Shown here in pieces: positions 1 through 64,000 of a stretch of 64,000 nucleotides of DNA. The position numbers and the translations under genes were made by a program. The notes beneath the pieces were generated by a model. The model worked only from the letters and a program-made list of their open reading frames with translations, had not been told where the DNA came from and made no database searches. This DNA comes from Methylacidimicrobium sp. B4. Lineage in GTDB: Bacteria > Verrucomicrobiota > Verrucomicrobiia > Methylacidiphilales > Methylacidiphilaceae. Where the stretch lies: the NCBI RefSeq assembly GCF_017310545.1, contig NZ_CP066203.1:744001-808000 (forward strand). Direction: 5' to 3'. Every line of letters starts with the position of its first letter. Position 1 is the stretch's first letter.

Positions 1-404
1 CAGCAGCGGAGCGGAAAGCGGTCGGCCAGCAGCAGAAGCTCGGGATAGGCCTCCATGTTGGCCACTCCGGTCGTGCCGGACCCGGCGAGGAGACCGAAGC
101 CCTCCTCGAGCGCCGCTTCGAGCTCCAGTGGGCTCAAGGAGGCCTTGAGGCGGACGATCTCCTTGACCCAGGCGGGAAAGGAGTGGGCGGGAAGCTTCCC
201 CCGGAGTCCCGTGTAGTCGAGATGAACATGGGCGTTGATCAGGCCCGGGGAGAGAACCGCATCCTCGAGGACGACCCGCTCCTCGCCGAGCCGCAGAGGA
301 ATCTCCTCCGCTACCTGGACGATCCGGTTCCCGAGGACGCGAACCGTCCCGGGGGCCAGGAGCTCGCCGGGTCCGAGGATGAGAGCCTTTGCGCAAATGA
401 GCAT
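1..404 (-). CDS. Amidohydrolase family protein, C-terminus cut by the window edge
   Basis: About 134 N-terminal residues are visible; the rest lies left of the window. The reading begins MLICAKALILGPGELL, a small beta domain typical of metal-dependent amidohydrolases. It is followed by NAHVHLDYT, where the HxH pair supplies the first metal ligands of the TIM barrel, so hydrolytic deamination or a related reaction is likely. SsnA/cytosine-deaminase-like proteins are the closest family I can suggest. The substrate cannot be told from this fragment. The ATG at 404 is chosen because it directly precedes the conserved beta domain. The gene is codirectional with the PAP2 phosphatase upstream, which ends 7 bp away. 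Confidence 0.75.
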   Translation of the reverse strand, partial: MLICAKALILGPGELLAPGTVRVLGNRIVQVAEEIPLRLGEERVVLEDAVLSPGLINAHVHLDYTGLRGKLPAHSFPAWVKEIVRLKASLSPLELEAALEEGFGLLAGSGTTGVANMEAYPELLLLADRFPLRC

Positions 405-410
405 CTGTCG

Positions 411-1073
411 TTACCCGATCCCGCCTTCCTCTGCTTCCTGCGGCTTCTCCCCGCGCCGATCCCGGGCGTAGAGGAGTCGGGGATGGGCGGCAAAGAGGCG
501 TGGGGAAACCTGGGCTCCCCACCGGCGCCAGGCGTAGGCGGCCCCAGAGGAGAGCGCCCAGCCATAGAAGGCTCCCGCAAGCCAGCCGGCGAGAACGTCC
601 GAGGGATAGTGGACCCCGAGATAGATCCGCGAGTAGCCGACCAGGAGCGCCCAGAGCCAGACCCAGGCCAGCCGCGGCCCGTAGAAAGCGGTCACCAGGT
701 AGGCGAGCGCTGCGTTGTTCGCCGCATGCCCGGAAGGAAACGACCGGCCCCGTGGGCCCTGGCTCGGGTCGGACCAGGAGATCTTCCCTTCCTCCACCTC
801 CCGAACCCCGGGAAGCACCGAAAAGGGACGGGGGCGGTTGACGAGGTGCTTGAGCCCGTCGGTCATGCCCATATCCCCGACCACGAGGCTCAGCCCCACG
901 AGGCCCAGGAAGCAACGCTCGCGGAAGCGGCCGAAGAGGGTCAAGAAGACCACCCCCGCCAGAACGATTCCCTGGAAATGGTGATAGTGGGAGACGAAGG
1001 GCATCGAGCGGTCAAGGAGGGGACTGGTCCAATGGGTGTTGATCTCGTAGAAGAGCCAGAGATCCCAACCCAT
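411..1073 (-). CDS. PAP2-family membrane phosphatase
   Basis: A 220-residue integral membrane protein with the three-part PAP2 phosphatase signature: KHLVNRPRP (KxxxxxxRP), SFPSGHAA (PSGH) and SRIYLGVHYPSD (SRxxxxxHxxxD). These form the active site, with His in the second and third motifs as acid/base and nucleophile. Such enzymes dephosphorylate lipid phosphates (phosphatidic acid, undecaprenyl-PP or lipid A) at the outer face of the inner membrane; which substrate applies here is unknown. The start is set at MGWDLW (1073). The longer upstream reading is Arg-rich and does not look like protein. It lies between copA and the amidohydrolase on the same strand. Confidence 0.85.
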   Translation of the reverse strand: MGWDLWLFYEINTHWTSPLLDRSMPFVSHYHHFQGIVLAGVVFLTLFGRFRERCFLGLVGLSLVVGDMGMTDGLKHLVNRPRPFSVLPGVREVEEGKISWSDPSQGPRGRSFPSGHAANNAALAYLVTAFYGPRLAWVWLWALLVGYSRIYLGVHYPSDVLAGWLAGAFYGWALSSGAAYAWRRWGAQVSPRLFAAHPRLLYARDRRGEKPQEAEEGGIG

Positions 1074-1141
1074 ATCGTTTGACCGCTCCGCCGCGCTTCC
1101 TCGCGCTCCCCGTCGCCGGGAGCGCGAACCCCCTTCGTACG

Positions 1142-3250
1142 TCAGCGGCGGTAGAGTCGCAAGGCATTCCCGACGACAAAGAGGTCGGACATGCCCATCG
1201 CCGCCGCGCAGACGGCGGGAGCGAGCACGCCGAAGATCGCCAGAGGAATGGCCGCCGCGTTGTAAAAGAAGGCCCAAAAGAGATTCTCGTGGATCGTCCG
1301 GAGCGTCTTGGCGCTCAAGGAGAGAATTTCCGGGATCGCCTCGATGTCCCTGCGCAGCAGGATCACATCGGCCGATTCCCGGGCGATGTCGGTCGCCTGG
1401 AGCACGGCGATGCCGAGGTCGGCCTGGGCGAGAGCGGGCGCATCATTGATCCCGTCTCCCACGAACGCGACCCCCTCCCCTTGGGACTGGAGCTTCTGCA
1501 CAAGCTCCGCCTTGGCTTCCGGACGCACCTCGGCAAAGGTCCGCTCCGCCGGGATTCCCACCTCTCGGGAGAAGGCGAAGGCCGCCTCGGCCCGATCGCC
1601 CGAAAAGAGGTAGACCGCATAGCCCGCTTCCTGCAGCCCGCGGAGCACCTCCGCCGCCGAGGGCTTGGGCCGGGCGAGGATCGGCAGGGTCGCCAGGAGT
1701 TGCTTGCCCGAGGCGAGGCCGAGCGTTCCGTTGGCTCCGCCTGCCACCTCCGCAGGCAGCGAAACGCCGAGCTCTTCGAGCCAGCGCAGCGAGCCCAGCC
1801 GCACGCTCTCTCCCTGGAAGGATGCCCGCACTCCCAGGCCGCGCTCCTCCTCCCAGTCCTCCAGCTCGACACCCTCCGCCTCCGCAAAATGCCGGGAGAC
1901 CGCTTGGCTCAACGGATGGCGGCTCGGAGCGGCGAGCGCCCGTGCGAGCCCTTCCGCTTCTGCGGGCTCGCAGCCATAATAGGAGGGCTTTCCCACGGTC
2001 GGCTCGGTGAGCGTGCCGGTCTTGTCGAAGACGATCCTCCGGATCCTCCCGCACTTTTCGAGCGCCTGGGCATCTCGCAAAAGAACCCCCCTCCGGGCCG
2101 CCACGTTCGCAGCCACCAGGATCGCCGCCGGAGTCGCCAGCCCCATGGCGCAAGGACAGGCAACGACCAGGACCGAAGCGGCGCGCAAGAGGGCCTTTTC
2201 CCACCCGAGCCCGACCCATCCCCAGCCGAGGACGGTTCCCGCGGCGACGGCGAGGACCGCGAGCACGAAGACGTTGCTCACCCGATCGACCAGCCGCTGG
2301 ATCGCCGCCCGGCTCTGCTGGGCCCGCTCGACGATCGCCGCGATATGGGCGAGCACCGTCTCCGACCCCGCGGCCGCCACCCGCATCACGATCCGCCGGC
2401 TCACATTGATCGTTCCGGCGTAGAGCAAGCCTCCCGCCGCCTTCTCCACGAGCTGCGACTCTCCGGTCAGCATGCTCTCGTCGAGCACCCCCTTCCCTTC
2501 CTCGATGACCCCGTCGACAGGCACCCGGTCCCCCGGCCCCAGAACCACCAGATCCCCCTTCTTGAGCTGCTCGACCGAGACCTCCTCCTCTTCTCCGCCC
2601 GGGTGATGGAGGCGGGCTTTCGGAGGCGCAAGGGACAAGAGCGTGCGCAGCGTTCGAGAGGCGCGCAGGGAGACGCGGGCCTCGAGCCAGTGGCCCACGC
2701 TCACCAGGGTAAGGATTGCGGCCGCCTCATCGAAATAGCCATGACCGAGCGCCCCCGGGCGCAGCAGCCCATAGACGCTCAAGAGGAAGGCGGCCGAGCT
2801 GCCCAGGGAGACGAGCACATCCATGTCGAGCCTGCCGTTGCGAAGCTGCCGATAAGCCCCCTGGTAGAAGGGCCCCCCGGTGATCAGCTGCACCGGCAGG
2901 GCCAGGGCAAGCTCGACCCAGCCGAGCCAATGCGGATGAGGAGGCGCCCGGACGAGCCAGGGCAGGACGAAGAGAAGAGGGGTGAGAATCACCCCGACCA
3001 AGAGGCCCCGCTGCCAAGGGCCCGATGAGTCCTCCTCGTCGTCCGCGGGTGCGGCCTCATAGCCGGCCTTCTGCACCGCTTCGACGAGAGCGGCCGGCGA
3101 GGGGCCTCCTTCGCCAACCTCCACCGTCGCCCTGCCCTTTTCGAGATCGACCCGCGCCGAGCTCACCTTGGGAACCGCGCAGAGCGCTGTCTGCACGTGC
3201 CGGGCGCAGTTGGAGCAGGTCATTCCGCCAATTCGCAGTCGGATGTTCAT
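1142..3250 (-). CDS. copA: Copper-translocating P1B-type ATPase (CopA)
   Basis: A 702-residue heavy-metal ATPase. It has an N-terminal HMA domain with GMTCSNC (C12, C15), the actuator TGES, the transmembrane CPC metal site (VVACPCAMG), the phosphorylation motif DKTGT, the nucleotide-binding HP of the P1B class (SRHPLSQ), GDGIND, and the MGMSD signature in the last helix. CPC together with MxxS fits Cu(I) export from the cytoplasm. The ATG at 3250 is preferred over an upstream TTG because it starts the HMA fold and has GGAGG abutting it. Copper export is expected in a methanotroph that imports much copper for pMMO. It is far from the pmo operons here and has no adjacent CueR or CopZ. Confidence 0.95.
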   Translation of the reverse strand: MNIRLRIGGMTCSNCARHVQTALCAVPKVSSARVDLEKGRATVEVGEGGPSPAALVEAVQKAGYEAAPADDEEDSSGPWQRGLLVGVILTPLLFVLPWLVRAPPHPHWLGWVELALALPVQLITGGPFYQGAYRQLRNGRLDMDVLVSLGSSAAFLLSVYGLLRPGALGHGYFDEAAAILTLVSVGHWLEARVSLRASRTLRTLLSLAPPKARLHHPGGEEEEVSVEQLKKGDLVVLGPGDRVPVDGVIEEGKGVLDESMLTGESQLVEKAAGGLLYAGTINVSRRIVMRVAAAGSETVLAHIAAIVERAQQSRAAIQRLVDRVSNVFVLAVLAVAAGTVLGWGWVGLGWEKALLRAASVLVVACPCAMGLATPAAILVAANVAARRGVLLRDAQALEKCGRIRRIVFDKTGTLTEPTVGKPSYYGCEPAEAEGLARALAAPSRHPLSQAVSRHFAEAEGVELEDWEEERGLGVRASFQGESVRLGSLRWLEELGVSLPAEVAGGANGTLGLASGKQLLATLPILARPKPSAAEVLRGLQEAGYAVYLFSGDRAEAAFAFSREVGIPAERTFAEVRPEAKAELVQKLQSQGEGVAFVGDGINDAPALAQADLGIAVLQATDIARESADVILLRRDIEAIPEILSLSAKTLRTIHENLFWAFFYNAAAIPLAIFGVLAPAVCAAAMGMSDLFVVGNALRLYRR

Positions 3251-3401
3251 CCCTCCACTATACGGGATTCCCGCCGAAGCCAAAGCGGGCAGATGCTCCC
3301 GAGAGCGCGAAGGGGGAGCAAGAGGGCCGGATCTTGCCCGTGACCGATTACGATCGCTTCCCGCCCGTTATCACAGGATCGCCGCAGCGCGGCTGGTTTT
3401 T

Positions 3402-4403
3402 TCAACCCGCGGCCAGGAGCTCGAGGATCTGGACGGCGTTCCAGGCCGCTCCCTTGAGGAGCTGGTCTCCGCTCACGAAGAGGGCGAGCGCGCGCGGATG
3501 GGAAGGATCCTCCCGAAGCCGGCCGACCAGCACCTCCCGCTTGCCCGCCGCCTCCAGGGGGGTAGGAAAGCGGTTGGCCTTCCGGTCGTCGACCAGCGTG
3601 AGACCCGGGGCATGGCGGAGGATCTCCCGGGCCTCCTCGGCGGAGAGCTTGCGCCGGGTCTCGATCACGACCGCTTCGGAATGCGCCCGAAAGACCGGAA
3701 CCCGGATGCAGGTGGCGCAGATGCCGAGCTCGGGCTCTCCGAAGATCTTCCGGATCTCCTGCGCAACCTTGTTCTCCTCCTCGTTGAAGCCCGACTCGCC
3801 GATGGGCGTGTTGTGGGAAAAGACGTTGAAGGCGATCTGCTCGGGAAAGACCTTCTTCTCGATCGGCTCTCCGCCCGCATATTGCCGGACCTGGGCGTCG
3901 AGCTCGGCCAGCGCCTTCGCCCCGGCACCGCTCGCCGCCTGGTAGGTCGCGACAACGATCCGCTCGATGACGGCAGCTTGATGGAGGGGCCAGACCGCGG
4001 TGGCGAGGATGGCCGCAGTGCAATTCGGATTGGCGATGATCCCCGAATGACGGCCAAGGGCCTTGGCGTTGACCTCGGGCACCACCAGGGGGACATCGGC
4101 CGCCATCCGGTAGGCCGAAGAGTTGTCGATCACGACCGCCCCGCCTTCGACCGCCGCCGGCGCATGCTCCCGGGAAACTGTGCCGCCGGCGCTGAAAAAG
4201 ACGTAATCGAGCCCGGCGAGCCGCTCCGCCCGGATCTCCTCGACCCGGACCGGCTCGCGGCGAAAGGAAAAGGATCGGCCTGCGGAGCGCGCCGAAGCAA
4301 AGAGCCGGATCTCGGAGATCGCGAGGGTCCCCTGCTCGAGCAGGCGAAGCGCCTCCTGACCGACCGCTCCGGTGACGCCGACGATGCCGATGCGCAAGCC
4401 CAT
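3402..4403 (-). CDS. asd: Aspartate-semialdehyde dehydrogenase
   Basis: A 333-residue protein of usual length for the family. It makes aspartate-4-semialdehyde from aspartyl phosphate with NADPH, the branch point to lysine/diaminopimelate, threonine and methionine. The N-terminal nucleotide loop GVTGAVGQE (9-17) and the catalytic cysteine in ANPNCTAA (C128) are present. The start at 4403 (MGLRIGIVG) gives a canonical first strand; the 34 upstream residues open in the same frame are Arg/Pro-rich and are discarded. It is cytoplasmic. The bactofilin gene lies 25 bp upstream on the same strand, so the two may be cotranscribed. Confidence 0.95.
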   Translation of the reverse strand: MGLRIGIVGVTGAVGQEALRLLEQGTLAISEIRLFASARSAGRSFSFRREPVRVEEIRAERLAGLDYVFFSAGGTVSREHAPAAVEGGAVVIDNSSAYRMAADVPLVVPEVNAKALGRHSGIIANPNCTAAILATAVWPLHQAAVIERIVVATYQAASGAGAKALAELDAQVRQYAGGEPIEKKVFPEQIAFNVFSHNTPIGESGFNEEENKVAQEIRKIFGEPELGICATCIRVPVFRAHSEAVVIETRRKLSAEEAREILRHAPGLTLVDDRKANRFPTPLEAAGKREVLVGRLREDPSHPRALALFVSGDQLLKGAAWNAVQILELLAAG

Positions 4404-4428
4404 GGGGCGCGGGTGGATGCGCCGCGGC

Positions 4429-4950
4429 CTAGGCGGCGGCTCCCTTTTCAACGGGCTTCGCTTCTGCGCCGGGAAGCGGCTTGGTCGACTCGGTCCCCTT
4501 TCCAACCCTCGCGGGCGTGGTTTCCCGAACGCCGGGGCTCAACATCTTGAAGAAGGAGGCGACGTCGGGTTTCTCCACCTTGTCCGCCTGCAAGCTCTCG
4601 GACCTTCCAACGAAGACTGCGCCCTGCTCGATCGCAAGCGCTCCGGTCTGCACATCCCCGAAGACGCGCGCCGATCCCACCATTTCCAGGCGCTCGCGAG
4701 CAAGAATGTTGCCGAATACCTGACCACGGACGACCACCTTCTTCGCCCGGATGTCGGCTTTGACCAGGGCCGTATCGCCGATGACCAGGGTTCCGTCCTC
4801 CGAGAGGATCTCTCCTTCGAGCCTCCCGTTGAGCTGCAGCTCTCCTGTGAAGCCGACCGTCCCCCGGAATTCGGTATCCCTCGTCAGCACGGTCACCTTG
4901 GGACCGAGATTCTCGCTCTGGCTCTTCATCGCTTCGGTGGAAATGTTCAT
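4429..4950 (-). CDS. Bactofilin (polymer-forming cytoskeletal protein)
   Basis: A 173-residue protein with the DUF583/bactofilin core. Gly-spaced beta-helix repeats run from about residue 22 to 125 (for example FRGTVGFTGELQLNGRLEGE and a later VFGNILARERL). Proline-rich, charged tails follow. Bactofilins polymerise without nucleotide into filaments that position cell-wall enzymes or stalk and pole proteins. The C-terminal tail with KPVEK is probably disordered. The ATG at 4950 is the first in frame but has no clear Shine-Dalgarno; an internal ATG (MKSQSEN, eight codons on) is possible. No morphogenetic peptidase is adjacent, so its specific role cannot be inferred. Confidence 0.88.
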   Translation of the reverse strand: MNISTEAMKSQSENLGPKVTVLTRDTEFRGTVGFTGELQLNGRLEGEILSEDGTLVIGDTALVKADIRAKKVVVRGQVFGNILARERLEMVGSARVFGDVQTGALAIEQGAVFVGRSESLQADKVEKPDVASFFKMLSPGVRETTPARVGKGTESTKPLPGAEAKPVEKGAAA

Positions 4951-5092
4951 AAGAGATCGCGGGAGGGCTTTTCGCTTGGCATAGCAAACGCGGCCCCCTG
5001 GTTCTTTTCAATCTCTTTTTTTCGGGCTTTTCCGGCGCTCCCACGCTTTGCGATTTTCTGGCCGGGAGGTCGCTGCTAAGATCCCGGTTCCA

Positions 5093-6874
5093 ATGACGGG
5101 CGATGGACAAGAGCCGGCACGGACCGGCCCTCCCCGGAAGAGACGATTTCTCCGGCGCCTCGTCCTGACGCTCGCGCCGCTGCTCCTCCTCCTCCTGCTG
5201 GTTTTCGCCGGCGGGCCCTGGGTCGGTCGGCGCATCCGAGCCAATACCGCCTTCCTCCTTACGGGGCTCGCCCGCCGCTTCGACCTTCCGCTCGACCTCG
5301 CCTCGGCGGACTGGCTGTCGCCAACCGCTTGCCATCTTCACGGCGTCTCGTTGGGAGACGTCGCCCTGATCTCCGATGTCGTGATTCGGTGGAGATGGGA
5401 CGATCTCCTCCTGCGGCAGCGGCTGGCCTATGTCGAAATTCAGTCTCCGACGGTCTGGACTTCGGCCCTCATCTCCTTTCTCGAGCGAGCCTCGACGGGA
5501 GGAGGCCAACCGAACCGGTGGCTCCAGCTTTTCCCCCGACCTCGCCTCCAGATCGACACCGTCCGGGTGGCTCGGGCGACGATCAACATCGACCGCCTCG
5601 CCCCCCACCTGCCGCCCATCCCGCTCGCCTTGGGCTTTCATGACCAGCCGATCGAGCTCCACGACATCCCGGTTGCCGGGTTGAGCCAGGACGATCGCCT
5701 CTTAAGCATCGCCGCCGCACGGAATGTGACGATCTATTCTCCCTACGATCCGCTCTCCAAGATCCTCACGATCGGTGCGCTCCGCGTGAAGTTTTCCTGG
5801 CGCGGGCTCTCGGAGCACCGGATCGACCAGCTGGCGATCTTCCATCCGGTGCTCTATCTCGGACCCGATCTGTTCTGGTACGTGGAGCAGTTTCGCAAGG
5901 AGGAGGAGATCCGACGAAAGAGGGGGCGTGAACGGACCCTCGAACAGTGGAACGCCGACAAGGTGCTCGTTCGAGGAGGACAGTTCGTGATCAGCGCCTT
6001 TGGAGCGCCAGGAGTCGTCCTTCCGTTCCTCTTCGGCCTGACTTCCGCCAACGTTCCGCTCAACGACTGGACCCAGGCAAGCCTCAAGAACGAGATCGAG
6101 ATCATGCCGGAACGAATCGATTATCCTTCCTACCATGTCGTCCTCGATGTGCGCCGAGGGCGCCTCTCCTTCAACCTGCCCCTGAGCGAAAGCAAGGCCA
6201 ACAACCTCGTCCATACGATCTTCTTCCGTTCGGTGTCCTGGCGGGGGATCACGGCGACCGACGACTGGCTCGACATCACCTTCAACAGCAGCGGCATCTT
6301 CGGCCACTTCGGAGGGGAGCTCTACGGCGGATATGGGGATGGGGGATTCTCCGTCCTCTTCCAGAACGATTTCCCGTGGGACGGATGGATCCACCTGAGC
6401 GGCGTCTCCGTCGAGCCGATCGCCCGTCAGCTCACGAGCGACCGCTTCGCCCTTTCGCTCACGGGGACGGCGGGGGGACGCCTTCACCTCGATGCGCGGG
6501 GAACGAGCCTCCGGAGCGCGATCGGCTTTTTGACGCTCGACGGCCCGGGAAGGCTCGAGATGCGCGACATCGACTCTTTCCTCCAGCGCCTTCCTGCCGA
6601 TTGGAGCCCGACCAAGCGGCAGCTGATCGAGATGCTCGCCCGATCCCTTCGCAGCTATGCCTACCATGTCGGCTTCCTCTCCCTTTCCTATGGTCTGCCG
6701 GAGAGCCGCCTCCGGCTGGAATTGCGCGGGCCCGAAGGGAAGAGGAACTTCACGATTCGCTGGCAGCAGGATCCTCGCTTGGGGAAACCGATCGCAAGCG
6801 GCTTGTCTCTCGAGCAAAATTCTGGTCAGGTGCCGGAGAACGCGCATGGAGAGTATCCTCCGATCTCCCCGTAG
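5093..6874 (+). CDS. YdbH/AsmA-like inner-membrane-anchored envelope protein
   Basis: A 593-residue protein. It has a basic N-terminus (RKRRFLRR) and one membrane segment around residues 24-40 rich in Leu, then a long beta-rich periplasmic region. Sequence motifs alone are weak. The assignment rests on topology (AsmA-like) and on the next gene, which combines the partners YnbE and YdbL. In E. coli ydbH-ynbE-ydbL form an operon, and YdbH with YnbE is known as an intermembrane bridge for lipid transport to the outer membrane. The ATG at 5093 overlaps nothing; an upstream TTG at 5048 is possible. It overlaps the next gene by 29 bp, indicating translational coupling. Confidence 0.6.
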   Translation: MTGDGQEPARTGPPRKRRFLRRLVLTLAPLLLLLLLVFAGGPWVGRRIRANTAFLLTGLARRFDLPLDLASADWLSPTACHLHGVSLGDVALISDVVIRWRWDDLLLRQRLAYVEIQSPTVWTSALISFLERASTGGGQPNRWLQLFPRPRLQIDTVRVARATINIDRLAPHLPPIPLALGFHDQPIELHDIPVAGLSQDDRLLSIAAARNVTIYSPYDPLSKILTIGALRVKFSWRGLSEHRIDQLAIFHPVLYLGPDLFWYVEQFRKEEEIRRKRGRERTLEQWNADKVLVRGGQFVISAFGAPGVVLPFLFGLTSANVPLNDWTQASLKNEIEIMPERIDYPSYHVVLDVRRGRLSFNLPLSESKANNLVHTIFFRSVSWRGITATDDWLDITFNSSGIFGHFGGELYGGYGDGGFSVLFQNDFPWDGWIHLSGVSVEPIARQLTSDRFALSLTGTAGGRLHLDARGTSLRSAIGFLTLDGPGRLEMRDIDSFLQRLPADWSPTKRQLIEMLARSLRSYAYHVGFLSLSYGLPESRLRLELRGPEGKRNFTIRWQQDPRLGKPIASGLSLEQNSGQVPENAHGEYPPISP

Positions 6875-7331
6875 GGGATGGCTTCTTCTGGCCATCCCGC
6901 TTCTCCTGCTCGGCTGCTCTCCGACGGTGCGCGTCACGACTCCGGAGCCGGTGAGGATCAACGTCCACATGGGAGTCGTCGTCACGGAGAAGGAGAACAC
7001 GCGCGCCGCGCCGGTCCCGCCCGAGGTCGCAGAGCGAAGGCGGCTCCGCTCGGGGGAGATCCAGGGATTGAAAAACGCGGGTGTAGTCGGAGAGGATCGC
7101 GACGGATTCCTGGCCGTCGTCAACCCTCCGGCGGATGCTGCCTACAAGCAGTATGCGGAACACGTCGTCCAGGAAGAGAACCGGGATCGCTTGAAGCTCT
7201 ACATGGCGCAGACTAAATTGCAGGGAAAGCCCCTCGAAGAGATCCAGGACGAGTACGCGCGCCGCTGGGCCAGGCGCACCTTCCCGGGAGAGTATGTACA
7301 GCAGCCGGACGGAGCATGGATTCGCAAATAA
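6846..7331 (+). CDS. Lipoprotein fusing YnbE-like and YdbL-like (DUF1318) parts
   Basis: A 161-residue lipoprotein. The signal peptide ends in LLLLGC with the acylated Cys at 24 followed by Ser, which suggests outer-membrane sorting. Residues 25-55 (PTVRVTTPEPVRINVHM...) resemble E. coli YnbE, a small lipoprotein. Residues about 60-161 resemble YdbL/DUF1318 and end PGEYVQQPDGAWIRK, close to the YdbL C-terminus. Separate small genes in E. coli are thus one polypeptide here. The start at 6846 has GGAGA eight bases upstream. It sits inside the 3' end of the YdbH-like gene, so the full ydbH-ynbE-ydbL module appears conserved. Expected site: periplasmic face of the outer membrane. Confidence 0.75.
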   Translation: MESILRSPRRGWLLLAIPLLLLGCSPTVRVTTPEPVRINVHMGVVVTEKENTRAAPVPPEVAERRRLRSGEIQGLKNAGVVGEDRDGFLAVVNPPADAAYKQYAEHVVQEENRDRLKLYMAQTKLQGKPLEEIQDEYARRWARRTFPGEYVQQPDGAWIRK

Positions 7332-7338
7332 CGAATCG

Positions 7339-7962
7339 ATGAGCTTCGCCCTCCGATCGGGTCTGGTCGCGCTATCCCTCCTTCTTGCCGCCCTCGCCGC
7401 TCCCCACCGGGCCCAAGCGCAAAGCGACCCCGAATATCCTCTTCCGGCCGCGGGGGAACCCTCGAGCCCCGCACCCGAGCAGGCCCCCTCGGAGACGCCT
7501 CTTCACCCGGTACAGATGGGCCCGGCCAACTCCCCCGCGCCCGGGCAGGTTCCCGGAGTCGGCGGCTCCCCCGCAACCGGCCGGGAGGCACCGTACGATC
7601 CGACGGGAGGACTGCGGGAGTTCCTCGAATCCCTGCCAGAGAAGCAGCGAAAAGGGATCGAGCACCGGCTCAACCGGAAGGCGACCCATGCGCTGGTCGG
7701 CAGGACCGACTCGCTCAGCGGGACCTACATCCTCGTCCACGAACGGCCTCCGCCCCCGAGGGCTCCCCTCGTCCATGCCTTCCTGTTGACTGGCGGAAAG
7801 GTTCAGCCGCTCTTCACCAGCGGCATTCCCTTCCGGGTACCCGCGAGCCTCCGCATCGCCCGGGAAGACAAGATGTCCCTGCTCCTTTCCTACATCTTCT
7901 TCCAGCAGGCCAACCGGGTTCCGCCGGTCCTCTCCCAGGAAGCACAGCCAACGGGCCCCTGA
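7339..7962 (+). CDS. Secreted protein of unknown function
   Basis: A 207-residue protein with a clear signal peptide (MSFALRSGLVALSLLLAALA, probable cleavage after AQA). A Pro/Ala/Gly-rich linker follows to about residue 85, then a compact domain that includes LPEKQRKGIEHRLNRKATHALVG and a strand-rich end. I do not recognise a family. The ATG at 7339 lies 8 bp after the YnbE/YdbL-like gene, so it is probably in the same operon and may work in the same envelope process. It has no catalytic motif or cysteine pair that I can see. Confidence 0.7.
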   Translation: MSFALRSGLVALSLLLAALAAPHRAQAQSDPEYPLPAAGEPSSPAPEQAPSETPLHPVQMGPANSPAPGQVPGVGGSPATGREAPYDPTGGLREFLESLPEKQRKGIEHRLNRKATHALVGRTDSLSGTYILVHERPPPPRAPLVHAFLLTGGKVQPLFTSGIPFRVPASLRIAREDKMSLLLSYIFFQQANRVPPVLSQEAQPTGP

Positions 7963-8051
7963 TGCGGGGAAAAGATCGAGCCTCGTGGGGAAGGGCGGAG
8001 CTATTTTCCTTGATCCTGCGCGGGAATCGTTTCAATTGAGCAGGAACTCCG

Positions 8052-8480
8052 ATGCGGTTCGTCGAGCGCCCGAAACGGCAACCCCTGATCAACCTGGTTT
8101 CGCTGATCGACATCTTGTCGATCGTGCTCCTCTTTTTCGTCGTGACGACGACCTTTCAGCGGGAGGAGCCCGCCGTGAAGATCGACTTGCCGGAATCGGC
8201 CCGGGCCAAGCCGGTTCGGGCGGACGTCCCGCGCATCCTCTACGTGACCGAGGAAGAAAAGGTTTTCCTCGACGACAAGCCGGTCGAGCCCAAGGAGCTG
8301 GGCCGGATCCTCAAAGAGACCCTCGCCAAATCTCCCGAGACGAAGATCGCCCTCAAGGCGAGCAAGAAGGCTCCTTTTGAGATCATCCTGCAGGTGATGG
8401 ATGCCGCCAAGGTTGCCGGCATCACCAATCTGCCTACCTTTACCGTAGATCCCAAATCCACGCAGAGCCCCCAACCGTGA
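8052..8480 (+). CDS. ExbD/TolR-type biopolymer transport protein
   Basis: A 142-residue protein with the ExbD/TolR plan: a short cytoplasmic N-terminus, one membrane helix (LINLVSLIDILSIVLLFFVV) with the key Asp in SLIDIL, and a periplasmic domain of about 95 residues. ExbD/TolR pair with ExbB/TolQ to use the proton gradient to drive TonB- or Tol-dependent processes at the outer membrane. No ExbB/TolQ gene lies next to it, so its motor partner must be elsewhere. AGGA precedes the ATG. Its stop overlaps the GTG of def, so the two are translationally coupled. Confidence 0.85.
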   Translation: MRFVERPKRQPLINLVSLIDILSIVLLFFVVTTTFQREEPAVKIDLPESARAKPVRADVPRILYVTEEEKVFLDDKPVEPKELGRILKETLAKSPETKIALKASKKAPFEIILQVMDAAKVAGITNLPTFTVDPKSTQSPQP

Positions 8481-9040
8481 TTCTCCCGATCGCTCTTTAC
8501 GGCAACCCGGTCCTTCGCCAAGCCGGGGCGCCCGTTCGCCGCTTCGATCCGAATCTCCGCAAGTTCGCCGAAGAGATGCGCGAGACCATGGTCGCCCATC
8601 ATGGAGTCGGGCTCGCCGCTCAGCAAGTGGGCAAGGCTCTGCTCTTTGCGGTCGTCGACATTACCGCGGCCAAGGCTGCCTCCACGATGGTCGTGGGCGG
8701 CATGCCGGTGCCGGTCGAAGAGCAGATGCCCCTCTTCCTGGCCAACCCCGTGCTCTCGCTGACGAAGTCGAAGGAGATCGGCAACGAGGGCTGCTTGAGC
8801 TTCCCCGGCCTCCGGATCGACGTTCCGCGCTCCCGGCGCGTCTCGGTCCGCGCACAGGATCTCCACGGGAAGCCCCTGGTCTTCGAGGCCAGCGGCTTTC
8901 TCGCCGTGGTCATCCAGCACGAGGTCGATCACCTCTATGGCAGGCTCTTCATCGACTATCTCAAGCCCGCGCAGCGAAAAGAGATCAAGGAGGAGCTCAT
9001 CCGGATCCAGAAAGGACTGCCTGCGGGCACGCCAGACTGA
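8477..9040 (+). CDS. def: Peptide deformylase
   Basis: A 187-residue enzyme that removes the N-formyl group from nascent proteins. All three metal and active-site motifs are present: GVGLAAQQ, EGCLSFP and QHEVDHL; the Cys and two His bind the metal and the Glu is catalytic. An insertion (about residues 58-75, around ASTMVVGGMPVPVEEQ) is longer than in E. coli. The GTG start overlaps the exbD stop by four bases, typical of coupling. The gene ends in a perfect inverted repeat shared with the convergent glutaredoxin gene. Confidence 0.95.
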   Translation: MILPIALYGNPVLRQAGAPVRRFDPNLRKFAEEMRETMVAHHGVGLAAQQVGKALLFAVVDITAAKAASTMVVGGMPVPVEEQMPLFLANPVLSLTKSKEIGNEGCLSFPGLRIDVPRSRRVSVRAQDLHGKPLVFEASGFLAVVIQHEVDHLYGRLFIDYLKPAQRKEIKEELIRIQKGLPAGTPD

Positions 9041-9059
9041 GGGTGGCGCTCACCCTCAG
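9037..9059. terminator. Stem-loop between convergent def and glutaredoxin genes
   Basis: CTGAGGGTG (9037-9045) and CACCCTCAG (9051-9059) form a perfect 9-bp stem with a 5-base loop. It starts at the def stop codon and lies just before the stop of the convergent gene at 9066. No T-run follows on either strand, so it is a possible bidirectional terminator or mRNA 3' stabiliser rather than a classical intrinsic terminator. Confidence 0.4.
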
Positions 9060-9065
9060 CGCGGA

Positions 9066-9311
9066 TCAGGATAGATCCTTGTCGCGGAGGAAGGCCTCGA
9101 GCTCCTCGGCGCCGAAGTCGGCAAGCACCTCGTCTCCCCATTCCATGGTCGGCGCGCGTGACTGGCCGGAAATCGCCTTCATCCGGCGATAGGCCTCCGA
9201 ATTGCGCAGGACATCGAAACGGTCGTAGGAGATCCCATACCGCTGGAGCACGGCCTCCACTTCGACGCACCAAGGACAACCCGTTTTCACGTAGAGAGTG
9301 ACTCGTTGCAT
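9066..9311 (-). CDS. Glutaredoxin-like protein
   Basis: An 81-residue single-domain thioredoxin-fold protein. The active site KTGCPWCVEVE has a CPWC redox pair near the N-terminus. APTMEW provides the cis-Pro region (usually VP), and the C-terminus ELEAFLRDKDLS resembles small glutaredoxins such as NrdH or Grx. It would reduce disulfides or glutathione-mixed disulfides in the cytoplasm; its specific partner is unknown. The ATG at 9311 is the only start that leaves the first strand intact. It is convergent with def. Confidence 0.85.
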   Translation of the reverse strand: MQRVTLYVKTGCPWCVEVEAVLQRYGISYDRFDVLRNSEAYRRMKAISGQSRAPTMEWGDEVLADFGAEELEAFLRDKDLS

Positions 9312-9408
9312 GGATCAAAACAGCTTTACACTCACATTCATTTCCTTCGCCGAACTCGCTTTCCCTTCCGTCGCAGAGAGTCGTCGAGAACTCGGGAGAG
9401 AGGACGGT

Positions 9409-10224
9409 TCAGACGGCAAGCCGACCGAGGATCTCGGCGAGCGGCGCCTGCAGTCCGGTAAAGAACGGGCCGAACTCCCCATAACGGGCACTCACCGGAT
9501 CGAAGCGCATCTCCGCCACGATCGCCTTCACATCAAAGGGGTCGTGGGCAAACAGGGTGACTCCCCACTCCCAGTCGTCCAATCCGGTCGAGCCCGTGAC
9601 GTACTGGATCACTCGGCCAGCGTAGCGCCGACCGACCAGCGCGTGCCCTTGCATCAGCTCCTTCCTTTCCGCAAAGGGGAGAGCATACCAGTTGGCACCC
9701 GCCTCTCTCTTCTTGTTCATGGGATAGAAGGCGAAGAAGCGCCAGTCCGGCAGGGTCGGATAGAGGCGGACCTCGGTATAGCGGTGCATCCGCTCGCGAA
9801 AAGAGCCCATCTTCTCCTCGAACTCGGGCGAACCAGGGACGAGCCCCTCCTGAGAGGAGAGCTGATCGGCATGTTCCTCTTCGGAGGGGGTGTAGTCGGA
9901 GCGCTCGGTCATGGAGAAAAAGGAAAAGACCTTCTTCCACCCGTGGCGACCGAGCAGCGCGGCAAGGCGCTTCTCCCATCCGTGCAGCCGGTGGAGGTCC
10001 GGGGAGAAAAAGAGGAAGCCGAGGTCGGCCCTTCCGATCAGGGAAAGCGTCGCCGCTTGGCTGCGATCCGCCGCCCGGGCTTCGGTGACCAACGCCTCCA
10101 GGCCTCCGAGCAGCGTCTTGGACGACCCCGCCCCCGCAGCCTCTCCCGCCGCGAATTGATAAAAAAGATGCAGGACGAAAAGTCCCTCCTTTGGCTCGAG
10201 CTTCTCGATGGTTGCTTGGCTCAC
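9409..10224 (-). CDS. chdC: Coproheme decarboxylase-like protein (ChdC/HemQ, chlorite dismutase family)
   Basis: A protein of about 271 residues matching the HemQ/ChdC family. It contains RYTEVRLYPTLPDWRFFAFYP, then NWYALPFAERKELMQGH, GRRYAGRVIQYVTGSTGLDD and EWGVTLFAHDPFDVK (heme-binding core). HemQ decarboxylates coproheme III to heme b in the coproporphyrin-dependent pathway; chlorite dismutases share the fold. The match in the C-terminal half favours ChdC. The GTG at 10224 (MSQATIEKLEPKEG) fits the family start. An upstream in-frame TTG at 10263 adds 13 residues. No other heme gene is adjacent. Confidence 0.82.
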   Translation of the reverse strand: MSQATIEKLEPKEGLFVLHLFYQFAAGEAAGAGSSKTLLGGLEALVTEARAADRSQAATLSLIGRADLGFLFFSPDLHRLHGWEKRLAALLGRHGWKKVFSFFSMTERSDYTPSEEEHADQLSSQEGLVPGSPEFEEKMGSFRERMHRYTEVRLYPTLPDWRFFAFYPMNKKREAGANWYALPFAERKELMQGHALVGRRYAGRVIQYVTGSTGLDDWEWGVTLFAHDPFDVKAIVAEMRFDPVSARYGEFGPFFTGLQAPLAEILGRLAV

Positions 10225-10344
10225 AACCCATGGATCTTTGCGGAAAACGGCGCAGAATGCCAATCGAAACTCTCTCCCGCCCCCCCCTCGCCGGCAGGAG
10301 CCCGTTGCAGGACATCGGCCCTTCTGGTATTGTTCGCAAGCAGC

Positions 10345-11295
10345 ATGGACAGATCCCGCCAGGGCGGCCTACCCGATCCGGCTTTTCCCCACTTCGGCTC
10401 CCGAGGAGAGATCTCCCTTCCTCCCTGGGGACATCCTCCCCCGCCCGGCTCCGCAACCTCCCTGCCGCACGACACGGCACCGGAAGTCTCCGAAGCCCCG
10501 GGGCACGAGAGGGAGGCCCACTTGGTCCAGCCCCGGGTCCTCCACCGAGCCGAAGGGGAGGAAGAGGACGGGATCTACCCCCTCTCCGCAAAGGGGCTCG
10601 TCAAGCAGTTCGGCCACAGGCGCGTCGTCAACGGAGTCGATCTGCACATCGCACGGGGCGAGATCGTGGGCCTCCTGGGCCCCAACGGGGCTGGGAAGAC
10701 GACCACCTTTTACATGCTCGTCGGCCTCATCCAGCCGACGCAGGGCGAGGTCTTCATCGACGGACAGAGGGTCACGCAGATGCCGATGCATCGGCGGGCG
10801 CGGAAGGGACTCGGCTACCTTCCGCAGGAAGAGTCGATCTTCCGCAAGCTGACCGTCGAGGAGAACCTGATGGCGATCCTGGACTTTCTCGACGTCGACG
10901 CCGAGGAGCGCGAGACCCGATGCGAGGCGCTCCTCGAGGACTTCGGCATCGCCCATCTCCGCCGGACCATGGCCCTGGCCCTGAGCGGCGGCGAAAAGCG
11001 ACGGCTGACCATCGCCCGAGCCCTGGCAACGGCTCCGACGGTCCTTCTGCTCGACGAACCGTTCAGCGGTGTCGATCCGCTGGCGGTCGACGACCTGCAG
11101 CAGATCGTGCTCGGCCTGCGCAACCGGGGCTTGAGCGTGCTCATCAGCGACCACAACGTGCGGGAAACCCTCGCCATCGTCGATCGTGCCTACCTCGTCT
11201 GCGAGGGACGCGTGATGAGCCATGGATCGAGCGAGTTCCTGATCAACGATCCGGTGACCCGCGAGCTCTACCTCGGTCCCCGCTTCTCGATGTGA
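10345..11295 (+). CDS. lptB: Lipopolysaccharide export ABC transporter ATP-binding protein LptB
   Basis: An ATPase powering LPS transport from the inner membrane with LptFG. Walker A GPNGAGKTTT, a Q-loop region (YLPQEESIF), signature LSGGEKRRLTIARAL, Walker B VLLLDEPFSGVDP and the H-loop SDHNVRETL are all present. LptB proteins are about 240 residues. This ATG gives 316 residues with a Pro/Gly-rich N-terminal extension of about 75. A TTG at 10522 in the same frame has a perfect GGAGG five bases upstream and would give 257 residues, so the true start is uncertain. The last codons overlap the GTG of prmA. Confidence 0.9.
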   Translation: MDRSRQGGLPDPAFPHFGSRGEISLPPWGHPPPPGSATSLPHDTAPEVSEAPGHEREAHLVQPRVLHRAEGEEEDGIYPLSAKGLVKQFGHRRVVNGVDLHIARGEIVGLLGPNGAGKTTTFYMLVGLIQPTQGEVFIDGQRVTQMPMHRRARKGLGYLPQEESIFRKLTVEENLMAILDFLDVDAEERETRCEALLEDFGIAHLRRTMALALSGGEKRRLTIARALATAPTVLLLDEPFSGVDPLAVDDLQQIVLGLRNRGLSVLISDHNVRETLAIVDRAYLVCEGRVMSHGSSEFLINDPVTRELYLGPRFSM

Positions 11296-12173
11296 ACGAG
11301 CCAGCACTCCTCTGGATATGGAGCCGGCTCGTTTCGGCCAAGATGGCCGACTGCTGGGTCGAGCGTCTCCACTTCCTCGGGGAGGGCAGGCTTGCCCTCC
11401 ACCGTCTGGCGGGCCGCCCGACCGTCCGGCTGGAGGCCTACCTGCCCGACCTTTCCGCGGGCCACGATCTCCTCGCCCGGTACGGGGGAAAGCTTCGAAA
11501 GGTCCCCTCCGCGGGCTCGGTCCCCGCTCTACCGGGCAAGCCGATCCGCATCGGGGGAAAGCTCCGGATCCTGACGGAGACAGAAGCCGGCACCCCCGCC
11601 CATGACCCTTCCGGAAATCATCCCCTCTCTCTGGTCATTCCGGCGGGAATGGCCTTCGGCACCGGACGGCATGCCACGACCGGGATGCTCCTGAGGGAGA
11701 TGGCCGCACTCCCCGATTGGCGGGGAAGCCGCGTGCTCGACATCGGAACCGGCAGCGGGATTTTGGCGCTGGCCGCCCGGCGCCTGGGAGCGACCCGCAT
11801 CTGGGCGCTCGACACCGACCCCTCCGCCCTCGAGGTCGCCCGCCAGAACGAAGGGGCCAACTTTGCTGCAGCCGCCATCCGCTGGATCGAAGCCGATCTG
11901 GCCCGCTGGCGCTCCCGGGTGCGGTTCGAGCGGATCCTCGCCAACCTCTTCCTGATGCCCCTGCTGCAAGGAGCGGCCCGGCTCGCGGCCTGGCTCGCCC
12001 CCCAGGGCGTACTCCTGGTGAGCGGCCTGCTTCGGGAGCAGGCTCCGGAGGTCGAGGCGCGTTTCCGGGCAGAAGGTCTTTCCCTCCACAGGAGGAAACG
12101 CCGGGGCAACTGGATCATGCTCCGCTTCGGTGCGCCGGGGCATTGTCATTCGACGGGAGCCCCGCTACCTTGA
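11292..12173 (+). CDS. prmA: Ribosomal protein L11 methyltransferase (PrmA)
   Basis: A 293-residue class I SAM methyltransferase. PMAFGTGRHATT-like text (PAGMAFGTGRHATTGMLLRE) is the family hallmark. It is followed by the SAM-binding LDIGTGSGILALAA, and by ILANLFLMPLL in place of the usual NPPY-like NI(L)ANIL motif. PrmA trimethylates lysines and the N-terminus of ribosomal protein L11. The GTG start overlaps the lptB stop by four bases (GTGA). An ATG at 11343 is an alternative that would shorten the N-terminal substrate domain. The C-terminus ends just before the helicase gene. Confidence 0.88.
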   Translation: MNEPALLWIWSRLVSAKMADCWVERLHFLGEGRLALHRLAGRPTVRLEAYLPDLSAGHDLLARYGGKLRKVPSAGSVPALPGKPIRIGGKLRILTETEAGTPAHDPSGNHPLSLVIPAGMAFGTGRHATTGMLLREMAALPDWRGSRVLDIGTGSGILALAARRLGATRIWALDTDPSALEVARQNEGANFAAAAIRWIEADLARWRSRVRFERILANLFLMPLLQGAARLAAWLAPQGVLLVSGLLREQAPEVEARFRAEGLSLHRRKRRGNWIMLRFGAPGHCHSTGAPLP

Positions 12174-12180
12174 TCCGACC

Positions 12181-14082
12181 GTGATTGACTACGGAAAGCT
12201 CCTCAACGAAGAGCAGCGCCAGGCGGTAACCGCCGCTCCCGCGCCGATCCTGGTCGTGGCGGGGGCCGGCAGCGGAAAGACCCGGGCGCTCACCTACCGG
12301 GTCGCCTACCTCCTGGACAACGGCGTCGAGCCCTCCCGTATCCTTCTGGCCACCTTCACCAACAAGGCCGCCCGGCAGATGCTCGAGCGGGTCGCCCGAC
12401 TGATTCCTCACGGGACCGAGGCGATCTGGGGCGGGACCTTCCACCATATTGCGCACCGGCTTCTCCGCCGCCACGCCTCGCTGGCGGGCTACGACCCGAG
12501 CTTCACGATCCTGGACCGCTCCGATTCGGCCGAGCTCCTGTCCGAATGCTACGAGGAGCTCAAGCTCTCCCGCAGCGAGCTCCACTTCCCGCGACGCGAG
12601 GGAGCCCTCGAGATCTTCGGGCTGGCGGCCAACCGGGAGATACCGCTGGAAACCCTGATCGCCGAGGAGTTTCCGCATTTCGCCGAGCGGACCGACCGCC
12701 TGATCGAGCTCGCACGCCTCTACCGCAAGCGCAAGCAGAAGGCATCGGCGGTCGACTACGACGACCTTCTCTCGGAAGCCGCCCGGCTCCTCCGCGAGCA
12801 GGAAGCGCTCCGGGAGGAATACCAGGACCACTTCCACCACATCCTCGTCGACGAATATCAGGATACAAGCCGGCTGCAGGCCGACTTCATCCACCTTTTG
12901 GCCTCCGGACACCGGCAGATCATGGCTGTCGGGGACGACGCCCAATCGATCTACTCCTGGCGCGGGGCCGACATCCGGAATATGCTCTCCTTTCCCGAGC
13001 GCTACCCCGACTCCCGGATCCTCTACCTGCGGGCCAACTATCGCAGCACCCCCGAAATTCTGTCCTTGGCCAACGCGGCCATCGCGGCGAACCGCTTTCA
13101 GTTCCCGAAGGAGCTCGCTCCGGTGCGGCAGGGCCAACGGCTCAAGCCCTCGGTCGTCTGCTGCCCGACCGCCAACGCGCAGGCCTCCTTCGTCGCCTCC
13201 CAGATCCAGGAGCTGCGAAGGGAGGGGATCCCGTGGAACGAGATCGCCATCCTCTATCGCGCGCATTTCCATGCCCTCGAGCTCCAGCTCGAGCTCACTC
13301 GGGCGGGCATCCCCTTCGCCATCACCAGCGGCCTCCGCTTCTTCGAGCAGGCCCACCTGAAAGACGTCGCCGCCTTCCTGCGGCTGGCAACCAACCCGCG
13401 CGACTCGGTCGCCTTTGCCCGGCTCGTCCGGATGTTCCCGGGAGTCGGGGAGAAGACCGCGGGGCGCCTCTGGGAAGAATTTTCCCGAACGGGGGACCTC
13501 GCCTCCGTCGCTCCGCCCAAGGCCTCGGCCACCCTATGGAAGGAGTGGGTCGCCCTCCAGCGGGAGATCGCCTCGCCCGAGCTACGGCGAGAGCCCGCAG
13601 CGCAAATCGAGAAGGTGATCCACACCTTCTATCGCACCTACGTCGAATCGCAGCATGCGGACGCCGCCCACCGGTTGGAGGACCTCTCCCAGCTCGTCTC
13701 GTTTGCCGCCGAGTTCCCCGATACCGAAAGCCTGCTCACCCAGCTCACCCTCTTGACCAACACCGATCGCTCCGACGCGCGGGAGGGGGTCCAGCTCTCC
13801 ACCATCCACCAGGCCAAGGGCCTCGAATGGCGGGCGGTCTTCGTGATCATGCTGGCCGATGGCCTCTTCCCCTCGGGCCGCTCCGCCGAATCGCTCCTGG
13901 GGGAAGAGGAGGAACGCCGGCTCTTCTACGTGGCGACGACCCGCGCCCAGGATCATCTTTTCCTGGTCTATCCCCGCTACCGCGCCTCCCATTATGGGGA
14001 AAATTCGCTCCGCCCCTCGCGCTTCCTTGCGGAGATTCCCCGCGAGCTTTACAGCGATGTCCGCGCCTCGCGCACGGGATGA
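12181..14082 (+). CDS. UvrD/Rep/PcrA-family ATP-dependent DNA helicase
   Basis: A 633-residue superfamily 1A 3'-5' helicase. Motifs in order: Q motif LNEEQRQAV, motif I AGAGSGKT, motif Ia ATFTNKAA, motif II DEYQDTS, motif III VGDDAQSIYSWRGAD, motif IV RANYRSTPEIL, motif V STIHQAKGLEW and motif VI RRLFYVATTRA. Length is slightly below UvrD/PcrA (about 720), with a shorter C-terminal tail, nearer Rep. It probably acts in repair or replication restart. The GTG at 12181 begins right at the Q motif; an upstream GTG at 12130 would overlap prmA. The gene is codirectional with dnaE. Confidence 0.92.
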   Translation: MIDYGKLLNEEQRQAVTAAPAPILVVAGAGSGKTRALTYRVAYLLDNGVEPSRILLATFTNKAARQMLERVARLIPHGTEAIWGGTFHHIAHRLLRRHASLAGYDPSFTILDRSDSAELLSECYEELKLSRSELHFPRREGALEIFGLAANREIPLETLIAEEFPHFAERTDRLIELARLYRKRKQKASAVDYDDLLSEAARLLREQEALREEYQDHFHHILVDEYQDTSRLQADFIHLLASGHRQIMAVGDDAQSIYSWRGADIRNMLSFPERYPDSRILYLRANYRSTPEILSLANAAIAANRFQFPKELAPVRQGQRLKPSVVCCPTANAQASFVASQIQELRREGIPWNEIAILYRAHFHALELQLELTRAGIPFAITSGLRFFEQAHLKDVAAFLRLATNPRDSVAFARLVRMFPGVGEKTAGRLWEEFSRTGDLASVAPPKASATLWKEWVALQREIASPELRREPAAQIEKVIHTFYRTYVESQHADAAHRLEDLSQLVSFAAEFPDTESLLTQLTLLTNTDRSDAREGVQLSTIHQAKGLEWRAVFVIMLADGLFPSGRSAESLLGEEEERRLFYVATTRAQDHLFLVYPRYRASHYGENSLRPSRFLAEIPRELYSDVRASRTG

Positions 14083-14154
14083 AGGCCGCGAGGAGAGGCG
14101 AAAAAAGCGTTTCGCGCGAAGGTGCTCCGATCGAGTAGGGTTGCACCACCGATC

Positions 14155-17100
14155 ATGGCGTCCACCGATTTTGTTCACCTCCACGTCCACTCCGACTATA
14201 GCCTGCTCGACGCGACCTGTCGGATTCCGCGGCTCGCCCAGGCCGCGCGCGAGGCGGGCATGTCGGCGGTTGCCCTGACCGACCATGGCAACCTGTTCGG
14301 CGCCATTGAATTCTACAAGGCCTGCCGGTCAGCCGGGATCCAGCCGATCCTCGGATGCGAGGCCTACCTGGCTCGAGAGAGCCGTTTTGCCCGGACGGGC
14401 GGCCAATCCGAAACGAGCCACATGACCCTTCTGGTTCGGAACGAGGAGGGCTATCACAACCTCCTTCGCCTGGCGACCGCCGCCTACTTGGAGGGCTTTT
14501 ACTACAAGCCCCGGATCGACAAGGAGCTTCTGCGTGAGCACGGGAAAGGGCTGATCGGGACGACCGGCTGCCTCAAGGGAGAGGTCCCGCAGCGCCTCCT
14601 CGAGGGAGACCTCGATGGCGCACGCCGGACGATCGAGACGCTCGCCTCCGGCTTCGAGCCCGGCTGCTTCTATCTCGAAATCCAGAACCACGGGCTGCCC
14701 GAGGAAGAGATCGTCCGGGATGGCCTCGCCCGGCTCTCCCGCGAGACGGGCCTTCCCCTGGTCGCCACCAACGACGTTCACTACCTGCACAAGGAGGATG
14801 CCGCCGCCCACGACGCGCTCCTCTGCATCGGGACCGGGGCCCGGCTGACCGATAGCGCGCGCAAGCGCTACGGGGCCCCCGAGTTCTACTTCAAGTCGGC
14901 CGAGGAGATGGCGAGCCTCTTCCCCGACCATCCCGAGGCCTTGGCCAACACGGTCCGGATCGCCGAGAGCTGCCGGCTCGAGATCCCGCTCGGAGCCAAC
15001 CGCTACCCCTCCTTCCCCCCGCCCGAGGGCCAGAGCCAGGCGGGCTACCTGCGGGATCTCTGCGCAAGGGGCCTGGAGGCCCGCTACGGAAGCCCGAGCG
15101 AGGAGTTGCGGCGACGGCTCGACTACGAGCTCGGAGTGATCGAGAAGACCGGATTCGTCAGCTACTTTCTCATCGTCTGGGACTTCATCGACCACGCCAA
15201 GAGGCGGGGCATTCCCGTGGGGCCGGGCCGCGGAAGCGCGGCCGGCAGCCTAGTCGCCTATGCGCTCGGGATCACCGACATCGATCCGATCCGCTATGGG
15301 CTCGTCTTCGAGCGTTTCCTCAATCCGGAACGGATCTCCCCTCCGGATATCGACATCGACTTCTGCTATACCCGCCGTCCCGAGGTGATCGACTATGTCC
15401 GCAAGAAGTACGGCGAAGGCTCGGTCGCCCAGATCATCACTTTTGGCACGCTCGGAGCCAAGATGGCGGTGCGGGACGTCGCCCGCGTCCTCGGGCTCTC
15501 CTACGGGCAGGCCGATCGCCTGGCCAAGATGATCCCGACCGATCCCTCGATGACCCTGGAGCGGGCGCTGCGGGAGAGTGGCGACCTCCGTTCCGAGAGC
15601 GAGCACGACGAGGATGCGCGGGAGGTATTGCGGCTCGCCCAATGCCTGGAGGGATTGACGCGCCAGCCGGGTGTCCATGCCGCCGGGGTGGTGATCGCCC
15701 CCGCCGATCTCGTGGAGTTCGTCCCGCTCGCCCGGGGCGAGCAGGGCGAAACGGTCACCCAGTGGTCGATGGAGCCGCTCGCCGACATTGGCCTGCTCAA
15801 GATGGACTTCCTCGGGCTCAAGACGCTCACGGTGATCGCGGATGCGCTCGCGGCAATCCGGGAGCACACCGGCCTCCGGCTCGAACCGGGCTCCATCCCC
15901 CTCGACGACACCCTCACCTACGACTCGCTCTCCGCCGGAAGGACCGTGGGCATCTTCCAGCTCGAGTCTCCCGGCATGCTCGATCTCTGCCGCCGGCTCA
16001 AGCCGCGCAACATCGAGGATGTGATCGCGCTCGTGGCGCTCTACCGCCCGGGACCGATGGAGAACATTCCAGCCTACGCCGACCGGAAGCTCGGCAAGAT
16101 CCCGATCGAGTATGCCCACCCCCTGCTCGAGCCGATCCTCAAGGACACCTACGGGGTGATGATCTACCAGGAGCAGGTCATGCAGGCGGCGAGCCTTCTC
16201 GCCGGCTACTCGCTCGGGCAGGCTGACCTCTTGCGGCGCGCCATGGGAAAGAAGAAGCCGGAGGAGATGCGCAAGCACCGGGACCTCTTCGTCCGCGGCT
16301 GCTGGGAAAGGAACCGGATTCCGGAAGAGCAGGCCGGAAGGATCTTCGACACGCTCGAAAAGTTCGCGGGCTACGGCTTCAACAAGGCCCACAGCGCCTG
16401 CTACGGGCTCCTCGCCTACCAGACCGCCTATCTGAAGGCCCACTACCCCGTCTATTTCCTGAGCGCCCTGCTCTCCAACGAAATGGGGGAGAGCGACAAG
16501 GTCGCCTCCCTGGTCGCTGAGGCGGCCCGGATGGGCATCCCCGTCCTCGGGCCAGACGTCAACCGGAGCGAGGCCCGCTTCACGGTCGAAGGCGGGGGAA
16601 TCCGGTGGGGCCTGGCCGCGATCAAGAACGTCGGCGTCGGCATCGCGGAGGGTCTCGTCCAGGCGCGGAAGCAGAAGGCCTTCTCCTCCTTGGCCGATCT
16701 CTGCCTGCGCACGACCGGCAGGACGCTCAACCACAAGCTCTTGGAGAGCCTGATCAAGGCGGGGGCCTGCGACGGCTTCGGCCGCTCGCGCGCCCAGCTC
16801 TGCTCCGAGATCGACCTGTCCCTCTCCTCGGCGTCGACGGCGGCCCGGGAGCGAGCCGAGGGACAAGGGTCGCTCTTCGACCTTTCCGTCGCGCCGGCGC
16901 AGAATCGGGAGGAGATGGGGCTTCCCGAGTTTCCCACCTCGCAAAAGCTCCGTTTCGAGAAGGAGCTCCTGGGCGTCTATCTCTCGGGCCACCCGGTCGA
17001 GGAGTTCCGGAGCCAGCTCCGCCCCTTCCAGACTGCGGAGATCGGAGCCCTCTCCTCCCTTGCCGATGGCGCCCCGGTTCGGCTCGCCGGCATCGTCGGC

Positions 17101-17679
17101 CGCATCGAGGTGCGGACGTCGAGCCGCGACGGGCGTCCCTTCGCCCGGCTCCAGATTGAAGATTCGACGGGTTCGGTGGAAGCGATCGTCTTCCCCGATC
17201 TCTACGCCTCCCTTGCCAAGGGGTGGGAGCCGGGCGAGCTGGCGATCCTGGCGGGCACGGTTTCCCGGCGGGACAACGGGACGAGCGTGCGGACCACCGA
17301 GCTTCTGTCGCTGCCGGAGGCCTGCGAAGGGCTCGCCCAAGCCCTGCTCCTCCACCTCTCCCTCGACCGCTGGACCTCGGAACGCTGGCAGGAGCTGGCC
17401 GGCATTCTCCGGCAGTGGCCGGGAAGGCTCGCCGTGCGCCTCCATTGCCGGCGAGCCGACGGAGCCTGGGTCGAGATCGAGCCCTCGCGAAAATTTTTTG
17501 TCCAGGCGACGCCCCCGCTCCTCGCCGCCCTCGAGGAGCTGCTCGGCTCGGATGGGGTCGAGCTTCAGGTCTCCTCCCCCATTCCGAGGCGCGGCAGCTC
17601 CCGTCGGCGGAGCCGGGAGGAGCGGCCGAGCGCTTCCTCTCGTCCCGCCTCCTCTTCTTCTCTACATTCCTCTCCATGA
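14155..17679 (+). CDS. dnaE: DNA polymerase III alpha subunit
   Basis: A 1174-residue replicative polymerase. The N-terminal PHP domain begins FVHLHVHSDYSLLD and includes LTDHGNLFGA. The Pol C palm has the aspartates in PPDIDIDFCYTRRPE (about 395-410). A tandem helix-hairpin-helix and an OB-fold region (RLAGIVGRIEVRTSSRDGRP, about 975-995) follow, in normal order. The ATG at 14155 starts the PHP domain; an earlier TTG is discarded. The stop codon overlaps the aroB start (ATGA). It forms a tight run with aroB and dprA. Confidence 0.97.
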   Translation: MASTDFVHLHVHSDYSLLDATCRIPRLAQAAREAGMSAVALTDHGNLFGAIEFYKACRSAGIQPILGCEAYLARESRFARTGGQSETSHMTLLVRNEEGYHNLLRLATAAYLEGFYYKPRIDKELLREHGKGLIGTTGCLKGEVPQRLLEGDLDGARRTIETLASGFEPGCFYLEIQNHGLPEEEIVRDGLARLSRETGLPLVATNDVHYLHKEDAAAHDALLCIGTGARLTDSARKRYGAPEFYFKSAEEMASLFPDHPEALANTVRIAESCRLEIPLGANRYPSFPPPEGQSQAGYLRDLCARGLEARYGSPSEELRRRLDYELGVIEKTGFVSYFLIVWDFIDHAKRRGIPVGPGRGSAAGSLVAYALGITDIDPIRYGLVFERFLNPERISPPDIDIDFCYTRRPEVIDYVRKKYGEGSVAQIITFGTLGAKMAVRDVARVLGLSYGQADRLAKMIPTDPSMTLERALRESGDLRSESEHDEDAREVLRLAQCLEGLTRQPGVHAAGVVIAPADLVEFVPLARGEQGETVTQWSMEPLADIGLLKMDFLGLKTLTVIADALAAIREHTGLRLEPGSIPLDDTLTYDSLSAGRTVGIFQLESPGMLDLCRRLKPRNIEDVIALVALYRPGPMENIPAYADRKLGKIPIEYAHPLLEPILKDTYGVMIYQEQVMQAASLLAGYSLGQADLLRRAMGKKKPEEMRKHRDLFVRGCWERNRIPEEQAGRIFDTLEKFAGYGFNKAHSACYGLLAYQTAYLKAHYPVYFLSALLSNEMGESDKVASLVAEAARMGIPVLGPDVNRSEARFTVEGGGIRWGLAAIKNVGVGIAEGLVQARKQKAFSSLADLCLRTTGRTLNHKLLESLIKAGACDGFGRSRAQLCSEIDLSLSSASTAARERAEGQGSLFDLSVAPAQNREEMGLPEFPTSQKLRFEKELLGVYLSGHPVEEFRSQLRPFQTAEIGALSSLADGAPVRLAGIVGRIEVRTSSRDGRPFARLQIEDSTGSVEAIVFPDLYASLAKGWEPGELAILAGTVSRRDNGTSVRTTELLSLPEACEGLAQALLLHLSLDRWTSERWQELAGILRQWPGRLAVRLHCRRADGAWVEIEPSRKFFVQATPPLLAALEELLGSDGVELQVSSPIPRRGSSRRRSREERPSASSRPASSSSLHSSP

Positions 17680-18755
17680 ATCCCATCTGCTCCGTCACCG
17701 TTTCGGCCGGCAGCCGCACCTATCCCGTCCGGATCGGCAGCGGCCTCCTGGAAGAGCTTGGACCCCGGCTTTCCTCCCACTACGCCCTGGGCGCGCGCCT
17801 CGCGCTGGTCGCCGACGCACGGCTGGGCTCCTACGCGGAAGCGGTCCGGAGCTCGCTCGCGAACGCGGGCTTTGAGCCCGCGGTGCTCTGGATTCCTTCG
17901 GGGGAAGGTTCGAAGAGCCTTTCTCAGCTTGGCCTCCTTCTGGAAGCGATGGCCGAGCACCGGATCGATCGGAAGGGGGCCCTGCTCGCCCTGGGCGGAG
18001 GGGTGGTCGGCGATCTCGCGGGCTTCGCGGCTTCGATCTTCCTCCGGGGGATCGCTCTCTTCCAGATCCCGACAACCCTCCTCTCGATGGTGGACAGCGC
18101 GGTCGGGGGAAAGACGGGGATCAACCTCCCCCAGGGGAAGAACCTGGTTGGAACCTTTTATCAGCCCTGGGAGGTCCTGGCCGATCTGCATACCCTCGCC
18201 ACCCTTCCCGAGCGCGAGATCCGCGCCGGCCTGGCCGAAGTGATCAAGTACGGCATGATCGCCGATCCTTCGCTCCTCTCGACCCTCGAGGAGAGATCGC
18301 TCGATTGGGAGGCGATCGTCCGGCGGTCGGTGGAGATCAAGGCGGCGGTCGTCGGCGAGGACGAGCGGGAGACGGGCGGAAGGCGGGCGATTCTCAACTT
18401 CGGCCATACCATGGGCCACGCCCTCGAAGCCGCCCTCGCCTACGGAACGCTCGTCCACGGAGAAGCGGTCGGCCTCGGCATGCGGGTGGCGACCCTCCTC
18501 TCCCAGCGGCTCTGCGGGCTCCCCGAATCGGCGGGCGCCCTTCTCGACCGGCTGCTCGTCCGTCATGGCCTCCCCCGGGTCGTCCCGGGAGTTTCCCGGG
18601 CCCGGATTCGCGAGGCGCTGCTGGTCGACAAGAAGCGGGAGCGGGGAGTCAACCACTGGGTCCTGCTTCGCGCCCTGGGCGATCCGCTCATCACCCGCGT
18701 TCCCGAGGAAGAGGTCGACCAGGCTCTCGCCATCATCCTCGATCCGCCGGCATGA
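17676..18755 (+). CDS. aroB: 3-dehydroquinate synthase
   Basis: A 359-residue NAD- and metal-dependent enzyme that cyclises DAHP to 3-dehydroquinate in the shikimate pathway. Family motifs: IPSGEGSKSL, LGGGVVGDLAGF (NAD loop), PTTLLSMVDSAVGGKTGIN (substrate site), LAEVIKYGMI and the metal-binding LNFGHTMGHALE and HGEAVGLGM. It is of standard length. The ATG overlaps the dnaE stop, and the stop overlaps the dprA start, so it is translated from the same message. Its place between dnaE and dprA is operon packing rather than a functional link. Confidence 0.97.
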   Translation: MNPICSVTVSAGSRTYPVRIGSGLLEELGPRLSSHYALGARLALVADARLGSYAEAVRSSLANAGFEPAVLWIPSGEGSKSLSQLGLLLEAMAEHRIDRKGALLALGGGVVGDLAGFAASIFLRGIALFQIPTTLLSMVDSAVGGKTGINLPQGKNLVGTFYQPWEVLADLHTLATLPEREIRAGLAEVIKYGMIADPSLLSTLEERSLDWEAIVRRSVEIKAAVVGEDERETGGRRAILNFGHTMGHALEAALAYGTLVHGEAVGLGMRVATLLSQRLCGLPESAGALLDRLLVRHGLPRVVPGVSRARIREALLVDKKRERGVNHWVLLRALGDPLITRVPEEEVDQALAIILDPPA

Positions 18756-19840
18756 CCCACCGCGAGGCGGTACTCCTCCTTCACCTGCTGCCGGAAATCG
18801 GCTCGGCTCGCGCCCGCCGGCTGATCGAGGCCTTCGGCTCCGCCGAAGCCGTCTTTGCCGCAGGGGAAGCCGCGCTCGCCCGCCTTCCCGGGATCGGGCC
18901 CAAGCTCGCTGCGGCAGTCGCCCGCGCCGATCCCGCCGCAGCCCAGAAGGAGAGGGCTCGCTGCCAGGCCCTGGGAATCGAGCTTCTCTTCCTTGGAGAG
19001 CCGGGCTATCCCGAGGCGCTCGCGGAGATCCCCGATCCTCCGCTTCTGCTCTACCTGCGCGGCGAGCGACCCGAGCGCTGGCTGCGCGGAGTCGGTGTCG
19101 TCGGGTCGCGCCGCACGAGCGTCTACGGAATCGAAGCGGCCCGTCGGCTCTCCTACCAGCTCGCCTATTCGGGCATTCCGGTGATTTCAGGACTCGCCCG
19201 CGGCATCGACACGGCCGCCCACATGGGAGCCTTGGCCGCTCAAGGATCGACCTGGGCCGTCCTCGGCTGCGGCATCGATCGCGTCTACCCTCCGGAAAAC
19301 GAGGCGCTCGCCCGCCGGATCGAGCAGACCGGCTGCCTCTTGAGCGAGCTCCCGCTCGGCACCGCCCCCGCCCGTCATACCTTCCCGCAGCGCAACCGGC
19401 TCATCAGCGGCCTCTCCTCGGGAGTGGTCGTGATCGAGGCGCCGATGGCGAGCGGGGCGCTCCTCACCGCCCAGTGCGCTCTCGAGCAGGGCCGGCAGCT
19501 CTTCGCGGTCCCCGGCCGGATCGACAACCCCCTGGCCGCCGGCTCCAACCGGCTGATCCAGCAGGGAGCCAAGCTCGTGACCGAAGCCGGGGACATCGTC
19601 TCGGAGCTGGCCCTCTGGCTCCCGGCGGCTCCCGTAGCCCGGGAGCGCCCCCTCCCCCCCTCCCTGACCGAGGAAGAGCGAGCGGTCTTTGCCGCACTCG
19701 GCCTGGACGAGAGCCTCTTTGATGCGATTGTCGCCAGAACAGGTTTGCCATCGCCGACCGTCTCTTCTACGTTGCTGCGACTCGAAATGAAGCGGCTCGT
19801 CCGCCGGCTGCCGGGAAACGCCTTCGTGCGTGTCGCCTAG
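18752..19840 (+). CDS. dprA: DNA processing protein DprA
   Basis: A 362-residue protein that loads RecA on incoming single-stranded DNA during transformation. An N-terminal helix-hairpin-helix/SAM-like region (residues 5-65, RLPGIGPKLAAAV) precedes the Rossmann core. The core has GSRRTSVYG, SGLARGIDTAAH, GCGIDRVYPPEN, FPQRNRLISGLS and GALLTAQCALEQGR. A C-terminal winged helix (about 310-362) completes the fold. The ATGA overlap with aroB couples its translation. The dprA-topoisomerase order with the next gene is a widespread bacterial arrangement. A role in natural competence is inferred from the family only. Confidence 0.95.
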   Translation: MTHREAVLLLHLLPEIGSARARRLIEAFGSAEAVFAAGEAALARLPGIGPKLAAAVARADPAAAQKERARCQALGIELLFLGEPGYPEALAEIPDPPLLLYLRGERPERWLRGVGVVGSRRTSVYGIEAARRLSYQLAYSGIPVISGLARGIDTAAHMGALAAQGSTWAVLGCGIDRVYPPENEALARRIEQTGCLLSELPLGTAPARHTFPQRNRLISGLSSGVVVIEAPMASGALLTAQCALEQGRQLFAVPGRIDNPLAAGSNRLIQQGAKLVTEAGDIVSELALWLPAAPVARERPLPPSLTEEERAVFAALGLDESLFDAIVARTGLPSPTVSSTLLRLEMKRLVRRLPGNAFVRVA

Positions 19841-19912
19841 CGGAGCGCCAGGCACCCGGCTCGCAAACCCAGAGGAAAACCCGCGGAAGAAAGGCGCGTC
19901 ATTCGAAAAGGC

Positions 19913-22486
19913 ATGGCCAAGACTCTGATCATCGCCGAAAAGCCGAGCGTGGCCGCGGATCTCGCCTCGGCCATCGGCGGATTCCCCTCCGGTCGCCATG
20001 ATGTCTACGAAAACGATCGCTACCTCATCTCCTCGGCGATCGGCCACCTGGTCGAGCTCTGCCGACCCGGCGACATGGACGAGAAGCACAAGGAGTGGTC
20101 GCTCGAGCATCTCCCGATCCTCCCCTCCGCCTTCCAGCTACGACCGATCACCCAGACCAAGCAGCGGCTCGATCTGCTCCTCCGGCTGCTCCGGAGGAGC
20201 GACGTCGAACGGATCATCAACGCCTGCGATGCGGGAAGAGAAGGCGAGCTCATCTTCCGCTACCTGATCGACTATGCTCGCGTCCAGAAGCCGGTCGACC
20301 GCCTCTGGCTCCAGTCGATGACCCCGGAGGCGATCCGCCAAGCCCTGAACCATCTTCGCCCTCAGGCGGAGATGGAGCCTCTGGCCCAGGCGGCGCTCTG
20401 CCGCTCCGAAAGCGACTGGCTCATTGGCATCAACGGCACCCGCGCACTGACCGCCCTCCACTCGAGACCCGGTGGCTTTGCTCTCACCCCGGTCGGAAGG
20501 GTGCAGACGCCAACCCTGGCGATTGTCGTCGGGCGGGACCGGGAGATTCAGGATTTCCGTCCCCGCGACTATTGGGAGCTTCACGGGACCTTTCAAGCCG
20601 CTACGGGCTCCTACACCGGACGCTGGTTCGATCCTGCGATCGCCGCCTCCAGGAGAAGAGCCGAGGCCTCGGAGGAGAGACCGGAGCGGATCTGGGAAGA
20701 GGCGCGGGCCCGGGCAATCCGGGAGCGCTGCCTCGGGAAGAGCGGGCCCGTCACCGAGGAGCGGAAGGTCCTTCTCCAAGCCGCTCCCCCCCTCTTCGAC
20801 CTCACCTCCCTCCAGCGGGAGGCCAACGGACGCTTCGGCTTCAGTGCCAAGCGGACCCTTCAGATCGCCCAGGCTCTCTACGAGACCCACAAGGCCCTCA
20901 CCTACCCGAGAACCGACTCCCGCCATCTTCCCGAGGACTACCGGGCGACTGTCCGCGGCGTCGTGGAAAAGCTCGCGCAGCTCTGGGAGGGCTCGGCCCG
21001 CACGATCCTCGAGAAGGGCTGGATCCAGCCCAACAAGAGGATCTTCGATAACGCCAAGGTCTCCGACCACTTTGCGATCATCCCGACGGGAACCCTGCCG
21101 GGCGGGCTCGATCCGGCCGAGCGGAGGATCTACGATCTTGTGTGCAAACGCTTCCTGGGTGTCTTCTACCCGCCGGCCCGCTTCGAGGCGGTCACCCGGA
21201 TCACCGTGATCGAGGGAGAGAGCTTCCGAACCGAGGGAAAGATCCTGCGCGATCCGGGCTGGCTCTCCGTCCACGGGAGAGAGGCCGTGGCGGAGAGGGG
21301 CGGGGAGGGAGAGGCCAACCTCGCTCCCATCCCCGATGGGGCGATGGCCCGGGCGGAAGCGCTGGAAGTCGTCGGGCTCTCGACCAAGCCTCCCCCCCAT
21401 TTCACCGAGGCCACCCTTCTCTCGGCGATGGAAAACGCCGGAAAGCTCGTGGAAGAGGAGCAGCTCCGGGAGGCCATGGCCAAGAAGGGCCTCGGGACGC
21501 CCGCCACCCGGGCGGCCATCATCGAAGGCCTCGTCCAGGAAGAATATCTGCGCCGGCAGGCCCGCGAGCTTCTCGCGACTCCGAAGGCCTTCGCCCTCTT
21601 CGAGCTCCTGCAGGCCGCAGGAATCCCCGTCCTCTCCTCCCCCGAGATGACGGGCGACTGGGAGTGGAAGCTCCAGCAGATCGAGCGAGGCACCTTCACC
21701 CGGTCCCGCTTCATGGAGGAGATCTGTCGACTCACCCGCCAGATCGTCGACGATGCGCGCCGCTTCGGCTCGGCCGATGCCTACGCGAAACCGATGGAGG
21801 CTGAGGGACCGGACGGCTCTCCCCTCGTCGAGACGCTCTACGACTATCGTTCGTCGAGCGGCTTCCGGATTCCCAAGTTTCTCGCGAGCCGGCCGCTCTC
21901 CCGGGAAGAGGTGACCACACTCGTCCGGCAGGGCGAGATCGGCCCCCTCTCGGGCTTCCGGAGCCGCTCGGGCCAGCCGTTCTCGGCTCGGCTCAAGCTC
22001 GGGCCCGAGGGGAAGGTGACCTTCGTCTTTTCCCAAGAGAGCTCCGAAGGAGCATCCCGGCAGATCATCAATGAGGAACCGGTCGGCTCTTGTCCCGTCG
22101 ACGGAGGAAGCGTCTTTGAGACCGCCACCGCCTACGCCTGCGAGCATGCCCTCAAGGAAGCTCCTGGCTGCTCTTTCCGGATCGGCAAGCAGATCCTGAG
22201 CCGGGAGATCTCCCGCGAGGAGGTCGCCCAGCTCCTCCGGGAGCGGAAGACCGCACTCCTTTCGGGCTTCCTCTCTCGAAAGACCAAGCGCCGCTTCTCA
22301 GCCTTCCTCGAGCTCAAGGAAGGAGGGAAGATCGGCTTCGCCTTCGAGAAGCGCTCCCCCTCCTCCGCTCCGAAAGAGGGCTCCCGCCGGTCCGGCGGCG
22401 GCGCGAAGGCAGCGCCCGCCCGGGCCAAGAAGGCCGCGAAGAAAAAATCCTCTTCCCGGGCGCGCGGGAAGACCGAGAAGAAGTAG
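19913..22486 (+). CDS. topB: Type IA DNA topoisomerase, topoisomerase III-like
   Basis: An 857-residue type IA topoisomerase. It starts with the Toprim motif LIIAEKPSVA characteristic of topoisomerase III. NACDAGREGELIF contributes acidic residues, and the catalytic tyrosine lies in TYPRTDSRHLP. GLGTPATRAAIIEGL follows. Instead of zinc ribbons there are C-terminal repeat domains (two units, about 645-700 and 735-795, each with SGF.SR...FSA.L.L) and a lysine-rich tail that probably binds DNA. It decatenates or relaxes negatively supercoiled DNA. It follows dprA by 72 bp. Confidence 0.9.
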   Translation: MAKTLIIAEKPSVAADLASAIGGFPSGRHDVYENDRYLISSAIGHLVELCRPGDMDEKHKEWSLEHLPILPSAFQLRPITQTKQRLDLLLRLLRRSDVERIINACDAGREGELIFRYLIDYARVQKPVDRLWLQSMTPEAIRQALNHLRPQAEMEPLAQAALCRSESDWLIGINGTRALTALHSRPGGFALTPVGRVQTPTLAIVVGRDREIQDFRPRDYWELHGTFQAATGSYTGRWFDPAIAASRRRAEASEERPERIWEEARARAIRERCLGKSGPVTEERKVLLQAAPPLFDLTSLQREANGRFGFSAKRTLQIAQALYETHKALTYPRTDSRHLPEDYRATVRGVVEKLAQLWEGSARTILEKGWIQPNKRIFDNAKVSDHFAIIPTGTLPGGLDPAERRIYDLVCKRFLGVFYPPARFEAVTRITVIEGESFRTEGKILRDPGWLSVHGREAVAERGGEGEANLAPIPDGAMARAEALEVVGLSTKPPPHFTEATLLSAMENAGKLVEEEQLREAMAKKGLGTPATRAAIIEGLVQEEYLRRQARELLATPKAFALFELLQAAGIPVLSSPEMTGDWEWKLQQIERGTFTRSRFMEEICRLTRQIVDDARRFGSADAYAKPMEAEGPDGSPLVETLYDYRSSSGFRIPKFLASRPLSREEVTTLVRQGEIGPLSGFRSRSGQPFSARLKLGPEGKVTFVFSQESSEGASRQIINEEPVGSCPVDGGSVFETATAYACEHALKEAPGCSFRIGKQILSREISREEVAQLLRERKTALLSGFLSRKTKRRFSAFLELKEGGKIGFAFEKRSPSSAPKEGSRRSGGGAKAAPARAKKAAKKKSSSRARGKTEKK

Positions 22487-22617
22487 CCGCTGCAGTCCCA
22501 AGCCTCCCTGGATGGTCGAATCCCGCTTGCGCTCGAGCCGGGCCTTTTGCCAAACTGTCCTCGTCGTCGGCTTCCGCCGCATCACACCAACCATCCACCG
22601 GGAGACTTCGTCCCATC

Positions 22618-24984
22618 ATGACCCCCCTCTCCGCCGAAAGACTGGAAAAGCTCGACTCCTATTGGCGTGCGACCAACTACCTGGCCGCGGCGCAATTCTA
22701 CCTCAAGGAGAACCCGCTTCTCCGGGAGCCGCTCCGACCCGAGCATCTCAAGCCGCGGATCCGTGGCCACTGGGGCTCCGCTCCCGGCCTCAACCTCATC
22801 TACGTCCATCTCAACCGGCTGATCCAGGATACGGGCGCCCGATTCCTCTTTCTCACCGGCCCGGGCCACTGCGCCTCGGCCATCTTGGCCAACGTCTACC
22901 TGGAAGGCACCTACTCGGAATTCTTCCCCGAGATCACCCATGACTTGGCGGGCCTCACCCGCTTCTGCCGGCAGTTCTCCTCGCCGGGAGGCGTGCCGAG
23001 CCATGTGAGCGCGATGACCCCGGGCTCGATCCACGAAGGGGGAGAGCTCGGCTACTCCATGCTCCATGCTTTTGGGGCGGTCTTCGACCGGCCGGAGCTC
23101 ATCGCGGTCGCCGTCGTGAGCGATGGCGAGGCGGAAACAGGCCCTCTTTCCGGAAGCTGGCAGTCGATCCACTTCCTCAACCCGAAGCGGGACGGGGCGG
23201 TCCTGCCGATCCTTCACATCAACGACGGCAAGCTCTCCGGCCCCACGATCTTCGGCCGGATGGAGGACGAGGAGCTCCGCCTGCTCTTCTCGGGCTTTGG
23301 CTACCAGGTGCTTACGGTCGCCGGCTCCGATCCCGCGAAGGTGCATCCCGAGTTGGCGCAGGCCCTCGACCAAGCCTACGAGCAGATCCGCTCCTTCCAA
23401 AAGGAGGCTCAGGAGAGCGGCGTCAAGGGACGTCCGCGATGGCCCTTGATCCTGTTGCGCACCCCGGATGGGTGGACGGGCCCCAAGATGGTGGACGGCG
23501 TTCCCCTGGAGGGCACTTGGCGGGCCCATCGCTCTCCCTTGATGGACGCAGGCGAGAATCCCGAGCATCTCCGACTCCTGGAAGGCTGGCTGCGCAGCTA
23601 CAAGCCCGAGGAGCTCTTCGAGGAGAGCGGACGGCTCCGGTCCGAGCTCGAGGCGCTCGCGCCCAAAGGCGATCTCCGGATGGGGGCCAGCCCCTACGCC
23701 AACGGGGGGAAGCTCCTGGTCGAGCTCGACCTGCCCGATTTCGCCAACTATGCGGTCTCGATCAAGCCGCGCGGGGCGGTCGACGCGGAAGCCACCCGGG
23801 TGGCGGGGAGCTTCGTCCGCGACGTCATCCGACGCAACCCCAACAACTTCCGTGTCTTCTGCCCCGACGAGACCGATTCGAACCGGCTCGGGGCGGTCTT
23901 CGAGGTGACCGACCGCTGCCTGGTCTCCAAGGTCTTGCCCGGAGATGACCATCTCTCTCCCGACGGGAGGGTCATGGAAATCCTGAGCGAGCACGCCTGC
24001 GAGGGCTGGCTCGAAGGCTATCTCTGGACCGGGCGCCATGGCCTCCTGGTCTCCTATGAGGCCTTTGCCACCGTCCTCGATTCGATGGCGAGCCAGCATG
24101 CGAAGTGGCTCAAGCTCTACAAGGAGATCCCTTGGCGCCACCCGGTCGCTTCACTCAACTACCTGCTCACCTCCCACGTCTGGCGGCAGGAGTATGACGG
24201 CTACACCCACCAGGGACCCGGGTTCATCGACACGCTGATCAACAAGAAGGGCGACGTCGTCCGGATCTACCTTCCGCCTGACGCAAACACGCTCCTCTCG
24301 ACCCTCGACCACTGCTTGCGCAGCCGCCACTACGTCAACCTGATCATCGCCGAGAAGCAGCCGGCGCTCCAATGGCTGAGCCTCGAGGAGGCCCGGGCCC
24401 ATTGCGCCCGCGGCGCCGGCATCTGGGACTGGGCGGGGAACGATGGGGGCGACCCCGACATCGTCCTCGGCTGCGCGGGCGACGTTCCGACCCTGGAGGC
24501 GGTGGCAGCCTCCTGGCTGCTCCAGACCCACATTCCCGAGCTCCGGGTCCGGGTCGTGAACGTCGTCGACCTGATGTCCCTGTCGCCTCCGGCCTACCAT
24601 CCGCACGGGATGGATACCCAGGACTTCGTCAACCTCTTCACCGAAGAGAAAGAGGTGATCTTCGCCTTCCACGGCTACCGGCGGATGGTTCACGACCTCG
24701 TGCACGGCCGGCCCAACCCGGCGCGCTTCCATGTGCGGGGCTACGTCGAGGAGGGGACGACGACGACCTCCTTCGACATGGTCGTCCTCAACGAGATGAG
24801 CCGGTACCATCTGGCCATCGAGGCTCTTCGCCGCGTCCCCCGCCTGGCTTCCCGCGCCCAGCCGGTCATCGATCTCTTCGAGAAGAAGCTGGCGGAGCAC
24901 CGCATCTACGTGAAGAGCCATCTCGACGACCTTCCCGAGATCCAGAATTGGACCTGGAGCGCCCCGCACCCGGCAATCGGATAG
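22618..24984 (+). CDS. xfp: Xylulose-5-phosphate/fructose-6-phosphate phosphoketolase
   Basis: A 788-residue thiamine-diphosphate enzyme of full family length that cleaves xylulose-5-P (and often fructose-6-P) with phosphate to acetyl phosphate plus glyceraldehyde-3-P or erythrose-4-P. Diagnostic text includes YWRATNYLAAAQFYLKENP, GHWGSAPGLNLIYVHLNRLI, TGPGHCA, the TPP-binding region SDGEAETGPLSGSW with HINDGKLSG, and the C-terminal MSRYHLA. It would feed acetyl-CoA formation from Calvin-cycle or pentose-phosphate intermediates. The 130-bp gap upstream probably holds its promoter. The downstream secreted-protein gene starts within its 3' end. Confidence 0.97.
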   Translation: MTPLSAERLEKLDSYWRATNYLAAAQFYLKENPLLREPLRPEHLKPRIRGHWGSAPGLNLIYVHLNRLIQDTGARFLFLTGPGHCASAILANVYLEGTYSEFFPEITHDLAGLTRFCRQFSSPGGVPSHVSAMTPGSIHEGGELGYSMLHAFGAVFDRPELIAVAVVSDGEAETGPLSGSWQSIHFLNPKRDGAVLPILHINDGKLSGPTIFGRMEDEELRLLFSGFGYQVLTVAGSDPAKVHPELAQALDQAYEQIRSFQKEAQESGVKGRPRWPLILLRTPDGWTGPKMVDGVPLEGTWRAHRSPLMDAGENPEHLRLLEGWLRSYKPEELFEESGRLRSELEALAPKGDLRMGASPYANGGKLLVELDLPDFANYAVSIKPRGAVDAEATRVAGSFVRDVIRRNPNNFRVFCPDETDSNRLGAVFEVTDRCLVSKVLPGDDHLSPDGRVMEILSEHACEGWLEGYLWTGRHGLLVSYEAFATVLDSMASQHAKWLKLYKEIPWRHPVASLNYLLTSHVWRQEYDGYTHQGPGFIDTLINKKGDVVRIYLPPDANTLLSTLDHCLRSRHYVNLIIAEKQPALQWLSLEEARAHCARGAGIWDWAGNDGGDPDIVLGCAGDVPTLEAVAASWLLQTHIPELRVRVVNVVDLMSLSPPAYHPHGMDTQDFVNLFTEEKEVIFAFHGYRRMVHDLVHGRPNPARFHVRGYVEEGTTTTSFDMVVLNEMSRYHLAIEALRRVPRLASRAQPVIDLFEKKLAEHRIYVKSHLDDLPEIQNWTWSAPHPAIG

Positions 24985-25838
24985 GGAAGAGGCGGAGGGG
25001 GCGATTCCAGCCGGCGATTCCCGGCCTCCTCCTCGTCCTCCTCTGCTGGCCCGCCGCGGGCCGGGCGTGGACGGAGCCACCGAAGAGCGCGCGGGGGCTG
25101 CACGAACGGGCCGTCCGGGTCTTCGGCCCGCTCACGCCGGCAGAAACCGCCCTTCTGTCGGCGGTGCCAGCCGGGCTGCCGGCACGGATCGGCTCGACCG
25201 TTCCCCCATGGCTTCCCCGCAATCCCCAGAGCCTTCCTCCGGGGGAGCTCCGCCGGACGATTCGCGCCGAGATCATCCGCTGGCTCCTCCTGAATCGAAC
25301 CGCGCGGGGCTTTCTCACCCAGCGCGGGATCGAGATCGATGGAGCCAGGATCTGGGGGCCAGTCTACCTCTCCTATCTCCGGATCGCCGTTCCGCTCCGC
25401 CTTCGCCACTGCTTCCTCCACTACCCGGTGGATATCCTCCACTTGACCATCCCGGCGCTCTCCTTCGCCGGATGCGCCGGGAGCGCGATCTACGGAGAGC
25501 GGCTTGTGGTCTCCGGCGACGTCGACCTCCGCGGCCTTCAGGCTTCGGAGGAAGTACGGCTTGGAGGCCTCCGCGTCGGCGGGAACTTCGATGCTTCGCA
25601 GGCGCGCTTCACCTATCGCCGCCCCTGCGCCCTCTTTCTGGAAGATGGTCGAATCGACGGTTCGCTCTCCCTGCGCGACAGCTCGTTTCTCCAGACCGGG
25701 GCGATCCTCCGCCGCCTCCGGGTTCGAGGCAGCGCCGACCTCCGCGAGATCCACCGTGGACCAGAGAGCAAGTTCGATCTGCGCCAGATGAGGGTCGGCG
25801 GCCGGTTCCTGGGATCCCAATTCCTCCGACGGGACTGA
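24948..25838 (+). CDS. Secreted protein with repeated beta-type segments, function unknown
   Basis: About 296 residues with a signal peptide (KRRRGRFQPAIPGLLLVLLC..AAGRA) preceded by no ATG or GTG in frame. The best available start is the TTG at 24948, inside the last codons of phosphoketolase, so the start is tentative. The C-terminal half has roughly 20-residue units (VSGDVDLRGLQAS, VRLGGLRVGGNFDASQA, IDGSLSLRDSS, RVRGSADLRE, MRVGGRFLGSQF) that suggest a right-handed beta-helix like pentapeptide or bactofilin-type repeats. No catalytic motif is evident. It is convergent with the outer-membrane protein gene, 23 bp apart. Confidence 0.65.
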   Translation: MDLERPAPGNRIGKRRRGRFQPAIPGLLLVLLCWPAAGRAWTEPPKSARGLHERAVRVFGPLTPAETALLSAVPAGLPARIGSTVPPWLPRNPQSLPPGELRRTIRAEIIRWLLLNRTARGFLTQRGIEIDGARIWGPVYLSYLRIAVPLRLRHCFLHYPVDILHLTIPALSFAGCAGSAIYGERLVVSGDVDLRGLQASEEVRLGGLRVGGNFDASQARFTYRRPCALFLEDGRIDGSLSLRDSSFLQTGAILRRLRVRGSADLREIHRGPESKFDLRQMRVGGRFLGSQFLRRD

Positions 25839-25861
25839 GGCGCTCCATTCCCCGGCACCGG

Positions 25862-26833
25862 CTAGTAATAGAAGCGGAACATCAGGTCCCAGGCATGGTG
25901 GAAGATGGCCGGCTCGGTCACCGCGATCTCGTAGCCCACGCCGAGCACCACCATGTAGCGCGTGCCGGGGATCGGAACGTAGCCGATTTCCAGCTCGGGC
26001 ATGAGGACGACCTGCGTCTCCCCGGAATAGGGGCCATTGGCCCAGTACGTGGAAAAGACCTCCAGCGTCGGCCAAAGATAGGTGAGCCAGTTGTACTGCA
26101 TGGCTACCCGGAGCGAGGCGGGAGTCCCCAGCTCCGAGGAGAGGCCGGTCGGGATCGCGACATCGACCCCGCTCTGGATGTCGAAATGACCCCAGCCTTT
26201 GCCGACCACAAAAAAGGGATCAAAGATCCAGGCACCCGTGCTGACCGGCATGGGCCCGATCGGTGCCTCGGTCAGCAGAATGACGCTCACCGCGTAGTTG
26301 CCGTTCTCCTCGTTGGCGGAAGCGATCCGGTACTTGAGGAAGGCCGCGGCATCTCCAAACCCGTTCGTCCCCGGTCCTCCCACATTGGTGGCGTACATCG
26401 GCGGGCTGAGCGCCAAGGCCAGGTTGTCGCCGAGGATATTCTTGATTCCGGTGAACGGAGCCGCGTACTGCGTCGCCTGGATCCCCCCCGGGGATTGCTG
26501 CCAGCCCTGCGAGTATTGCATATACTCCTCCAACCTCGGGGTTTGGGTCACCATGGCCGCGGGCCAGATCGGCTGCTCCTGGGAACGGGCGATCTCGGAA
26601 TGCGTGAGCCAGCGATCGATCCAGAAGTGCGGCCCCAATCGGACGGGCCCGGCGGAGGCGGAGCTCGCCCTGCCGGAGGCGGCCCCCGGGTTTCCATCCT
26701 CGGCCGCCTCCAGCCAGTTCCCCAGATATTGGCGGCGACTCGCTCCCTCCACGTCCGCCCATCCTGGCCGCGCGTCGAGGAGCCAGAGCAAGCCGACCAG
26801 CCCGACGACCACCGCCGGCCAAGGGCTCGGCAC
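25862..26833 (-). CDS. Outer-membrane beta-barrel-like protein
   Basis: About 323 residues. The start is set at the GTG at 26833 because it gives a signal peptide, MPSPWPAVVVGLVGLLWLLD with cleavage near GWA-DV. The frame remains open much further upstream but reads as Arg/Pro/Ser-rich junk. The mature part has alternating aromatic strands typical of outer-membrane barrels (YAVSVILLTEAPIGPM, WGHFDIQSGVDVAIPTG, YNWLTYLWPTLEVFSTYW) and ends in FRFYY with the terminal aromatic of barrel proteins. It resembles the putative MetA-pathway/transporter family of methanotroph and acidophile genomes. The tnpB element lies upstream and may disturb its promoter. Confidence 0.7.
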   Translation of the reverse strand: MPSPWPAVVVGLVGLLWLLDARPGWADVEGASRRQYLGNWLEAAEDGNPGAASGRASSASAGPVRLGPHFWIDRWLTHSEIARSQEQPIWPAAMVTQTPRLEEYMQYSQGWQQSPGGIQATQYAAPFTGIKNILGDNLALALSPPMYATNVGGPGTNGFGDAAAFLKYRIASANEENGNYAVSVILLTEAPIGPMPVSTGAWIFDPFFVVGKGWGHFDIQSGVDVAIPTGLSSELGTPASLRVAMQYNWLTYLWPTLEVFSTYWANGPYSGETQVVLMPELEIGYVPIPGTRYMVVLGVGYEIAVTEPAIFHHAWDLMFRFYY

Positions 26834-27190
26834 CGAGGCAAGGATCGTCCGCCGGCCGAACGGTCGGCCGCCAGGCTGGGTAGCGCGCAGGAGAGTTGCC
26901 ACGAGAGCAGTTGCCACGAGCAAGAGAGCAAAAAAGGAGCGCTCAGGCGAGCCCCCTTCCTCCGCGAGGAGCCTTTCCCGGACAGGAAGAGGCTCCCTGC
27001 CGGCTGCCCAGCTCTTCCCGGGCGCGATTCCTGGCGCCCTCGACCGCCGCGGAGGTGACCTGGAGCGCGACAAGCCTCGCCGTTCAGGGCGGGGAAGGAT
27101 AGCGGGGGAGGCGTTAGCTTTGGCTGAGTGTCCGTTGCTGGATGGACTCGTCACTGGACATTTCACGGAGACCAGGGAACGTTTGCATCC

Positions 27191-27211
27191 ATCATGATAC
27201 GCCCGTATGAT
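27191..27211. repeat. Conserved imperfect palindrome just upstream of tnpB
   Basis: ATCATgATAC GCCC GTATGAT ends 8 bp before the tnpB ATG. The same palindrome stands at 63437-63457 before the second tnpB, although flanking bases differ. It could be an operator, an RNA hairpin over the start region, or part of the left-end structure used in transposition. Confidence 0.5.
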
Positions 27212-27219
27212 TGAGCGCA

Positions 27220-28479
27220 ATGCGGCGGCTGCAAGCCTTCAGGTTTCAACTGCGGCCAGACGGCCAGCAAGAGCGGCAAATGCGCCGCTTCGCTGGCTCG
27301 TGTCGGGTTGTGTTCAACGAGGCGTTGAACTTGCAGATGGCGCGTTACGATGCCGGAGAGAAGAGGCTCGGTTACGCCGGGCTGTGCAAGGAGCTTACGA
27401 AATGGCGTAACGGCGATCCCATGCCTTCCGGGCGTGTCGCGCCTTGGCTGGCCGATGCGCCCGTTCATCCCTTGCAACAGGCGCTCAAGGACTTGGAGCG
27501 GGCCTACAGTAACTTTTTTGCCAAGCGGGCCGACTTCCCGCGCTTCAAGAGGAAGGGCCAGTCGGATCGCTTCCGTTACCCCGACCCGAAGCAGATCAAG
27601 CTCGACCAGGCGAATGGCCGCCTGTTCCTGCCCAAGCTCGGCTGGCTGCGCTATCGCCTCAGCCGGGACGTGTTGGGAGAAGTGAGGAGCGTCACCGTCA
27701 GCCAGTCCTGCGGCAAGTGGCACGCGAGCATCCTGGCCGAGCGCGAAGTCGAGCAACCCATCCCGAAGGGCGGCGCGGTCGGCATCGACATGGGCGTGGC
27801 GCGGTTCGCCACGCTTTCGGATGGCACGTTCTATGCGCCGCTCAACAGCTTCAAGCGGCATGAAACCGCCCTGCGCAAGGCGCAGCAGGCCATGAGCCGC
27901 AAGGTCAAGTTCAGCAACAACTGGAAGAAGGCCAAGGCCCGAATCCAGAAGATTCATTCCCGCATCGGCAATGCCCGCCGCGACTACCTGCACAAAGTCA
28001 CGACCACGATCAGCAAAAACCACGCGATGGCGTGCATCGAGGACTTGCAGGTGCGGAACATGTCCAAGTCGGCTTCGGGCACGGCGGATGCACCGGGAAG
28101 AAACGTTCGGGCCAAGTCTGGACTGAACAAGTCCATCCTCGACCAAGGCTGGTTCGAGTTCCGGCGGCAGCTGGAGTACAAGATGGAGTGGAGAGGCGGC
28201 CGCCTTCTGGTCGTGCCGCCGCGGAACACGAGCCGGGCTTGTCCGTGTTGCGGCCACGTGTCGGCGGACAACCGTCGGACGCAAGCCCGGTTCGAGTGCG
28301 TGGAGTGCGGTTTTGAGGAAAACGCCGATTTGGTCGGCGCGATCCATGTTTTAAGGGCGGGACACGCCCGGATCGCCTGTGAAGTGAGCGGCATCGAGCC
28401 GCCAGCAGCAGGAACCCACCGAAGCGGCTCATTCCGGTTTAAGCCCGGATTGAGCGCCGTAGGAATCTCCGAACTTTAG
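27220..28479 (+). CDS. tnpB: TnpB RNA-guided nuclease of IS605-type element
   Basis: A 419-residue TnpB. The N-terminal part (RRLQAFRFQLRPDGQQERQM, FNEALNLQMARY) is the usual HTH/wedge start. RuvC-like catalytic residues are retained: Asp in VGIDMGVARFAT, Glu in CIEDLQVRNM and Asp in ENADLVGAIHVL. A four-cysteine zinc finger CPCCG...CVECG lies between the last two. TnpB proteins are omega-RNA-guided DNA nucleases that keep the transposon in place after excision. The guide RNA usually overlaps the 3' end of tnpB and the right end (about 28350-28496). The ATG at 27220 is preferred to the TTG three codons earlier. Confidence 0.9.
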   Translation: MRRLQAFRFQLRPDGQQERQMRRFAGSCRVVFNEALNLQMARYDAGEKRLGYAGLCKELTKWRNGDPMPSGRVAPWLADAPVHPLQQALKDLERAYSNFFAKRADFPRFKRKGQSDRFRYPDPKQIKLDQANGRLFLPKLGWLRYRLSRDVLGEVRSVTVSQSCGKWHASILAEREVEQPIPKGGAVGIDMGVARFATLSDGTFYAPLNSFKRHETALRKAQQAMSRKVKFSNNWKKAKARIQKIHSRIGNARRDYLHKVTTTISKNHAMACIEDLQVRNMSKSASGTADAPGRNVRAKSGLNKSILDQGWFEFRRQLEYKMEWRGGRLLVVPPRNTSRACPCCGHVSADNRRTQARFECVECGFEENADLVGAIHVLRAGHARIACEVSGIEPPAAGTHRSGSFRFKPGLSAVGISEL

Positions 28480-28496
28480 GCCGGAGAGGATGTCAA
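28350..28496 (+). ncRNA. Probable omega RNA (reRNA) scaffold at the tnpB right end
   Basis: In IS200/IS605 elements the guide RNA scaffold overlaps the 3' part of tnpB and ends at the right element boundary, so the flanking bases act as guide. Here the interval spans the last tnpB codons and the terminal stem-loop (28465-28487). It is called by position and by the hairpin only; the 5' end is a guess. With the boundary at 28496, the guide would be the following flank, which is ordinary chromosomal sequence downstream of atpG. Confidence 0.35.
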
Positions 28497-28573
28497 CTCC
28501 CTTACCGAGCACAAGGAGTGGCCGCTCGCGGAAGGCTTGGCTCGGGAAGAACGGCTTCCCTAGCTGTTCCGCC

Positions 28574-29440
28574 TCACGCGGCGGCCTTCTTCCGCCGCTC
28601 GAGCGCTTCAGCCGAGAGCAGGATCACCTCGATCTCCTCGGTGATCTCCTCCTGCCGGAGCCGGTTGGCCGCGCTCGTCAGCTCGGCGACCCGCTTGTCC
28701 AACCGGTCGAGCGCATTCTGCATGTGCTCCATCCGCTTGCGGTTCTCAGCGGCAAGCGACGAGTAGAGGGCTTCGTGCAGCGCCGCCAGCAGGTAGGTGT
28801 CGACCAGATCCTCCGAAACGTGGCGGGGCGAGATCTGCAGGAGAGGAGGAACCCCGGCGGCTCCCTTCCGCAGCATTTCGGCGGCGATGGGAAGGGGCAA
28901 CAGCCTCCGCTCCTCGATCGACTCCGGATCGGGCTCATGAAAGATGACGATGAGCCCGGTCGAACCCGCCTCGACCAGCTCCCGGATCGTGGCCATCAGC
29001 CGCGGGAGGAAGTCGGCCACCTCCTCCCAGACGCTCGGTCCCGCCAGGGATCGGGAGATCTTGGGAAAGCCCGCCGCCCGTCCCTCCAACCGCCCTCCGA
29101 CCAGGATCAGCTCATAGTCCCCTTTGGCCGCCACCGCCTTGACCCGCTCCTCCCAGAAGCGGACGAGCGAGGAGTTGAAATCGGCGCAAAAGCCCCGTTC
29201 CGAACCCAGGAGCAGATAGATGGGCCGGTCCCCGGGACGATCCGGAGGGAGCAGCTCGGGATGTGCCCCGTAGAAGCCTTTGGCCATCCCTTCGAGAGCC
29301 GCGATCAGATCGCGCTGGACGCCCGAAAACTTGGCGAGCTTGCGCACTTCGACCAGCGCCATGTTCTTCATGGCCTTCATGATCTCGCCGATCTCCTGGA
29401 GGGAGTGGCGATAGTGGAGGATCTCGCGACGGCGGCTCAT
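28574..29440 (-). CDS. atpG: ATP synthase gamma subunit, N-type
   Basis: A 288-residue rotor subunit. The N-terminal helix [21 protein letters not shown] and the C-terminal helix ([20 protein letters not shown], then [21 protein letters not shown]) form the coiled-coil shaft characteristic of gamma. It is the last gene of the eight-gene ATPase operon and overlaps atpA by four bases (ATGA). The central domain is divergent from standard F1 gamma, as in other N-type enzymes. No atpH (delta) precedes it. Confidence 0.9.
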
Positions 29441-30960
29441 GCGGCAACGGGCGCGGGTTGGCCTGGAGCGGGGCCGGGTGTCAAGGGAGAGAGCGGCACG
29501 AGGACCTCTTTCGCGAGGGCCAGCCAGCGCTCCCGGGGCTCCTCGACCGTAAGGCCCGATTCGGCGATGCGGGAGAAGAGGGCCGCTTGCGCAGCCCGGA
29601 CCCGATCGGTCGGAATGGCGTCGAAGAGATTCTCGTTGAAGGCCGCCAGCCAGCCGAGCTCCTGCTCGGGGCTCGCTGGGACCAGCTTTTCCTGCTTGAG
29701 GAGCTCGCGCAGCAGCCTTCCCCGTTGGATCCTCTTCTCGAGCGATGCCTCGAGCTTGGTTCCGAACCGGGTGAAGACCTCGAGCTCGAGGAACTGGAGG
29801 AAATCGAGCTTCATCCGTCCCGCCTCCTTCCGCAGTGCGGGATGCTGCGCCGCTCCCCCGATGCGGGAGACCGATCGCGTCACGTCGATCGCGGGAAGGG
29901 TGCCGGCGGCGAAGAGGCTCTGCTCAAAAAAGACCTGCCCGTCGGTAATCGAGATCAGGTTCGTCGGGATGTAGGAGGCGAGCTCCCCCTGCTGCGTCTC
30001 TACGATCGGGATCGCCGTCAGGCTTCCTCCGCCTTGAGCAGCGCACAACCGGGTCGACCGCTCCAGGAGCCGGCTATGCAAGTAGAAGATGTCTCCCGGG
30101 TAGGCCTCCCGCCCCGGAGGCCGCCGCAGCAGGAGCGAGAGCTCCCGGTAGGTCTGTGCATGCTGCGAGAGATCGTCGTAGATCACCAGCGTCTGCCGTC
30201 CCGAGCGCATCCACTCCTCGGCCAGGGCGCAGCCGGCAAAGGGGGCGAGGTATTGGAGCCCGGGGAGCGCCGTCGCCTCGGCCACCACGACCGCCGTGTA
30301 TTCGAGAGCTCCTTGCGCCCGGAGAGTCTCCACGACCTGGACGACGCTCGAGCGCTTCTGCCCGATCAGGACATAGACGCAGAGCACGTCCCTTCCCCGC
30401 TGGTTCATCACCATGTCGAGGCAGAAGCTGGTCTTTCCCAGGCCATTGTCCCCAATCACGAGCTCGCGCTGCCCCTTGCCGATGGGAACCATCGCGTCGA
30501 CGATCTTGTTGCCCGTATAGAGGGGCTGGTCGACAGACTCGCGGTCCACGATCGCCGGCGCCGGAGCTTCCAGGAGTCCCCTCCGATCCGCCGCCGGAGG
30601 GGCCTTCCCGTCGAGCGGGTTTCCCACAGGATCGACCACTCGGCCCAGCAACGAGTCTCCGACGGGAATGCTCAGCCGCCTTCCCGTCCGGTGCGCGAGC
30701 GTCCCGGCCGTCAGCCCGGTGGTCTGCACCAGCAGCATCACCCCGACCGATTCGCGGCTCAAGCTATAGACCAGCGCTTGGCTCCCGTCTTCCAGCTCGA
30801 GCAGATCGTCGATGGCGGCCGAGGAGAGCCCATCGATCCAGGCGATTCCGTCGCCGACGGAAGTGACCCGGCCGAATTCAGCAACCTCGGGGGCAAAATG
30901 ATACTGCTCGACCCAGTTCGCCTTCTGCTCGAGCGGGGAAAGTTCCTTCGTTTCCAGCAT
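29437..30960 (-). CDS. atpA: ATP synthase alpha subunit, N-type
   Basis: A 507-residue non-catalytic nucleotide-binding subunit. The beta-barrel N-domain runs to about residue 95, followed by [11 protein letters not shown]. The Walker A segment is GDNGLGKTS, whereas F1 alpha subunits almost always read GDRQTGKT; the GxxxxGKT/S pattern is intact. [14 protein letters not shown] and [17 protein letters not shown] are typical of alpha. In the operon it follows the b subunit directly with no delta gene, as in N-ATPases. The ATG at 30960 lies 3 bp after the atpF stop. Confidence 0.93.
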
Positions 30961-30963
30961 GAT

Positions 30964-31710
30964 TTACCCCTCTCCTTTCGAAGCGAAAAACAAAAGCTCG
31001 TCCTTCACGTTCGCCCGGGCCATCCACCCGCCCACGACCGCCCGCACCCCCGCCCCGAGCGAACCGTCGACGAGGCAGTCACAGGGCAGCTCCTTCCCGC
31101 ACGCCACCCAGAGCGCGCGCACGAGGCGCTCACGCCGGGCGGGATCGAGCGGAAACGCGGTTCGAACCTCCATCCGCTGGACGCCTTCCCGGGTTACGGA
31201 GCCTCGGATTTCGGCGAGCGTCTCCTCGGGCAGCCGCTCGATCTCCTCGATCGCCCGATCGATCAGCTTCGCCTCGAGATCGGGTGTCGCCAGATCGTGG
31301 AGGAAGCGGCTGGCGAATTGGCTGGCGATCCGCAGCGCGCGGCTCTCCGCCTCCTGGGAGAGAGCGGCCAGCCGGTGGGCTTCCACCGCTCGCGACCGCT
31401 CCCGCTCCTCCCGCATGAGCCGCTCGTTTTCGCCCTGCAGCCGGCTCCGTTCCTTCTGCATCTCTTGGAGAAGCTTCGCCCGCTCCTTCTCCTTCTCTGC
31501 CTCCCAGAGGCTCATGCGATTGGCATAGGCATTCTGTAGCTCCTCGCCCTCCTTCTTGACCCGCTGGGCTTCCTCCCACGCCTTCGCGGTCGCCGCCTTC
31601 CTCTCCGCGAGCAGCCGCAAGACGGGACGGAAGAGGAGCCGGTGGAGGAGCCAGACCAGGACAAGGAAGTTAATGACCTGGAGAAGAAAGGTCGTCCAGT
31701 CCAAGCTCAC
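30964..31710 (-). CDS. atpF: ATP synthase b subunit with delta-like C-terminal part, N-type
   Basis: A 248-residue peripheral stalk protein, long for a b subunit (usually about 160). One N-terminal membrane helix (FLLQVINFLVLVWLLHRLLF) leads to a highly charged coiled coil (about 35-125). A C-terminal region follows (about 170-248, TAFPLDPARRERLVRALW, then GSLGAGVRAVVGGWMARANV) that resembles the end of delta subunits. It therefore may supply the missing delta function. This is a known trait of N-type ATPase operons. The GTG start at 31710 is followed by MSLDWTTF. Confidence 0.85.
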   Translation of the reverse strand: MSLDWTTFLLQVINFLVLVWLLHRLLFRPVLRLLAERKAATAKAWEEAQRVKKEGEELQNAYANRMSLWEAEKEKERAKLLQEMQKERSRLQGENERLMREERERSRAVEAHRLAALSQEAESRALRIASQFASRFLHDLATPDLEAKLIDRAIEEIERLPEETLAEIRGSVTREGVQRMEVRTAFPLDPARRERLVRALWVACGKELPCDCLVDGSLGAGVRAVVGGWMARANVKDELLFFASKGEG

Positions 31711-31743
31711 AGCGATCGCCTCTCGTTCGATTCCACCCGGGAC

Positions 31744-32013
31744 CTACTTGTGGAGCAGGTAATCGAGCATCGGGCTTCGGAAGAGAACGATGAGCACGAC
31801 GACCAGGACGTAGATCGCCAGCGATTCGATCATCGCCAGGCCGATCAAGAGCCAGCGCATGATCGACTTTTCGGCCTCCGGCTGACGGGCCAGCGCCTCG
31901 AGCGCCTTGGCGATCGCCATCCCCATGCCGATCCCCGGCCCCAGGACGCCGAGTCCCATGGCCAAGACCGCGAGCGCGGTCACGAGCGTGGTGAACAGAC
32001 CCAAATTGCTCAT
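31744..32013 (-). CDS. atpE: ATP synthase c subunit, N-type
   Basis: An 89-residue hairpin of two membrane helices with the loop ARQPEAEKS. The ion-binding helix reads GLAMIESLAIYVLVV: the carboxylate Glu, the adjacent Ser and the Tyr five residues on match Na+-binding c subunits. In helix 1 (GPGIGMGMA) Met stands where the Na+ enzyme of Ilyobacter has Gln, and Leu replaces Thr after the Ser. The ion specificity is therefore open. The start overlaps the atpB stop (ATGA). Confidence 0.92.
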   Translation of the reverse strand: MSNLGLFTTLVTALAVLAMGLGVLGPGIGMGMAIAKALEALARQPEAEKSIMRWLLIGLAMIESLAIYVLVVVLIVLFRSPMLDYLLHK

Positions 32014-32711
32014 CGTGCGATTCCTCCCTTTTGTTGTTCCTTCTCGGCCAGCGTCTGCATGCTGCCAGCGATGTAGACCAGGGCCAGCATCCCGAAAATG
32101 TAGGCCTGCAAGAGAGCCTCGATGAGATGGAGGAAGAGAAAGGCGACCGGCACCAGGAACCCGGCGAGCAGGAGCAGGATGCCGATCGCCACCTCCATCC
32201 CCGTCATGTTGCCGAAGAGACGGACGGCCAGGGTCAAGGTTCGGGTCAGCTCGCTCATGAGATGAAAAGGGAACATCCAGAACATCGGGGCGAAATATTC
32301 CTTCAGGTAGGCGGGCAGCCCCTCGGCGCGCACCCCATAGAAGGGCACCGCCAGAAAGACGATCGCCGCCAGCGCCCCCGTCACCGAAAGGTCTCCGGTC
32401 GGGGAATGGAGGCCGGGAATCAGCCCGATCAGGTTGGCGAAAAGAATATAGATCCAGAGCGCTCCAATGAGCGGCAGAACGCGCTCCGGCGCCTTGGGGA
32501 TCGACTCCCGGACAGTCGATTCGATCGCTTGAACGGCCATCTCGAGGACGACCTGCCAGCCAGCCGGGTCCCGGAGGCGCAGCCGGCTCTTCGCCCAGCC
32601 GGCCGCCGCGGCGAGCAGGATCGTCAGCGCCGTTGCGCTCACCGCCGACTCGCTCAGCGCGAAGGAGCCGATCCGCAGCATCGGCTGCCCAAGAAGTCCT
32701 CCCGAGCTCAT
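32010..32711 (-). CDS. atpB: ATP synthase a subunit, N-type
   Basis: A 233-residue membrane protein with five to six helices. The essential stator arginine lies in SELTRTLTLAVRLFGNM. FANLIGLIPGLHSPTGDLSVTG is the conserved early loop, and AYIFGMLALVYIAGSM is the last helix. It forms the ion half-channels against the c ring. Its start overlaps the stop of the AtpQ/I gene and its stop overlaps atpE, showing tight coupling. N-type operons usually have an extra small atpR before it; none is seen here. Confidence 0.93.
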   Translation of the reverse strand: MSSGGLLGQPMLRIGSFALSESAVSATALTILLAAAAGWAKSRLRLRDPAGWQVVLEMAVQAIESTVRESIPKAPERVLPLIGALWIYILFANLIGLIPGLHSPTGDLSVTGALAAIVFLAVPFYGVRAEGLPAYLKEYFAPMFWMFPFHLMSELTRTLTLAVRLFGNMTGMEVAIGILLLLAGFLVPVAFLFLHLIEALLQAYIFGMLALVYIAGSMQTLAEKEQQKGGIAR

Positions 32712-33055
32712 AAGTTTTGTCGGAGGTGGTTGTAGACGCTCAAGGCACCCAGGATGACCCCCAAGAGAATCCCCGTGATCGTCCAGTGGATGGCATAGCC
32801 CGCCAGATGCTCATCGAGCCATCGCCCGACAAAGGCCCCAACGACGACCGGAAGGATGAAGAGAAGGCCGATCGTTCCGAGGGAGAGCCACGCGGAGAGG
32901 ACGTTGTGCTTCTCCTTCTCGGCTTTCTTCATCCGCTCCACGTCCTTACCCACTTGGCCTGCCAACCGCCTTCCGTCTTCTTCCGGCAGCCCCGGCTGGG
33001 CTCCCCGGCCCGCTCCGTTCTCTTGGTGATCCTCCACAAGCCCCGCTCTCCCCAT
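32708..33055 (-). CDS. AtpQ/AtpI-like small ATPase accessory membrane protein
   Basis: 115 residues with two membrane helices (LGTIGLLFILPVVVGAFVG and IHWTITGILLGVILGALSVY) separated by RWLDEHLAGYA. That matches the AtpI family version called AtpQ in N-type operons. These proteins help assemble the c ring or carry Mg2+; their exact role is unsettled. The N-terminal 41 residues are hydrophilic. A second ATG at 32932 (MKKAEKEKHN) would remove them. It is placed between epsilon and a, as expected for atpQ. Confidence 0.75.
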   Translation of the reverse strand: MGRAGLVEDHQENGAGRGAQPGLPEEDGRRLAGQVGKDVERMKKAEKEKHNVLSAWLSLGTIGLLFILPVVVGAFVGRWLDEHLAGYAIHWTITGILLGVILGALSVYNHLRQNL

Positions 33056-33057
33056 GC

Positions 33058-34985
<1,928 letters not shown>

Positions 34986-35015
34986 TCATCTAGTTCTATT
35001 CCTCCAGGAAAACGG

Positions 35016-36353
35016 ATGAACCTCGAATCGACCCTCCTCCTTACCGATCTCTACGAGCTGACCATGCTCCAGGGTTATGTCCATGCAGGAATGACCGAGA
35101 GAGCCGTCTTCGAGCTCTTCGTCCGAAGGCTCCCGAAGAGCCGAAACTTCCTCGTTGCCGCCGGCCTCGAGCAGGTGCTCGCCTTCCTGGAATCGGCCCG
35201 GTTCGAGCCCGAGGAGATCGACTGGCTGGCCGGTCAGGGCTTCCGCCCGGAGCTCCTCGCATCCCTCCGGGAGTTCCGCTTCCGGGGCGAGGTCCACGCG
35301 ATGCCCGAGGGCACCGTCTGCTTTCCCGAGGAGCCGATCCTCCGGGTCACCGCTCCCATCCCGGAAGCCCAGATCTTCGAGAGCCGGATCATGAACCTGC
35401 TCCACTTCCAGACCATGATCGCCTCCAAGGCGGCCCGGTCGGTGCTGGCCGCCCCCGGCAAGGAGCTGGTCGATTTCGGCCTGCGCCGGGCACATGGCGC
35501 CGAAGCCGGACTCTACGCGGCGCGCGCCGCCTTCTTGGCCGGCTTCTCGGCGACCGCCACGGTCCTCGCGGGCCAGCGGTTCGGCATCCCCCTCTCCGGG
35601 ACGATGGCCCACTCCTTCATCCAGGCGCACGACTCCGAGGAAGAGGCATTCTTGCGCTTCGCCGAGGCCAACCCCGAGCGGGCCGTCTTCCTGGTCGACA
35701 CCTACGATACCGAGGAGGCCGTCCGCAAGCTCGTCGGCCTCGCCCCACGCCTGCGGGAGCGGGGGATTCGGCCGCTGGCCGTTCGGCTCGACAGCGGGGA
35801 TCTCGGCGCCCATGCGCGACACGTCCGCCGGATCCTCGACCAGGCGGGCCTGACCGACGTCGGCATCTTCGCGAGCGGGAACCTCACCGAGGAACGACTC
35901 CAGGAGCTCATCCGGACGGGGGCTCCGATCAACGGCTTCGGGATCGGCACCTCCCTCGACACTTCCGCCGATGCGCCCTACCTCGACTGCGTCTACAAGC
36001 TCGAGGAGTACGCGGGCAAGCCCCGGCGGAAGCGCTCCGAAGGCAAAGCGACCTGGCCCGGATGCAAGCAGGTCTTCCGGCAATGCAGTCGCGATGGCAA
36101 GATCGCCTCCGACCTCGTGGCTCTCGAAGGGGAGGACCATCCCGGAACCCCTCTCCTGCTTCCCGTGATGCGAGAGGGAAAGCGCCTGGCGCCTCCCGAG
36201 CCGCTGCGCTCGGCCCGGGAGCGGGCCGCCCGCTCCCTCGCCTCCCTGCCGGAGGATCTGCGCGGGCTCCTTCCCGTAGCGGCGCCCTACCCGGTGCGCT
36301 TCTCGGCAAAGCTCGACGCCCTGCGCCGCACCCTCGAGCGCACCCTCGCCTGA
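35016..36353 (+). CDS. pncB: Nicotinate phosphoribosyltransferase
   Basis: A 445-residue enzyme joining nicotinate and PRPP to give nicotinate mononucleotide for NAD salvage. [14 protein letters not shown] is the family start, followed by SKSRNF-like [25 protein letters not shown] carries catalytic residues. SGTMAHSF (with the histidine that is phosphorylated in the family), [12 protein letters not shown] and FASGNL bind the phosphoribosyl group. The ATG at 35016 matches the family start. It is transcribed away from the ATPase operon. Confidence 0.95.
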
Positions 36354-36454
36354 GGCGGAAACGAGGGAGGCGCGTCCCCGGGGAAAGGCGTCCGGAAGCC
36401 GCCCGAGCAACTTCCCCTTGCCAACCCTGGCCTTTCGGAGCTTGGCTGGGAGGC

Positions 36455-37120
36455 ATGCGGCGACGATCCCCGATCCCGAGGTTCGAGCTGCCCGCCGGGG
36501 CAAAGAAGGTCCTGCTCCACTCCTGCTGCGCCCCTTGCTCGGGGGCCGTCATGGAGCGCATCCTGGCTGCGGGCGCCGAGCTCACCGTCTTCTTCTACAA
36601 CCCGAACATCCATCCACTCCGCGAGTACGAGCTGCGCAAGCGGGAGAATATCGCCTTCGCCCAGAAGCTCTCGGTACCCTTCCTTGATGCCGATTACGAT
36701 ACCGACCACTGGTTTTCCCGGGTGCGGGGCCTCGAGTGGGAGCCCGAACGGGGCGCGCGCTGCACCGCCTGCTTCGATCTGCGCTTCGAGCGGACGGCCC
36801 TCTATGCGGCTGAGCGGGGATTCCCCGTGTTTACGAGCAGCCTGGGCATCTCGCGATGGAAGGATTTCGACCAGGTCACCGGAGCTGGGATGCGGGCCGC
36901 GGCCCGCTATCCCGGCCTCCTCTACTGGACCTACAACTGGAGAAAGCTCGGCGGCTCCGAACGAATGATCGAGATCTCCCGGGAAGAGGGCTTCTACCAG
37001 CAGGAGTATTGCGGCTGCCTCTATTCGCTGCGCGACGCCAACCGCTGGCGGACCGCCCAAGGCCGCCCCAAGATCGAGCTGGGAAAGAAGTTTTACGGGA
37101 GACCGGCGCCTCCCGCGTAG
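36455..37120 (+). CDS. queH: Epoxyqueuosine reductase QueH
   Basis: A 221-residue protein of the QueH family (DUF208) that makes queuosine in tRNA from epoxyqueuosine, replacing QueG. The cysteine motifs HSCCAPCSG near the N-terminus, RCTACFDLR and YCGCLYS at the C-terminus bind the Fe-S cluster and a second metal. The ATG at 36455 has GGGAGG four bases upstream. Its stop is 2 bp before tatC, so the two are cotranscribed. Confidence 0.9.
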
Positions 37121-37122
37121 CG

Positions 37123-37929
37123 ATGCTCCACTCCTCCGACGAGAAGCCCTTCCTCGACCACCTGGAAGATCTGCGCTGGACGGTCTTCAAGGCACTGGCC
37201 GCCCTGGCGCTCGCCTCCGTCGTCGGCTTCATCGAAACCAAGCCGATCCTCCGTCTTCTCCTCGGACCGCTCAAGCAAGCGGGAGAAGACCCGGCCAAGA
37301 TTCTCCGCTTCCTGGGAGTCGTCGATCCCTTCTCGGTGCAGCTCCAAATTAGCCTCCTGACCGGAATCGTCCTCTCCCTGCCCGCCGTCCTCTACTTCGT
37401 CGGTGAGTTCCTCCTTCCCGCGCTGACCCCAACCGAAAAGCGGGCGCTCCTTCCCATCTTTTCCACCGGAGCCTTCCTCTTCCTCCTCGGCGGATTCTTT
37501 TCCTACGCCGTCCTCCTGCCCCAGACGCTCCGCTTCTTCGTCCAGTACAGCCACGACCTCGGGGTCGAAACCCAGTGGACCCTGCCCAACTACCTCGACT
37601 TCGTCGTCCAGATGGTCGTCGGCTTTGGCCTCGCCTTCGAGCTTCCGCTGGTCGTCGTCCTGCTCACCCACTTCGGCATCCTCCGCGCCGAGCTCCTGCG
37701 CCGTTACCGCCGCCATGCGATCGTCGTCATCATCGTCGCCGCCGCCTGCATCACCCCCACCTCCGATCCCTTCACCCTCTTCCTCCTGGCGGTTCCGATG
37801 TATCTCCTCTACGAGATCTCCCTCTGGATCGCCATCGGTATCGAGCGGAAACGGGGCCGGCCGATCTCCTCTCCCGGGTCGCCGCCCGCGCTCGAGCCCG
37901 AAGCCGAGCAGGACAAGCCGGTGCCTTAG
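37123..37929 (+). CDS. tatC: Sec-independent protein translocase TatC
   Basis: A 268-residue membrane protein with six helices. The N-terminal signature is FLDHLEDLRW with the Glu that contacts the twin-arginine signal. VVDPFSVQLQISLLTG and the loop FELPLVVVLL/HAIVVIIVAAACITPTSDPF match the family. It recognises and moves folded proteins across the inner membrane. No tatA/tatB is adjacent. The hydrophilic C-terminal tail is Pro/Glu-rich. It is convergent with the aminotransferase gene, overlapping by four bases. Confidence 0.95.
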   Translation: MLHSSDEKPFLDHLEDLRWTVFKALAALALASVVGFIETKPILRLLLGPLKQAGEDPAKILRFLGVVDPFSVQLQISLLTGIVLSLPAVLYFVGEFLLPALTPTEKRALLPIFSTGAFLFLLGGFFSYAVLLPQTLRFFVQYSHDLGVETQWTLPNYLDFVVQMVVGFGLAFELPLVVVLLTHFGILRAELLRRYRRHAIVVIIVAAACITPTSDPFTLFLLAVPMYLLYEISLWIAIGIERKRGRPISSPGSPPALEPEAEQDKPVP

Positions 37930-38669
37930 CGGGTCTTCCGGCTCGAGGTCGTGCCCTGCAGCGCCGCTTCGAGCTCCTTGCGCAGCCGCCGGACGACGGG
38001 GCCGATGGGAAAAGCCCGACCCAGGTACCGGTTGACCGGCATGATCCCGATCCAGCTGTTGGTCAAGAAGATCTCCTCCGCTTCCTCGAGCGTGGCAAGG
38101 GGGAAGCATCCCTCGACGACCTTGCACCGGCCCATGACCCATCCTCGAACCACACCCGCCCGGCAGCCCGCTTCCGGAGCGGGGGTGAAGATCGACTGCC
38201 CGCAGACCCAGAAGAGATTGCTGCAGGCTCCCGACGCGATCTCGCCCCTCTCGTTGCAGAGGAGCGCCTCGTCGGAGGCCACCGCCCGCCGCGCCTGCCA
38301 GTGCGTCAAGTAGCTGAGCGTCTTGAAGCGGGCATCCCAGTTTGTGGAGCCGACGCGCTGCGGAGCCGGCTCGAGCGAATAGGCAACCCGGCCGGAGGGA
38401 CTCTCCCGGGCAAAGCTCTCCCACTGGTCTTCCCAAGTGACCACCCAGCGCCAGCGGCCCGTTTCCCCGGGAGGCAGGCCGGACGCCCGCCTCCGAAAAT
38501 CGACTTTTCGGTCGATGCCGAGAGCCTTGGCCGCTTCCCCGAGAGCCTGCCAGTGCTCCTCCACGAATTGCGGCAGCCCTTTTTCGACGCGGAGCGTTTC
38601 AAAGACACCGAATCCGGGAAAGAACGAACGGCCGCCTTCCGGCATCCGCAACGGTTCGCTGCGCTTCAC
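37926..38669 (-). CDS. Class IV aminotransferase fold protein, aminodeoxychorismate lyase-like
   Basis: A 247-residue PLP enzyme of fold type IV. The cofactor lysine is in ARFKTLSYL, and DEALLCNERGEIASGACSNLFWV and the late EIFLTNSWIGIMPV are diagnostic. Size and text fit aminodeoxychorismate lyase (PabC, folate pathway) somewhat better than branched-chain aminotransferase, but the substrate is not certain. The GTG at 38669 overlaps the stop of the DsbD-like gene by four bases (GTGA), which argues for this start. A later ATG (MPEGGRS) is possible. Confidence 0.8.
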   Translation of the reverse strand: MKRSEPLRMPEGGRSFFPGFGVFETLRVEKGLPQFVEEHWQALGEAAKALGIDRKVDFRRRASGLPPGETGRWRWVVTWEDQWESFARESPSGRVAYSLEPAPQRVGSTNWDARFKTLSYLTHWQARRAVASDEALLCNERGEIASGACSNLFWVCGQSIFTPAPEAGCRAGVVRGWVMGRCKVVEGCFPLATLEEAEEIFLTNSWIGIMPVNRYLGRAFPIGPVVRRLRKELEAALQGTTSSRKTR

Positions 38670-40825
38670 GGGCGGGCCTGCGGCGAGGACGAGAGCGCGG
38701 GTGCCCCGGGGCCCGGGCTCGGAAGCTTCTCAAGCTCGTCCAGGAGGATGCGTGGGGTCAGCAGCTCGGGAAGCAGCTTCGGCTCCGACTGGGGATCGGG
38801 TCCGTAGAGCGCGTAGGTCGGTACCCCGCTCCTTCCCAGCTCGCTCAAGGCCTGCGTGATCGCCGGATCCCGGTTCGTCCAATCGGCCACCATCCAGACG
38901 ACCCCGCGGTCGGCAAAGCGCTTGCGGACTTCCGGGTTGTTGAGAGCAATCCGCTCGTTGACCTTGCAGGTCAAGCACCAGGAGGCCGTAAAATCGAGGA
39001 AGACAGGAACCCCCTCGGTCCGCAGCTCGTTGAGTCGCGCCGCCGAGTAGGGAGTCCAAGGCTCCTCGGCTCTTCGGCTCGACGCATCTCGCAGGAGATA
39101 CCCGATGGCAGCACCCACTACGAGCACCCCGACCAGGCCCGCGACCAGCCGGACCGGCAGGATCCGGCTCGGGTTGGCGTATCTTCCGAATAGCCAGGCG
39201 CCGAAGCCTACCCCGATGAGGGCGAGGAGGAGAGAGCCCACACCGTCGATCCCGCGCAGCTTCCCATAGACCCAGAGAAGCCAGATGACGGCTGCCATCA
39301 TCGGAAACCCCAGGAGCTGCTTGAAATCCTCCATCCACCGCCCTGGACGGGGCAACAGCCGCATCAGCACGGGAAAGGAGCACAGGAGAAAGACGGGAGC
39401 AGCGACCCCCAGCCCCAGGGCGCCGAAGACCAGCAAGGCGACCCACATCGGCTGAGCCAGGGCAAATCCGAGTGCCACCCCCATGAACGGGGCGGTGCAG
39501 GGACTGGCCACCACGGTGGCCAGCACCCCGCTGCCAAAGCTCCCCCAGAGGCCCCGAACCCGATCGGCGACCCCCCCCATTCTCCCGAAGGAGGCTCCGA
39601 GCTCGAAGACGCCGAAGAGGCTCAACGAGACCAGAAAGAAGAGGACCACCAGAAACGCGACGAACGGAGCGGATTGGAGCTGAAAGCCCCATCCGAGCTC
39701 CGCTCCTTGCGCCCGAAGGGCGAGCAGGATCGTCGCCAGAACGAGGAAGGACGAAACGACTCCAACCAGAAAGGCAAGCCCATGCGCAAACGAGCCGCCG
39801 CCCTCCTCCCGACCCCGGTCGACCAGGTGCAGGACCTTGAGCGAAAGGACGGGGAAGACGCAGGGCATCAAGTTCAGGATCAGCCCGCCGAGAAAGGCAA
39901 AGCCGAGGATCAGCCAGAGCTCCTTGGAGACGGGAAGGACGCGGAGGCCGATGGGCGCGGACACCGGCTCCGCTTCGAGCGCCCAGGCGATCTTCCGCGT
40001 CCCCTTCCATTCGGTCGATTGGGCCAGAAGCAGGCCACCCAGCTTCCTGGGCAGGGGTTTGGCCTTCGCCGGCTGAGGAATCTCGAGAAGGATGCCGAAC
40101 TGCTTGAGCCGGAAGGTCTGCGGTGCGCTGTCGACGATCAGGCCCTCCTCGACAGGCAGGAAGCGGGGGGACTCGAGGACGGCCGCCTTCTTTTCGGTGC
40201 TCTTCAGCTCGAGGTGGAGCTTGCCACGTTCGACCCAGGCGGTCGCCTGCACCGTCTTGGGCGGAGCCTGCGGCAGGGCCGCGCGCGCCTGCAGAAAGGC
40301 CGCCCGCAGCGAAGCATCGATCTTCCCCGGAGCCGCCACGACCGGAAGGACGAGCACGAGATCGGCGCTCCCCGGAATGCAGCTCTGCGCGCACTCCACC
40401 CAGCTCACCTTCGCCGAGAGGGCCATGGTTTGCCCCAAGGGCAGCGATGCCGGAGGCGTCACGGAGACCAGGAGCCACGCTTCTCCCTCGTAGCCGTAGC
40501 TCGTCAAGGGAGGAACCGAGATTACCTCGGGCACCGGCCACTGGATCGGGCCGGCGCGAAAGCCCTCGGGAAGCTTCCACTCGATCCGCGTCGCCGATCC
40601 GGCATCCCCGGGATTCCGCCAATAGGTGTGCCATCCCTGCTCCATGCGGAGACGAACCGCCATGAGGACCGGCACCCCCGGGGAGAGGGAATCGGTCTCC
40701 GAAAGCAGAACCGCTTCCACATGCCTGCTACCGGCCGGCAGGGATTCCGCAGCCCGGGAAGCCCGAGGATCGAGCGCACAGAACGCCAGGGCGACCAGCC
40801 CGAAAAGCCAAGCTCCTCTCTTCAT
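38666..40825 (-). CDS. DsbD/ScsB-like thiol:disulfide interchange protein
   Basis: A 719-residue three-part protein. After a signal peptide (MKRGAWLFGLVALAFCALD) there is an N-terminal DsbD-alpha type domain with WVECAQSCIPGS. A membrane domain of about eight helices follows (MPCVFPVLSLKVLHL and VASPCTAPFMG hold the relay cysteines). A C-terminal thioredoxin domain has FTASWCLTCKV. It carries electrons from cytoplasmic thioredoxin to periplasmic disulfides. The start at 40825 gives a proper signal peptide; an ATG six codons upstream is possible. The many Cys-containing periplasmic proteins in this window may be among its clients. Confidence 0.88.
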   Translation of the reverse strand: MKRGAWLFGLVALAFCALDPRASRAAESLPAGSRHVEAVLLSETDSLSPGVPVLMAVRLRMEQGWHTYWRNPGDAGSATRIEWKLPEGFRAGPIQWPVPEVISVPPLTSYGYEGEAWLLVSVTPPASLPLGQTMALSAKVSWVECAQSCIPGSADLVLVLPVVAAPGKIDASLRAAFLQARAALPQAPPKTVQATAWVERGKLHLELKSTEKKAAVLESPRFLPVEEGLIVDSAPQTFRLKQFGILLEIPQPAKAKPLPRKLGGLLLAQSTEWKGTRKIAWALEAEPVSAPIGLRVLPVSKELWLILGFAFLGGLILNLMPCVFPVLSLKVLHLVDRGREEGGGSFAHGLAFLVGVVSSFLVLATILLALRAQGAELGWGFQLQSAPFVAFLVVLFFLVSLSLFGVFELGASFGRMGGVADRVRGLWGSFGSGVLATVVASPCTAPFMGVALGFALAQPMWVALLVFGALGLGVAAPVFLLCSFPVLMRLLPRPGRWMEDFKQLLGFPMMAAVIWLLWVYGKLRGIDGVGSLLLALIGVGFGAWLFGRYANPSRILPVRLVAGLVGVLVVGAAIGYLLRDASSRRAEEPWTPYSAARLNELRTEGVPVFLDFTASWCLTCKVNERIALNNPEVRKRFADRGVVWMVADWTNRDPAITQALSELGRSGVPTYALYGPDPQSEPKLLPELLTPRILLDELEKLPSPGPGAPALSSSPQARP

Positions 40826-40889
40826 CGTGGAAAGATGTACCATAGGCGGACGTCCGAAAACATGCCAATGATTCTCATAGTCGACTCCG

Positions 40890-42368
40890 ATGAGCGTTGA
40901 TCGATCCGAGCTCGAAAAGGCGGTGCGCGATTTCCCCCAGGCGCCCGGCGTCTACCTCTTTCGCGATCGGCTCGATCGCGTCATCTACGTGGGGAAGGCG
41001 CGCAACCTCCACAAGAGGGTAGCCCAATATTTTCATCCCTCCCGCAGCAGCGCGGCCAACCGGAAGATCCGGGCCATGGTGGACGTTGCCCGTCGCATCG
41101 AGTTCCACACGGTCCGCTCGGAAGCCGAGGCGATCCTGCTCGAGGGCAAGCTCATCAAGGACTATCGCCCACGCTACAACGTCAGCTTCCGGGACGATAA
41201 GCGCTTCCTCCTGGTGAAGACCAACCTTCGGGAGCCTTTTCCGCGCTTCCAGATCACCCGCCTGCGCAAGGAGGACGGCTGCCGCTACTTCGGCCCCTTT
41301 GCCTCCTCGGGAGCGCTACGGACCACGATCAACTGGATGAAGAAGATCTTTGGCCTCCGGTCGTGCGCCCCCCTCGTGCCCGGCGAGCGGGACTACAAGC
41401 ACTGCCTCGACCGGATCATCAAGAACTGCTGCGCTCCCTGCCTCGGGACGCAGACGCAGGAAGAGTATCGCCGACGGGTCGAGGCCGCCTGCGCCTTCCT
41501 CGAGGGCAAATCCCGGGAGATGGCCGAGGAGATCCGCAAGAAGATGGAAGAGGCGGCCGCCCGGTTGGAGTTCGAACGGGCGGCCGACTTGCGGAACCTC
41601 TGGGAGGACCTGCGACAGACGACCCGGCCGGTCAAGCGCTTCCTGCGGGCCTACGAGCCCGCCCTCTCTCCCAGCCGGGATTTGGAAGAGCTCGCGGCGG
41701 CTCTGGGGCTCACCACTCCCCCGCCCGTCATGGAGTGCTTCGATATCTCGAACATCTCGACCCTCCATAAGGTCGCCTCCATGGTCGTCTTCGAGCAGGG
41801 GAAGCCCGCGCGGGGGGGCTATCGGCGCTACCGGATCCGCACCGTGGCCGGCCAAGACGACTTCGCGAGCATCGCCGAAGCGGTGCGCCGGCGCTATCGG
41901 CGGGTTTTGACGGAGGGGACGCGCCGCCCCGACCTGATCGTCGTCGACGGAGGAGCGGGCCAACTCTCTTCCGCCCGCCGCGAGCTTCTCGCCCTCGGCT
42001 TGACCGACATCCCCCTCATCGGCCTGGCCAAGGAAAACGAGGAGATCTACCGGCCGGATCAGCCGCTCCCGCTCCAGCTTCCGAAGGAATCGGGAGCGAT
42101 CCGCCTCCTGCAGCGGTTGCGCGACGAAGCGCACCGCTTCGCCAACGCCTACCATCAGCTCCTGCTCCGCCAGCGGGTGCGCGAGAGCCGGCTCGACGAC
42201 TGCCCCGGAATCAGCCGCAATCGCAAGCGTCTCCTTCTCCAGACCTTTGGCTCGGTCGATCGCCTTCGAAAGGCCTCCGTCGACGAAATCGCCCGAGTGA
42301 AGGGCATTGGCCGGAAGCTCGCGGAATCGGTGAGTCGCTACCTCGCCGACGATCGCCCGTCCGGCTAA
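40890..42368 (+). CDS. uvrC: Excinuclease ABC subunit C, short form
   Basis: A 492-residue UvrC. The N-terminal GIY-YIG nuclease (APGVYLFRD, VIYVGKARNL), the Cys cluster CLDRIIKNCCAPCLG, the UVR motif (LEFERAADLRNLW), the RNase H-like nuclease with ECFDIS, IVVDGGAGQL and DEAHRFAN, and the C-terminal helix-hairpin-helix (ISRNRKRLLLQTFGS, IARVKGIGRKLAE) are all present. It is about 110 residues shorter than E. coli UvrC, because most of the segment between UVR and RNase H is missing. It makes both incisions in nucleotide excision repair. It is divergent from the DsbD-like gene. Confidence 0.92.
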   Translation: MSVDRSELEKAVRDFPQAPGVYLFRDRLDRVIYVGKARNLHKRVAQYFHPSRSSAANRKIRAMVDVARRIEFHTVRSEAEAILLEGKLIKDYRPRYNVSFRDDKRFLLVKTNLREPFPRFQITRLRKEDGCRYFGPFASSGALRTTINWMKKIFGLRSCAPLVPGERDYKHCLDRIIKNCCAPCLGTQTQEEYRRRVEAACAFLEGKSREMAEEIRKKMEEAAARLEFERAADLRNLWEDLRQTTRPVKRFLRAYEPALSPSRDLEELAAALGLTTPPPVMECFDISNISTLHKVASMVVFEQGKPARGGYRRYRIRTVAGQDDFASIAEAVRRRYRRVLTEGTRRPDLIVVDGGAGQLSSARRELLALGLTDIPLIGLAKENEEIYRPDQPLPLQLPKESGAIRLLQRLRDEAHRFANAYHQLLLRQRVRESRLDDCPGISRNRKRLLLQTFGSVDRLRKASVDEIARVKGIGRKLAESVSRYLADDRPSG

Positions 42369-42459
42369 GGTCGGATGCGGGAGAGCCGGAGCTCCCGGAT
42401 TCGCCCGATCGAGGAAGAGAAGCGCGTCCTTCTGACCAGAGAATGCGGCATCTTTTGCA

Positions 42460-42489
42460 TTGACGTTATGAAAACCGTACATTTAATAT
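42460..42489 (+). promoter_or_regulatory. Sigma70-like promoter of rlpA
   Basis: TTGACG (42460-42465), 18 bp, TAATAT (42484-42489) in a visibly AT-richer stretch. The predicted start of transcription (about 42496) is only some 9 bases before the ATG at 42505, which also lacks a Shine-Dalgarno, so the mRNA may be nearly leaderless. Confidence 0.5.
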
Positions 42490-42504
42490 GCCGCGAACAA
42501 ATAT

Positions 42505-42999
42505 ATGTTTGCAAACCTTACCTTCCGGGCGGCGGGGTCGCTCGCGCGCTGCGGCGGCTTCCGTCTCCTCTCCCTCGCCGTTCTCTTTGGATCGCTCGGG
42601 CCCCTCGCGGAGGCCAAGACCTTCCCGGTCCCCGCGGCGCCTGCCTTGCGCACGAAGGGGATTGCTTCCTGGTACGCCGAGTCACGCTTCACCTCCACCG
42701 GGGAGCGCTACCGGCCGGGTGCCATGACGGCCGCCCATCCGACCCTTCCCTTCGGCACCCTGGTGGCGGTCCGCAACCTGAAGAACGGGAAGATCGCGCT
42801 GGTCCGCATCAATGACCGGGGTCCCTACAAAAAGGGTCGGATCATCGACCTCTCCCGCGCCGCGGCCGACCGCCTCGGCATGCTTTCCGATGGCTTGGCC
42901 CTGGTGGAGCTCCGGATCGTCCGCTCCACTCCTCGGCTTTTTTCTTCCGCAACCGGCACCCTCCGCCCGGTTTCGAGGCGGGGGCCGGTTCCGTTCTGA
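42505..42999 (+). CDS. rlpA: RlpA-like septal/cell-wall protein
   Basis: A 164-residue protein with a signal peptide (ending near LAEAKTF) and one RlpA double-psi beta-barrel: GIASWYAESRFTSTGERY, MTAAHPTLPFGTLVAVRNL and VRINDRGPYKKGRIIDLSRAAADRLGM. The catalytic Asp/His pair of the family is visible (AAHPTLPFG, NDRGP). RlpA cleaves naked glycan strands at the septum; some family members are only structural. There is no C-terminal SPOR domain, so septal targeting by denuded glycan may be absent. No lipobox cysteine is present. Confidence 0.9.
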   Translation: MFANLTFRAAGSLARCGGFRLLSLAVLFGSLGPLAEAKTFPVPAAPALRTKGIASWYAESRFTSTGERYRPGAMTAAHPTLPFGTLVAVRNLKNGKIALVRINDRGPYKKGRIIDLSRAAADRLGMLSDGLALVELRIVRSTPRLFSSATGTLRPVSRRGPVPF

Positions 43000-43237
43000 G
43001 ATCCTTCTTCCCGAAGGATCGAGAGCCGGGTCGCCCCTCCCCCCTTCTCCTCCGCGCCTTCCGAGCGCCCCTCCCGATCGGGCCTGCCTCGACTTTCGCG
43101 CGCGAAGAAAAAATCCTTTTTCCTCGCAAAGCGGGGTGAGTATGCTTAACCACTCATCGAATTGACCCCGCAACCTACCCATCTCGTTCCGAACGGCCGG
43201 CGCCGTCCGGCCCGGTGATTCTGTCGTCGTCCAACTC
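43000..43237. other. Intergenic region upstream of the fusion gene
   Basis: 238 bp without a gene. It has an A-rich patch (about 43105-43125) and a GC-rich inverted repeat GGCCGGCGCCGTCCGGCC-like at about 43195-43215, just before the start of the three-domain gene. I see no riboswitch or clear promoter. Its length would fit a 5' leader. Confidence 0.4.
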
Positions 43238-45427
43238 ATGAAGAATGTCCTCTTTGTCTGCACGGGAAATGTCTGTCGGAGCCCCATGGCGCAAGGCTTG
43301 TTCCAGGACCTGGTGCAGGGTCGCCAGGATATCCGGGTCGAGTCCGCGGGCATTGGAGCGGTGAGCGGGATCATCCCGAGCGAACAGGCGATCGACGTCA
43401 TGCAGGAGATCGGCATCGACATCTCGGCAATCCGCAGCAAGCCGCTCTCGGCGGAGCTCGTGCGCCGGGCCGACTTCATCTTCTGCATGAGCTATGCCCA
43501 TCTCGACTCGATTCTCCTGCTCTATCCCTCGGCCGCCGAGAAGACCTATCTCCTCCTCGAGTTCGATTCCGATCTGCCCCTCTCCTCCCGCGAGATTCCC
43601 GATCCGATCGGCAGCCCCATCGAAATCTACCGGGTCTGCCGGGACCAGATGCGCCAAGCGATGCCGAAGATCCTCTCTTTCGTGCTCGAATCGGAGCGCA
43701 CCACCCACCCGGAAGCGGGCGAGAGCCTGCGGATCGCCTTGGGCTCCGACCACTTCGGCTTGTCCCTGAAGCAGGCGGCGCGCGATTGGCTCAAGGGGAG
43801 CCAGCTCGCCTTCGAAGACTATGGCACGATGAACGAGCTTCCCGTCGACTACCCCGACTACGCGGAACGGGTCGCCCGAGCTCTCCTTCAAGGCAAGTCC
43901 TCCCGGGGCCTCCTCTTCTGCCAAGATGGGATGGGCATGGAGATCGCGGCCAACCGGATCCCCGGCATCCGGGCAGTGCGCGTTGCCCTCCCGGAGGAAG
44001 CGGCTGCCGCTCGGGTCCGCTACTCGGCCAACATCCTCTGCCTGGGGTCCAACACCGTCCATGCCGCCGAGCTCCCGGCCATTCTTCATGCATGGCTCGC
44101 CGCCCAACCCGACCCATCGGGACACGACCGGCCGCTTCGGAAGATCGAGCTATTGAGCAAGGTCCCGGCCCGTTCGTCCCTCTCGGCTCCGCCCTCATCG
44201 CTGCCGGCCATCGACCCGGAGATCCACGCGCTCATCGAACGGGAGAGCCGAAGGCAGAGCGAGAATCTCGAGCTGATCGCATCCGAGAACTTTACCAGCC
44301 GCGCCGTCAGGGAAGCTCAGGGGAGCTGCCTGACCAACAAGTATGCCGAAGGCTATCCCGGCCGGAGATGGTACGGCGGATGCGAGAACATGGACGAGAT
44401 CGAACGGCTGGCCATCGAACGGGCCAAGGAGCTCTTCGGGGCCGAGCATGCCAACGTCCAACCCCACTCGGGGAGCCAGGCCAACATGGCCGTCTACTTC
44501 TCCTGCCTTCAGCCAGGAGACAAGGTCCTGAGCATGGACCTGGCCCACGGCGGGCACCTCACCCACGGCTTCAAGATGAACTTCTCGGGGCGATTCTTCC
44601 ACGTCGCTCACTATGGGGTCAGCCCGGAGGACGAGCGGATCGACTACGACGGGCTCGCCAAGACTGCGGCGGTCCATCGACCGCGGATGCTCGTCGCCGG
44701 GGCCTCTTCCTATCCTGCGATCATCGACTTCGCGGCCCTCCGACAGATCGCCGATTCGGTGGGAGCCCTTCTCTTCGTCGACATGGCCCACGTGGCCGGG
44801 CTGGTCGCCGCCGGCCTCCACCCCTCCCCGGTCCCCTACGCCGACTTCGTCACCACGACTACGCACAAGACGCTCCGGGGGCCTCGGGGCGGCATGATCC
44901 TCTGCCGGGCACCCTACGCCAAGGAGATCGATTCCCAGATCTTTCCGGGCATCCAGGGTGGGCCCCTCATGCATGTGGTGGCGGCGAAGGCGGTCTGCCT
45001 CAAAGAGGCCCTCCAGCCCGAGTTTCGGAGCTACCAGAACCAGGTGTTGCGCAATGCGAGGGCCCTGGCCGAGTCGCTCAAGCGCCATGGCTACCGCCTC
45101 GTCACAGGCACCACCGAGAACCATCTTCTCCTGGTCGACCTCCGCCCACAAGGGATGTCGGGGAAGGAGGCCCAGGAGCTGCTCGATCGCGTCGGGATCA
45201 CCGTGAACAAGAATGCGATCCCCTTCGACACCCTCCCGCCCTACCAGGCGGGCGGCATCCGCCTCGGAACCCCGGCGGTGACCACCCGCGGCATGCGGGA
45301 AAACGAGATGTTCGACATCGGCGAATGGATCCACCGCGCGCTCGCCCAGCGGCACGATCCGACCGCCCTCGAGAAGATTCGCGAAGAGGTCTTGTCCTCC
45401 ACCCTGGAGTTTCCGCTCCCGGGATAG
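43238..45427 (+). CDS. glyA: Three-domain fusion: LMW protein-tyrosine-phosphatase, RpiB-like, serine hydroxymethyltransferase
   Basis: A single 729-residue frame. Residues 1-150 are a low-molecular-weight phosphatase: CTGNVCRS (C8, R14) and the acid loop PDP (D122). Residues 164-292 are RpiB-like (ribose-5-P isomerase B): LGSDHFG (D171, H172), [14 protein letters not shown] (C228); but Arg/Tyr (261-262) replace the usual catalytic HN, so this part may be inactive. Residues about 323-729 are complete serine hydroxymethyltransferase, with ENFTS and the PLP lysine in [14 protein letters not shown] (K544). The last part interconverts serine and glycine with folate C1 units. The folding unit boundaries are clear and no stop or frameshift separates them. 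Confidence 0.93.
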
Positions 45428-45521
45428 CCGGGATCGCTGCAAACTTTCCTCTCCCCTCGAGAGTCGGTTGACAAGATGAGGGCGGAAAGGCTTAATCGAG
45501 GGACTCATTCGCAAAACCCTT

Positions 45522-45992
45522 ATGGATCCCGCCAGAAAACTCCCCTTCTCGCGTCTCTTCCTCTTGACTCTCGGCCTGCTGACCGTAGTGGCCATCACCG
45601 GCTGCGACTTTTACGCCAAGAAGAAGGAGAGCCAGCCGCAATCCCAATCGGAGACGAAGAAGGACGCGGCCGATGGACCGGATGCGGAGGCCGGGCTGGA
45701 AGAGGGAGCCCCTCCCGCTCCGGAACCGCCGAGCGCCGGCACGCCTTCGACGACCGCCCCTTCTGGGGAGGGAGCCCAACCAAACCCGAACGCTGCGCCC
45801 TCCGTCAGCCCCTCCACCGGAGGAGAGCTTCCGCCTCCGGCTTCCTCCGGCACCCCTGCCGCTGGGGGAGACGCCTCCGCTCCGACCCCCCCGGCTCCTC
45901 CGTCTCAGGCTTCCTCGGCCGAGCCTACCGCACCGAGCGAGAGCTCTGGCCAGGATGCGACCGCGCCGAAGCCGGCTCCGGAGAATCCGTAA
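45522..45992 (+). CDS. Low-complexity Pro/Ala/Ser-rich lipoprotein
   Basis: 156 residues. A lipoprotein signal (LFLLTLGLLTVVAITGC) places the acylated Cys at about 28, followed by Asp, which in E. coli would keep it in the inner membrane. The rest is disordered: Lys/Gln/Glu-rich, then Pro/Ala/Ser/Gly to the end with no recognisable fold. It may be a spacer anchored to the membrane or bound to the cell wall. It is 94 bp after the fusion gene and immediately before the SRP RNA. Confidence 0.65.
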   Translation: MDPARKLPFSRLFLLTLGLLTVVAITGCDFYAKKKESQPQSQSETKKDAADGPDAEAGLEEGAPPAPEPPSAGTPSTTAPSGEGAQPNPNAAPSVSPSTGGELPPPASSGTPAAGGDASAPTPPAPPSQASSAEPTAPSESSGQDATAPKPAPENP

Positions 45993-46090
45993 GCACCGAG
46001 TCCTCGGTGCGGCGACCGGGCGGATGCCGCCACCTCTTCGCCCGCGCACAAGGGAATAGGTTGCATCCGTTCCCGGACCGCCTAAGATCA

Positions 46091-46190
46091 AGCTCGCCAG
46101 GGGCGGCGGAGCTGCCGGCAGGGTAACCCCGCCAGGTCCGAAAGGAAGCACCGGTAACTTGACCGCGGTTGTCGCTGCTCCTGGTGCTCC
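46091..46190 (+). ncRNA. ffs: Signal recognition particle RNA (4.5S type)
   Basis: The conserved domain IV hairpin is present: CCAGGTCCGAAAGGAAGCACCGG (46132-46153) contains the AGGTCC / GGAAGCA internal loops around a GAAA tetraloop-like cap. The outer stem pairs CGCCAGGGGCGGCG (46095-46108) with CGCTGCTCCTGGTG (46173-46186). It folds as a single long hairpin of about 100 bases, the short bacterial type. It binds Ffh to target membrane proteins. It lies 22 bp before dnaX, a frequently seen neighbourhood (ffs, dnaX, ebfC, recR). Confidence 0.88.
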
Positions 46191-46212
46191 CTCCACCGGA
46201 GCGACACGACTC

Positions 46213-47955
46213 ATGGCCTACGAAGTCTTTGCCAGGAAGTACCGGCCGCGCAGCTTTGCGGAGATCATCGGTCAGCCGCACATCGTGCGGACGCTCGCCG
46301 GAGCGATCCGGCAGGGGCGCGTCGCCCAGGCTTATCTGTTCGCCGGACCCCGGGGGACCGGCAAGACCTCGACCGCTCGCATCCTCGCAAAAGCCCTCGA
46401 GTGCACGGGCGGTCCGCGCGTCGATTTCGATCCCTCCGATCCGATCTGCTTGGAGATCGATGCCGGCCGCTCCCTCGATGTCCTCGAGATCGACGGAGCC
46501 TCCAACAACGGGGTCGAGCAGGTGCGCGAGCTCCGGGAGAGCGCCCGTTTCGCCCCCGCCCAGTGCCGGTTCAAGATCTACGTCATCGACGAGGTCCACA
46601 TGCTCACCCAGGCGGCGTTCAATGCCCTCCTCAAGACCCTCGAGGAACCGCCGGCCCACGTGAAGTTCATCTTTGCCACGACCGAGCCGCAAAAGGTTCC
46701 GGCCACCGTTCTCTCCCGATGCCAGCGGTTCGATTTCCGACGGATTTCCGAAAGGGAGATCGCCGGCCATTTGTCCTCGCTCTGTGCCGCCGAGGGCCTC
46801 ACCGCGGATCCAAAGGCGCTCGCCCTGCTCGCGAGGAACGCGGAGGGCTCTCTCCGAGATGCGGAAGGATCCCTTGACCAGCTCGTCGGCTTTTACGGCG
46901 GCGAGCTTTCCGAGAAGGTCGTCCTCGAAATGTTCGGCATGGCCGGAACCGGCCCGATCTCGAAGCTTGCCCAACGGATCACCGAAGGGGCAGCCGGTGA
47001 AGCGCTCCGGCTGCTGCGCGGGCTGCTCGAATCCGGGAAGGAGGCGATGGTCCTCTCCCGGGAGCTCGTCCACCTCTTCCGGAACGTCGCCGTCTACCAG
47101 GCTGCACCTGCCCTCATCCAGGAAGAGCTTCCGGCCTCGGAGCTCGCGGAGGTCGAAGCATTGGCCAGGACCATTTCCCCCGACATGACGCTCTCCCTTC
47201 TGGAAGACCTCACCCAATGGGAAGGGCGCCTGCGCTCGGCGGCCAATCGCAACCTCCTGCTGGAAATCGGCGTCCTCGAGCTGACCCATCACAAGGAGAA
47301 GGTTTCCCTCGAACGGCTTCTTCGCGAGCTCTCCCCTTCCACTCCCCGGTCGGCCCCCGCCGATCTCGCGAAAGTCCCCTCCGCCCCGAAGGGATGCGCA
47401 CCCGTTTCCCCAGAGCCGACTCTTCCGCCCGCTCTCTCCGCTGTTCCGACCCCGAAAGCGGAGGCCCTCGTGGAACCCGGGTCTCCGGGAGCGGCCTCGG
47501 CTCTCCCGGCATCGGCTGCCACCCCCGCCCCCCCGGAGGAAGCGTGGCGGCAGGCGGTCGACCGTTTCGTCCAGAAACGGCCCCTGGAGGCGGAATCGAT
47601 CCAGAAGAGCCGTTTCCTCGAGAAACGGGGAGCGATCATCGAGATCGCCCTTCCCAAGGACTTCCGCCAGAAGGCCTCGTACTTCACCGATCCCCAGAAC
47701 CTTCCGATCCTGGAAGATTCCCTCCGGGAGCTCCTTGGTGAACCGGTGACCGTCGAGTTCCTGCTGATCGATCCTCCGGTTGTGCCGGAACAGAAGAAGC
47801 GCCCGGAGCCGTCGGCAAAGAAGGAGAAGAGCGTCGGTCCGCAGGAGCCGGTCACCGAGGAAGCATTTCGCAACGACCCGCTCATTCAGGAGGCGCTGCG
47901 GGTCTTTGAAGCACGGATCGTTTCCGCAACCCCCCCTCAACCCAAGACGATATGA
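46213..47955 (+). CDS. dnaX: DNA polymerase III tau/gamma subunit
   Basis: A 580-residue clamp-loader ATPase. FARKYRPRSFAEIIGQPH, Walker A GPRGTGKTSTAR, Walker B YVIDEVHMLT, ALLKTLEEPPAHVKFI and the sensor SRCQRFDF are as in the family. The zinc module that normally has four cysteines after Walker A is reduced: only C..PIC remain (residues about 63 and 79). A Pro-rich linker from about 360 leads to a C-terminal tau-like domain. The start at 46213 avoids overlap with the SRP RNA. The stop overlaps ebfC (ATGA). Confidence 0.95.
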   Translation: MAYEVFARKYRPRSFAEIIGQPHIVRTLAGAIRQGRVAQAYLFAGPRGTGKTSTARILAKALECTGGPRVDFDPSDPICLEIDAGRSLDVLEIDGASNNGVEQVRELRESARFAPAQCRFKIYVIDEVHMLTQAAFNALLKTLEEPPAHVKFIFATTEPQKVPATVLSRCQRFDFRRISEREIAGHLSSLCAAEGLTADPKALALLARNAEGSLRDAEGSLDQLVGFYGGELSEKVVLEMFGMAGTGPISKLAQRITEGAAGEALRLLRGLLESGKEAMVLSRELVHLFRNVAVYQAAPALIQEELPASELAEVEALARTISPDMTLSLLEDLTQWEGRLRSAANRNLLLEIGVLELTHHKEKVSLERLLRELSPSTPRSAPADLAKVPSAPKGCAPVSPEPTLPPALSAVPTPKAEALVEPGSPGAASALPASAATPAPPEEAWRQAVDRFVQKRPLEAESIQKSRFLEKRGAIIEIALPKDFRQKASYFTDPQNLPILEDSLRELLGEPVTVEFLLIDPPVVPEQKKRPEPSAKKEKSVGPQEPVTEEAFRNDPLIQEALRVFEARIVSATPPQPKTI

Positions 47956-48260
47956 ACCTGAACAAGATGCTCAAGCAGGCCCGAGAGCTACAGGAGCGGG
48001 CCCAGAAGTTGCAGGAAGATCTCGCCTCCCGGCGCTTCGCCGTCGAGGGAGCCGGCGGAAAGCTCCGCGCGGTCGCCAGCGGCGGAGGCGAGCTCCTTGA
48101 TCTCTCGATCGCTCCTGAGCTCGTCGCCGAAGGGGATGCCCAGATGCTCTCCGAGCTCATCCTGGCCACCGTCCGGGAGGCTCTCGACCAAGCTCGCCAG
48201 GCGAGCGCATCGGAAATGCAAAAGCTGGGAGCCGGCTTCGGCATGCCGGGCATGCCCTGA
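47952..48260 (+). CDS. ebfC: YbaB/EbfC nucleoid-associated protein
   Basis: A 102-residue protein. The N-terminal coiled coil KMLKQARELQERAQKLQEDL, the central sheet (GAGGKLRAVASGGGELLDL) and the C-terminal helix with SASEMQKLGAGFGMPGMP are typical of YbaB/EbfC. It forms homodimers that bind DNA with little sequence preference. The ATGA overlap with dnaX and the recR gene 20 bp downstream form the classic dnaX-ybaB-recR operon. Confidence 0.93.
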   Translation: MNLNKMLKQARELQERAQKLQEDLASRRFAVEGAGGKLRAVASGGGELLDLSIAPELVAEGDAQMLSELILATVREALDQARQASASEMQKLGAGFGMPGMP

Positions 48261-48280
48261 GCCAAACCGAGCGCCCTCCC

Positions 48281-48880
48281 ATGGCCGATTATCCCCCGAC
48301 CGTTCGCGAGCTGCTGGCCGCCTTGCGCGAGCTGCCCTCGATCGGTCCTCGTTCCGCAGAGCGGCTCGTCCTCTTCCTGCTGGAAGAGACCAAGGGGACC
48401 AAGGAGCGTCTCGCTCGCACCCTCCAGGCGGCGGGGACGCGGGTGCATCCCTGCGCGCGATGCGGCTTTTATGCGGAGGAAGAGCTCTGCGAGCTCTGCC
48501 GCGACCCGATCCGCGATCCGCTACTCTGGTGCGTGGTCGCCTCCGCTGGGGATGTCCTTCGCATCGAGCGGGCCTCGGCCTTCCGCGGCCTCTACCACGT
48601 CCTCGGCCGCAAGCTTTCCCCACTGGAAGGGATTGGGCCCGAAGAGCTCCCGACCAGCCATCTTCTGGCCCGCATCGAGCGGGAACATCCCCGGGAGATC
48701 ATCCTCGCCCTCGGCACCGACGCCGAAGGAGAGGCGACGGCGCTTTACCTGGGTCAGATCCTCAAGAAGACGGGCGCCCGAATTTCGAGCCTGGCCACAG
48801 GCCTCCCCGCCGGAGGCGGACTCGAGTTTGCCGACAGCGTCACGCTCAGCTACGCGCTGGCGGGACGTCGCGAGTTGTAG
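48281..48880 (+). CDS. recR: Recombination mediator RecR
   Basis: A 199-residue protein. The helix-hairpin-helix LRELPSIGPRSAERLVLFLL, the zinc finger CARCGFYAEEELCELC (four Cys), the Toprim part (WCVVASAGDVLRIERA..) and the C-terminal Walker-B-like ATGLPAGGGLEFAD are in order. It works with RecO to load RecA at gaps. It is the last gene of the dnaX operon. Its last 35 bases overlap the 3' end of the convergent universal stress gene. Confidence 0.95.
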   Translation: MADYPPTVRELLAALRELPSIGPRSAERLVLFLLEETKGTKERLARTLQAAGTRVHPCARCGFYAEEELCELCRDPIRDPLLWCVVASAGDVLRIERASAFRGLYHVLGRKLSPLEGIGPEELPTSHLLARIEREHPREIILALGTDAEGEATALYLGQILKKTGARISSLATGLPAGGGLEFADSVTLSYALAGRREL

Positions 48881-49376
48881 CCGGATCGGCCATCGTCCCG
48901 GCCTTGTCGCGCGATTCCGCACCGGCCTGAGCCGTGCCCACCGACCGCGGCACCCGCGCGATCAGGACAGCGCAAGCCGCCTCTTCGCTGACGCGAGCCG
49001 CGACGCTGCCGAGAGCCCTCCCCCAGGCCCCGAAGTGGCCGCTGTGGCCGAGAACGATCAGCTCGAACCCTTTTTCCTCCGCAAACCGGACGATCTCGAA
49101 CGCGGGGCTCCCGGTCTTTCGGGCAAGGGTCGCGGAATGCCCCCATCGCCGAGAGGCCGATTCGACATCCTTCTCGATCTCGGCGAGGAAAGCCTCCTCC
49201 CGCTCCTGCTGCATCTCGATCTCGCGGCCGATGTCGAAGAAGAAATAAGGCACGGGAGGAACGACCCAGAGCACCCCGCACTCGCTGCCGAGCGAGCGCG
49301 CCAAGCAGAGCCCCTCGTCGAGGGCGGTCCTTCCCCCTTCGGAACGGTCGTAGGCGACCAGGATTTTCTTGTACAT
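48846..49376 (-). CDS. Universal stress protein (UspA family)
   Basis: A 176-residue single Usp domain: KKILVAYDRSEGGRTAL at the N-terminus and GHSGHFGAWGRALGSVAARV, matching the ATP-binding G2xG9xG(S/T) motif. The segment VPYFFFDIGREIEMQQ is an aromatic-rich insertion. The C-terminal tail (residues about 148-176) is hydrophilic and overlaps recR. Members bind ATP and help survival under stress; the target is unknown. The ATG at 49376 matches the family start. Confidence 0.9.
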   Translation of the reverse strand: MYKKILVAYDRSEGGRTALDEGLCLARSLGSECGVLWVVPPVPYFFFDIGREIEMQQEREEAFLAEIEKDVESASRRWGHSATLARKTGSPAFEIVRFAEEKGFELIVLGHSGHFGAWGRALGSVAARVSEEAACAVLIARVPRSVGTAQAGAESRDKAGTMADPATTRDVPPARS

Positions 49377-49511
49377 GGCTCCTCCGCTCTTCCTAGTCGA
49401 GCGGGAGTCGGCTCGCAAAAAAGATCTTCCCCGCTCGCCCTATCCGAGCGACCCCGGGAAGAGCGCCGCCCAGGCAGCAGGCGGTCGGGCTCCCCGATCC
49501 ACCGGCCCGGA

Positions 49512-50162
49512 TCAAGGCCGCGGCCTCCTTGCTCTCTCCAGGAGTCGCTTGCGCCAGAAGCGATAGCCGAGAAATCCGAGGATGATCACCGCCACGACCT
49601 CCCCGATGCCGAGCGAGGCGAAGCTCTTTGGAGAAGGCATGCCGACGGCGATGGGAAACCGGAGCACGACTGGCTGGCTCGCACCATTCACAACCCCTTG
49701 GGGCTTGACCTCCAGGATATAGCGTCCCGGGTTTGAGAAATAGACCCGAAAGGAAGCGATTCCTTCTCGATAGACATGCGCCGGCGCCTCCGCCACCACC
49801 TCCCGGCTCGCCTCCCGGACCAGCGTCAGGACGATCGGCATCTTCCAGAGCGGGTGGCTGATGAGATCGAGCACCAGGGTCACCTCGCCGGTCTTGGGAA
49901 CGTTCTCGCAATAGCTCTCGTACATCTTCATCGGCTCGTACTTGCAGATGTCGAGATGGGCGGTGTAGCCAGCTTCGCTGACGATCCCGCAATCGATCGG
50001 TCCCTTCGGACGGTGGCGGTGGGCAAAGGAGGAAGTCGGAAGAAGGAGAGAGGCAGCCAGGAGGCAGAACGCGAGCCGAAGCAGCCAGCCGGAAATTTCC
50101 CGACCTCGTCTCCCGCCCGCACTGCCTGGGAGGCTTTCCGGCGCTGTGGATCCGTTGCTCAC
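49512..50162 (-). CDS. Periplasmic membrane-anchored protein, His1 paralog A
   Basis: 216 residues. The signal peptide ends in PTSSFA, so the mature protein would start at H48 (HRHRPKG). A beta-rich domain has Cys at 58, 73 and 85 (DCGIV, DICKY, SYCENVPKTG) and His in GYTAHLD (H69). It ends in an Ig-like strand pair (GRYILEVKP...VVLRFPIAVGM) and a C-terminal membrane helix (VVAVIILGFLGYRFW). It is clearly paralogous to the gene at 50576: both share CGxxxxxGY..H.D, YCxNVPxTG, LVLDL, GRY..E and RFPI..GM. The N-terminal His resembles CopC-like copper proteins; copper binding is inferred. No known family was recognised. Confidence 0.75.
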   Translation of the reverse strand: MSNGSTAPESLPGSAGGRRGREISGWLLRLAFCLLAASLLLPTSSFAHRHRPKGPIDCGIVSEAGYTAHLDICKYEPMKMYESYCENVPKTGEVTLVLDLISHPLWKMPIVLTLVREASREVVAEAPAHVYREGIASFRVYFSNPGRYILEVKPQGVVNGASQPVVLRFPIAVGMPSPKSFASLGIGEVVAVIILGFLGYRFWRKRLLERARRPRP

Positions 50163-50575
50163 GTTCTCTCGTCAAGCCTACTCGGGAGCGAAGAACGGGG
50201 CAAAAGGAAAAAACGAAAATCCCCGGCAGAAGCCGGGAGGCCCTAGGATCATGCAGGGAAGACCCCCGTCCAGAAACCGCCATCTCTCGCGGCGCCCGGA
50301 TTCCTTTGCGCAGAAGGGGCAAAAAGGGAGAGCGGCCCTCGACGCAGCGGTCTTCCCACTCTCGCCCGCGGCGGCGAAAGCCAGGAAGCGCGTGGCTTCC
50401 CAGGCGGAAGGGAGATGGTTCGCGCATCGGGGAATCTCCTAGGCCAGACGCCATGAAAAGCCGGGAGACTTTCTTCTTGCCGCGACGGCGAAAGTGCTAG
50501 TAATTGGTGCATTAGGCTCAAATATTGTCCCGTTCGCCTCTCACGCGGAGCAGGGATCAGCAAAAGGAGAACTCG
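50163..50575. other. Intergenic region between divergent His1 paralogs
   Basis: 413 bp. No gene is supported. The left part is GC-rich; an AT-richer stretch lies at 50490-50530 before the plus-strand paralog. It must hold promoters for both divergent genes. Confidence 0.5.
50477..50503 (+). promoter_or_regulatory. Weak candidate promoter for paralog B / multicopper oxidase
   Basis: TTGCCG (50477-50482), 15 bp, TAGTAA (50498-50503), preceded by TGC at the -10 (extended form). The -35 resembles the TTGCCA of both pmo promoters. It is 70-100 bp before the ATG at 50576. Spacing is short, so this is tentative. Confidence 0.3.
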
Positions 50576-51196
50576 ATGCGGAAGAAATGGCTCACCTTGG
50601 GACGGATCCTGGGGATTTCCCTCGCCCTTGCCTGGGGCGCTCAACCGCGCTTGGCCTGGGCGCACGGCGGAGGAAGCGGCGGGCTCGAATGCGGCATGAT
50701 GCAGCAGGGGGGGTACGCGATTCACATGGATGTCTATGTCTACGGCCACGGCGGCATGGCCGGCATGGGCGGCATGGGGAACTTCAAGACCTATTGCCGG
50801 AACGTCCCGACAACCGGGAAGATGAGCCTCGTGCTCGATCTGGTGACCCCGCAGCTTCGGAAGATCCCGATCGAGTGCAAGGTGCTCTCTTCCGACGGCC
50901 AGGTGGCCGCCCACTTCCCCGCCCAGATCTACTCGAGCGGAGTCGCCTCCTTGGACCTTGATTTGCCGAACCGAGGGCGATACATGGTGGAGCTCACGCT
51001 GGTCGACAAGGCCGGACCCGATGGCAAGCCGCTGGTCTTCCGCTTCCCGATCACGATTGGAATGGGCGTTGTCTGGATGGGGCTTGGGGCTGCGGGGCTG
51101 CTCGTGGTGGCAGGAGCTGGTATCCTCGTCTATCGCCGGATGGCGCGCCGGACGAGGCTCGCCGGACCTCCCGGCATCGAGGCGAGCGCCTCCTGA
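50576..51196 (+). CDS. Periplasmic membrane-anchored protein, His1 paralog B with Met/His-rich loop
   Basis: 206 residues. The signal peptide (RKKWLTLGRILGISLALAWG) ends PRLAWA, so the mature chain would begin at H30 (HGGGSGG). Cys occur at 39, 74 and 101; His at 50 and 58. Residues 57-68 (GHGGMAGMGGMG) form a Met/Gly/His-rich loop that could bind Cu(I); the paralog lacks it. The end is Ig-like strands (GRYMVELTLV...LVFRFPITIGM), then a C-terminal helix (VVWMGLGAAGLLVVAGAG). GGAGA precedes the ATG by seven bases. It is upstream of, and probably cotranscribed with, the multicopper oxidase. Confidence 0.78.
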   Translation: MRKKWLTLGRILGISLALAWGAQPRLAWAHGGGSGGLECGMMQQGGYAIHMDVYVYGHGGMAGMGGMGNFKTYCRNVPTTGKMSLVLDLVTPQLRKIPIECKVLSSDGQVAAHFPAQIYSSGVASLDLDLPNRGRYMVELTLVDKAGPDGKPLVFRFPITIGMGVVWMGLGAAGLLVVAGAGILVYRRMARRTRLAGPPGIEASAS

Positions 51197-51279
51197 GGCT
51201 CCCCTGGCGCGATCGGGCATCTTCGGCTATTGTGAATCAAAAGGATAGAATCCTTCCACCAGTGAACAAGGGGAAAGAG

Positions 51280-52968
51280 ATGCTGCAACCCGTAGGAAGA
51301 ACGAAGAGGTCGGCTTGGCTGCTCCTGCTCGCCGCAGCGGTCGTCGCCGCCGCCGGGAGCCTGCTGCTTCTCCAGAAACGTGGCGCCGGCCCATCCGGGC
51401 ATTACGACTTCTCGGTCGATCCCGACGCCTATCCGGGCACGAAGCCTTCTGAGGTGGTCCACCTGAAGGATGGGGAGAGCTTCTCGCTTTCGGCCGTCAA
51501 GGTGCAGGAGACGATCGCGGGAGCGAAGGTCAAGCAGCTCGCCTACAACGGCTCGGTTCCTGGTCCCTTCTTCTGGATTCCGCAGGGGGCTCATATCACC
51601 GTCTCTTTCGCCAACCAGACCGGGATCGCGACCACGATCCACTCCCACGGGGTGCGCCAGGACAACGCGCAGGATGGCGTTCCGGATGTGACCCAGCCGG
51701 CGATCGCTCCGGGAGCCAGCTACGTCTACCATTTCCGCTTCCCAGACCCCGGAGTCTACTGGTACCACCCCCATTTCCGGGATGATTTCGAGCAGGAGCT
51801 CGGCCTCTTCGGGGTCTACATGGTCGAGCCCACCGAGAAGGATTATTGGGGTCCGGCCAACCGAGAAGTTCCGCTGGTCCTCTCCGACATCCTGATCAAG
51901 GACGGCGTGGTCCCCGAATATCATGCCGACTATATCAACTTCGCGTTCATGGGAAGGTACGGGAACATCCCGCTCGTCAACGGGAAAACGCATGCCGTGA
52001 TCGACGTCAAGAAGGGAGAGGTCCTTCGCCTCTACCTGGTTGACAGCGCCTCGGCCCGCCCCTTCCGGATCCAGACGCCCGGTGTCCAGATGAAGCTCGT
52101 CGGTACGGATGGGGGACGCTACGAGCGCGAGCAGTGGGTCGACGCCGTGGTCGTCTCTCCCTCGGAGCGGCAGATCGTCGAGTGCTACTTCCCGAAGGAG
52201 GGGGAGTACAAGCTCATCCACCACGCCGTCGACCCGCTGGTCGGCGCGCGGACCTACGAGCTCGTGACCTTCCGCGTCGGCTCGGAAGAGGAGAGCCAGT
52301 CCTACGCCAAGGAGTTCGCAACTCTGCGGGAGAACAAGGCGACCATCGACGAGACGGAGGCGCTGGCTACCCGCTTTCGCGACACGCCTCCGGACAAGAC
52401 GATCCGCTTTCTCGTCTCGGTCTCAAAGCAGGCCGCCAAGGGGCTCGAGGAGCCGGGGAGCGCCCCTTCTGGCGCTCCAAAGCCGGGTGCCGCCTTTCCC
52501 GGGCTCCTGACGATCCTGGCCAAGACCGGAGCCAAGGTCGAATGGGAAGACCACATGTACAATCAGAACAAGGCATCGACCTCGCGCGAGGTACACTGGC
52601 AGATCGTCGATCTCGATACCGGCAAGGTCCTGGGACAGAAGATGGAAAAAGGCATGGGCGACATGGGGGGCAACATCGACTGGACCTTCAAGCAGGGAAG
52701 CTTCGCCAAGATCCGGATCATCAACGACATCCATTCCCTCCACCCGATGCAGCATCCCTTTCACATCCATGGACAGCGTTTTCTGGTCCTCAACACCAAC
52801 GGAGAGGATAACCCGAACAAGGCTTGGAAGGACACGGTGCTCGTCGGCGCGGGCGACACGATGGATATCCTGGTCGAGATGAGCAATCCCGGAACCTGGA
52901 TGGCCCACTGCCATATCCTGGAGCATCTCCATAGCGGGATGATGTTTTCCTTCGCTGTCACACCTTAG
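51280..52968 (+). CDS. Multicopper oxidase
   Basis: 562 residues after a hydrophobic signal/anchor (SAWLLLLAAAVVAAAGSLLLL). All copper motifs are present: HSHG (121-124), WYHPH (161-165), HPMQHPFHIHG (488-498) and HCHILEHLHSGMM (543-555), giving one T1 and a T2/T3 trinuclear site. Lengths fit a three-cupredoxin laccase/CueO-like enzyme. Met-rich bits (KGMGDMGG) occur near the C-terminal domain. Possible roles are Cu(I) or phenol oxidation in the periplasm. The ATG at 51280 has AAGGGG upstream and is preferred over the GTG at 51232. It is between paralog B and the DUF3347-like gene. Confidence 0.9.
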   Translation: MLQPVGRTKRSAWLLLLAAAVVAAAGSLLLLQKRGAGPSGHYDFSVDPDAYPGTKPSEVVHLKDGESFSLSAVKVQETIAGAKVKQLAYNGSVPGPFFWIPQGAHITVSFANQTGIATTIHSHGVRQDNAQDGVPDVTQPAIAPGASYVYHFRFPDPGVYWYHPHFRDDFEQELGLFGVYMVEPTEKDYWGPANREVPLVLSDILIKDGVVPEYHADYINFAFMGRYGNIPLVNGKTHAVIDVKKGEVLRLYLVDSASARPFRIQTPGVQMKLVGTDGGRYEREQWVDAVVVSPSERQIVECYFPKEGEYKLIHHAVDPLVGARTYELVTFRVGSEEESQSYAKEFATLRENKATIDETEALATRFRDTPPDKTIRFLVSVSKQAAKGLEEPGSAPSGAPKPGAAFPGLLTILAKTGAKVEWEDHMYNQNKASTSREVHWQIVDLDTGKVLGQKMEKGMGDMGGNIDWTFKQGSFAKIRIINDIHSLHPMQHPFHIHGQRFLVLNTNGEDNPNKAWKDTVLVGAGDTMDILVEMSNPGTWMAHCHILEHLHSGMMFSFAVTP

Positions 52969-53114
52969 CACGTAGCCATCCTATTGCTTCGTGCGATTCC
53001 TGCCGTTATGCTCTCTTGGGTAGTCTCGGGAAGAGGAGAGCGCTATCGCTATCGCCCGCTAGGGCTACGAATCGCGATCTGACGAGGATGGAGAGCGCAG
53101 AGGAAGAGGAGCCT

Positions 53115-53579
53115 ATGAGAGGAAGTCAGCGAGTCCTGGCGATTGTCTGGATCATAGCCGCTTGGGCATCGGCGGCCGTTGCCGCGCCCCTTCCTCCCGA
53201 CCTCGACGCGGTGATGCCCCCCTACCTCGCGATGGGAAAGGCGCTCGCGGAAGACTCGCTCAAAGGAATTCCCTCCCAGGCGACTGCGATGAAAGGCCTC
53301 GTCGAGCGCGCAGGAAGCGGCTTCTTCCCGAAGGAGCTGCCCCAAGATCTCGATCGACTCGCCAAAGCGGGCGATCTCGATGCCGCCCGTCTCGCATACA
53401 AGGACGTCAGCGACCGGCTGATCACCCTCTTCCGGGAGCACAAGGTCCAGACGGGCCGCTACTTCGTCTGCACCTGCCCGATGGCGCAGGCGAGCTGGAT
53501 TCAAGCCGACAAGGAGATCAAGAATCCCTATTACGGCTCGGCCATGCTTCTCTGCGGCGATGTGACGGAAACTTTTTAG
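53115..53579 (+). CDS. DUF3347-like secreted protein
   Basis: 154 residues with a signal peptide (VLAIVWIIAAWASAAVAA). The helical domain ends in CTCPMAQASWIQADKEIKNP followed by YYGSAMLLCGDV. It closely follows the DUF3347 pattern (CPMA..WLQ...NPY.G..ML.CG) found at the end of CusB-type copper efflux proteins or alone. The Cys/Met pattern could bind Cu(I). GGAG stands four bases before the ATG. It is 146 bp after the multicopper oxidase on the same strand, so a shared copper role is plausible. Confidence 0.8.
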   Translation: MRGSQRVLAIVWIIAAWASAAVAAPLPPDLDAVMPPYLAMGKALAEDSLKGIPSQATAMKGLVERAGSGFFPKELPQDLDRLAKAGDLDAARLAYKDVSDRLITLFREHKVQTGRYFVCTCPMAQASWIQADKEIKNPYYGSAMLLCGDVTETF

Positions 53580-53878
53580 CTTGGCCGCTTTCCGTTACCG
53601 CAGGAAAAGCGGCAGGCCCCGCAAACGGATCCGAAGAGAAAAGCCGCTGGGCTGCTGAAGCTCCGTTCGTGAACCGAACTGAGCCGACGGACTAGAACCC
53701 CCCCGCTGAGAGGTACGTCGGACCGTGAGCGAGCGTCCTGGATTTGGCTACCCTCGCTCTCGGTAGTCGCTTGCCTTGCTCACTACCCTGCCTGCAGGCC
53801 GGCTGCCCGTTTCCGTCCCATTTCTCGGTCGATCCGGGCAGACCGCCTGCAAAATCGTTCCGACTTGTGCGAAGGTGG
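53580..53878. other. Intergenic, no gene seen
   Basis: About 300 bp between the DUF3347-like gene and a tiny minus-strand ORF. It has a GC-rich inverted repeat (CCGCTTTCCGTTACCGCAGGAAAAGCGG-like, about 53585-53612) just after the stop codon that may terminate transcription. No RNA gene is recognised. Confidence 0.35.
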
Positions 53879-53947
53879 TTAGCCCTTGATCGCAAAAGCC
53901 GCGACGAAAATCAGCATCCAACAAAGGACGAGCCAGATTGCACCCAT
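53879..53947 (-). CDS. Very small single-helix membrane protein (22 aa)
   Basis: The reading MGAIWLVLCWMLIFVAAFAIKG is one membrane helix with a charged end. It is preceded by a strong Shine-Dalgarno (AGGAGGAGAGATAT directly before ATG). Such tiny proteins often stabilise larger membrane complexes, as CydX does for cytochrome bd; no partner is known here. The good ribosome site and the strict hydrophobic pattern are the only evidence that it is real. Confidence 0.5.
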   Translation of the reverse strand: MGAIWLVLCWMLIFVAAFAIKG

Positions 53948-54285
53948 ATATCTCTCCTCCTCTCCCTGCAGCGGGCCACCCGCTTTTCCTCCCACTTCTG
54001 GTGGGCGGTGCCGCAGCCCGCTCCGATGCTCCCAACTTTGCCCAACGGACGCGAGGCGCGCAAGAAATTTGTGCTCTTGAACTGCAACGAAGGGAATGGG
54101 CCGAATCGACCTTCCGAAAGGTCCGGGAGAACGAGATCGCATTTCCGGAAAACCGCCTTTGTGGCAGGAGACTTTTCCCGAGACGGCTCCGCTCTCATGC
54201 GGAAACCGTCCGCAAGGCCAACTTTCTTCTCCGTCTGCATCATTCTTGCATTTCCAAGCCCGGAAACTTTGCTAGGTTAGTCCTT
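53948..54285. other. Intergenic, no gene seen
   Basis: 338 bp between the divergent 22-residue ORF and the 53-residue ORF. It is slightly AT-richer than average. It should contain promoters for both; none can be set with confidence. No RNA structure recognised. Confidence 0.35.
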
Positions 54286-54447
54286 ATGGTTGCCAATCCC
54301 AAATGGCCGCCCCCGGGAGGAGACGGAAGCGATACGAATTTTCGCAACCTCTTGATCTTTCTTTTCGTCGTGATCACCCTCACCGTCATTCGATTTGCCT
54401 ACGAGTTGACGGGCGGATTGGGATTTTTTTCGCCCGCCCAGTGGTAG
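54286..54447 (+). CDS. Small membrane protein (53 aa)
   Basis: The start MVANPKWPPPGGDGSDTN is hydrophilic. One membrane helix follows (LLIFLFVVITLTVIRFAY), then a short tail GGLGFFSPAQW. No family is recognised. No strong Shine-Dalgarno is visible (GTTAGTCCTT before ATG). It is codirectional with the copper-linked genes. It resembles in plan the 68-residue protein at 63092, near the other side of the pmo operons. Confidence 0.45.
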   Translation: MVANPKWPPPGGDGSDTNFRNLLIFLFVVITLTVIRFAYELTGGLGFFSPAQW

Positions 54448-54499
54448 TTCAGCAGCTCCACCGGCGAAGTCCGGAGCGCCTCGCTCCCGCCGCAGGCAA

Positions 54500-54697
54500 T
54501 TATGGGCGGTGGCTTCGCGCAAGGAAGGCGAGCACGGCCAGCAGAAAGCAAAGCCCAAGGACCACTGCGAGATCGCCGCGAAGCCGTGCCGGATCGCGCT
54601 TCCAACTATAGGCCGCCCGTAGTCCGTAGGCGGCCAAGAGAAAGAGCAGGAGGCCGCCGGCCCCACTGAGGAGCAGACGCCACAGCCTTTCGCTCAT
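54500..54697 (-). CDS. Small membrane protein (65 aa), two helices
   Basis: MSERLWRLLLSGAGGLLLFL starts a helix. A basic loop (SWKRDPARLRGD) and a second helix (LAVVLGLCFLLAVLAFLA) follow. No family is recognised. The opposite and other frames are also open here, so coding is supported only by the strict amphipathic and hydrophobic pattern. It lies just downstream of the FecR-like gene on the same strand. Confidence 0.45.
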   Translation of the reverse strand: MSERLWRLLLSGAGGLLLFLLAAYGLRAAYSWKRDPARLRGDLAVVLGLCFLLAVLAFLARSHRP

Positions 54698-54739
54698 CGG
54701 TGCTCCCGCGGCCTGCGCGGCAAACCGGGCCCGGCGAAC

Positions 54740-55351
54740 CTACTTCGCCTCATTTCGGGCCGCAATCGGCCCTTTCTTCGCGGAGCCATCCGCTCCGACC
54801 GTAAGCTCCTCTCCACCATGGAGCCCATATTGCTCCTTCTTCGCCCCGACCGTCACCGCCGCCTCTCCCGTAACGACCTCCACGACCTCCTTCCCCTCCT
54901 TGAGCGCGATCGAGTAGCTTCCCGCCTGCTTGCTCGTCGTCGTCGACTGAGGGGTAGCCACCTCCACATCCTTGCCGGTAAAGCGCATCTTGCCCGCAAC
55001 GAGCCGGAAGCGCATCGGATTTTCTCCTACCAGCTCGGCGTTGCTCGACGGCTCGACGACAACCTTGTCCGGGCTGCCCGCCCAACCGAGCGTGCAGGTG
55101 GCAAAGCTGTTCGTCCGGATGACCCGGCCCGCATCCAGGGTATCCCCCTCGCTGAGCTGGACCGCATAGTTTGACGTCGCCAAGCCGGTCCCCTCGATGG
55201 AAAGTACCTGCGCCCCAAAGGTGGCGCAAGGAGCAAGCAGCAGCGCAAGCATTCCCGCCACCGGCAGGCGAGGCGCCCGTCTCCCACTCGTTCGGCCCGA
55301 CGGAGGATTCCTCTCTCCGCTTCTCTTTCCCATCCTACGCTCCCATTCCAT
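54740..55351 (-). CDS. FecR-like domain secreted protein
   Basis: 203 residues. After a basic start and hydrophobic signal (LPVAGMLALLLAPCATFGA) comes a beta-rich domain. The segment EGDTLDAGRVIRTNSFATC resembles the FecR domain, which in that family binds cell-surface or regulatory partners. The rest (VEVATPQSTTTSKQAGSYSI, GEAAVTVGAKKEQYGLHGGE) is more of the same. AAGGAGG stands eight bases before the ATG at 55351, fixing the start. There is no sigma factor next to it, so a signalling role as in FecIR is not implied. It is the gene immediately downstream of pmoCAB-1. Confidence 0.72.
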   Translation of the reverse strand: MEWERRMGKRSGERNPPSGRTSGRRAPRLPVAGMLALLLAPCATFGAQVLSIEGTGLATSNYAVQLSEGDTLDAGRVIRTNSFATCTLGWAGSPDKVVVEPSSNAELVGENPMRFRLVAGKMRFTGKDVEVATPQSTTTSKQAGSYSIALKEGKEVVEVVTGEAAVTVGAKKEQYGLHGGEELTVGADGSAKKGPIAARNEAK

Positions 55352-55573
55352 CACACATCCTCCTTTATTTCTTTCCGGTGCCCGCCTCAGCCCTAGACTA
55401 GATTGCCCGATCGGGCCGATCCCAGACTCCATTCCGGGAACGTTCCTAATGCATTTGCACGCAACATAGCAATCACGACGTGCACCCTTTGCGCTCTTTC
55501 CGGGTGCCCGCCACGGCAGCGCTCTTTGTTCTTTGTGCGCTCCCGCCGATCGGAGTGCGCATTCCGAGGCGGA

Positions 55574-55628
55574 TCAAAAAGAGGCGCGCCCCACCCTCCC
55601 CTTCGGGGGGAGGCGCAGGGCGCGCCTG
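55574..55628 (-). terminator. Intrinsic terminator of pmoCAB operon 1
   Basis: On the minus strand a long GC-rich hairpin (AGGCGCGCCC...GGGGCGCGCCT with an inner CTCCCC/GGGGAG stem and a CGAA loop) is followed by CTCTTTTTG. It lies 31 bp after the pmoB stop. It is unrelated in sequence to the terminator of operon 2 except for the GCGCGCC stem. Confidence 0.8.
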
Positions 55629-55658
55629 ACGCAACTCTTTCGCTGCGGTCGAGCCGTC

Positions 55659-56906
55659 CTACATCTGCGTCACGCCGAACTTCGGAATCACGAGCTGATC
55701 GGCGACGGCGATGATGCTCCGCGCCCCGGTCGGGTCGCTGAAGAAGAGCAGGCCGCCGAACCGATTGGTCGTCTCGTGGTACATCGTCAGCCGCTGGTTC
55801 TCCCACTCCGCACTCGCCATCACCACTTCGAGCACCTTGGTCTCTCCGGGCGCAACCGGCTCGGAGGGAGTGATCTTCATCGCACCCCCGTAGACCTCGG
55901 GGAAGTCCGGATTCCAGGCATTCCCCGGAACCTGCTCGTTGAGGAAGCGAACGTTGGCGGTGGTGAACTCCTTGAGCACCAACGGGCGATCCCCAGTATT
56001 GTGCACCTCGAGCCGGAAGGCGAGCGTACGACTCGGCACATCGTAGGTCGCATCCAGCACCTTCGCCTCCACGCGGGAGGGCTCAGGAGGAAGCGGCTCG
56101 TTCCGGATGATCGTCTCCTGAATCGGGATCGTATGCGGGAACTGCGATGCCGTCATCACGTTCGCCACCACGATCAAGCCGATCGTGCCCAGCGCGAAGA
56201 TGACCGCGACGGTCTTATCCGCACCGCTGATCAGCTCCTTCGCCCGCCCAGCCGCGACCACGCCCAACCGCGTGGTAAAGGGCCTTCCCAGCCAGAACCC
56301 GAGCCAGGCGATCCCAATCAGGGTGGTCACCAGGGTCCACATGAGCATCCGGCTCTCTCCATAGTCCTCCAGGTTGACCGTGTTGCCCAAGAGCGTCTTG
56401 ATCGGGTTGGTGAAGCCCTCGTGGCTGCCATCCACGTCGACGTAGATGGACGGCCCGATGAGCGGACCCGCATCCTTCATGCTCAGCATCACCCCAACCG
56501 GCCAGTGACCCGGATACCGCGCCCGGGTGATCGTCTTGTACTCATAGGTGCCGCCAAGCTCCAGCAACTGCGAGCAGGACATGAACCGACCGTTGATCCA
56601 GCTGCCCACCCGCAGGAACTGAGGCCCGGGAACGAAGAAGTTGAGCCAGGAAATGCCCGTGAAGGCGATCTCCTTCGGCCAGATCGGCAGAAGCTGAAAC
56701 TTCCCCGTCACCGTCATCTCGTCCCCAACCTTGAACTTCCGTCCGGAAAACTGGGTGTCATAGAAGATCACCGTCCGCATCCGGAGGAAGGCCTCCTGCG
56801 ACTTCTCGCCCAGAGCCCAGAGGCGATTCGTCGGTCCTGCCAGGATCATCCCCAGCAGGGCCAAGGCGCCCGCCCGCCCCATCATCCGCATTACTCTCTT
56901 TCTCAT
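55659..56906 (-). CDS. pmoB: Particulate methane monooxygenase subunit B, copy 1
   Basis: 415 residues. A signal peptide (MRKRVMRMMGRAG..LAGPTNRLWA) is followed by LGEKSQEAFLRMRT. In M. capsulatus the residue before GEKSQ is the copper ligand His33; here it is Leu32. The HxH pair of CuB (H137/H139) is also absent, reading Pro-Val-Gly before VMLSMKDAGP. This matches known verrucomicrobial PmoB. Two membrane helices (LMWTLVTTLIGIAWLGFWLG, TVAVIFALGTIGLIVVANVM) join the N- and C-terminal cupredoxin domains. The start at 56906 has GGGAGGAAGG upstream. It lies 17 bp after pmoA. Confidence 0.97.
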   Translation of the reverse strand: MRKRVMRMMGRAGALALLGMILAGPTNRLWALGEKSQEAFLRMRTVIFYDTQFSGRKFKVGDEMTVTGKFQLLPIWPKEIAFTGISWLNFFVPGPQFLRVGSWINGRFMSCSQLLELGGTYEYKTITRARYPGHWPVGVMLSMKDAGPLIGPSIYVDVDGSHEGFTNPIKTLLGNTVNLEDYGESRMLMWTLVTTLIGIAWLGFWLGRPFTTRLGVVAAGRAKELISGADKTVAVIFALGTIGLIVVANVMTASQFPHTIPIQETIIRNEPLPPEPSRVEAKVLDATYDVPSRTLAFRLEVHNTGDRPLVLKEFTTANVRFLNEQVPGNAWNPDFPEVYGGAMKITPSEPVAPGETKVLEVVMASAEWENQRLTMYHETTNRFGGLLFFSDPTGARSIIAVADQLVIPKFGVTQM

Positions 56907-56923
56907 CGTCTTCCTTCCTCCCC

Positions 56924-57688
56924 TCAGGCGTTCTTCACCTCGGCAGTAGCCGACTCGTAGTTCTTGAAGAACTTCGTGCTGCCGAAGAAATGAGCACCCA
57001 TGAGCCACCAGGGCACGTACATGCAGACCGAGCAGAAGGCCGAGAAGAAGGCGGCCACACCGGTCACCCCTCCCGCGAAGCTTCGCATCGTTCCCGTCTC
57101 CACGATCCGGAGATACTCCGGCGTCGAGGTGCGGACATACATGTAGTTGATCACATCCGCGATGCTCATCAATGAGCCCTGATACTCGACCGGCACGTGG
57201 AATGGCGCAACCATCACCCAGTTGGTCGGATAGAAGAGCCAGCCCCAGAGCTCGCCCCCCACCAGAGCGGTCACAATCCAGTTGCCGGTCAGCATCAACA
57301 CGATGTCGAGCACGACCGCCGCCGGAATGAAGGTCTCCGGAAAGACGAAGTTGAGCGGATAGTGGGTCCATCCCCAGAAGTTGATGTACCGGTTCATCCA
57401 CTCCCCAAAGAGCAGCCCCAGGCAGCAGAACGTCGCCCCGATCGGCATCCGGAACTTCGTCCAGAGAACCGCCTGCACCGCCGCCGGGAAGGTGATCTCC
57501 AGGACCGGAGCCACAATCGGCCACCAGTTCCGATCTTTCCAGTCGATCCAGAACGACCAGTCTCCCGCCACCAGCATCTGGTGGACATGGAAGCCCGCGA
57601 TGAGGACCAGGAAGGTCGACATGATGACGACCAGGTCGAACTTGCGTGCGACCGCCTTCGCCTCCGCGTCTACTTGCGAATATTGCAT
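56924..57688 (-). CDS. pmoA: Particulate methane monooxygenase subunit A, copy 1
   Basis: 254 residues with about seven membrane helices. The PmoA signatures LVAGDWSFWIDWKDRNWWP, FWGWTHYPLNFVFP, GNWIVTALVGGELWGWLFYP and the late FHVPVEYQG, TPEYLRIVETG are complete. The protein is identical to copy 2, and the DNA appears identical as well. It makes the membrane core of the enzyme that oxidises methane to methanol. It is preceded by a strong hairpin in the pmoC-pmoA spacer. Confidence 0.98.
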   Translation of the reverse strand: MQYSQVDAEAKAVARKFDLVVIMSTFLVLIAGFHVHQMLVAGDWSFWIDWKDRNWWPIVAPVLEITFPAAVQAVLWTKFRMPIGATFCCLGLLFGEWMNRYINFWGWTHYPLNFVFPETFIPAAVVLDIVLMLTGNWIVTALVGGELWGWLFYPTNWVMVAPFHVPVEYQGSLMSIADVINYMYVRTSTPEYLRIVETGTMRSFAGGVTGVAAFFSAFCSVCMYVPWWLMGAHFFGSTKFFKNYESATAEVKNA

Positions 57689-57713
57689 TGGTTACTTTCC
57701 CCCTCTGCAAGAG

Positions 57714-57739
57714 TGGGGGCGGGGTGGCACCCCGCCCCT
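57714..57739 (-). promoter_or_regulatory. Strong hairpin between pmoC and pmoA, copy 1
   Basis: GGGGCGGGGTG / CACCCCGCCCC (stem about 11 bp, tiny loop) in the 118-bp pmoC-pmoA spacer, without a T-run. The same hairpin is at 61112-61137 in operon 2. It may slow 3'-5' decay of a pmoC fragment or attenuate read-through, so adjusting subunit ratios. Confidence 0.6.
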
Positions 57740-57806
57740 CCTCTTGCTTTCGTGTTTTCTTCTTTTTCCGATTCTCTCGGTCCCTGATCGGTCCGCTTAT
57801 GCGCGC

Positions 57807-58646
57807 CTAGAGCACGCAGGCAACGCAAGCAGCGGGATCGCACGAGCTTTGCGGATCCCTCATCACCTCGGCCGGGCTCTGAATCGGCTTGCCATAGTAG
57901 ATGTGGTTGATCAGCGCCAAGACCCGCGGGCAGACCTGCAACCAGGTTCCGAGGATCGCCAGCGCACCCCAGCCGAACGTCACGAAGCCCCAGTGGAGCG
58001 GAGCCACGAAGAGCTCCTCCATGAACCACCGGGTGTGGCCGAACTCGTTGAGTCCGACGTTCGGGAAGATCATCAACGGAGCGCCCACCAGTACCGCGTA
58101 GGGCAACGAAAATGCCTTGGCGAACTGGGGCAACCGGGTCATCGCGTAGACCAGCGAGCCCACACCGAAGATGATGTAGATGGGATAGCTCTGATAGAAC
58201 TCGATCACATGGCTCGGGGTGAAGTCGGTATCCCGAATCACGGTCTGGTGCCAGGTGCCGTCCTGCTCCGTGAAGTAGCTGGCACCCGCATATGCCGCAT
58301 AGGTATAGGTCAGGACAAAAAGTCCCAAGGCCCAATACCGCTTGAGCTCTTCCGCCGGAGAGAGGCGCTCGAGCGCCCGATCCCGCGTCATCCAGAGCCA
58401 GCCCCAGAGCGCACCCGCCGTGACCGCTTCCATGACCAGCTCCGCAAAGAGCATGCTCATCCAGTAAGTCGTATAATCCGCCGACGTGTAGTCGAGCCCT
58501 TTTGCCAGGGCGTAGAGCCTCTCGTACACGTTGATCAGGACGTCAAAGACGATCAACGCGCCAATCGCAACGACCGCACTCTTCCAGGAAAAGGCGGTGA
58601 GCGGCGGACGCGCGACAGCCGTTGCCGTCGTTTGTGTCTGTGCCAT
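57807..58646 (-). CDS. pmoC: Particulate methane monooxygenase subunit C, copy 1
   Basis: 279 residues with about six helices. The conserved metal region RDTDFTPSHVIEFYQSYP holds the Asp and His of the PmoC copper site. The C-terminus ends SSCDPAACVACVL, with three cysteines, two in a CxxC. Compared with copy 2 it differs at a few positions (ALAKG vs AFSKG, MSMLF vs LGMLF, DTD vs DND) and in this tail. The start at 58646 (MAQTQTTATAVA) has GGGAGAAA upstream. It is the first gene of the operon, with a leader of about 125 nt. Confidence 0.97.
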   Translation of the reverse strand: MAQTQTTATAVARPPLTAFSWKSAVVAIGALIVFDVLINVYERLYALAKGLDYTSADYTTYWMSMLFAELVMEAVTAGALWGWLWMTRDRALERLSPAEELKRYWALGLFVLTYTYAAYAGASYFTEQDGTWHQTVIRDTDFTPSHVIEFYQSYPIYIIFGVGSLVYAMTRLPQFAKAFSLPYAVLVGAPLMIFPNVGLNEFGHTRWFMEELFVAPLHWGFVTFGWGALAILGTWLQVCPRVLALINHIYYGKPIQSPAEVMRDPQSSCDPAACVACVL

Positions 58647-58778
58647 ACGTTTGATTTCTCCCTTTCTACCACTCTGCTTCTCTGCGCCCCGGATACACCT
58701 TCCAAGGCGCGACCGCCAACCTCCGGGGAGGGCGATCAAAAACCGCGTGACCTTTCGCCAAACGGTGTTTCGCAAGCA

Positions 58779-58806
58779 ACCGTAACGCAAGACCATGGGT
58801 TGGCAA
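58779..58806 (-). promoter_or_regulatory. Sigma70-like promoter of pmoCAB operon 1
   Basis: On the minus strand: TTGCCA (58806-58801), 16 bp, TACGGT (58784-58779). The -10 is 133 bp before the pmoC ATG. The same arrangement (TTGCCA, 16 bp, TACGAT) is found at 134 bp before pmoC in operon 2, although the surrounding DNA has diverged. Confidence 0.6.
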
Positions 58807-58831
58807 GAAAATTTGCGTATGAAACGTATAA

Positions 58832-58855
58832 CGTAGTGCCTACCAATATACTACG
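58832..58855. repeat. Inverted repeat upstream of the operon 1 promoter
   Basis: CGTAGT (58832-58837) and ACTACG (58850-58855), separated by 12 bp, lie 26 bp upstream of the -35 in an AT-rich stretch (about 58800-58980). They could be a binding site for a regulator. The equivalent place in operon 2 does not carry it. Confidence 0.4.
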
Positions 58856-58975
58856 AATATCATTCTTCTTCGTGCGTGCTCTCGCTTGGCGCGCTCGTAT
58901 TAAGGAGTTTCCATTAGCATCATTAAGGCACTTGCCCGATCCTCGATTACGTTTTTCCCTGATGGTACGTTTCGG

Positions 58976-59023
58976 AAAAAGCACGCGCCCTTCGTCCCCC
59001 GGAAAGGGAGGCGAAGGGCGCGC
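58976..59023 (-). terminator. Intrinsic terminator of pmoCAB operon 2
   Basis: On the minus strand GCGCGCCCTTCG...CGAAGGGCGCG forms a 12-bp stem with an inner CCTCCC/GGGGGA part, followed by TGCTTTTTCC. It is 33 bp after the pmoB-2 stop. On the plus strand a TTTT follows too, so it may work both ways and insulate operon 1's upstream region. Confidence 0.75.
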
Positions 59024-59056
59024 TCGTTTTGGTTCTTTTGAATGAACCGGAGGAAC

Positions 59057-60304
59057 TTACATCTGCGTCACGCCGAACTTCGGAATCACGAGCTGATCGG
59101 CGACGGCGATGATGCTCCGCGCCCCGGTCGGGTCGCTGAAGAAGAGCAGGCCGCCGAACCGATTGGTCGTCTCGTGGTACATCGTCAGCCGCTGGTTCTC
59201 CCACTCCGCACTCGCCATCACCACTTCGAGCACCTTGGTCTCTCCGGGCGCAACCGGCTCGGAGGGAGTGATCTTCATCGCACCCCCGTAGACCTCGGGG
59301 AAGTCCGGATTCCAGGCATTCCCCGGAACCTGCTCGTTGAGGAAGCGAACGTTGGCGGTGGTGAACTCCTTGAGCACCAACGGGCGATCCCCAGTATTGT
59401 GCACCTCGAGCCGGAAGGCGAGCGTACGACTCGGCACATCGTAGGTCGCATCCAGCACCTTCGCCTCCACGCGGGAGGGCTCAGGAGGAAGCGGCTGGTT
59501 CCGGATGATCGTCTCCTGAATCGGGATCGTATGCGGGAACTGCGATGCCGTCATCACGTTCGCCACCGCGACCAAGCCGATCGTGCCCAGCGCGAAGAAG
59601 ACTGCGACGGTCTTATCCGCACCGCTGATCAGCTCCTTCGCCCGCCCAGCCGCGACCACGCCCAACCGCGTGGTAAAGGGCCTTCCCAGCCAGAACCCGA
59701 GCCAGGCGATCCCAATCAGGGTGGTCACCAGGGTCCACATGAGCATCCGGCTCTCTCCATAGTCCTCCAGGTTGACCGTGTTGCCCAAGAGCGTCTTGAT
59801 CGGGTTGGTGAAGCCCTCGTGGCTGCCATCCACGTCGACGTAGATGGACGGCCCGATGAGCGGACCCGCATCCTTCATGCTCAGCATCACCCCAACCGGC
59901 CAGTGACCCGGATACCGCGCCCGGGTGATCGTCTTGTACTCATAGGTGCCGCCAAGCTCCAGCAACTGCGAGCAGGACATGAACCGACCGTTGATCCAGC
60001 TGCCCACCCGCAGGAACTGAGGCCCGGGAACGAAGAAGTTGAGCCAGGAAATGCCCGTGAAGGCGATCTCCTTCGGCCAGATCGGCAGAAGCTGAAACTT
60101 CCCCGTCACCGTCATCTCGTCCCCAACCTTGAACTTCCGTCCGGAAAACTGGGTGTCATAGAAGATCACCGTCCGCATCCGGAGGAAGGCCTCCTGCGAC
60201 TTCTCGCCCAGAGCCCAGAGGCGATTCGTCGGTCCTGCCAGGATCATCCCCAGCAGGGCCAAGGCGCCCGCCCGCCCCATCATCCGCATTACTCTCTTTC
60301 TCAT
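59057..60304 (-). CDS. pmoB: Particulate methane monooxygenase subunit B, copy 2
   Basis: 415 residues, same length as copy 1. The visible changes are in and near the second membrane helix and just after it: VFFALGTIGLVAVAN for VIFALGTIGLIVVAN and IRNQPLPP for IRNEPLPP. The remaining text is the same, including Leu32 and Pro-Val-Gly where CuB histidines stand in proteobacteria. The stop is TAA, not TAG as in copy 1, so the two copies part right at the stop codon. Confidence 0.97.
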   Translation of the reverse strand: MRKRVMRMMGRAGALALLGMILAGPTNRLWALGEKSQEAFLRMRTVIFYDTQFSGRKFKVGDEMTVTGKFQLLPIWPKEIAFTGISWLNFFVPGPQFLRVGSWINGRFMSCSQLLELGGTYEYKTITRARYPGHWPVGVMLSMKDAGPLIGPSIYVDVDGSHEGFTNPIKTLLGNTVNLEDYGESRMLMWTLVTTLIGIAWLGFWLGRPFTTRLGVVAAGRAKELISGADKTVAVFFALGTIGLVAVANVMTASQFPHTIPIQETIIRNQPLPPEPSRVEAKVLDATYDVPSRTLAFRLEVHNTGDRPLVLKEFTTANVRFLNEQVPGNAWNPDFPEVYGGAMKITPSEPVAPGETKVLEVVMASAEWENQRLTMYHETTNRFGGLLFFSDPTGARSIIAVADQLVIPKFGVTQM

Positions 60305-60321
60305 CGTCTTCCTTCCTCCCC

Positions 60322-61086
60322 TCAGGCGTTCTTCACCTCGGCAGTAGCCGACTCGTAGTTCTTGAAGAACTTCGTGCTGCCGAAGAAATGAGCACCCATG
60401 AGCCACCAGGGCACGTACATGCAGACCGAGCAGAAGGCCGAGAAGAAGGCGGCCACACCGGTCACCCCTCCCGCGAAGCTTCGCATCGTTCCCGTCTCCA
60501 CGATCCGGAGATACTCCGGCGTCGAGGTGCGGACATACATGTAGTTGATCACATCCGCGATGCTCATCAATGAGCCCTGATACTCGACCGGCACGTGGAA
60601 TGGCGCAACCATCACCCAGTTGGTCGGATAGAAGAGCCAGCCCCAGAGCTCGCCCCCCACCAGAGCGGTCACAATCCAGTTGCCGGTCAGCATCAACACG
60701 ATGTCGAGCACGACCGCCGCCGGAATGAAGGTCTCCGGAAAGACGAAGTTGAGCGGATAGTGGGTCCATCCCCAGAAGTTGATGTACCGGTTCATCCACT
60801 CCCCAAAGAGCAGCCCCAGGCAGCAGAACGTCGCCCCGATCGGCATCCGGAACTTCGTCCAGAGAACCGCCTGCACCGCCGCCGGGAAGGTGATCTCCAG
60901 GACCGGAGCCACAATCGGCCACCAGTTCCGATCTTTCCAGTCGATCCAGAACGACCAGTCTCCCGCCACCAGCATCTGGTGGACATGGAAGCCCGCGATG
61001 AGGACCAGGAAGGTCGACATGATGACGACCAGGTCGAACTTGCGTGCGACCGCCTTCGCCTCCGCGTCTACTTGCGAATATTGCAT
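60322..61086 (-). CDS. pmoA: Particulate methane monooxygenase subunit A, copy 2
   Basis: 254 residues, identical to copy 1 in protein and apparently in DNA. That points to a recent copy or continuing gene conversion. It lies 17 bp before pmoB-2, with the same GGAGG-type site between them. A reader using pmoA as a marker would count these as one sequence although two operons exist. Confidence 0.98.
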   Translation of the reverse strand: MQYSQVDAEAKAVARKFDLVVIMSTFLVLIAGFHVHQMLVAGDWSFWIDWKDRNWWPIVAPVLEITFPAAVQAVLWTKFRMPIGATFCCLGLLFGEWMNRYINFWGWTHYPLNFVFPETFIPAAVVLDIVLMLTGNWIVTALVGGELWGWLFYPTNWVMVAPFHVPVEYQGSLMSIADVINYMYVRTSTPEYLRIVETGTMRSFAGGVTGVAAFFSAFCSVCMYVPWWLMGAHFFGSTKFFKNYESATAEVKNA

Positions 61087-61111
61087 TGGTTACTTTCCCC
61101 CTCTGCAAGAG

Positions 61112-61137
61112 TGGGGGCGGGGTGGCACCCCGCCCCT
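61112..61137 (-). promoter_or_regulatory. Strong hairpin between pmoC and pmoA, copy 2
   Basis: Same GGGGCGGGGTG/CACCCCGCCCC stem as at 57714-57739. The bases that follow toward pmoC have diverged between copies (an indel of 13 bp in total), while the hairpin is unchanged. Confidence 0.6.
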
Positions 61138-61191
61138 CTCCTTGCTTTTCGTGTTTTCTTCTTTCCGATTCTCTCGGTCCCTGATGCGGGC

Positions 61192-62031
61192 CTACATCGC
61201 GCAGGCAGCGCACGCAGCGGGATTCACCGAGCTCTGCGGATCCTTCATCACCTCGGCCGGGCTCTGAATCGGCTTGCCGTAGTAGATGTGGTTGATCAGC
61301 GCCAAGACCCGCGGGCAGACCTGCAACCAGGTTCCGAGGATCGCCAGCGCACCCCAGCCGAACGTCACGAAGCCCCAGTGGAGCGGAGCCACGAAGAGCT
61401 CCTCCATGAACCACCGGGTGTGGCCGAACTCGTTGAGTCCGACGTTCGGGAAGATCATCAACGGAGCGCCCACCAGTACCGCGTAGGGCAACGAAAATGC
61501 CTTGGCGAACTGGGGCAACCGGGTCATCGCGTAGACCAGCGAGCCCACACCGAAGATGATGTAGATGGGATAGCTCTGATAGAACTCGATCACATGGCTC
61601 GGGGTGAAGTCGTTATCCCGAATCACCGTCTGGTGCCAAGTGCCGTCCTGCTCCGTGAAGTAGCTCGCGCCGGCATATGCCGCATAGGTATAGGTCAGGA
61701 CAAAAAGTCCCAAGGCCCAATACCGCTTGAGCTCTTCCGCCGGAGAGAGGCGCTCGAGCGCCCGATCCCGCGTCATCCAGAGCCAGCCCCACAGCGCACC
61801 CGCCGTGACCGCTTCCAGGACGAGCTCCGCGAAGAGCATACCCAGCCAGTAGGTATTGTAATCCGCCGACGTGTAGTCGAGGCCCTTCGAAAAGGCGTAG
61901 AGCCTCTCGTACACGTTGATCAGGACGTCAAAGACGATCAACGCGCCAATCGCAACGACCGCACTCTTCCAGGAAAAGGCGGTGAGCGGCGGACGCGCGA
62001 CAGCCGTTGCCGTCGTTTGTGTCTGTGCCAT
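61192..62031 (-). CDS. pmoC: Particulate methane monooxygenase subunit C, copy 2
   Basis: 279 residues. It has the DNDFTPSHVIEFYQSYP copper region, and the C-terminal tail SSVNPAACAACAM retains the CxxC but lost one Cys relative to copy 1. Changes from copy 1 cluster at residues about 45-70 (RLYAFSKGLDY, NTYWLGMLFAELVLEA), which is membrane-facing. The start at 62031 and ribosome site match copy 1. It is the first gene of operon 2. Confidence 0.97.
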   Translation of the reverse strand: MAQTQTTATAVARPPLTAFSWKSAVVAIGALIVFDVLINVYERLYAFSKGLDYTSADYNTYWLGMLFAELVLEAVTAGALWGWLWMTRDRALERLSPAEELKRYWALGLFVLTYTYAAYAGASYFTEQDGTWHQTVIRDNDFTPSHVIEFYQSYPIYIIFGVGSLVYAMTRLPQFAKAFSLPYAVLVGAPLMIFPNVGLNEFGHTRWFMEELFVAPLHWGFVTFGWGALAILGTWLQVCPRVLALINHIYYGKPIQSPAEVMKDPQSSVNPAACAACAM

Positions 62032-62386
62032 ACGTTTGATTTCTCCCTTTCTACCACTCTGCTTCTCTGCGCCCCGGATGCACCCTCCGAGACGCGACCG
62101 CCAACCTCCGGGGAAGGCAGCCAAAAGACCGAACGGATTTACTCGAAACGGCCTTTTAGCAGTGATCGTAGTCCAAAGGATAGGGATGGCAAGTAGATTT
62201 ACGGCCCTTTTTCTAAGGCGTTCCCCTACGTAATCTTCGGTGCTCTTCCCTCGCGATGGATCGAGATCATCCAGGAAGGCGCGGGCGTCCCGGAGGGAGA
62301 GAGGATGCGTAGATCGCCAGCATTTCTCTGAACCTGGACGGGGATAGTTCTGGACAGGACGCTCCGCCGTTGCTGCAATTCCTGCC
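62032..62386. other. Divergent upstream region between pmoC-2 and the methyltransferase
   Basis: 355 bp. From the left it holds the pmoC-2 leader (similar to copy 1 to about 62126), the promoter above, then about 190 bp with no gene. The right part must drive the plus-strand methyltransferase; I see no clear promoter for it. Confidence 0.5.
62165..62192 (-). promoter_or_regulatory. Sigma70-like promoter of pmoCAB operon 2
   Basis: On the minus strand: TTGCCA (62192-62187), 16 bp, TACGAT (62170-62165), 134 bp before the pmoC ATG. It repeats the arrangement at operon 1, while the spacer sequence is different, suggesting that selection keeps the two hexamers. Confidence 0.6.
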
Positions 62387-63019
62387 ATGGAGGAAATCCA
62401 ATCATCGGCGCGCTACTTCGAGGAAGTCGCTGCGGAATGGGATACGCTCCGGAAGGGGTTTTTTCGAGACGCGGTTCGGGAAAAGGCGCTCGATCTGGCA
62501 AAGGTCCAGGCGGGCGAACGAGCGGCGGATATCGGGGCGGGGACGGGTTTTCTGACCGAAGCCCTCCTCAAGCGGGGCCTGGAGGTCGTCGCCGTCGACC
62601 GTTCCCCCGCCATGCTTGCGGAGCTGACGAGGAAGTTCGGCGGTCGATCCGGCTTCCGGTGCATGCCAGGCGAGACCGATGCGCTGCCGCTCGAGGCGTC
62701 CGCCGTGGACTGCTGCTTTGCCAACATGGTGCTCCACCATGTCGAGAGCCCGGAAGCGATGATCCGCGAGCTCTTTCGAATTCTCAAGCCCGGCGGCCGG
62801 GCGGTCCTCACCGATTTCGAGCGGCATGGCTTCGATTTCTTCCTGAGCGAGTACTACGACCGCTGGCCGGGATTCCCTCCGCCCGAGGTGGCTTCCCTCT
62901 TCCGGGAGGCAGGCTTCGCCACCGTGGAGGCAGGCCCCCTTGGCGAAGTCTGCCAGGCGGAAAGCTCCACCGGCATCCGGGGGATTGTGCCAATCTTCTT
63001 TGTCCGGGCGGTGCGATAA
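62387..63019 (+). CDS. Class I SAM-dependent methyltransferase
   Basis: 210 residues. The SAM-binding motif ADIGAGTGFLTEALL, the following acidic strand VVAVDRSPAML, the PLEASAVDCCFANMVLHHVESP region and LKPGGRAVLTDF match the UbiE/ArsM-like Methyltransf_11 group. The C-terminal half (residues about 150-210) is divergent, so the substrate is unknown. The ATG at 62387 is the first in frame. It is divergent from pmoCAB-2, so any link with methane oxidation is only by position. Confidence 0.85.
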   Translation: MEEIQSSARYFEEVAAEWDTLRKGFFRDAVREKALDLAKVQAGERAADIGAGTGFLTEALLKRGLEVVAVDRSPAMLAELTRKFGGRSGFRCMPGETDALPLEASAVDCCFANMVLHHVESPEAMIRELFRILKPGGRAVLTDFERHGFDFFLSEYYDRWPGFPPPEVASLFREAGFATVEAGPLGEVCQAESSTGIRGIVPIFFVRAVR

Positions 63020-63091
63020 CCCCTTGGTGATCGGGCTTCGACCGAAAAAGGCATTTGCGGACAACGCGTCCGGGTTTTATACTATTTTCCG

Positions 63092-63298
63092 ATGGAGAAC
63101 AGCCAGCCTCCTGAAGGACAGGGCGAGGAGAAGGACAACAAGACCCCAAGCTCCCAACCCAGTCCAGAACCAACTCCAAAAGAAGGGAAGCCGACCGACA
63201 AGACCTTCTATTGGGTCGTCGCGTTGGCTTCTCTCTTTTTCCTCTATCTCTTCTATTCGGTTCTCTTTCACGACACCGTCAATATTCACGGCCACTGA
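63092..63298 (+). CDS. Small membrane protein (68 aa)
   Basis: The N-terminal 36 residues are Pro/Glu/Lys/Ser-rich and probably disordered. One helix (FYWVVALASLFFLYLFYSVLF) and a short tail HDTVNIHGH with two His follow. No family is recognised. A TATACT about 12 bases before the ATG may be a -10, which would give an almost leaderless message. It is the last chromosomal gene before the second tnpB element. Confidence 0.55.
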   Translation: MENSQPPEGQGEEKDNKTPSSQPSPEPTPKEGKPTDKTFYWVVALASLFFLYLFYSVLFHDTVNIHGH

Positions 63299-63436
63299 CC
63301 TTGGTGCGCGTCAAGCCCCGTCCTCCAGGGCGGGCAAGGAGGGCGCGGCCGTCTTTGGCCTTGGCTGGGTGTCTGTTGCTGGGTGGAGTCGCCGCCGGAC
63401 ATTCCACAGAGACCAAAAAAATGGACGTTTGCATCG

Positions 63437-63457
63437 ATCATAATACGCCCGTATGAT
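63437..63457. repeat. Conserved imperfect palindrome upstream of second tnpB
   Basis: ATCATaATAC GCCC GTATGAT, the same as at 27191-27211 except one loop-side base. It ends 8 bp before the ATG. Its conservation where flanks vary suggests function. Confidence 0.5.
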
Positions 63458-63465
63458 TGAGCACA

Positions 63466-64000
63466 ATGCGGCGGCTCCAAGCGTTCAAGTTTGAGCTCAG
63501 GCCGGATGGCCGCCAGGAGCGGCGGATGCGTCGTTTTGCCGGAGCATGCCGCTTCGTATTCAACGAGGCGCTGGCGTTGCAGAAGAGGCGTCAGGAGCAG
63601 GGTGGGAAGAGGCTTGGCTACGCCGGGCTCTGCAAGCTGCTTACCGGCTGGCGCAACGGATCTCCGTTGCCGAGCGGGGGTGTCGCGGCATGGCTGGCCG
63701 ATGCGCCTGTTCATCCCTTGCAACAGACGCTCAAGGATCTGGAGCGGGCCTATGCCAACTTCTTCGCCAAACGCGCCGACTTCCCGCGCTTCAAGAAGAA
63801 GGGCTGGTCCGCGAGCTTCCGCTATCCCGATCCGAAGCAGATCAAGCTCGACCAGGACAACAGCCGCGTCTTTCTGCCGAAGCTCGGCTGGTTGCGCGAT
63901 CGCAACAGCCGGGGCGTGTTGGGAGAAGGGAAGAGCGTCACGGTGAGCCTGTCGGGCGGCAGGTGGCGTGCGAGCATCCAGACCGAGCGGGAAGTGGCGC
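63466..64000 (+). CDS. tnpB: TnpB, N-terminal part (truncated by window end)
   Basis: 178 residues are visible and open to the window edge. The sequence (RRLQAFKFELRPDGRQERRM, FNEALALQKRRQ, DFPRFKKKGWSASFRYPDP) is about three-quarters identical by eye to the first TnpB. The catalytic RuvC part lies beyond the edge, so activity cannot be judged. The ATG at 63466 is equivalent to that of the first copy. Confidence 0.85.
   Translation, partial: MRRLQAFKFELRPDGRQERRMRRFAGACRFVFNEALALQKRRQEQGGKRLGYAGLCKLLTGWRNGSPLPSGGVAAWLADAPVHPLQQTLKDLERAYANFFAKRADFPRFKKKGWSASFRYPDPKQIKLDQDNSRVFLPKLGWLRDRNSRGVLGEGKSVTVSLSGGRWRASIQTEREVA

Follow-up and report, generated by a model that had tools for sequence, protein, structure and literature searches.

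Two divergently transcribed genes of Methylacidimicrobium sp. B4, here called A and B, almost certainly encode members of the PmoD/AmoD family. The explanation that best accounts for the evidence overall, and one that we consider likely, is that A and B are old PmoD/AmoD paralogs that help supply copper to neighbouring copper enzymes. The PmoD family, its crystal structure and its presence in verrucomicrobial methanotrophs are known already; what appears to be new here is two further members of this known family, with a predicted N-terminal histidine as one less ordinary feature. All coordinates refer to the window, the 64,000-nucleotide stretch of DNA that was analysed.

A divergent gene pair near two pmo operons

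Gene A (49512..50162, minus strand) encodes a protein of 216 aa from a GTG start, and NVSN upstream is also present in its ortholog in a second genome of the genus. The predicted signal peptide (50022..50162) ends in TSSFA, and the predicted mature chain (49515..50021) starts with HRHRPKGPIDC, contains an internal His in GYTAHLD, and has a transmembrane (TM) helix at about 49527-49631. Gene B (50576..51196, plus strand) lies across the intergenic region 50163..50575 and encodes 206 aa. An initial reading of this DNA, made from the sequence only, had started B at a TTG at 50525, which we replaced with the ATG at 50576 behind AGGAG. The signal peptide of B (50576..50662), predicted by rules, ends in RLAWA, the predicted mature chain (50663..51193) starts with HGGGSGGLEC and has its internal His in GYAIHMD, and a C-terminal membrane helix (51074..51160) is seen in the structure model. 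B also carries a Met/His loop, GHGGMAGMGGMG (50744..50779), which the sequence-only reading had noticed in one of the two proteins and which is an insertion limited to Methylacidimicrobium. In an alignment with the ortholog L003 (SQGGMAGMGGMG), the three Met of the loop are conserved and the His is lost.

The two proteins are 34% identical across 169 aa (E 4e-28), in agreement with their description as divergent paralogs, and in each a beta domain is predicted to lie between a hydrophobic signal peptide and a hydrophobic C-terminal helix, the latter as had been proposed for the membrane anchor. A shared three-Cys domain had also been proposed, and this had to be revised. Numbered from the predicted mature start, the Cys are C10, C45 and C72 in B and C11, C26 and C38 in A, and only C10/C11 and C45/C38 align; C72 of B (in IPIEC) and C26 of A (in HLDIC) are not equivalent. 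The His of the GY..H.D motif bore out the earlier description, being present in A and B and invariant across 15 aligned verrucomicrobial homologs, some of which read GPF or GDF in place of the GY. In the second genome of the genus the A/B pair is syntenic with 75-80% identity. The gene pair and its conserved His are beyond chance.

The surroundings of the pair were as first described, with a multicopper oxidase (MCO) and two pmoCAB operons adjoining. Downstream of A is a universal stress protein gene (48846..49418, minus strand), in an order conserved in the second genome. Downstream of B is a CueO/CopA-like MCO with an N-terminal membrane anchor (51232..52968, plus strand; the start may be 51280), followed by the third gene of a conserved cluster, which encodes a DUF3347-like secreted protein (53016..53579, plus strand; domain matches below the curated cut-off). 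Its motif CTCPM...NPYYGSAMLLCG resembles the copper-binding tails of efflux adaptor proteins. The B-MCO-DUF3347 order is kept in Methylacidiphilum-type genomes, at 59% identity for the MCO and 57-59% for DUF3347, and there the cluster is distant from the pmo operons; such "-type" genus labels were inferred from gene content and the literature. One passage in PMC6688271 cites the pmoD of Methylococcus that adjoins a multicopper oxidase as copper-responsive.

The pmoCAB operons start about 4.5 kb further along and occupy 55659..58796 and 59057..62388, both on the minus strand. These tandem copies are nearly identical and their PmoA reading frames are identical, pointing to a recent duplication or to gene conversion. 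Both PmoB proteins of the window (55659-56930 and 59057-60330, minus strand) read LWA/LGEKSQEAF, with a slash for the predicted cleavage site, at the place where proteobacterial PmoB has an N-terminal His. This fits reports that PmoB has lost copper ligands in Verrucomicrobia. By predicted cleavage, the neighbouring A and B keep a His at the position where PmoB of the window is without it.

Family membership, metal-site motif and distribution

The sole significant PDB sequence match was PmoD of Methylocystis sp. Rockwell (6cpd), at E 8.4e-7 for B and 2.5e-4 for A singly, and at E 4.2e-14 with a sequence profile. Template-free AlphaFold models matched the same structure in Foldseek (E 7.6e-10 for B and 3e-9 for A) and in structural comparison (Z 15.6 for B and 15.1 for A; the second-best chains reached 10.1 and 9.2), and superposed on it with an rmsd of 2.1 A (B) and 2.3 A (A) over 114-115 residues. 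The alignments behind the models included Methylocystis PmoDs, and the fold and sequence evidence are therefore not independent. A and B also show the hallmarks of PmoD, namely two invariant Cys (CxnC), a predicted signal peptide and one predicted TM helix at the C-terminus. When A, B and 15 homologs were scanned against Pfam and NCBIfam, no real match emerged; matches to MG2, sortase-anchor and haemoglobin models were noise. Because neither database has a model for PmoD, annotation tools label such proteins "hypothetical". For CopC, YtkA and LPMO there was no Pfam match above the cut-off, and a missing match does not exclude homology. The family that A and B do match is a metal-binding one.

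PmoD of Methylocystis has a CuA site with ligands Cys41, Met49 and His51 in its crystal structure, and CuA formation requires the motif Cx7MxHxnC (PMC6189053). In our alignment the internal His of A and B corresponds to His51; it is the homolog of this PmoD CuA ligand and not of the brace ligand of CopC or LPMO. The CuA motif is absent in both proteins, which read Cx10H, and at the site of Met49 B has Ala and A has either Thr or Ala according to the register of the alignment. Both genes also sit outside the two pmoCAB operons, unlike those of the CuA-forming subclass of PmoD. The Ala at Met49 and the Cx10H spacing make a Methylocystis-like CuA centre unlikely, and copper would more likely occupy a mononuclear site. 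Copper binding has been shown for PmoD, and its loss in Methylosinus causes a copper-dependent growth defect, while the exact in vivo role of any PmoD is unknown (PMC6189053). The copper binding first proposed for A and B thus agrees with membership in an experimentally copper-binding family, and for these two proteins it would follow by analogy with their relatives.

The family was found, by single-protein and profile searches, in 7 of 388 Verrucomicrobiota genomes, all in the family of the source genome, and PmoB (PF04744) was found in exactly the same seven; no member was found among these genomes where pmoB was missing. The presence/absence comparison suggested by the sequence-only reading thus links the family to pmoB. 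Among 99 genomes of the alphaproteobacterial family of a Methylocystis genome, PmoD was present in six, five of which have PmoB, and the profile gave 6-11 matches per PmoD-bearing genome. The mixed-phylum alignment was too diverse for a genome scan, and a narrower alignment was used instead. A single-protein match to a 1324-aa ORF in genome G134 was gone in the profile search. This co-occurrence repeats the published link of PmoD with copper membrane monooxygenases (PMC6189053).

PmoD was found on plasmids only in Methylocystis, Methylosinus, Methylomagnum and Nitrosomonas, and not in the viral contigs and phage records that were searched. On plasmids of Methylocystis and on a conjugative Nitrosomonas plasmid, a lone amoC/pmoC is followed by a PmoD-family gene annotated as a hypothetical protein (L041:2884-4456, L039:889-4441 and L042:2951-4417). 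The PmoD of the Nitrosomonas plasmid is predicted to start with His and contains Cx7MxH, the CuA motif.

In a tree, verrucomicrobial and proteobacterial PmoDs separate, save for one long-branch Methylomagnum sequence. The A pair and the B pair of the two Methylacidimicrobium-type genomes form separate, old lineages, and A is therefore not a recent copy of B. No ortholog of A was found in the other genera sampled, and B has counterparts in Methylacidiphilum-type genomes inside the conserved PmoD-MCO-DUF3347 cluster. Three further observations concern these relatives. L008 and L010 (G008:C1:326235-326846 and 329491-330102) are identical PmoD genes in the same orientation, about 3.3 kb apart, in a draft genome with one pmoB, and are a recent duplication or an assembly artefact. 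L031, L034 and L035 lie beside the third pmoB of Methylacidiphilum-type genomes, in what the literature describes as the acetone monooxygenase cluster; their branch is very long (4.4 changes per column) and they lack an N-terminal His, which suggests a changed role. L012-L015, a Methylacidiphilum-type group, start SFA/DCGHVCNKNAGRFKC; instead of the leading His, their N-terminal stretch contains a His and two extra Cys.

The predicted N-terminal histidine

Both mature chains had been read as starting with His (SFA/H and AWA/H). A rule-based -3/-1 predictor placed the best site at A/H in both proteins, whereas a weight matrix built from 20 sequences, too sparse to be used without the complementary rule-based predictor, agreed for A only and preferred RLA/WAH, two residues earlier, for B. 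In a few other PmoDs, too, an alternative site, either behind HG or slightly further upstream, has an equal or marginally better score, and L099, with a better site after HA, was counted as not His-first.

Among verrucomicrobial PmoDs, six of eight groups have a His directly behind a plausible signal-peptidase site, as in AWA/HGGGSGGLEC, SFA/HRHRPKGPIDC, CFG/HGGSDNGGMEC and FA/HGRLVP, and most PmoDs of these Verrucomicrobia thus appear, by predicted cleavage, to begin with His. The same is seen in several proteobacterial groups, among them the alphaproteobacterial Cx8M PmoDs (AHA/HGDVGSNQGQC and ASA/HGRLGAAEGRC) and the Nitrosomonas plasmid copy (FA/HGKVTLESDIC); gammaproteobacterial, NC10 and comammox PmoDs were thinly sampled. 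Across both phyla, 10 of 20 non-redundant PmoDs are His-first, as compared with 1 of 50 (about 2%) signal-peptide genes in a 464-kb sample of the source genome that includes the window. The trait was seen in none of the four non-redundant PmoDs that are without the internal metal motif, which start with other residues. Mapped on the tree, the His-first label required 7 changes as compared with 20.5 in shuffles, a contrast that near-copies inflate.

These counts favour the idea that His-first PmoDs have a true N-terminal copper site, in which His1 would bind Cu through its amine and its side chain and the internal His or a Met would complete the site, an idea that we regard as possible but doubtful. 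Such a site would resemble a histidine brace or, for A with its His-Arg-His, an ATCUN-like site. In all published in vitro PmoD constructs the N-terminus is extended by Ser-Met. These two residues would block a site of this kind, so an N-terminal ligand would have been masked in published PmoD work. Against an N-terminal site, residues 1-9 of both models have a pLDDT below 50, and the cleavage sites are predictions, with an ambiguity for B. Classic alphaproteobacterial CuA-type PmoDs are predicted to start with Glu, so copper binding by PmoD does not need His1. TEM beta-lactamase likewise starts with His and is without copper.

The histidine-brace reading may hold for A and B in that the N-terminal His is conserved, while its position in the models is without confidence, and our literature search found no paper linking PmoD with the brace. 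We consider it rather unlikely that His-first PmoDs hold a second copper site made of the free N-terminal His and an internal His or Met. If true, PmoDs would split into CuA-type and N-terminal-His-type copper carriers, the latter hidden by extended constructs. A conserved His masked in all published constructs would also offer a simple explanation of how most PmoDs can bind copper although they show no recognised site.

Proposed function and comparison with known systems

In the copper-supply model that we propose, A and B are each exported by a predicted Sec signal peptide, expose a cupredoxin-like beta domain with the two invariant Cys to the periplasm, and are held in the inner membrane by a single helix at the C-terminus. 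Each protein probably binds copper at the periplasmic membrane surface and helps to move it to adjacent copper enzymes, or to keep them loaded. B would serve the MCO of its own B-MCO-DUF3347 cluster as well as pMMO, and A probably serves pMMO. Ligands would come from an exposed N-terminal patch comprising the conserved Cys pair, the His51-equivalent His and, in B, the Met-rich loop; that the predicted His1 adds a further ligand is conceivable, if on the doubtful side. The loss of activity in isolated pMMO is a long-standing question and PmoD is a leading candidate for the missing helper. A and B extend PmoD in acidophilic methanotrophs whose PmoB is without the usual copper ligands.

B might instead belong to a copper tolerance module that works without pMMO and in which B passes Cu(I) to its cluster partners, the CueO-like oxidase and the DUF3347 protein. 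The conserved three-gene cluster and its distance from the pmo operons in Methylacidiphilum-type genomes fit such a role, but the absence of the family from sampled Verrucomicrobiota without pmoB ties it to pMMO physiology, and we judge the module unlikely. Improbable, in our view, is that A and B are substrate-delivery or structural partners of pMMO without an essential metal. This has a precedent in the Methylacidiphilum PmoD proposed to deliver acetone to its enzyme, in which Met-to-Ala is said to abolish the known copper site (PMC8764830). The Ala at the Met49 site agrees with this, and strict co-occurrence with pMMO suits any partner role, but the two invariant Cys are retained together with the His ligand, and B clusters with copper genes, not within pmo operons. 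An unrelated new copper-binding family, as first supposed, would account for the lack of a Pfam or NCBIfam model, but the strong sequence and structure match to PmoD and the published verrucomicrobial PmoDs (PMC6189053, PMC6688271, PMC8764830, PMC7907005) leave it next to no probability.

A and B share with 6cpd the signal peptide, the cupredoxin-like domain, the two invariant Cys, the His51 equivalent and the C-terminal helix. They differ from it in having Ala for Met49, Cx10H for Cx7MxH, a predicted mature start with His rather than Glu, and genes that are not in a pmo operon. With the histidine-brace proteins CopC, LPMO, PmoB and PCuAC they would share a mature N-terminal His and a second His; however, no significant match was found by sequence, their internal His is part of the metal patch of PmoD, and no brace geometry is seen in the models, in which residues 1-9 have low confidence.

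Most methanotroph genomes, verrucomicrobial ones included, have at least two PmoD homologs (PMC6189053). The Methylacidiphilum Kam1 genome has four, one of them beside a multicopper oxidase, like B (PMC6688271). In IT6 PmoD, two Cys and one His are conserved and Met is replaced by Ala (PMC8764830), and the Kam1, SolV, V4 and IT6 PmoDs share Cx10H and the Ala with A and B (C31/H42/C63 in IT6; PMC6688271, PMC8764830). In contrast to these, A is without a close ortholog outside Methylacidimicrobium-type genomes and the Met-rich loop of B is confined to the genus. Methylacidimicrobium thermophilum AP8 has two tandem pmoCAB operons and, a few genes away, a single separate pmoD (PMC7907005), an arrangement like that of the window except that two divergent copies are present here and one is reported in AP8.
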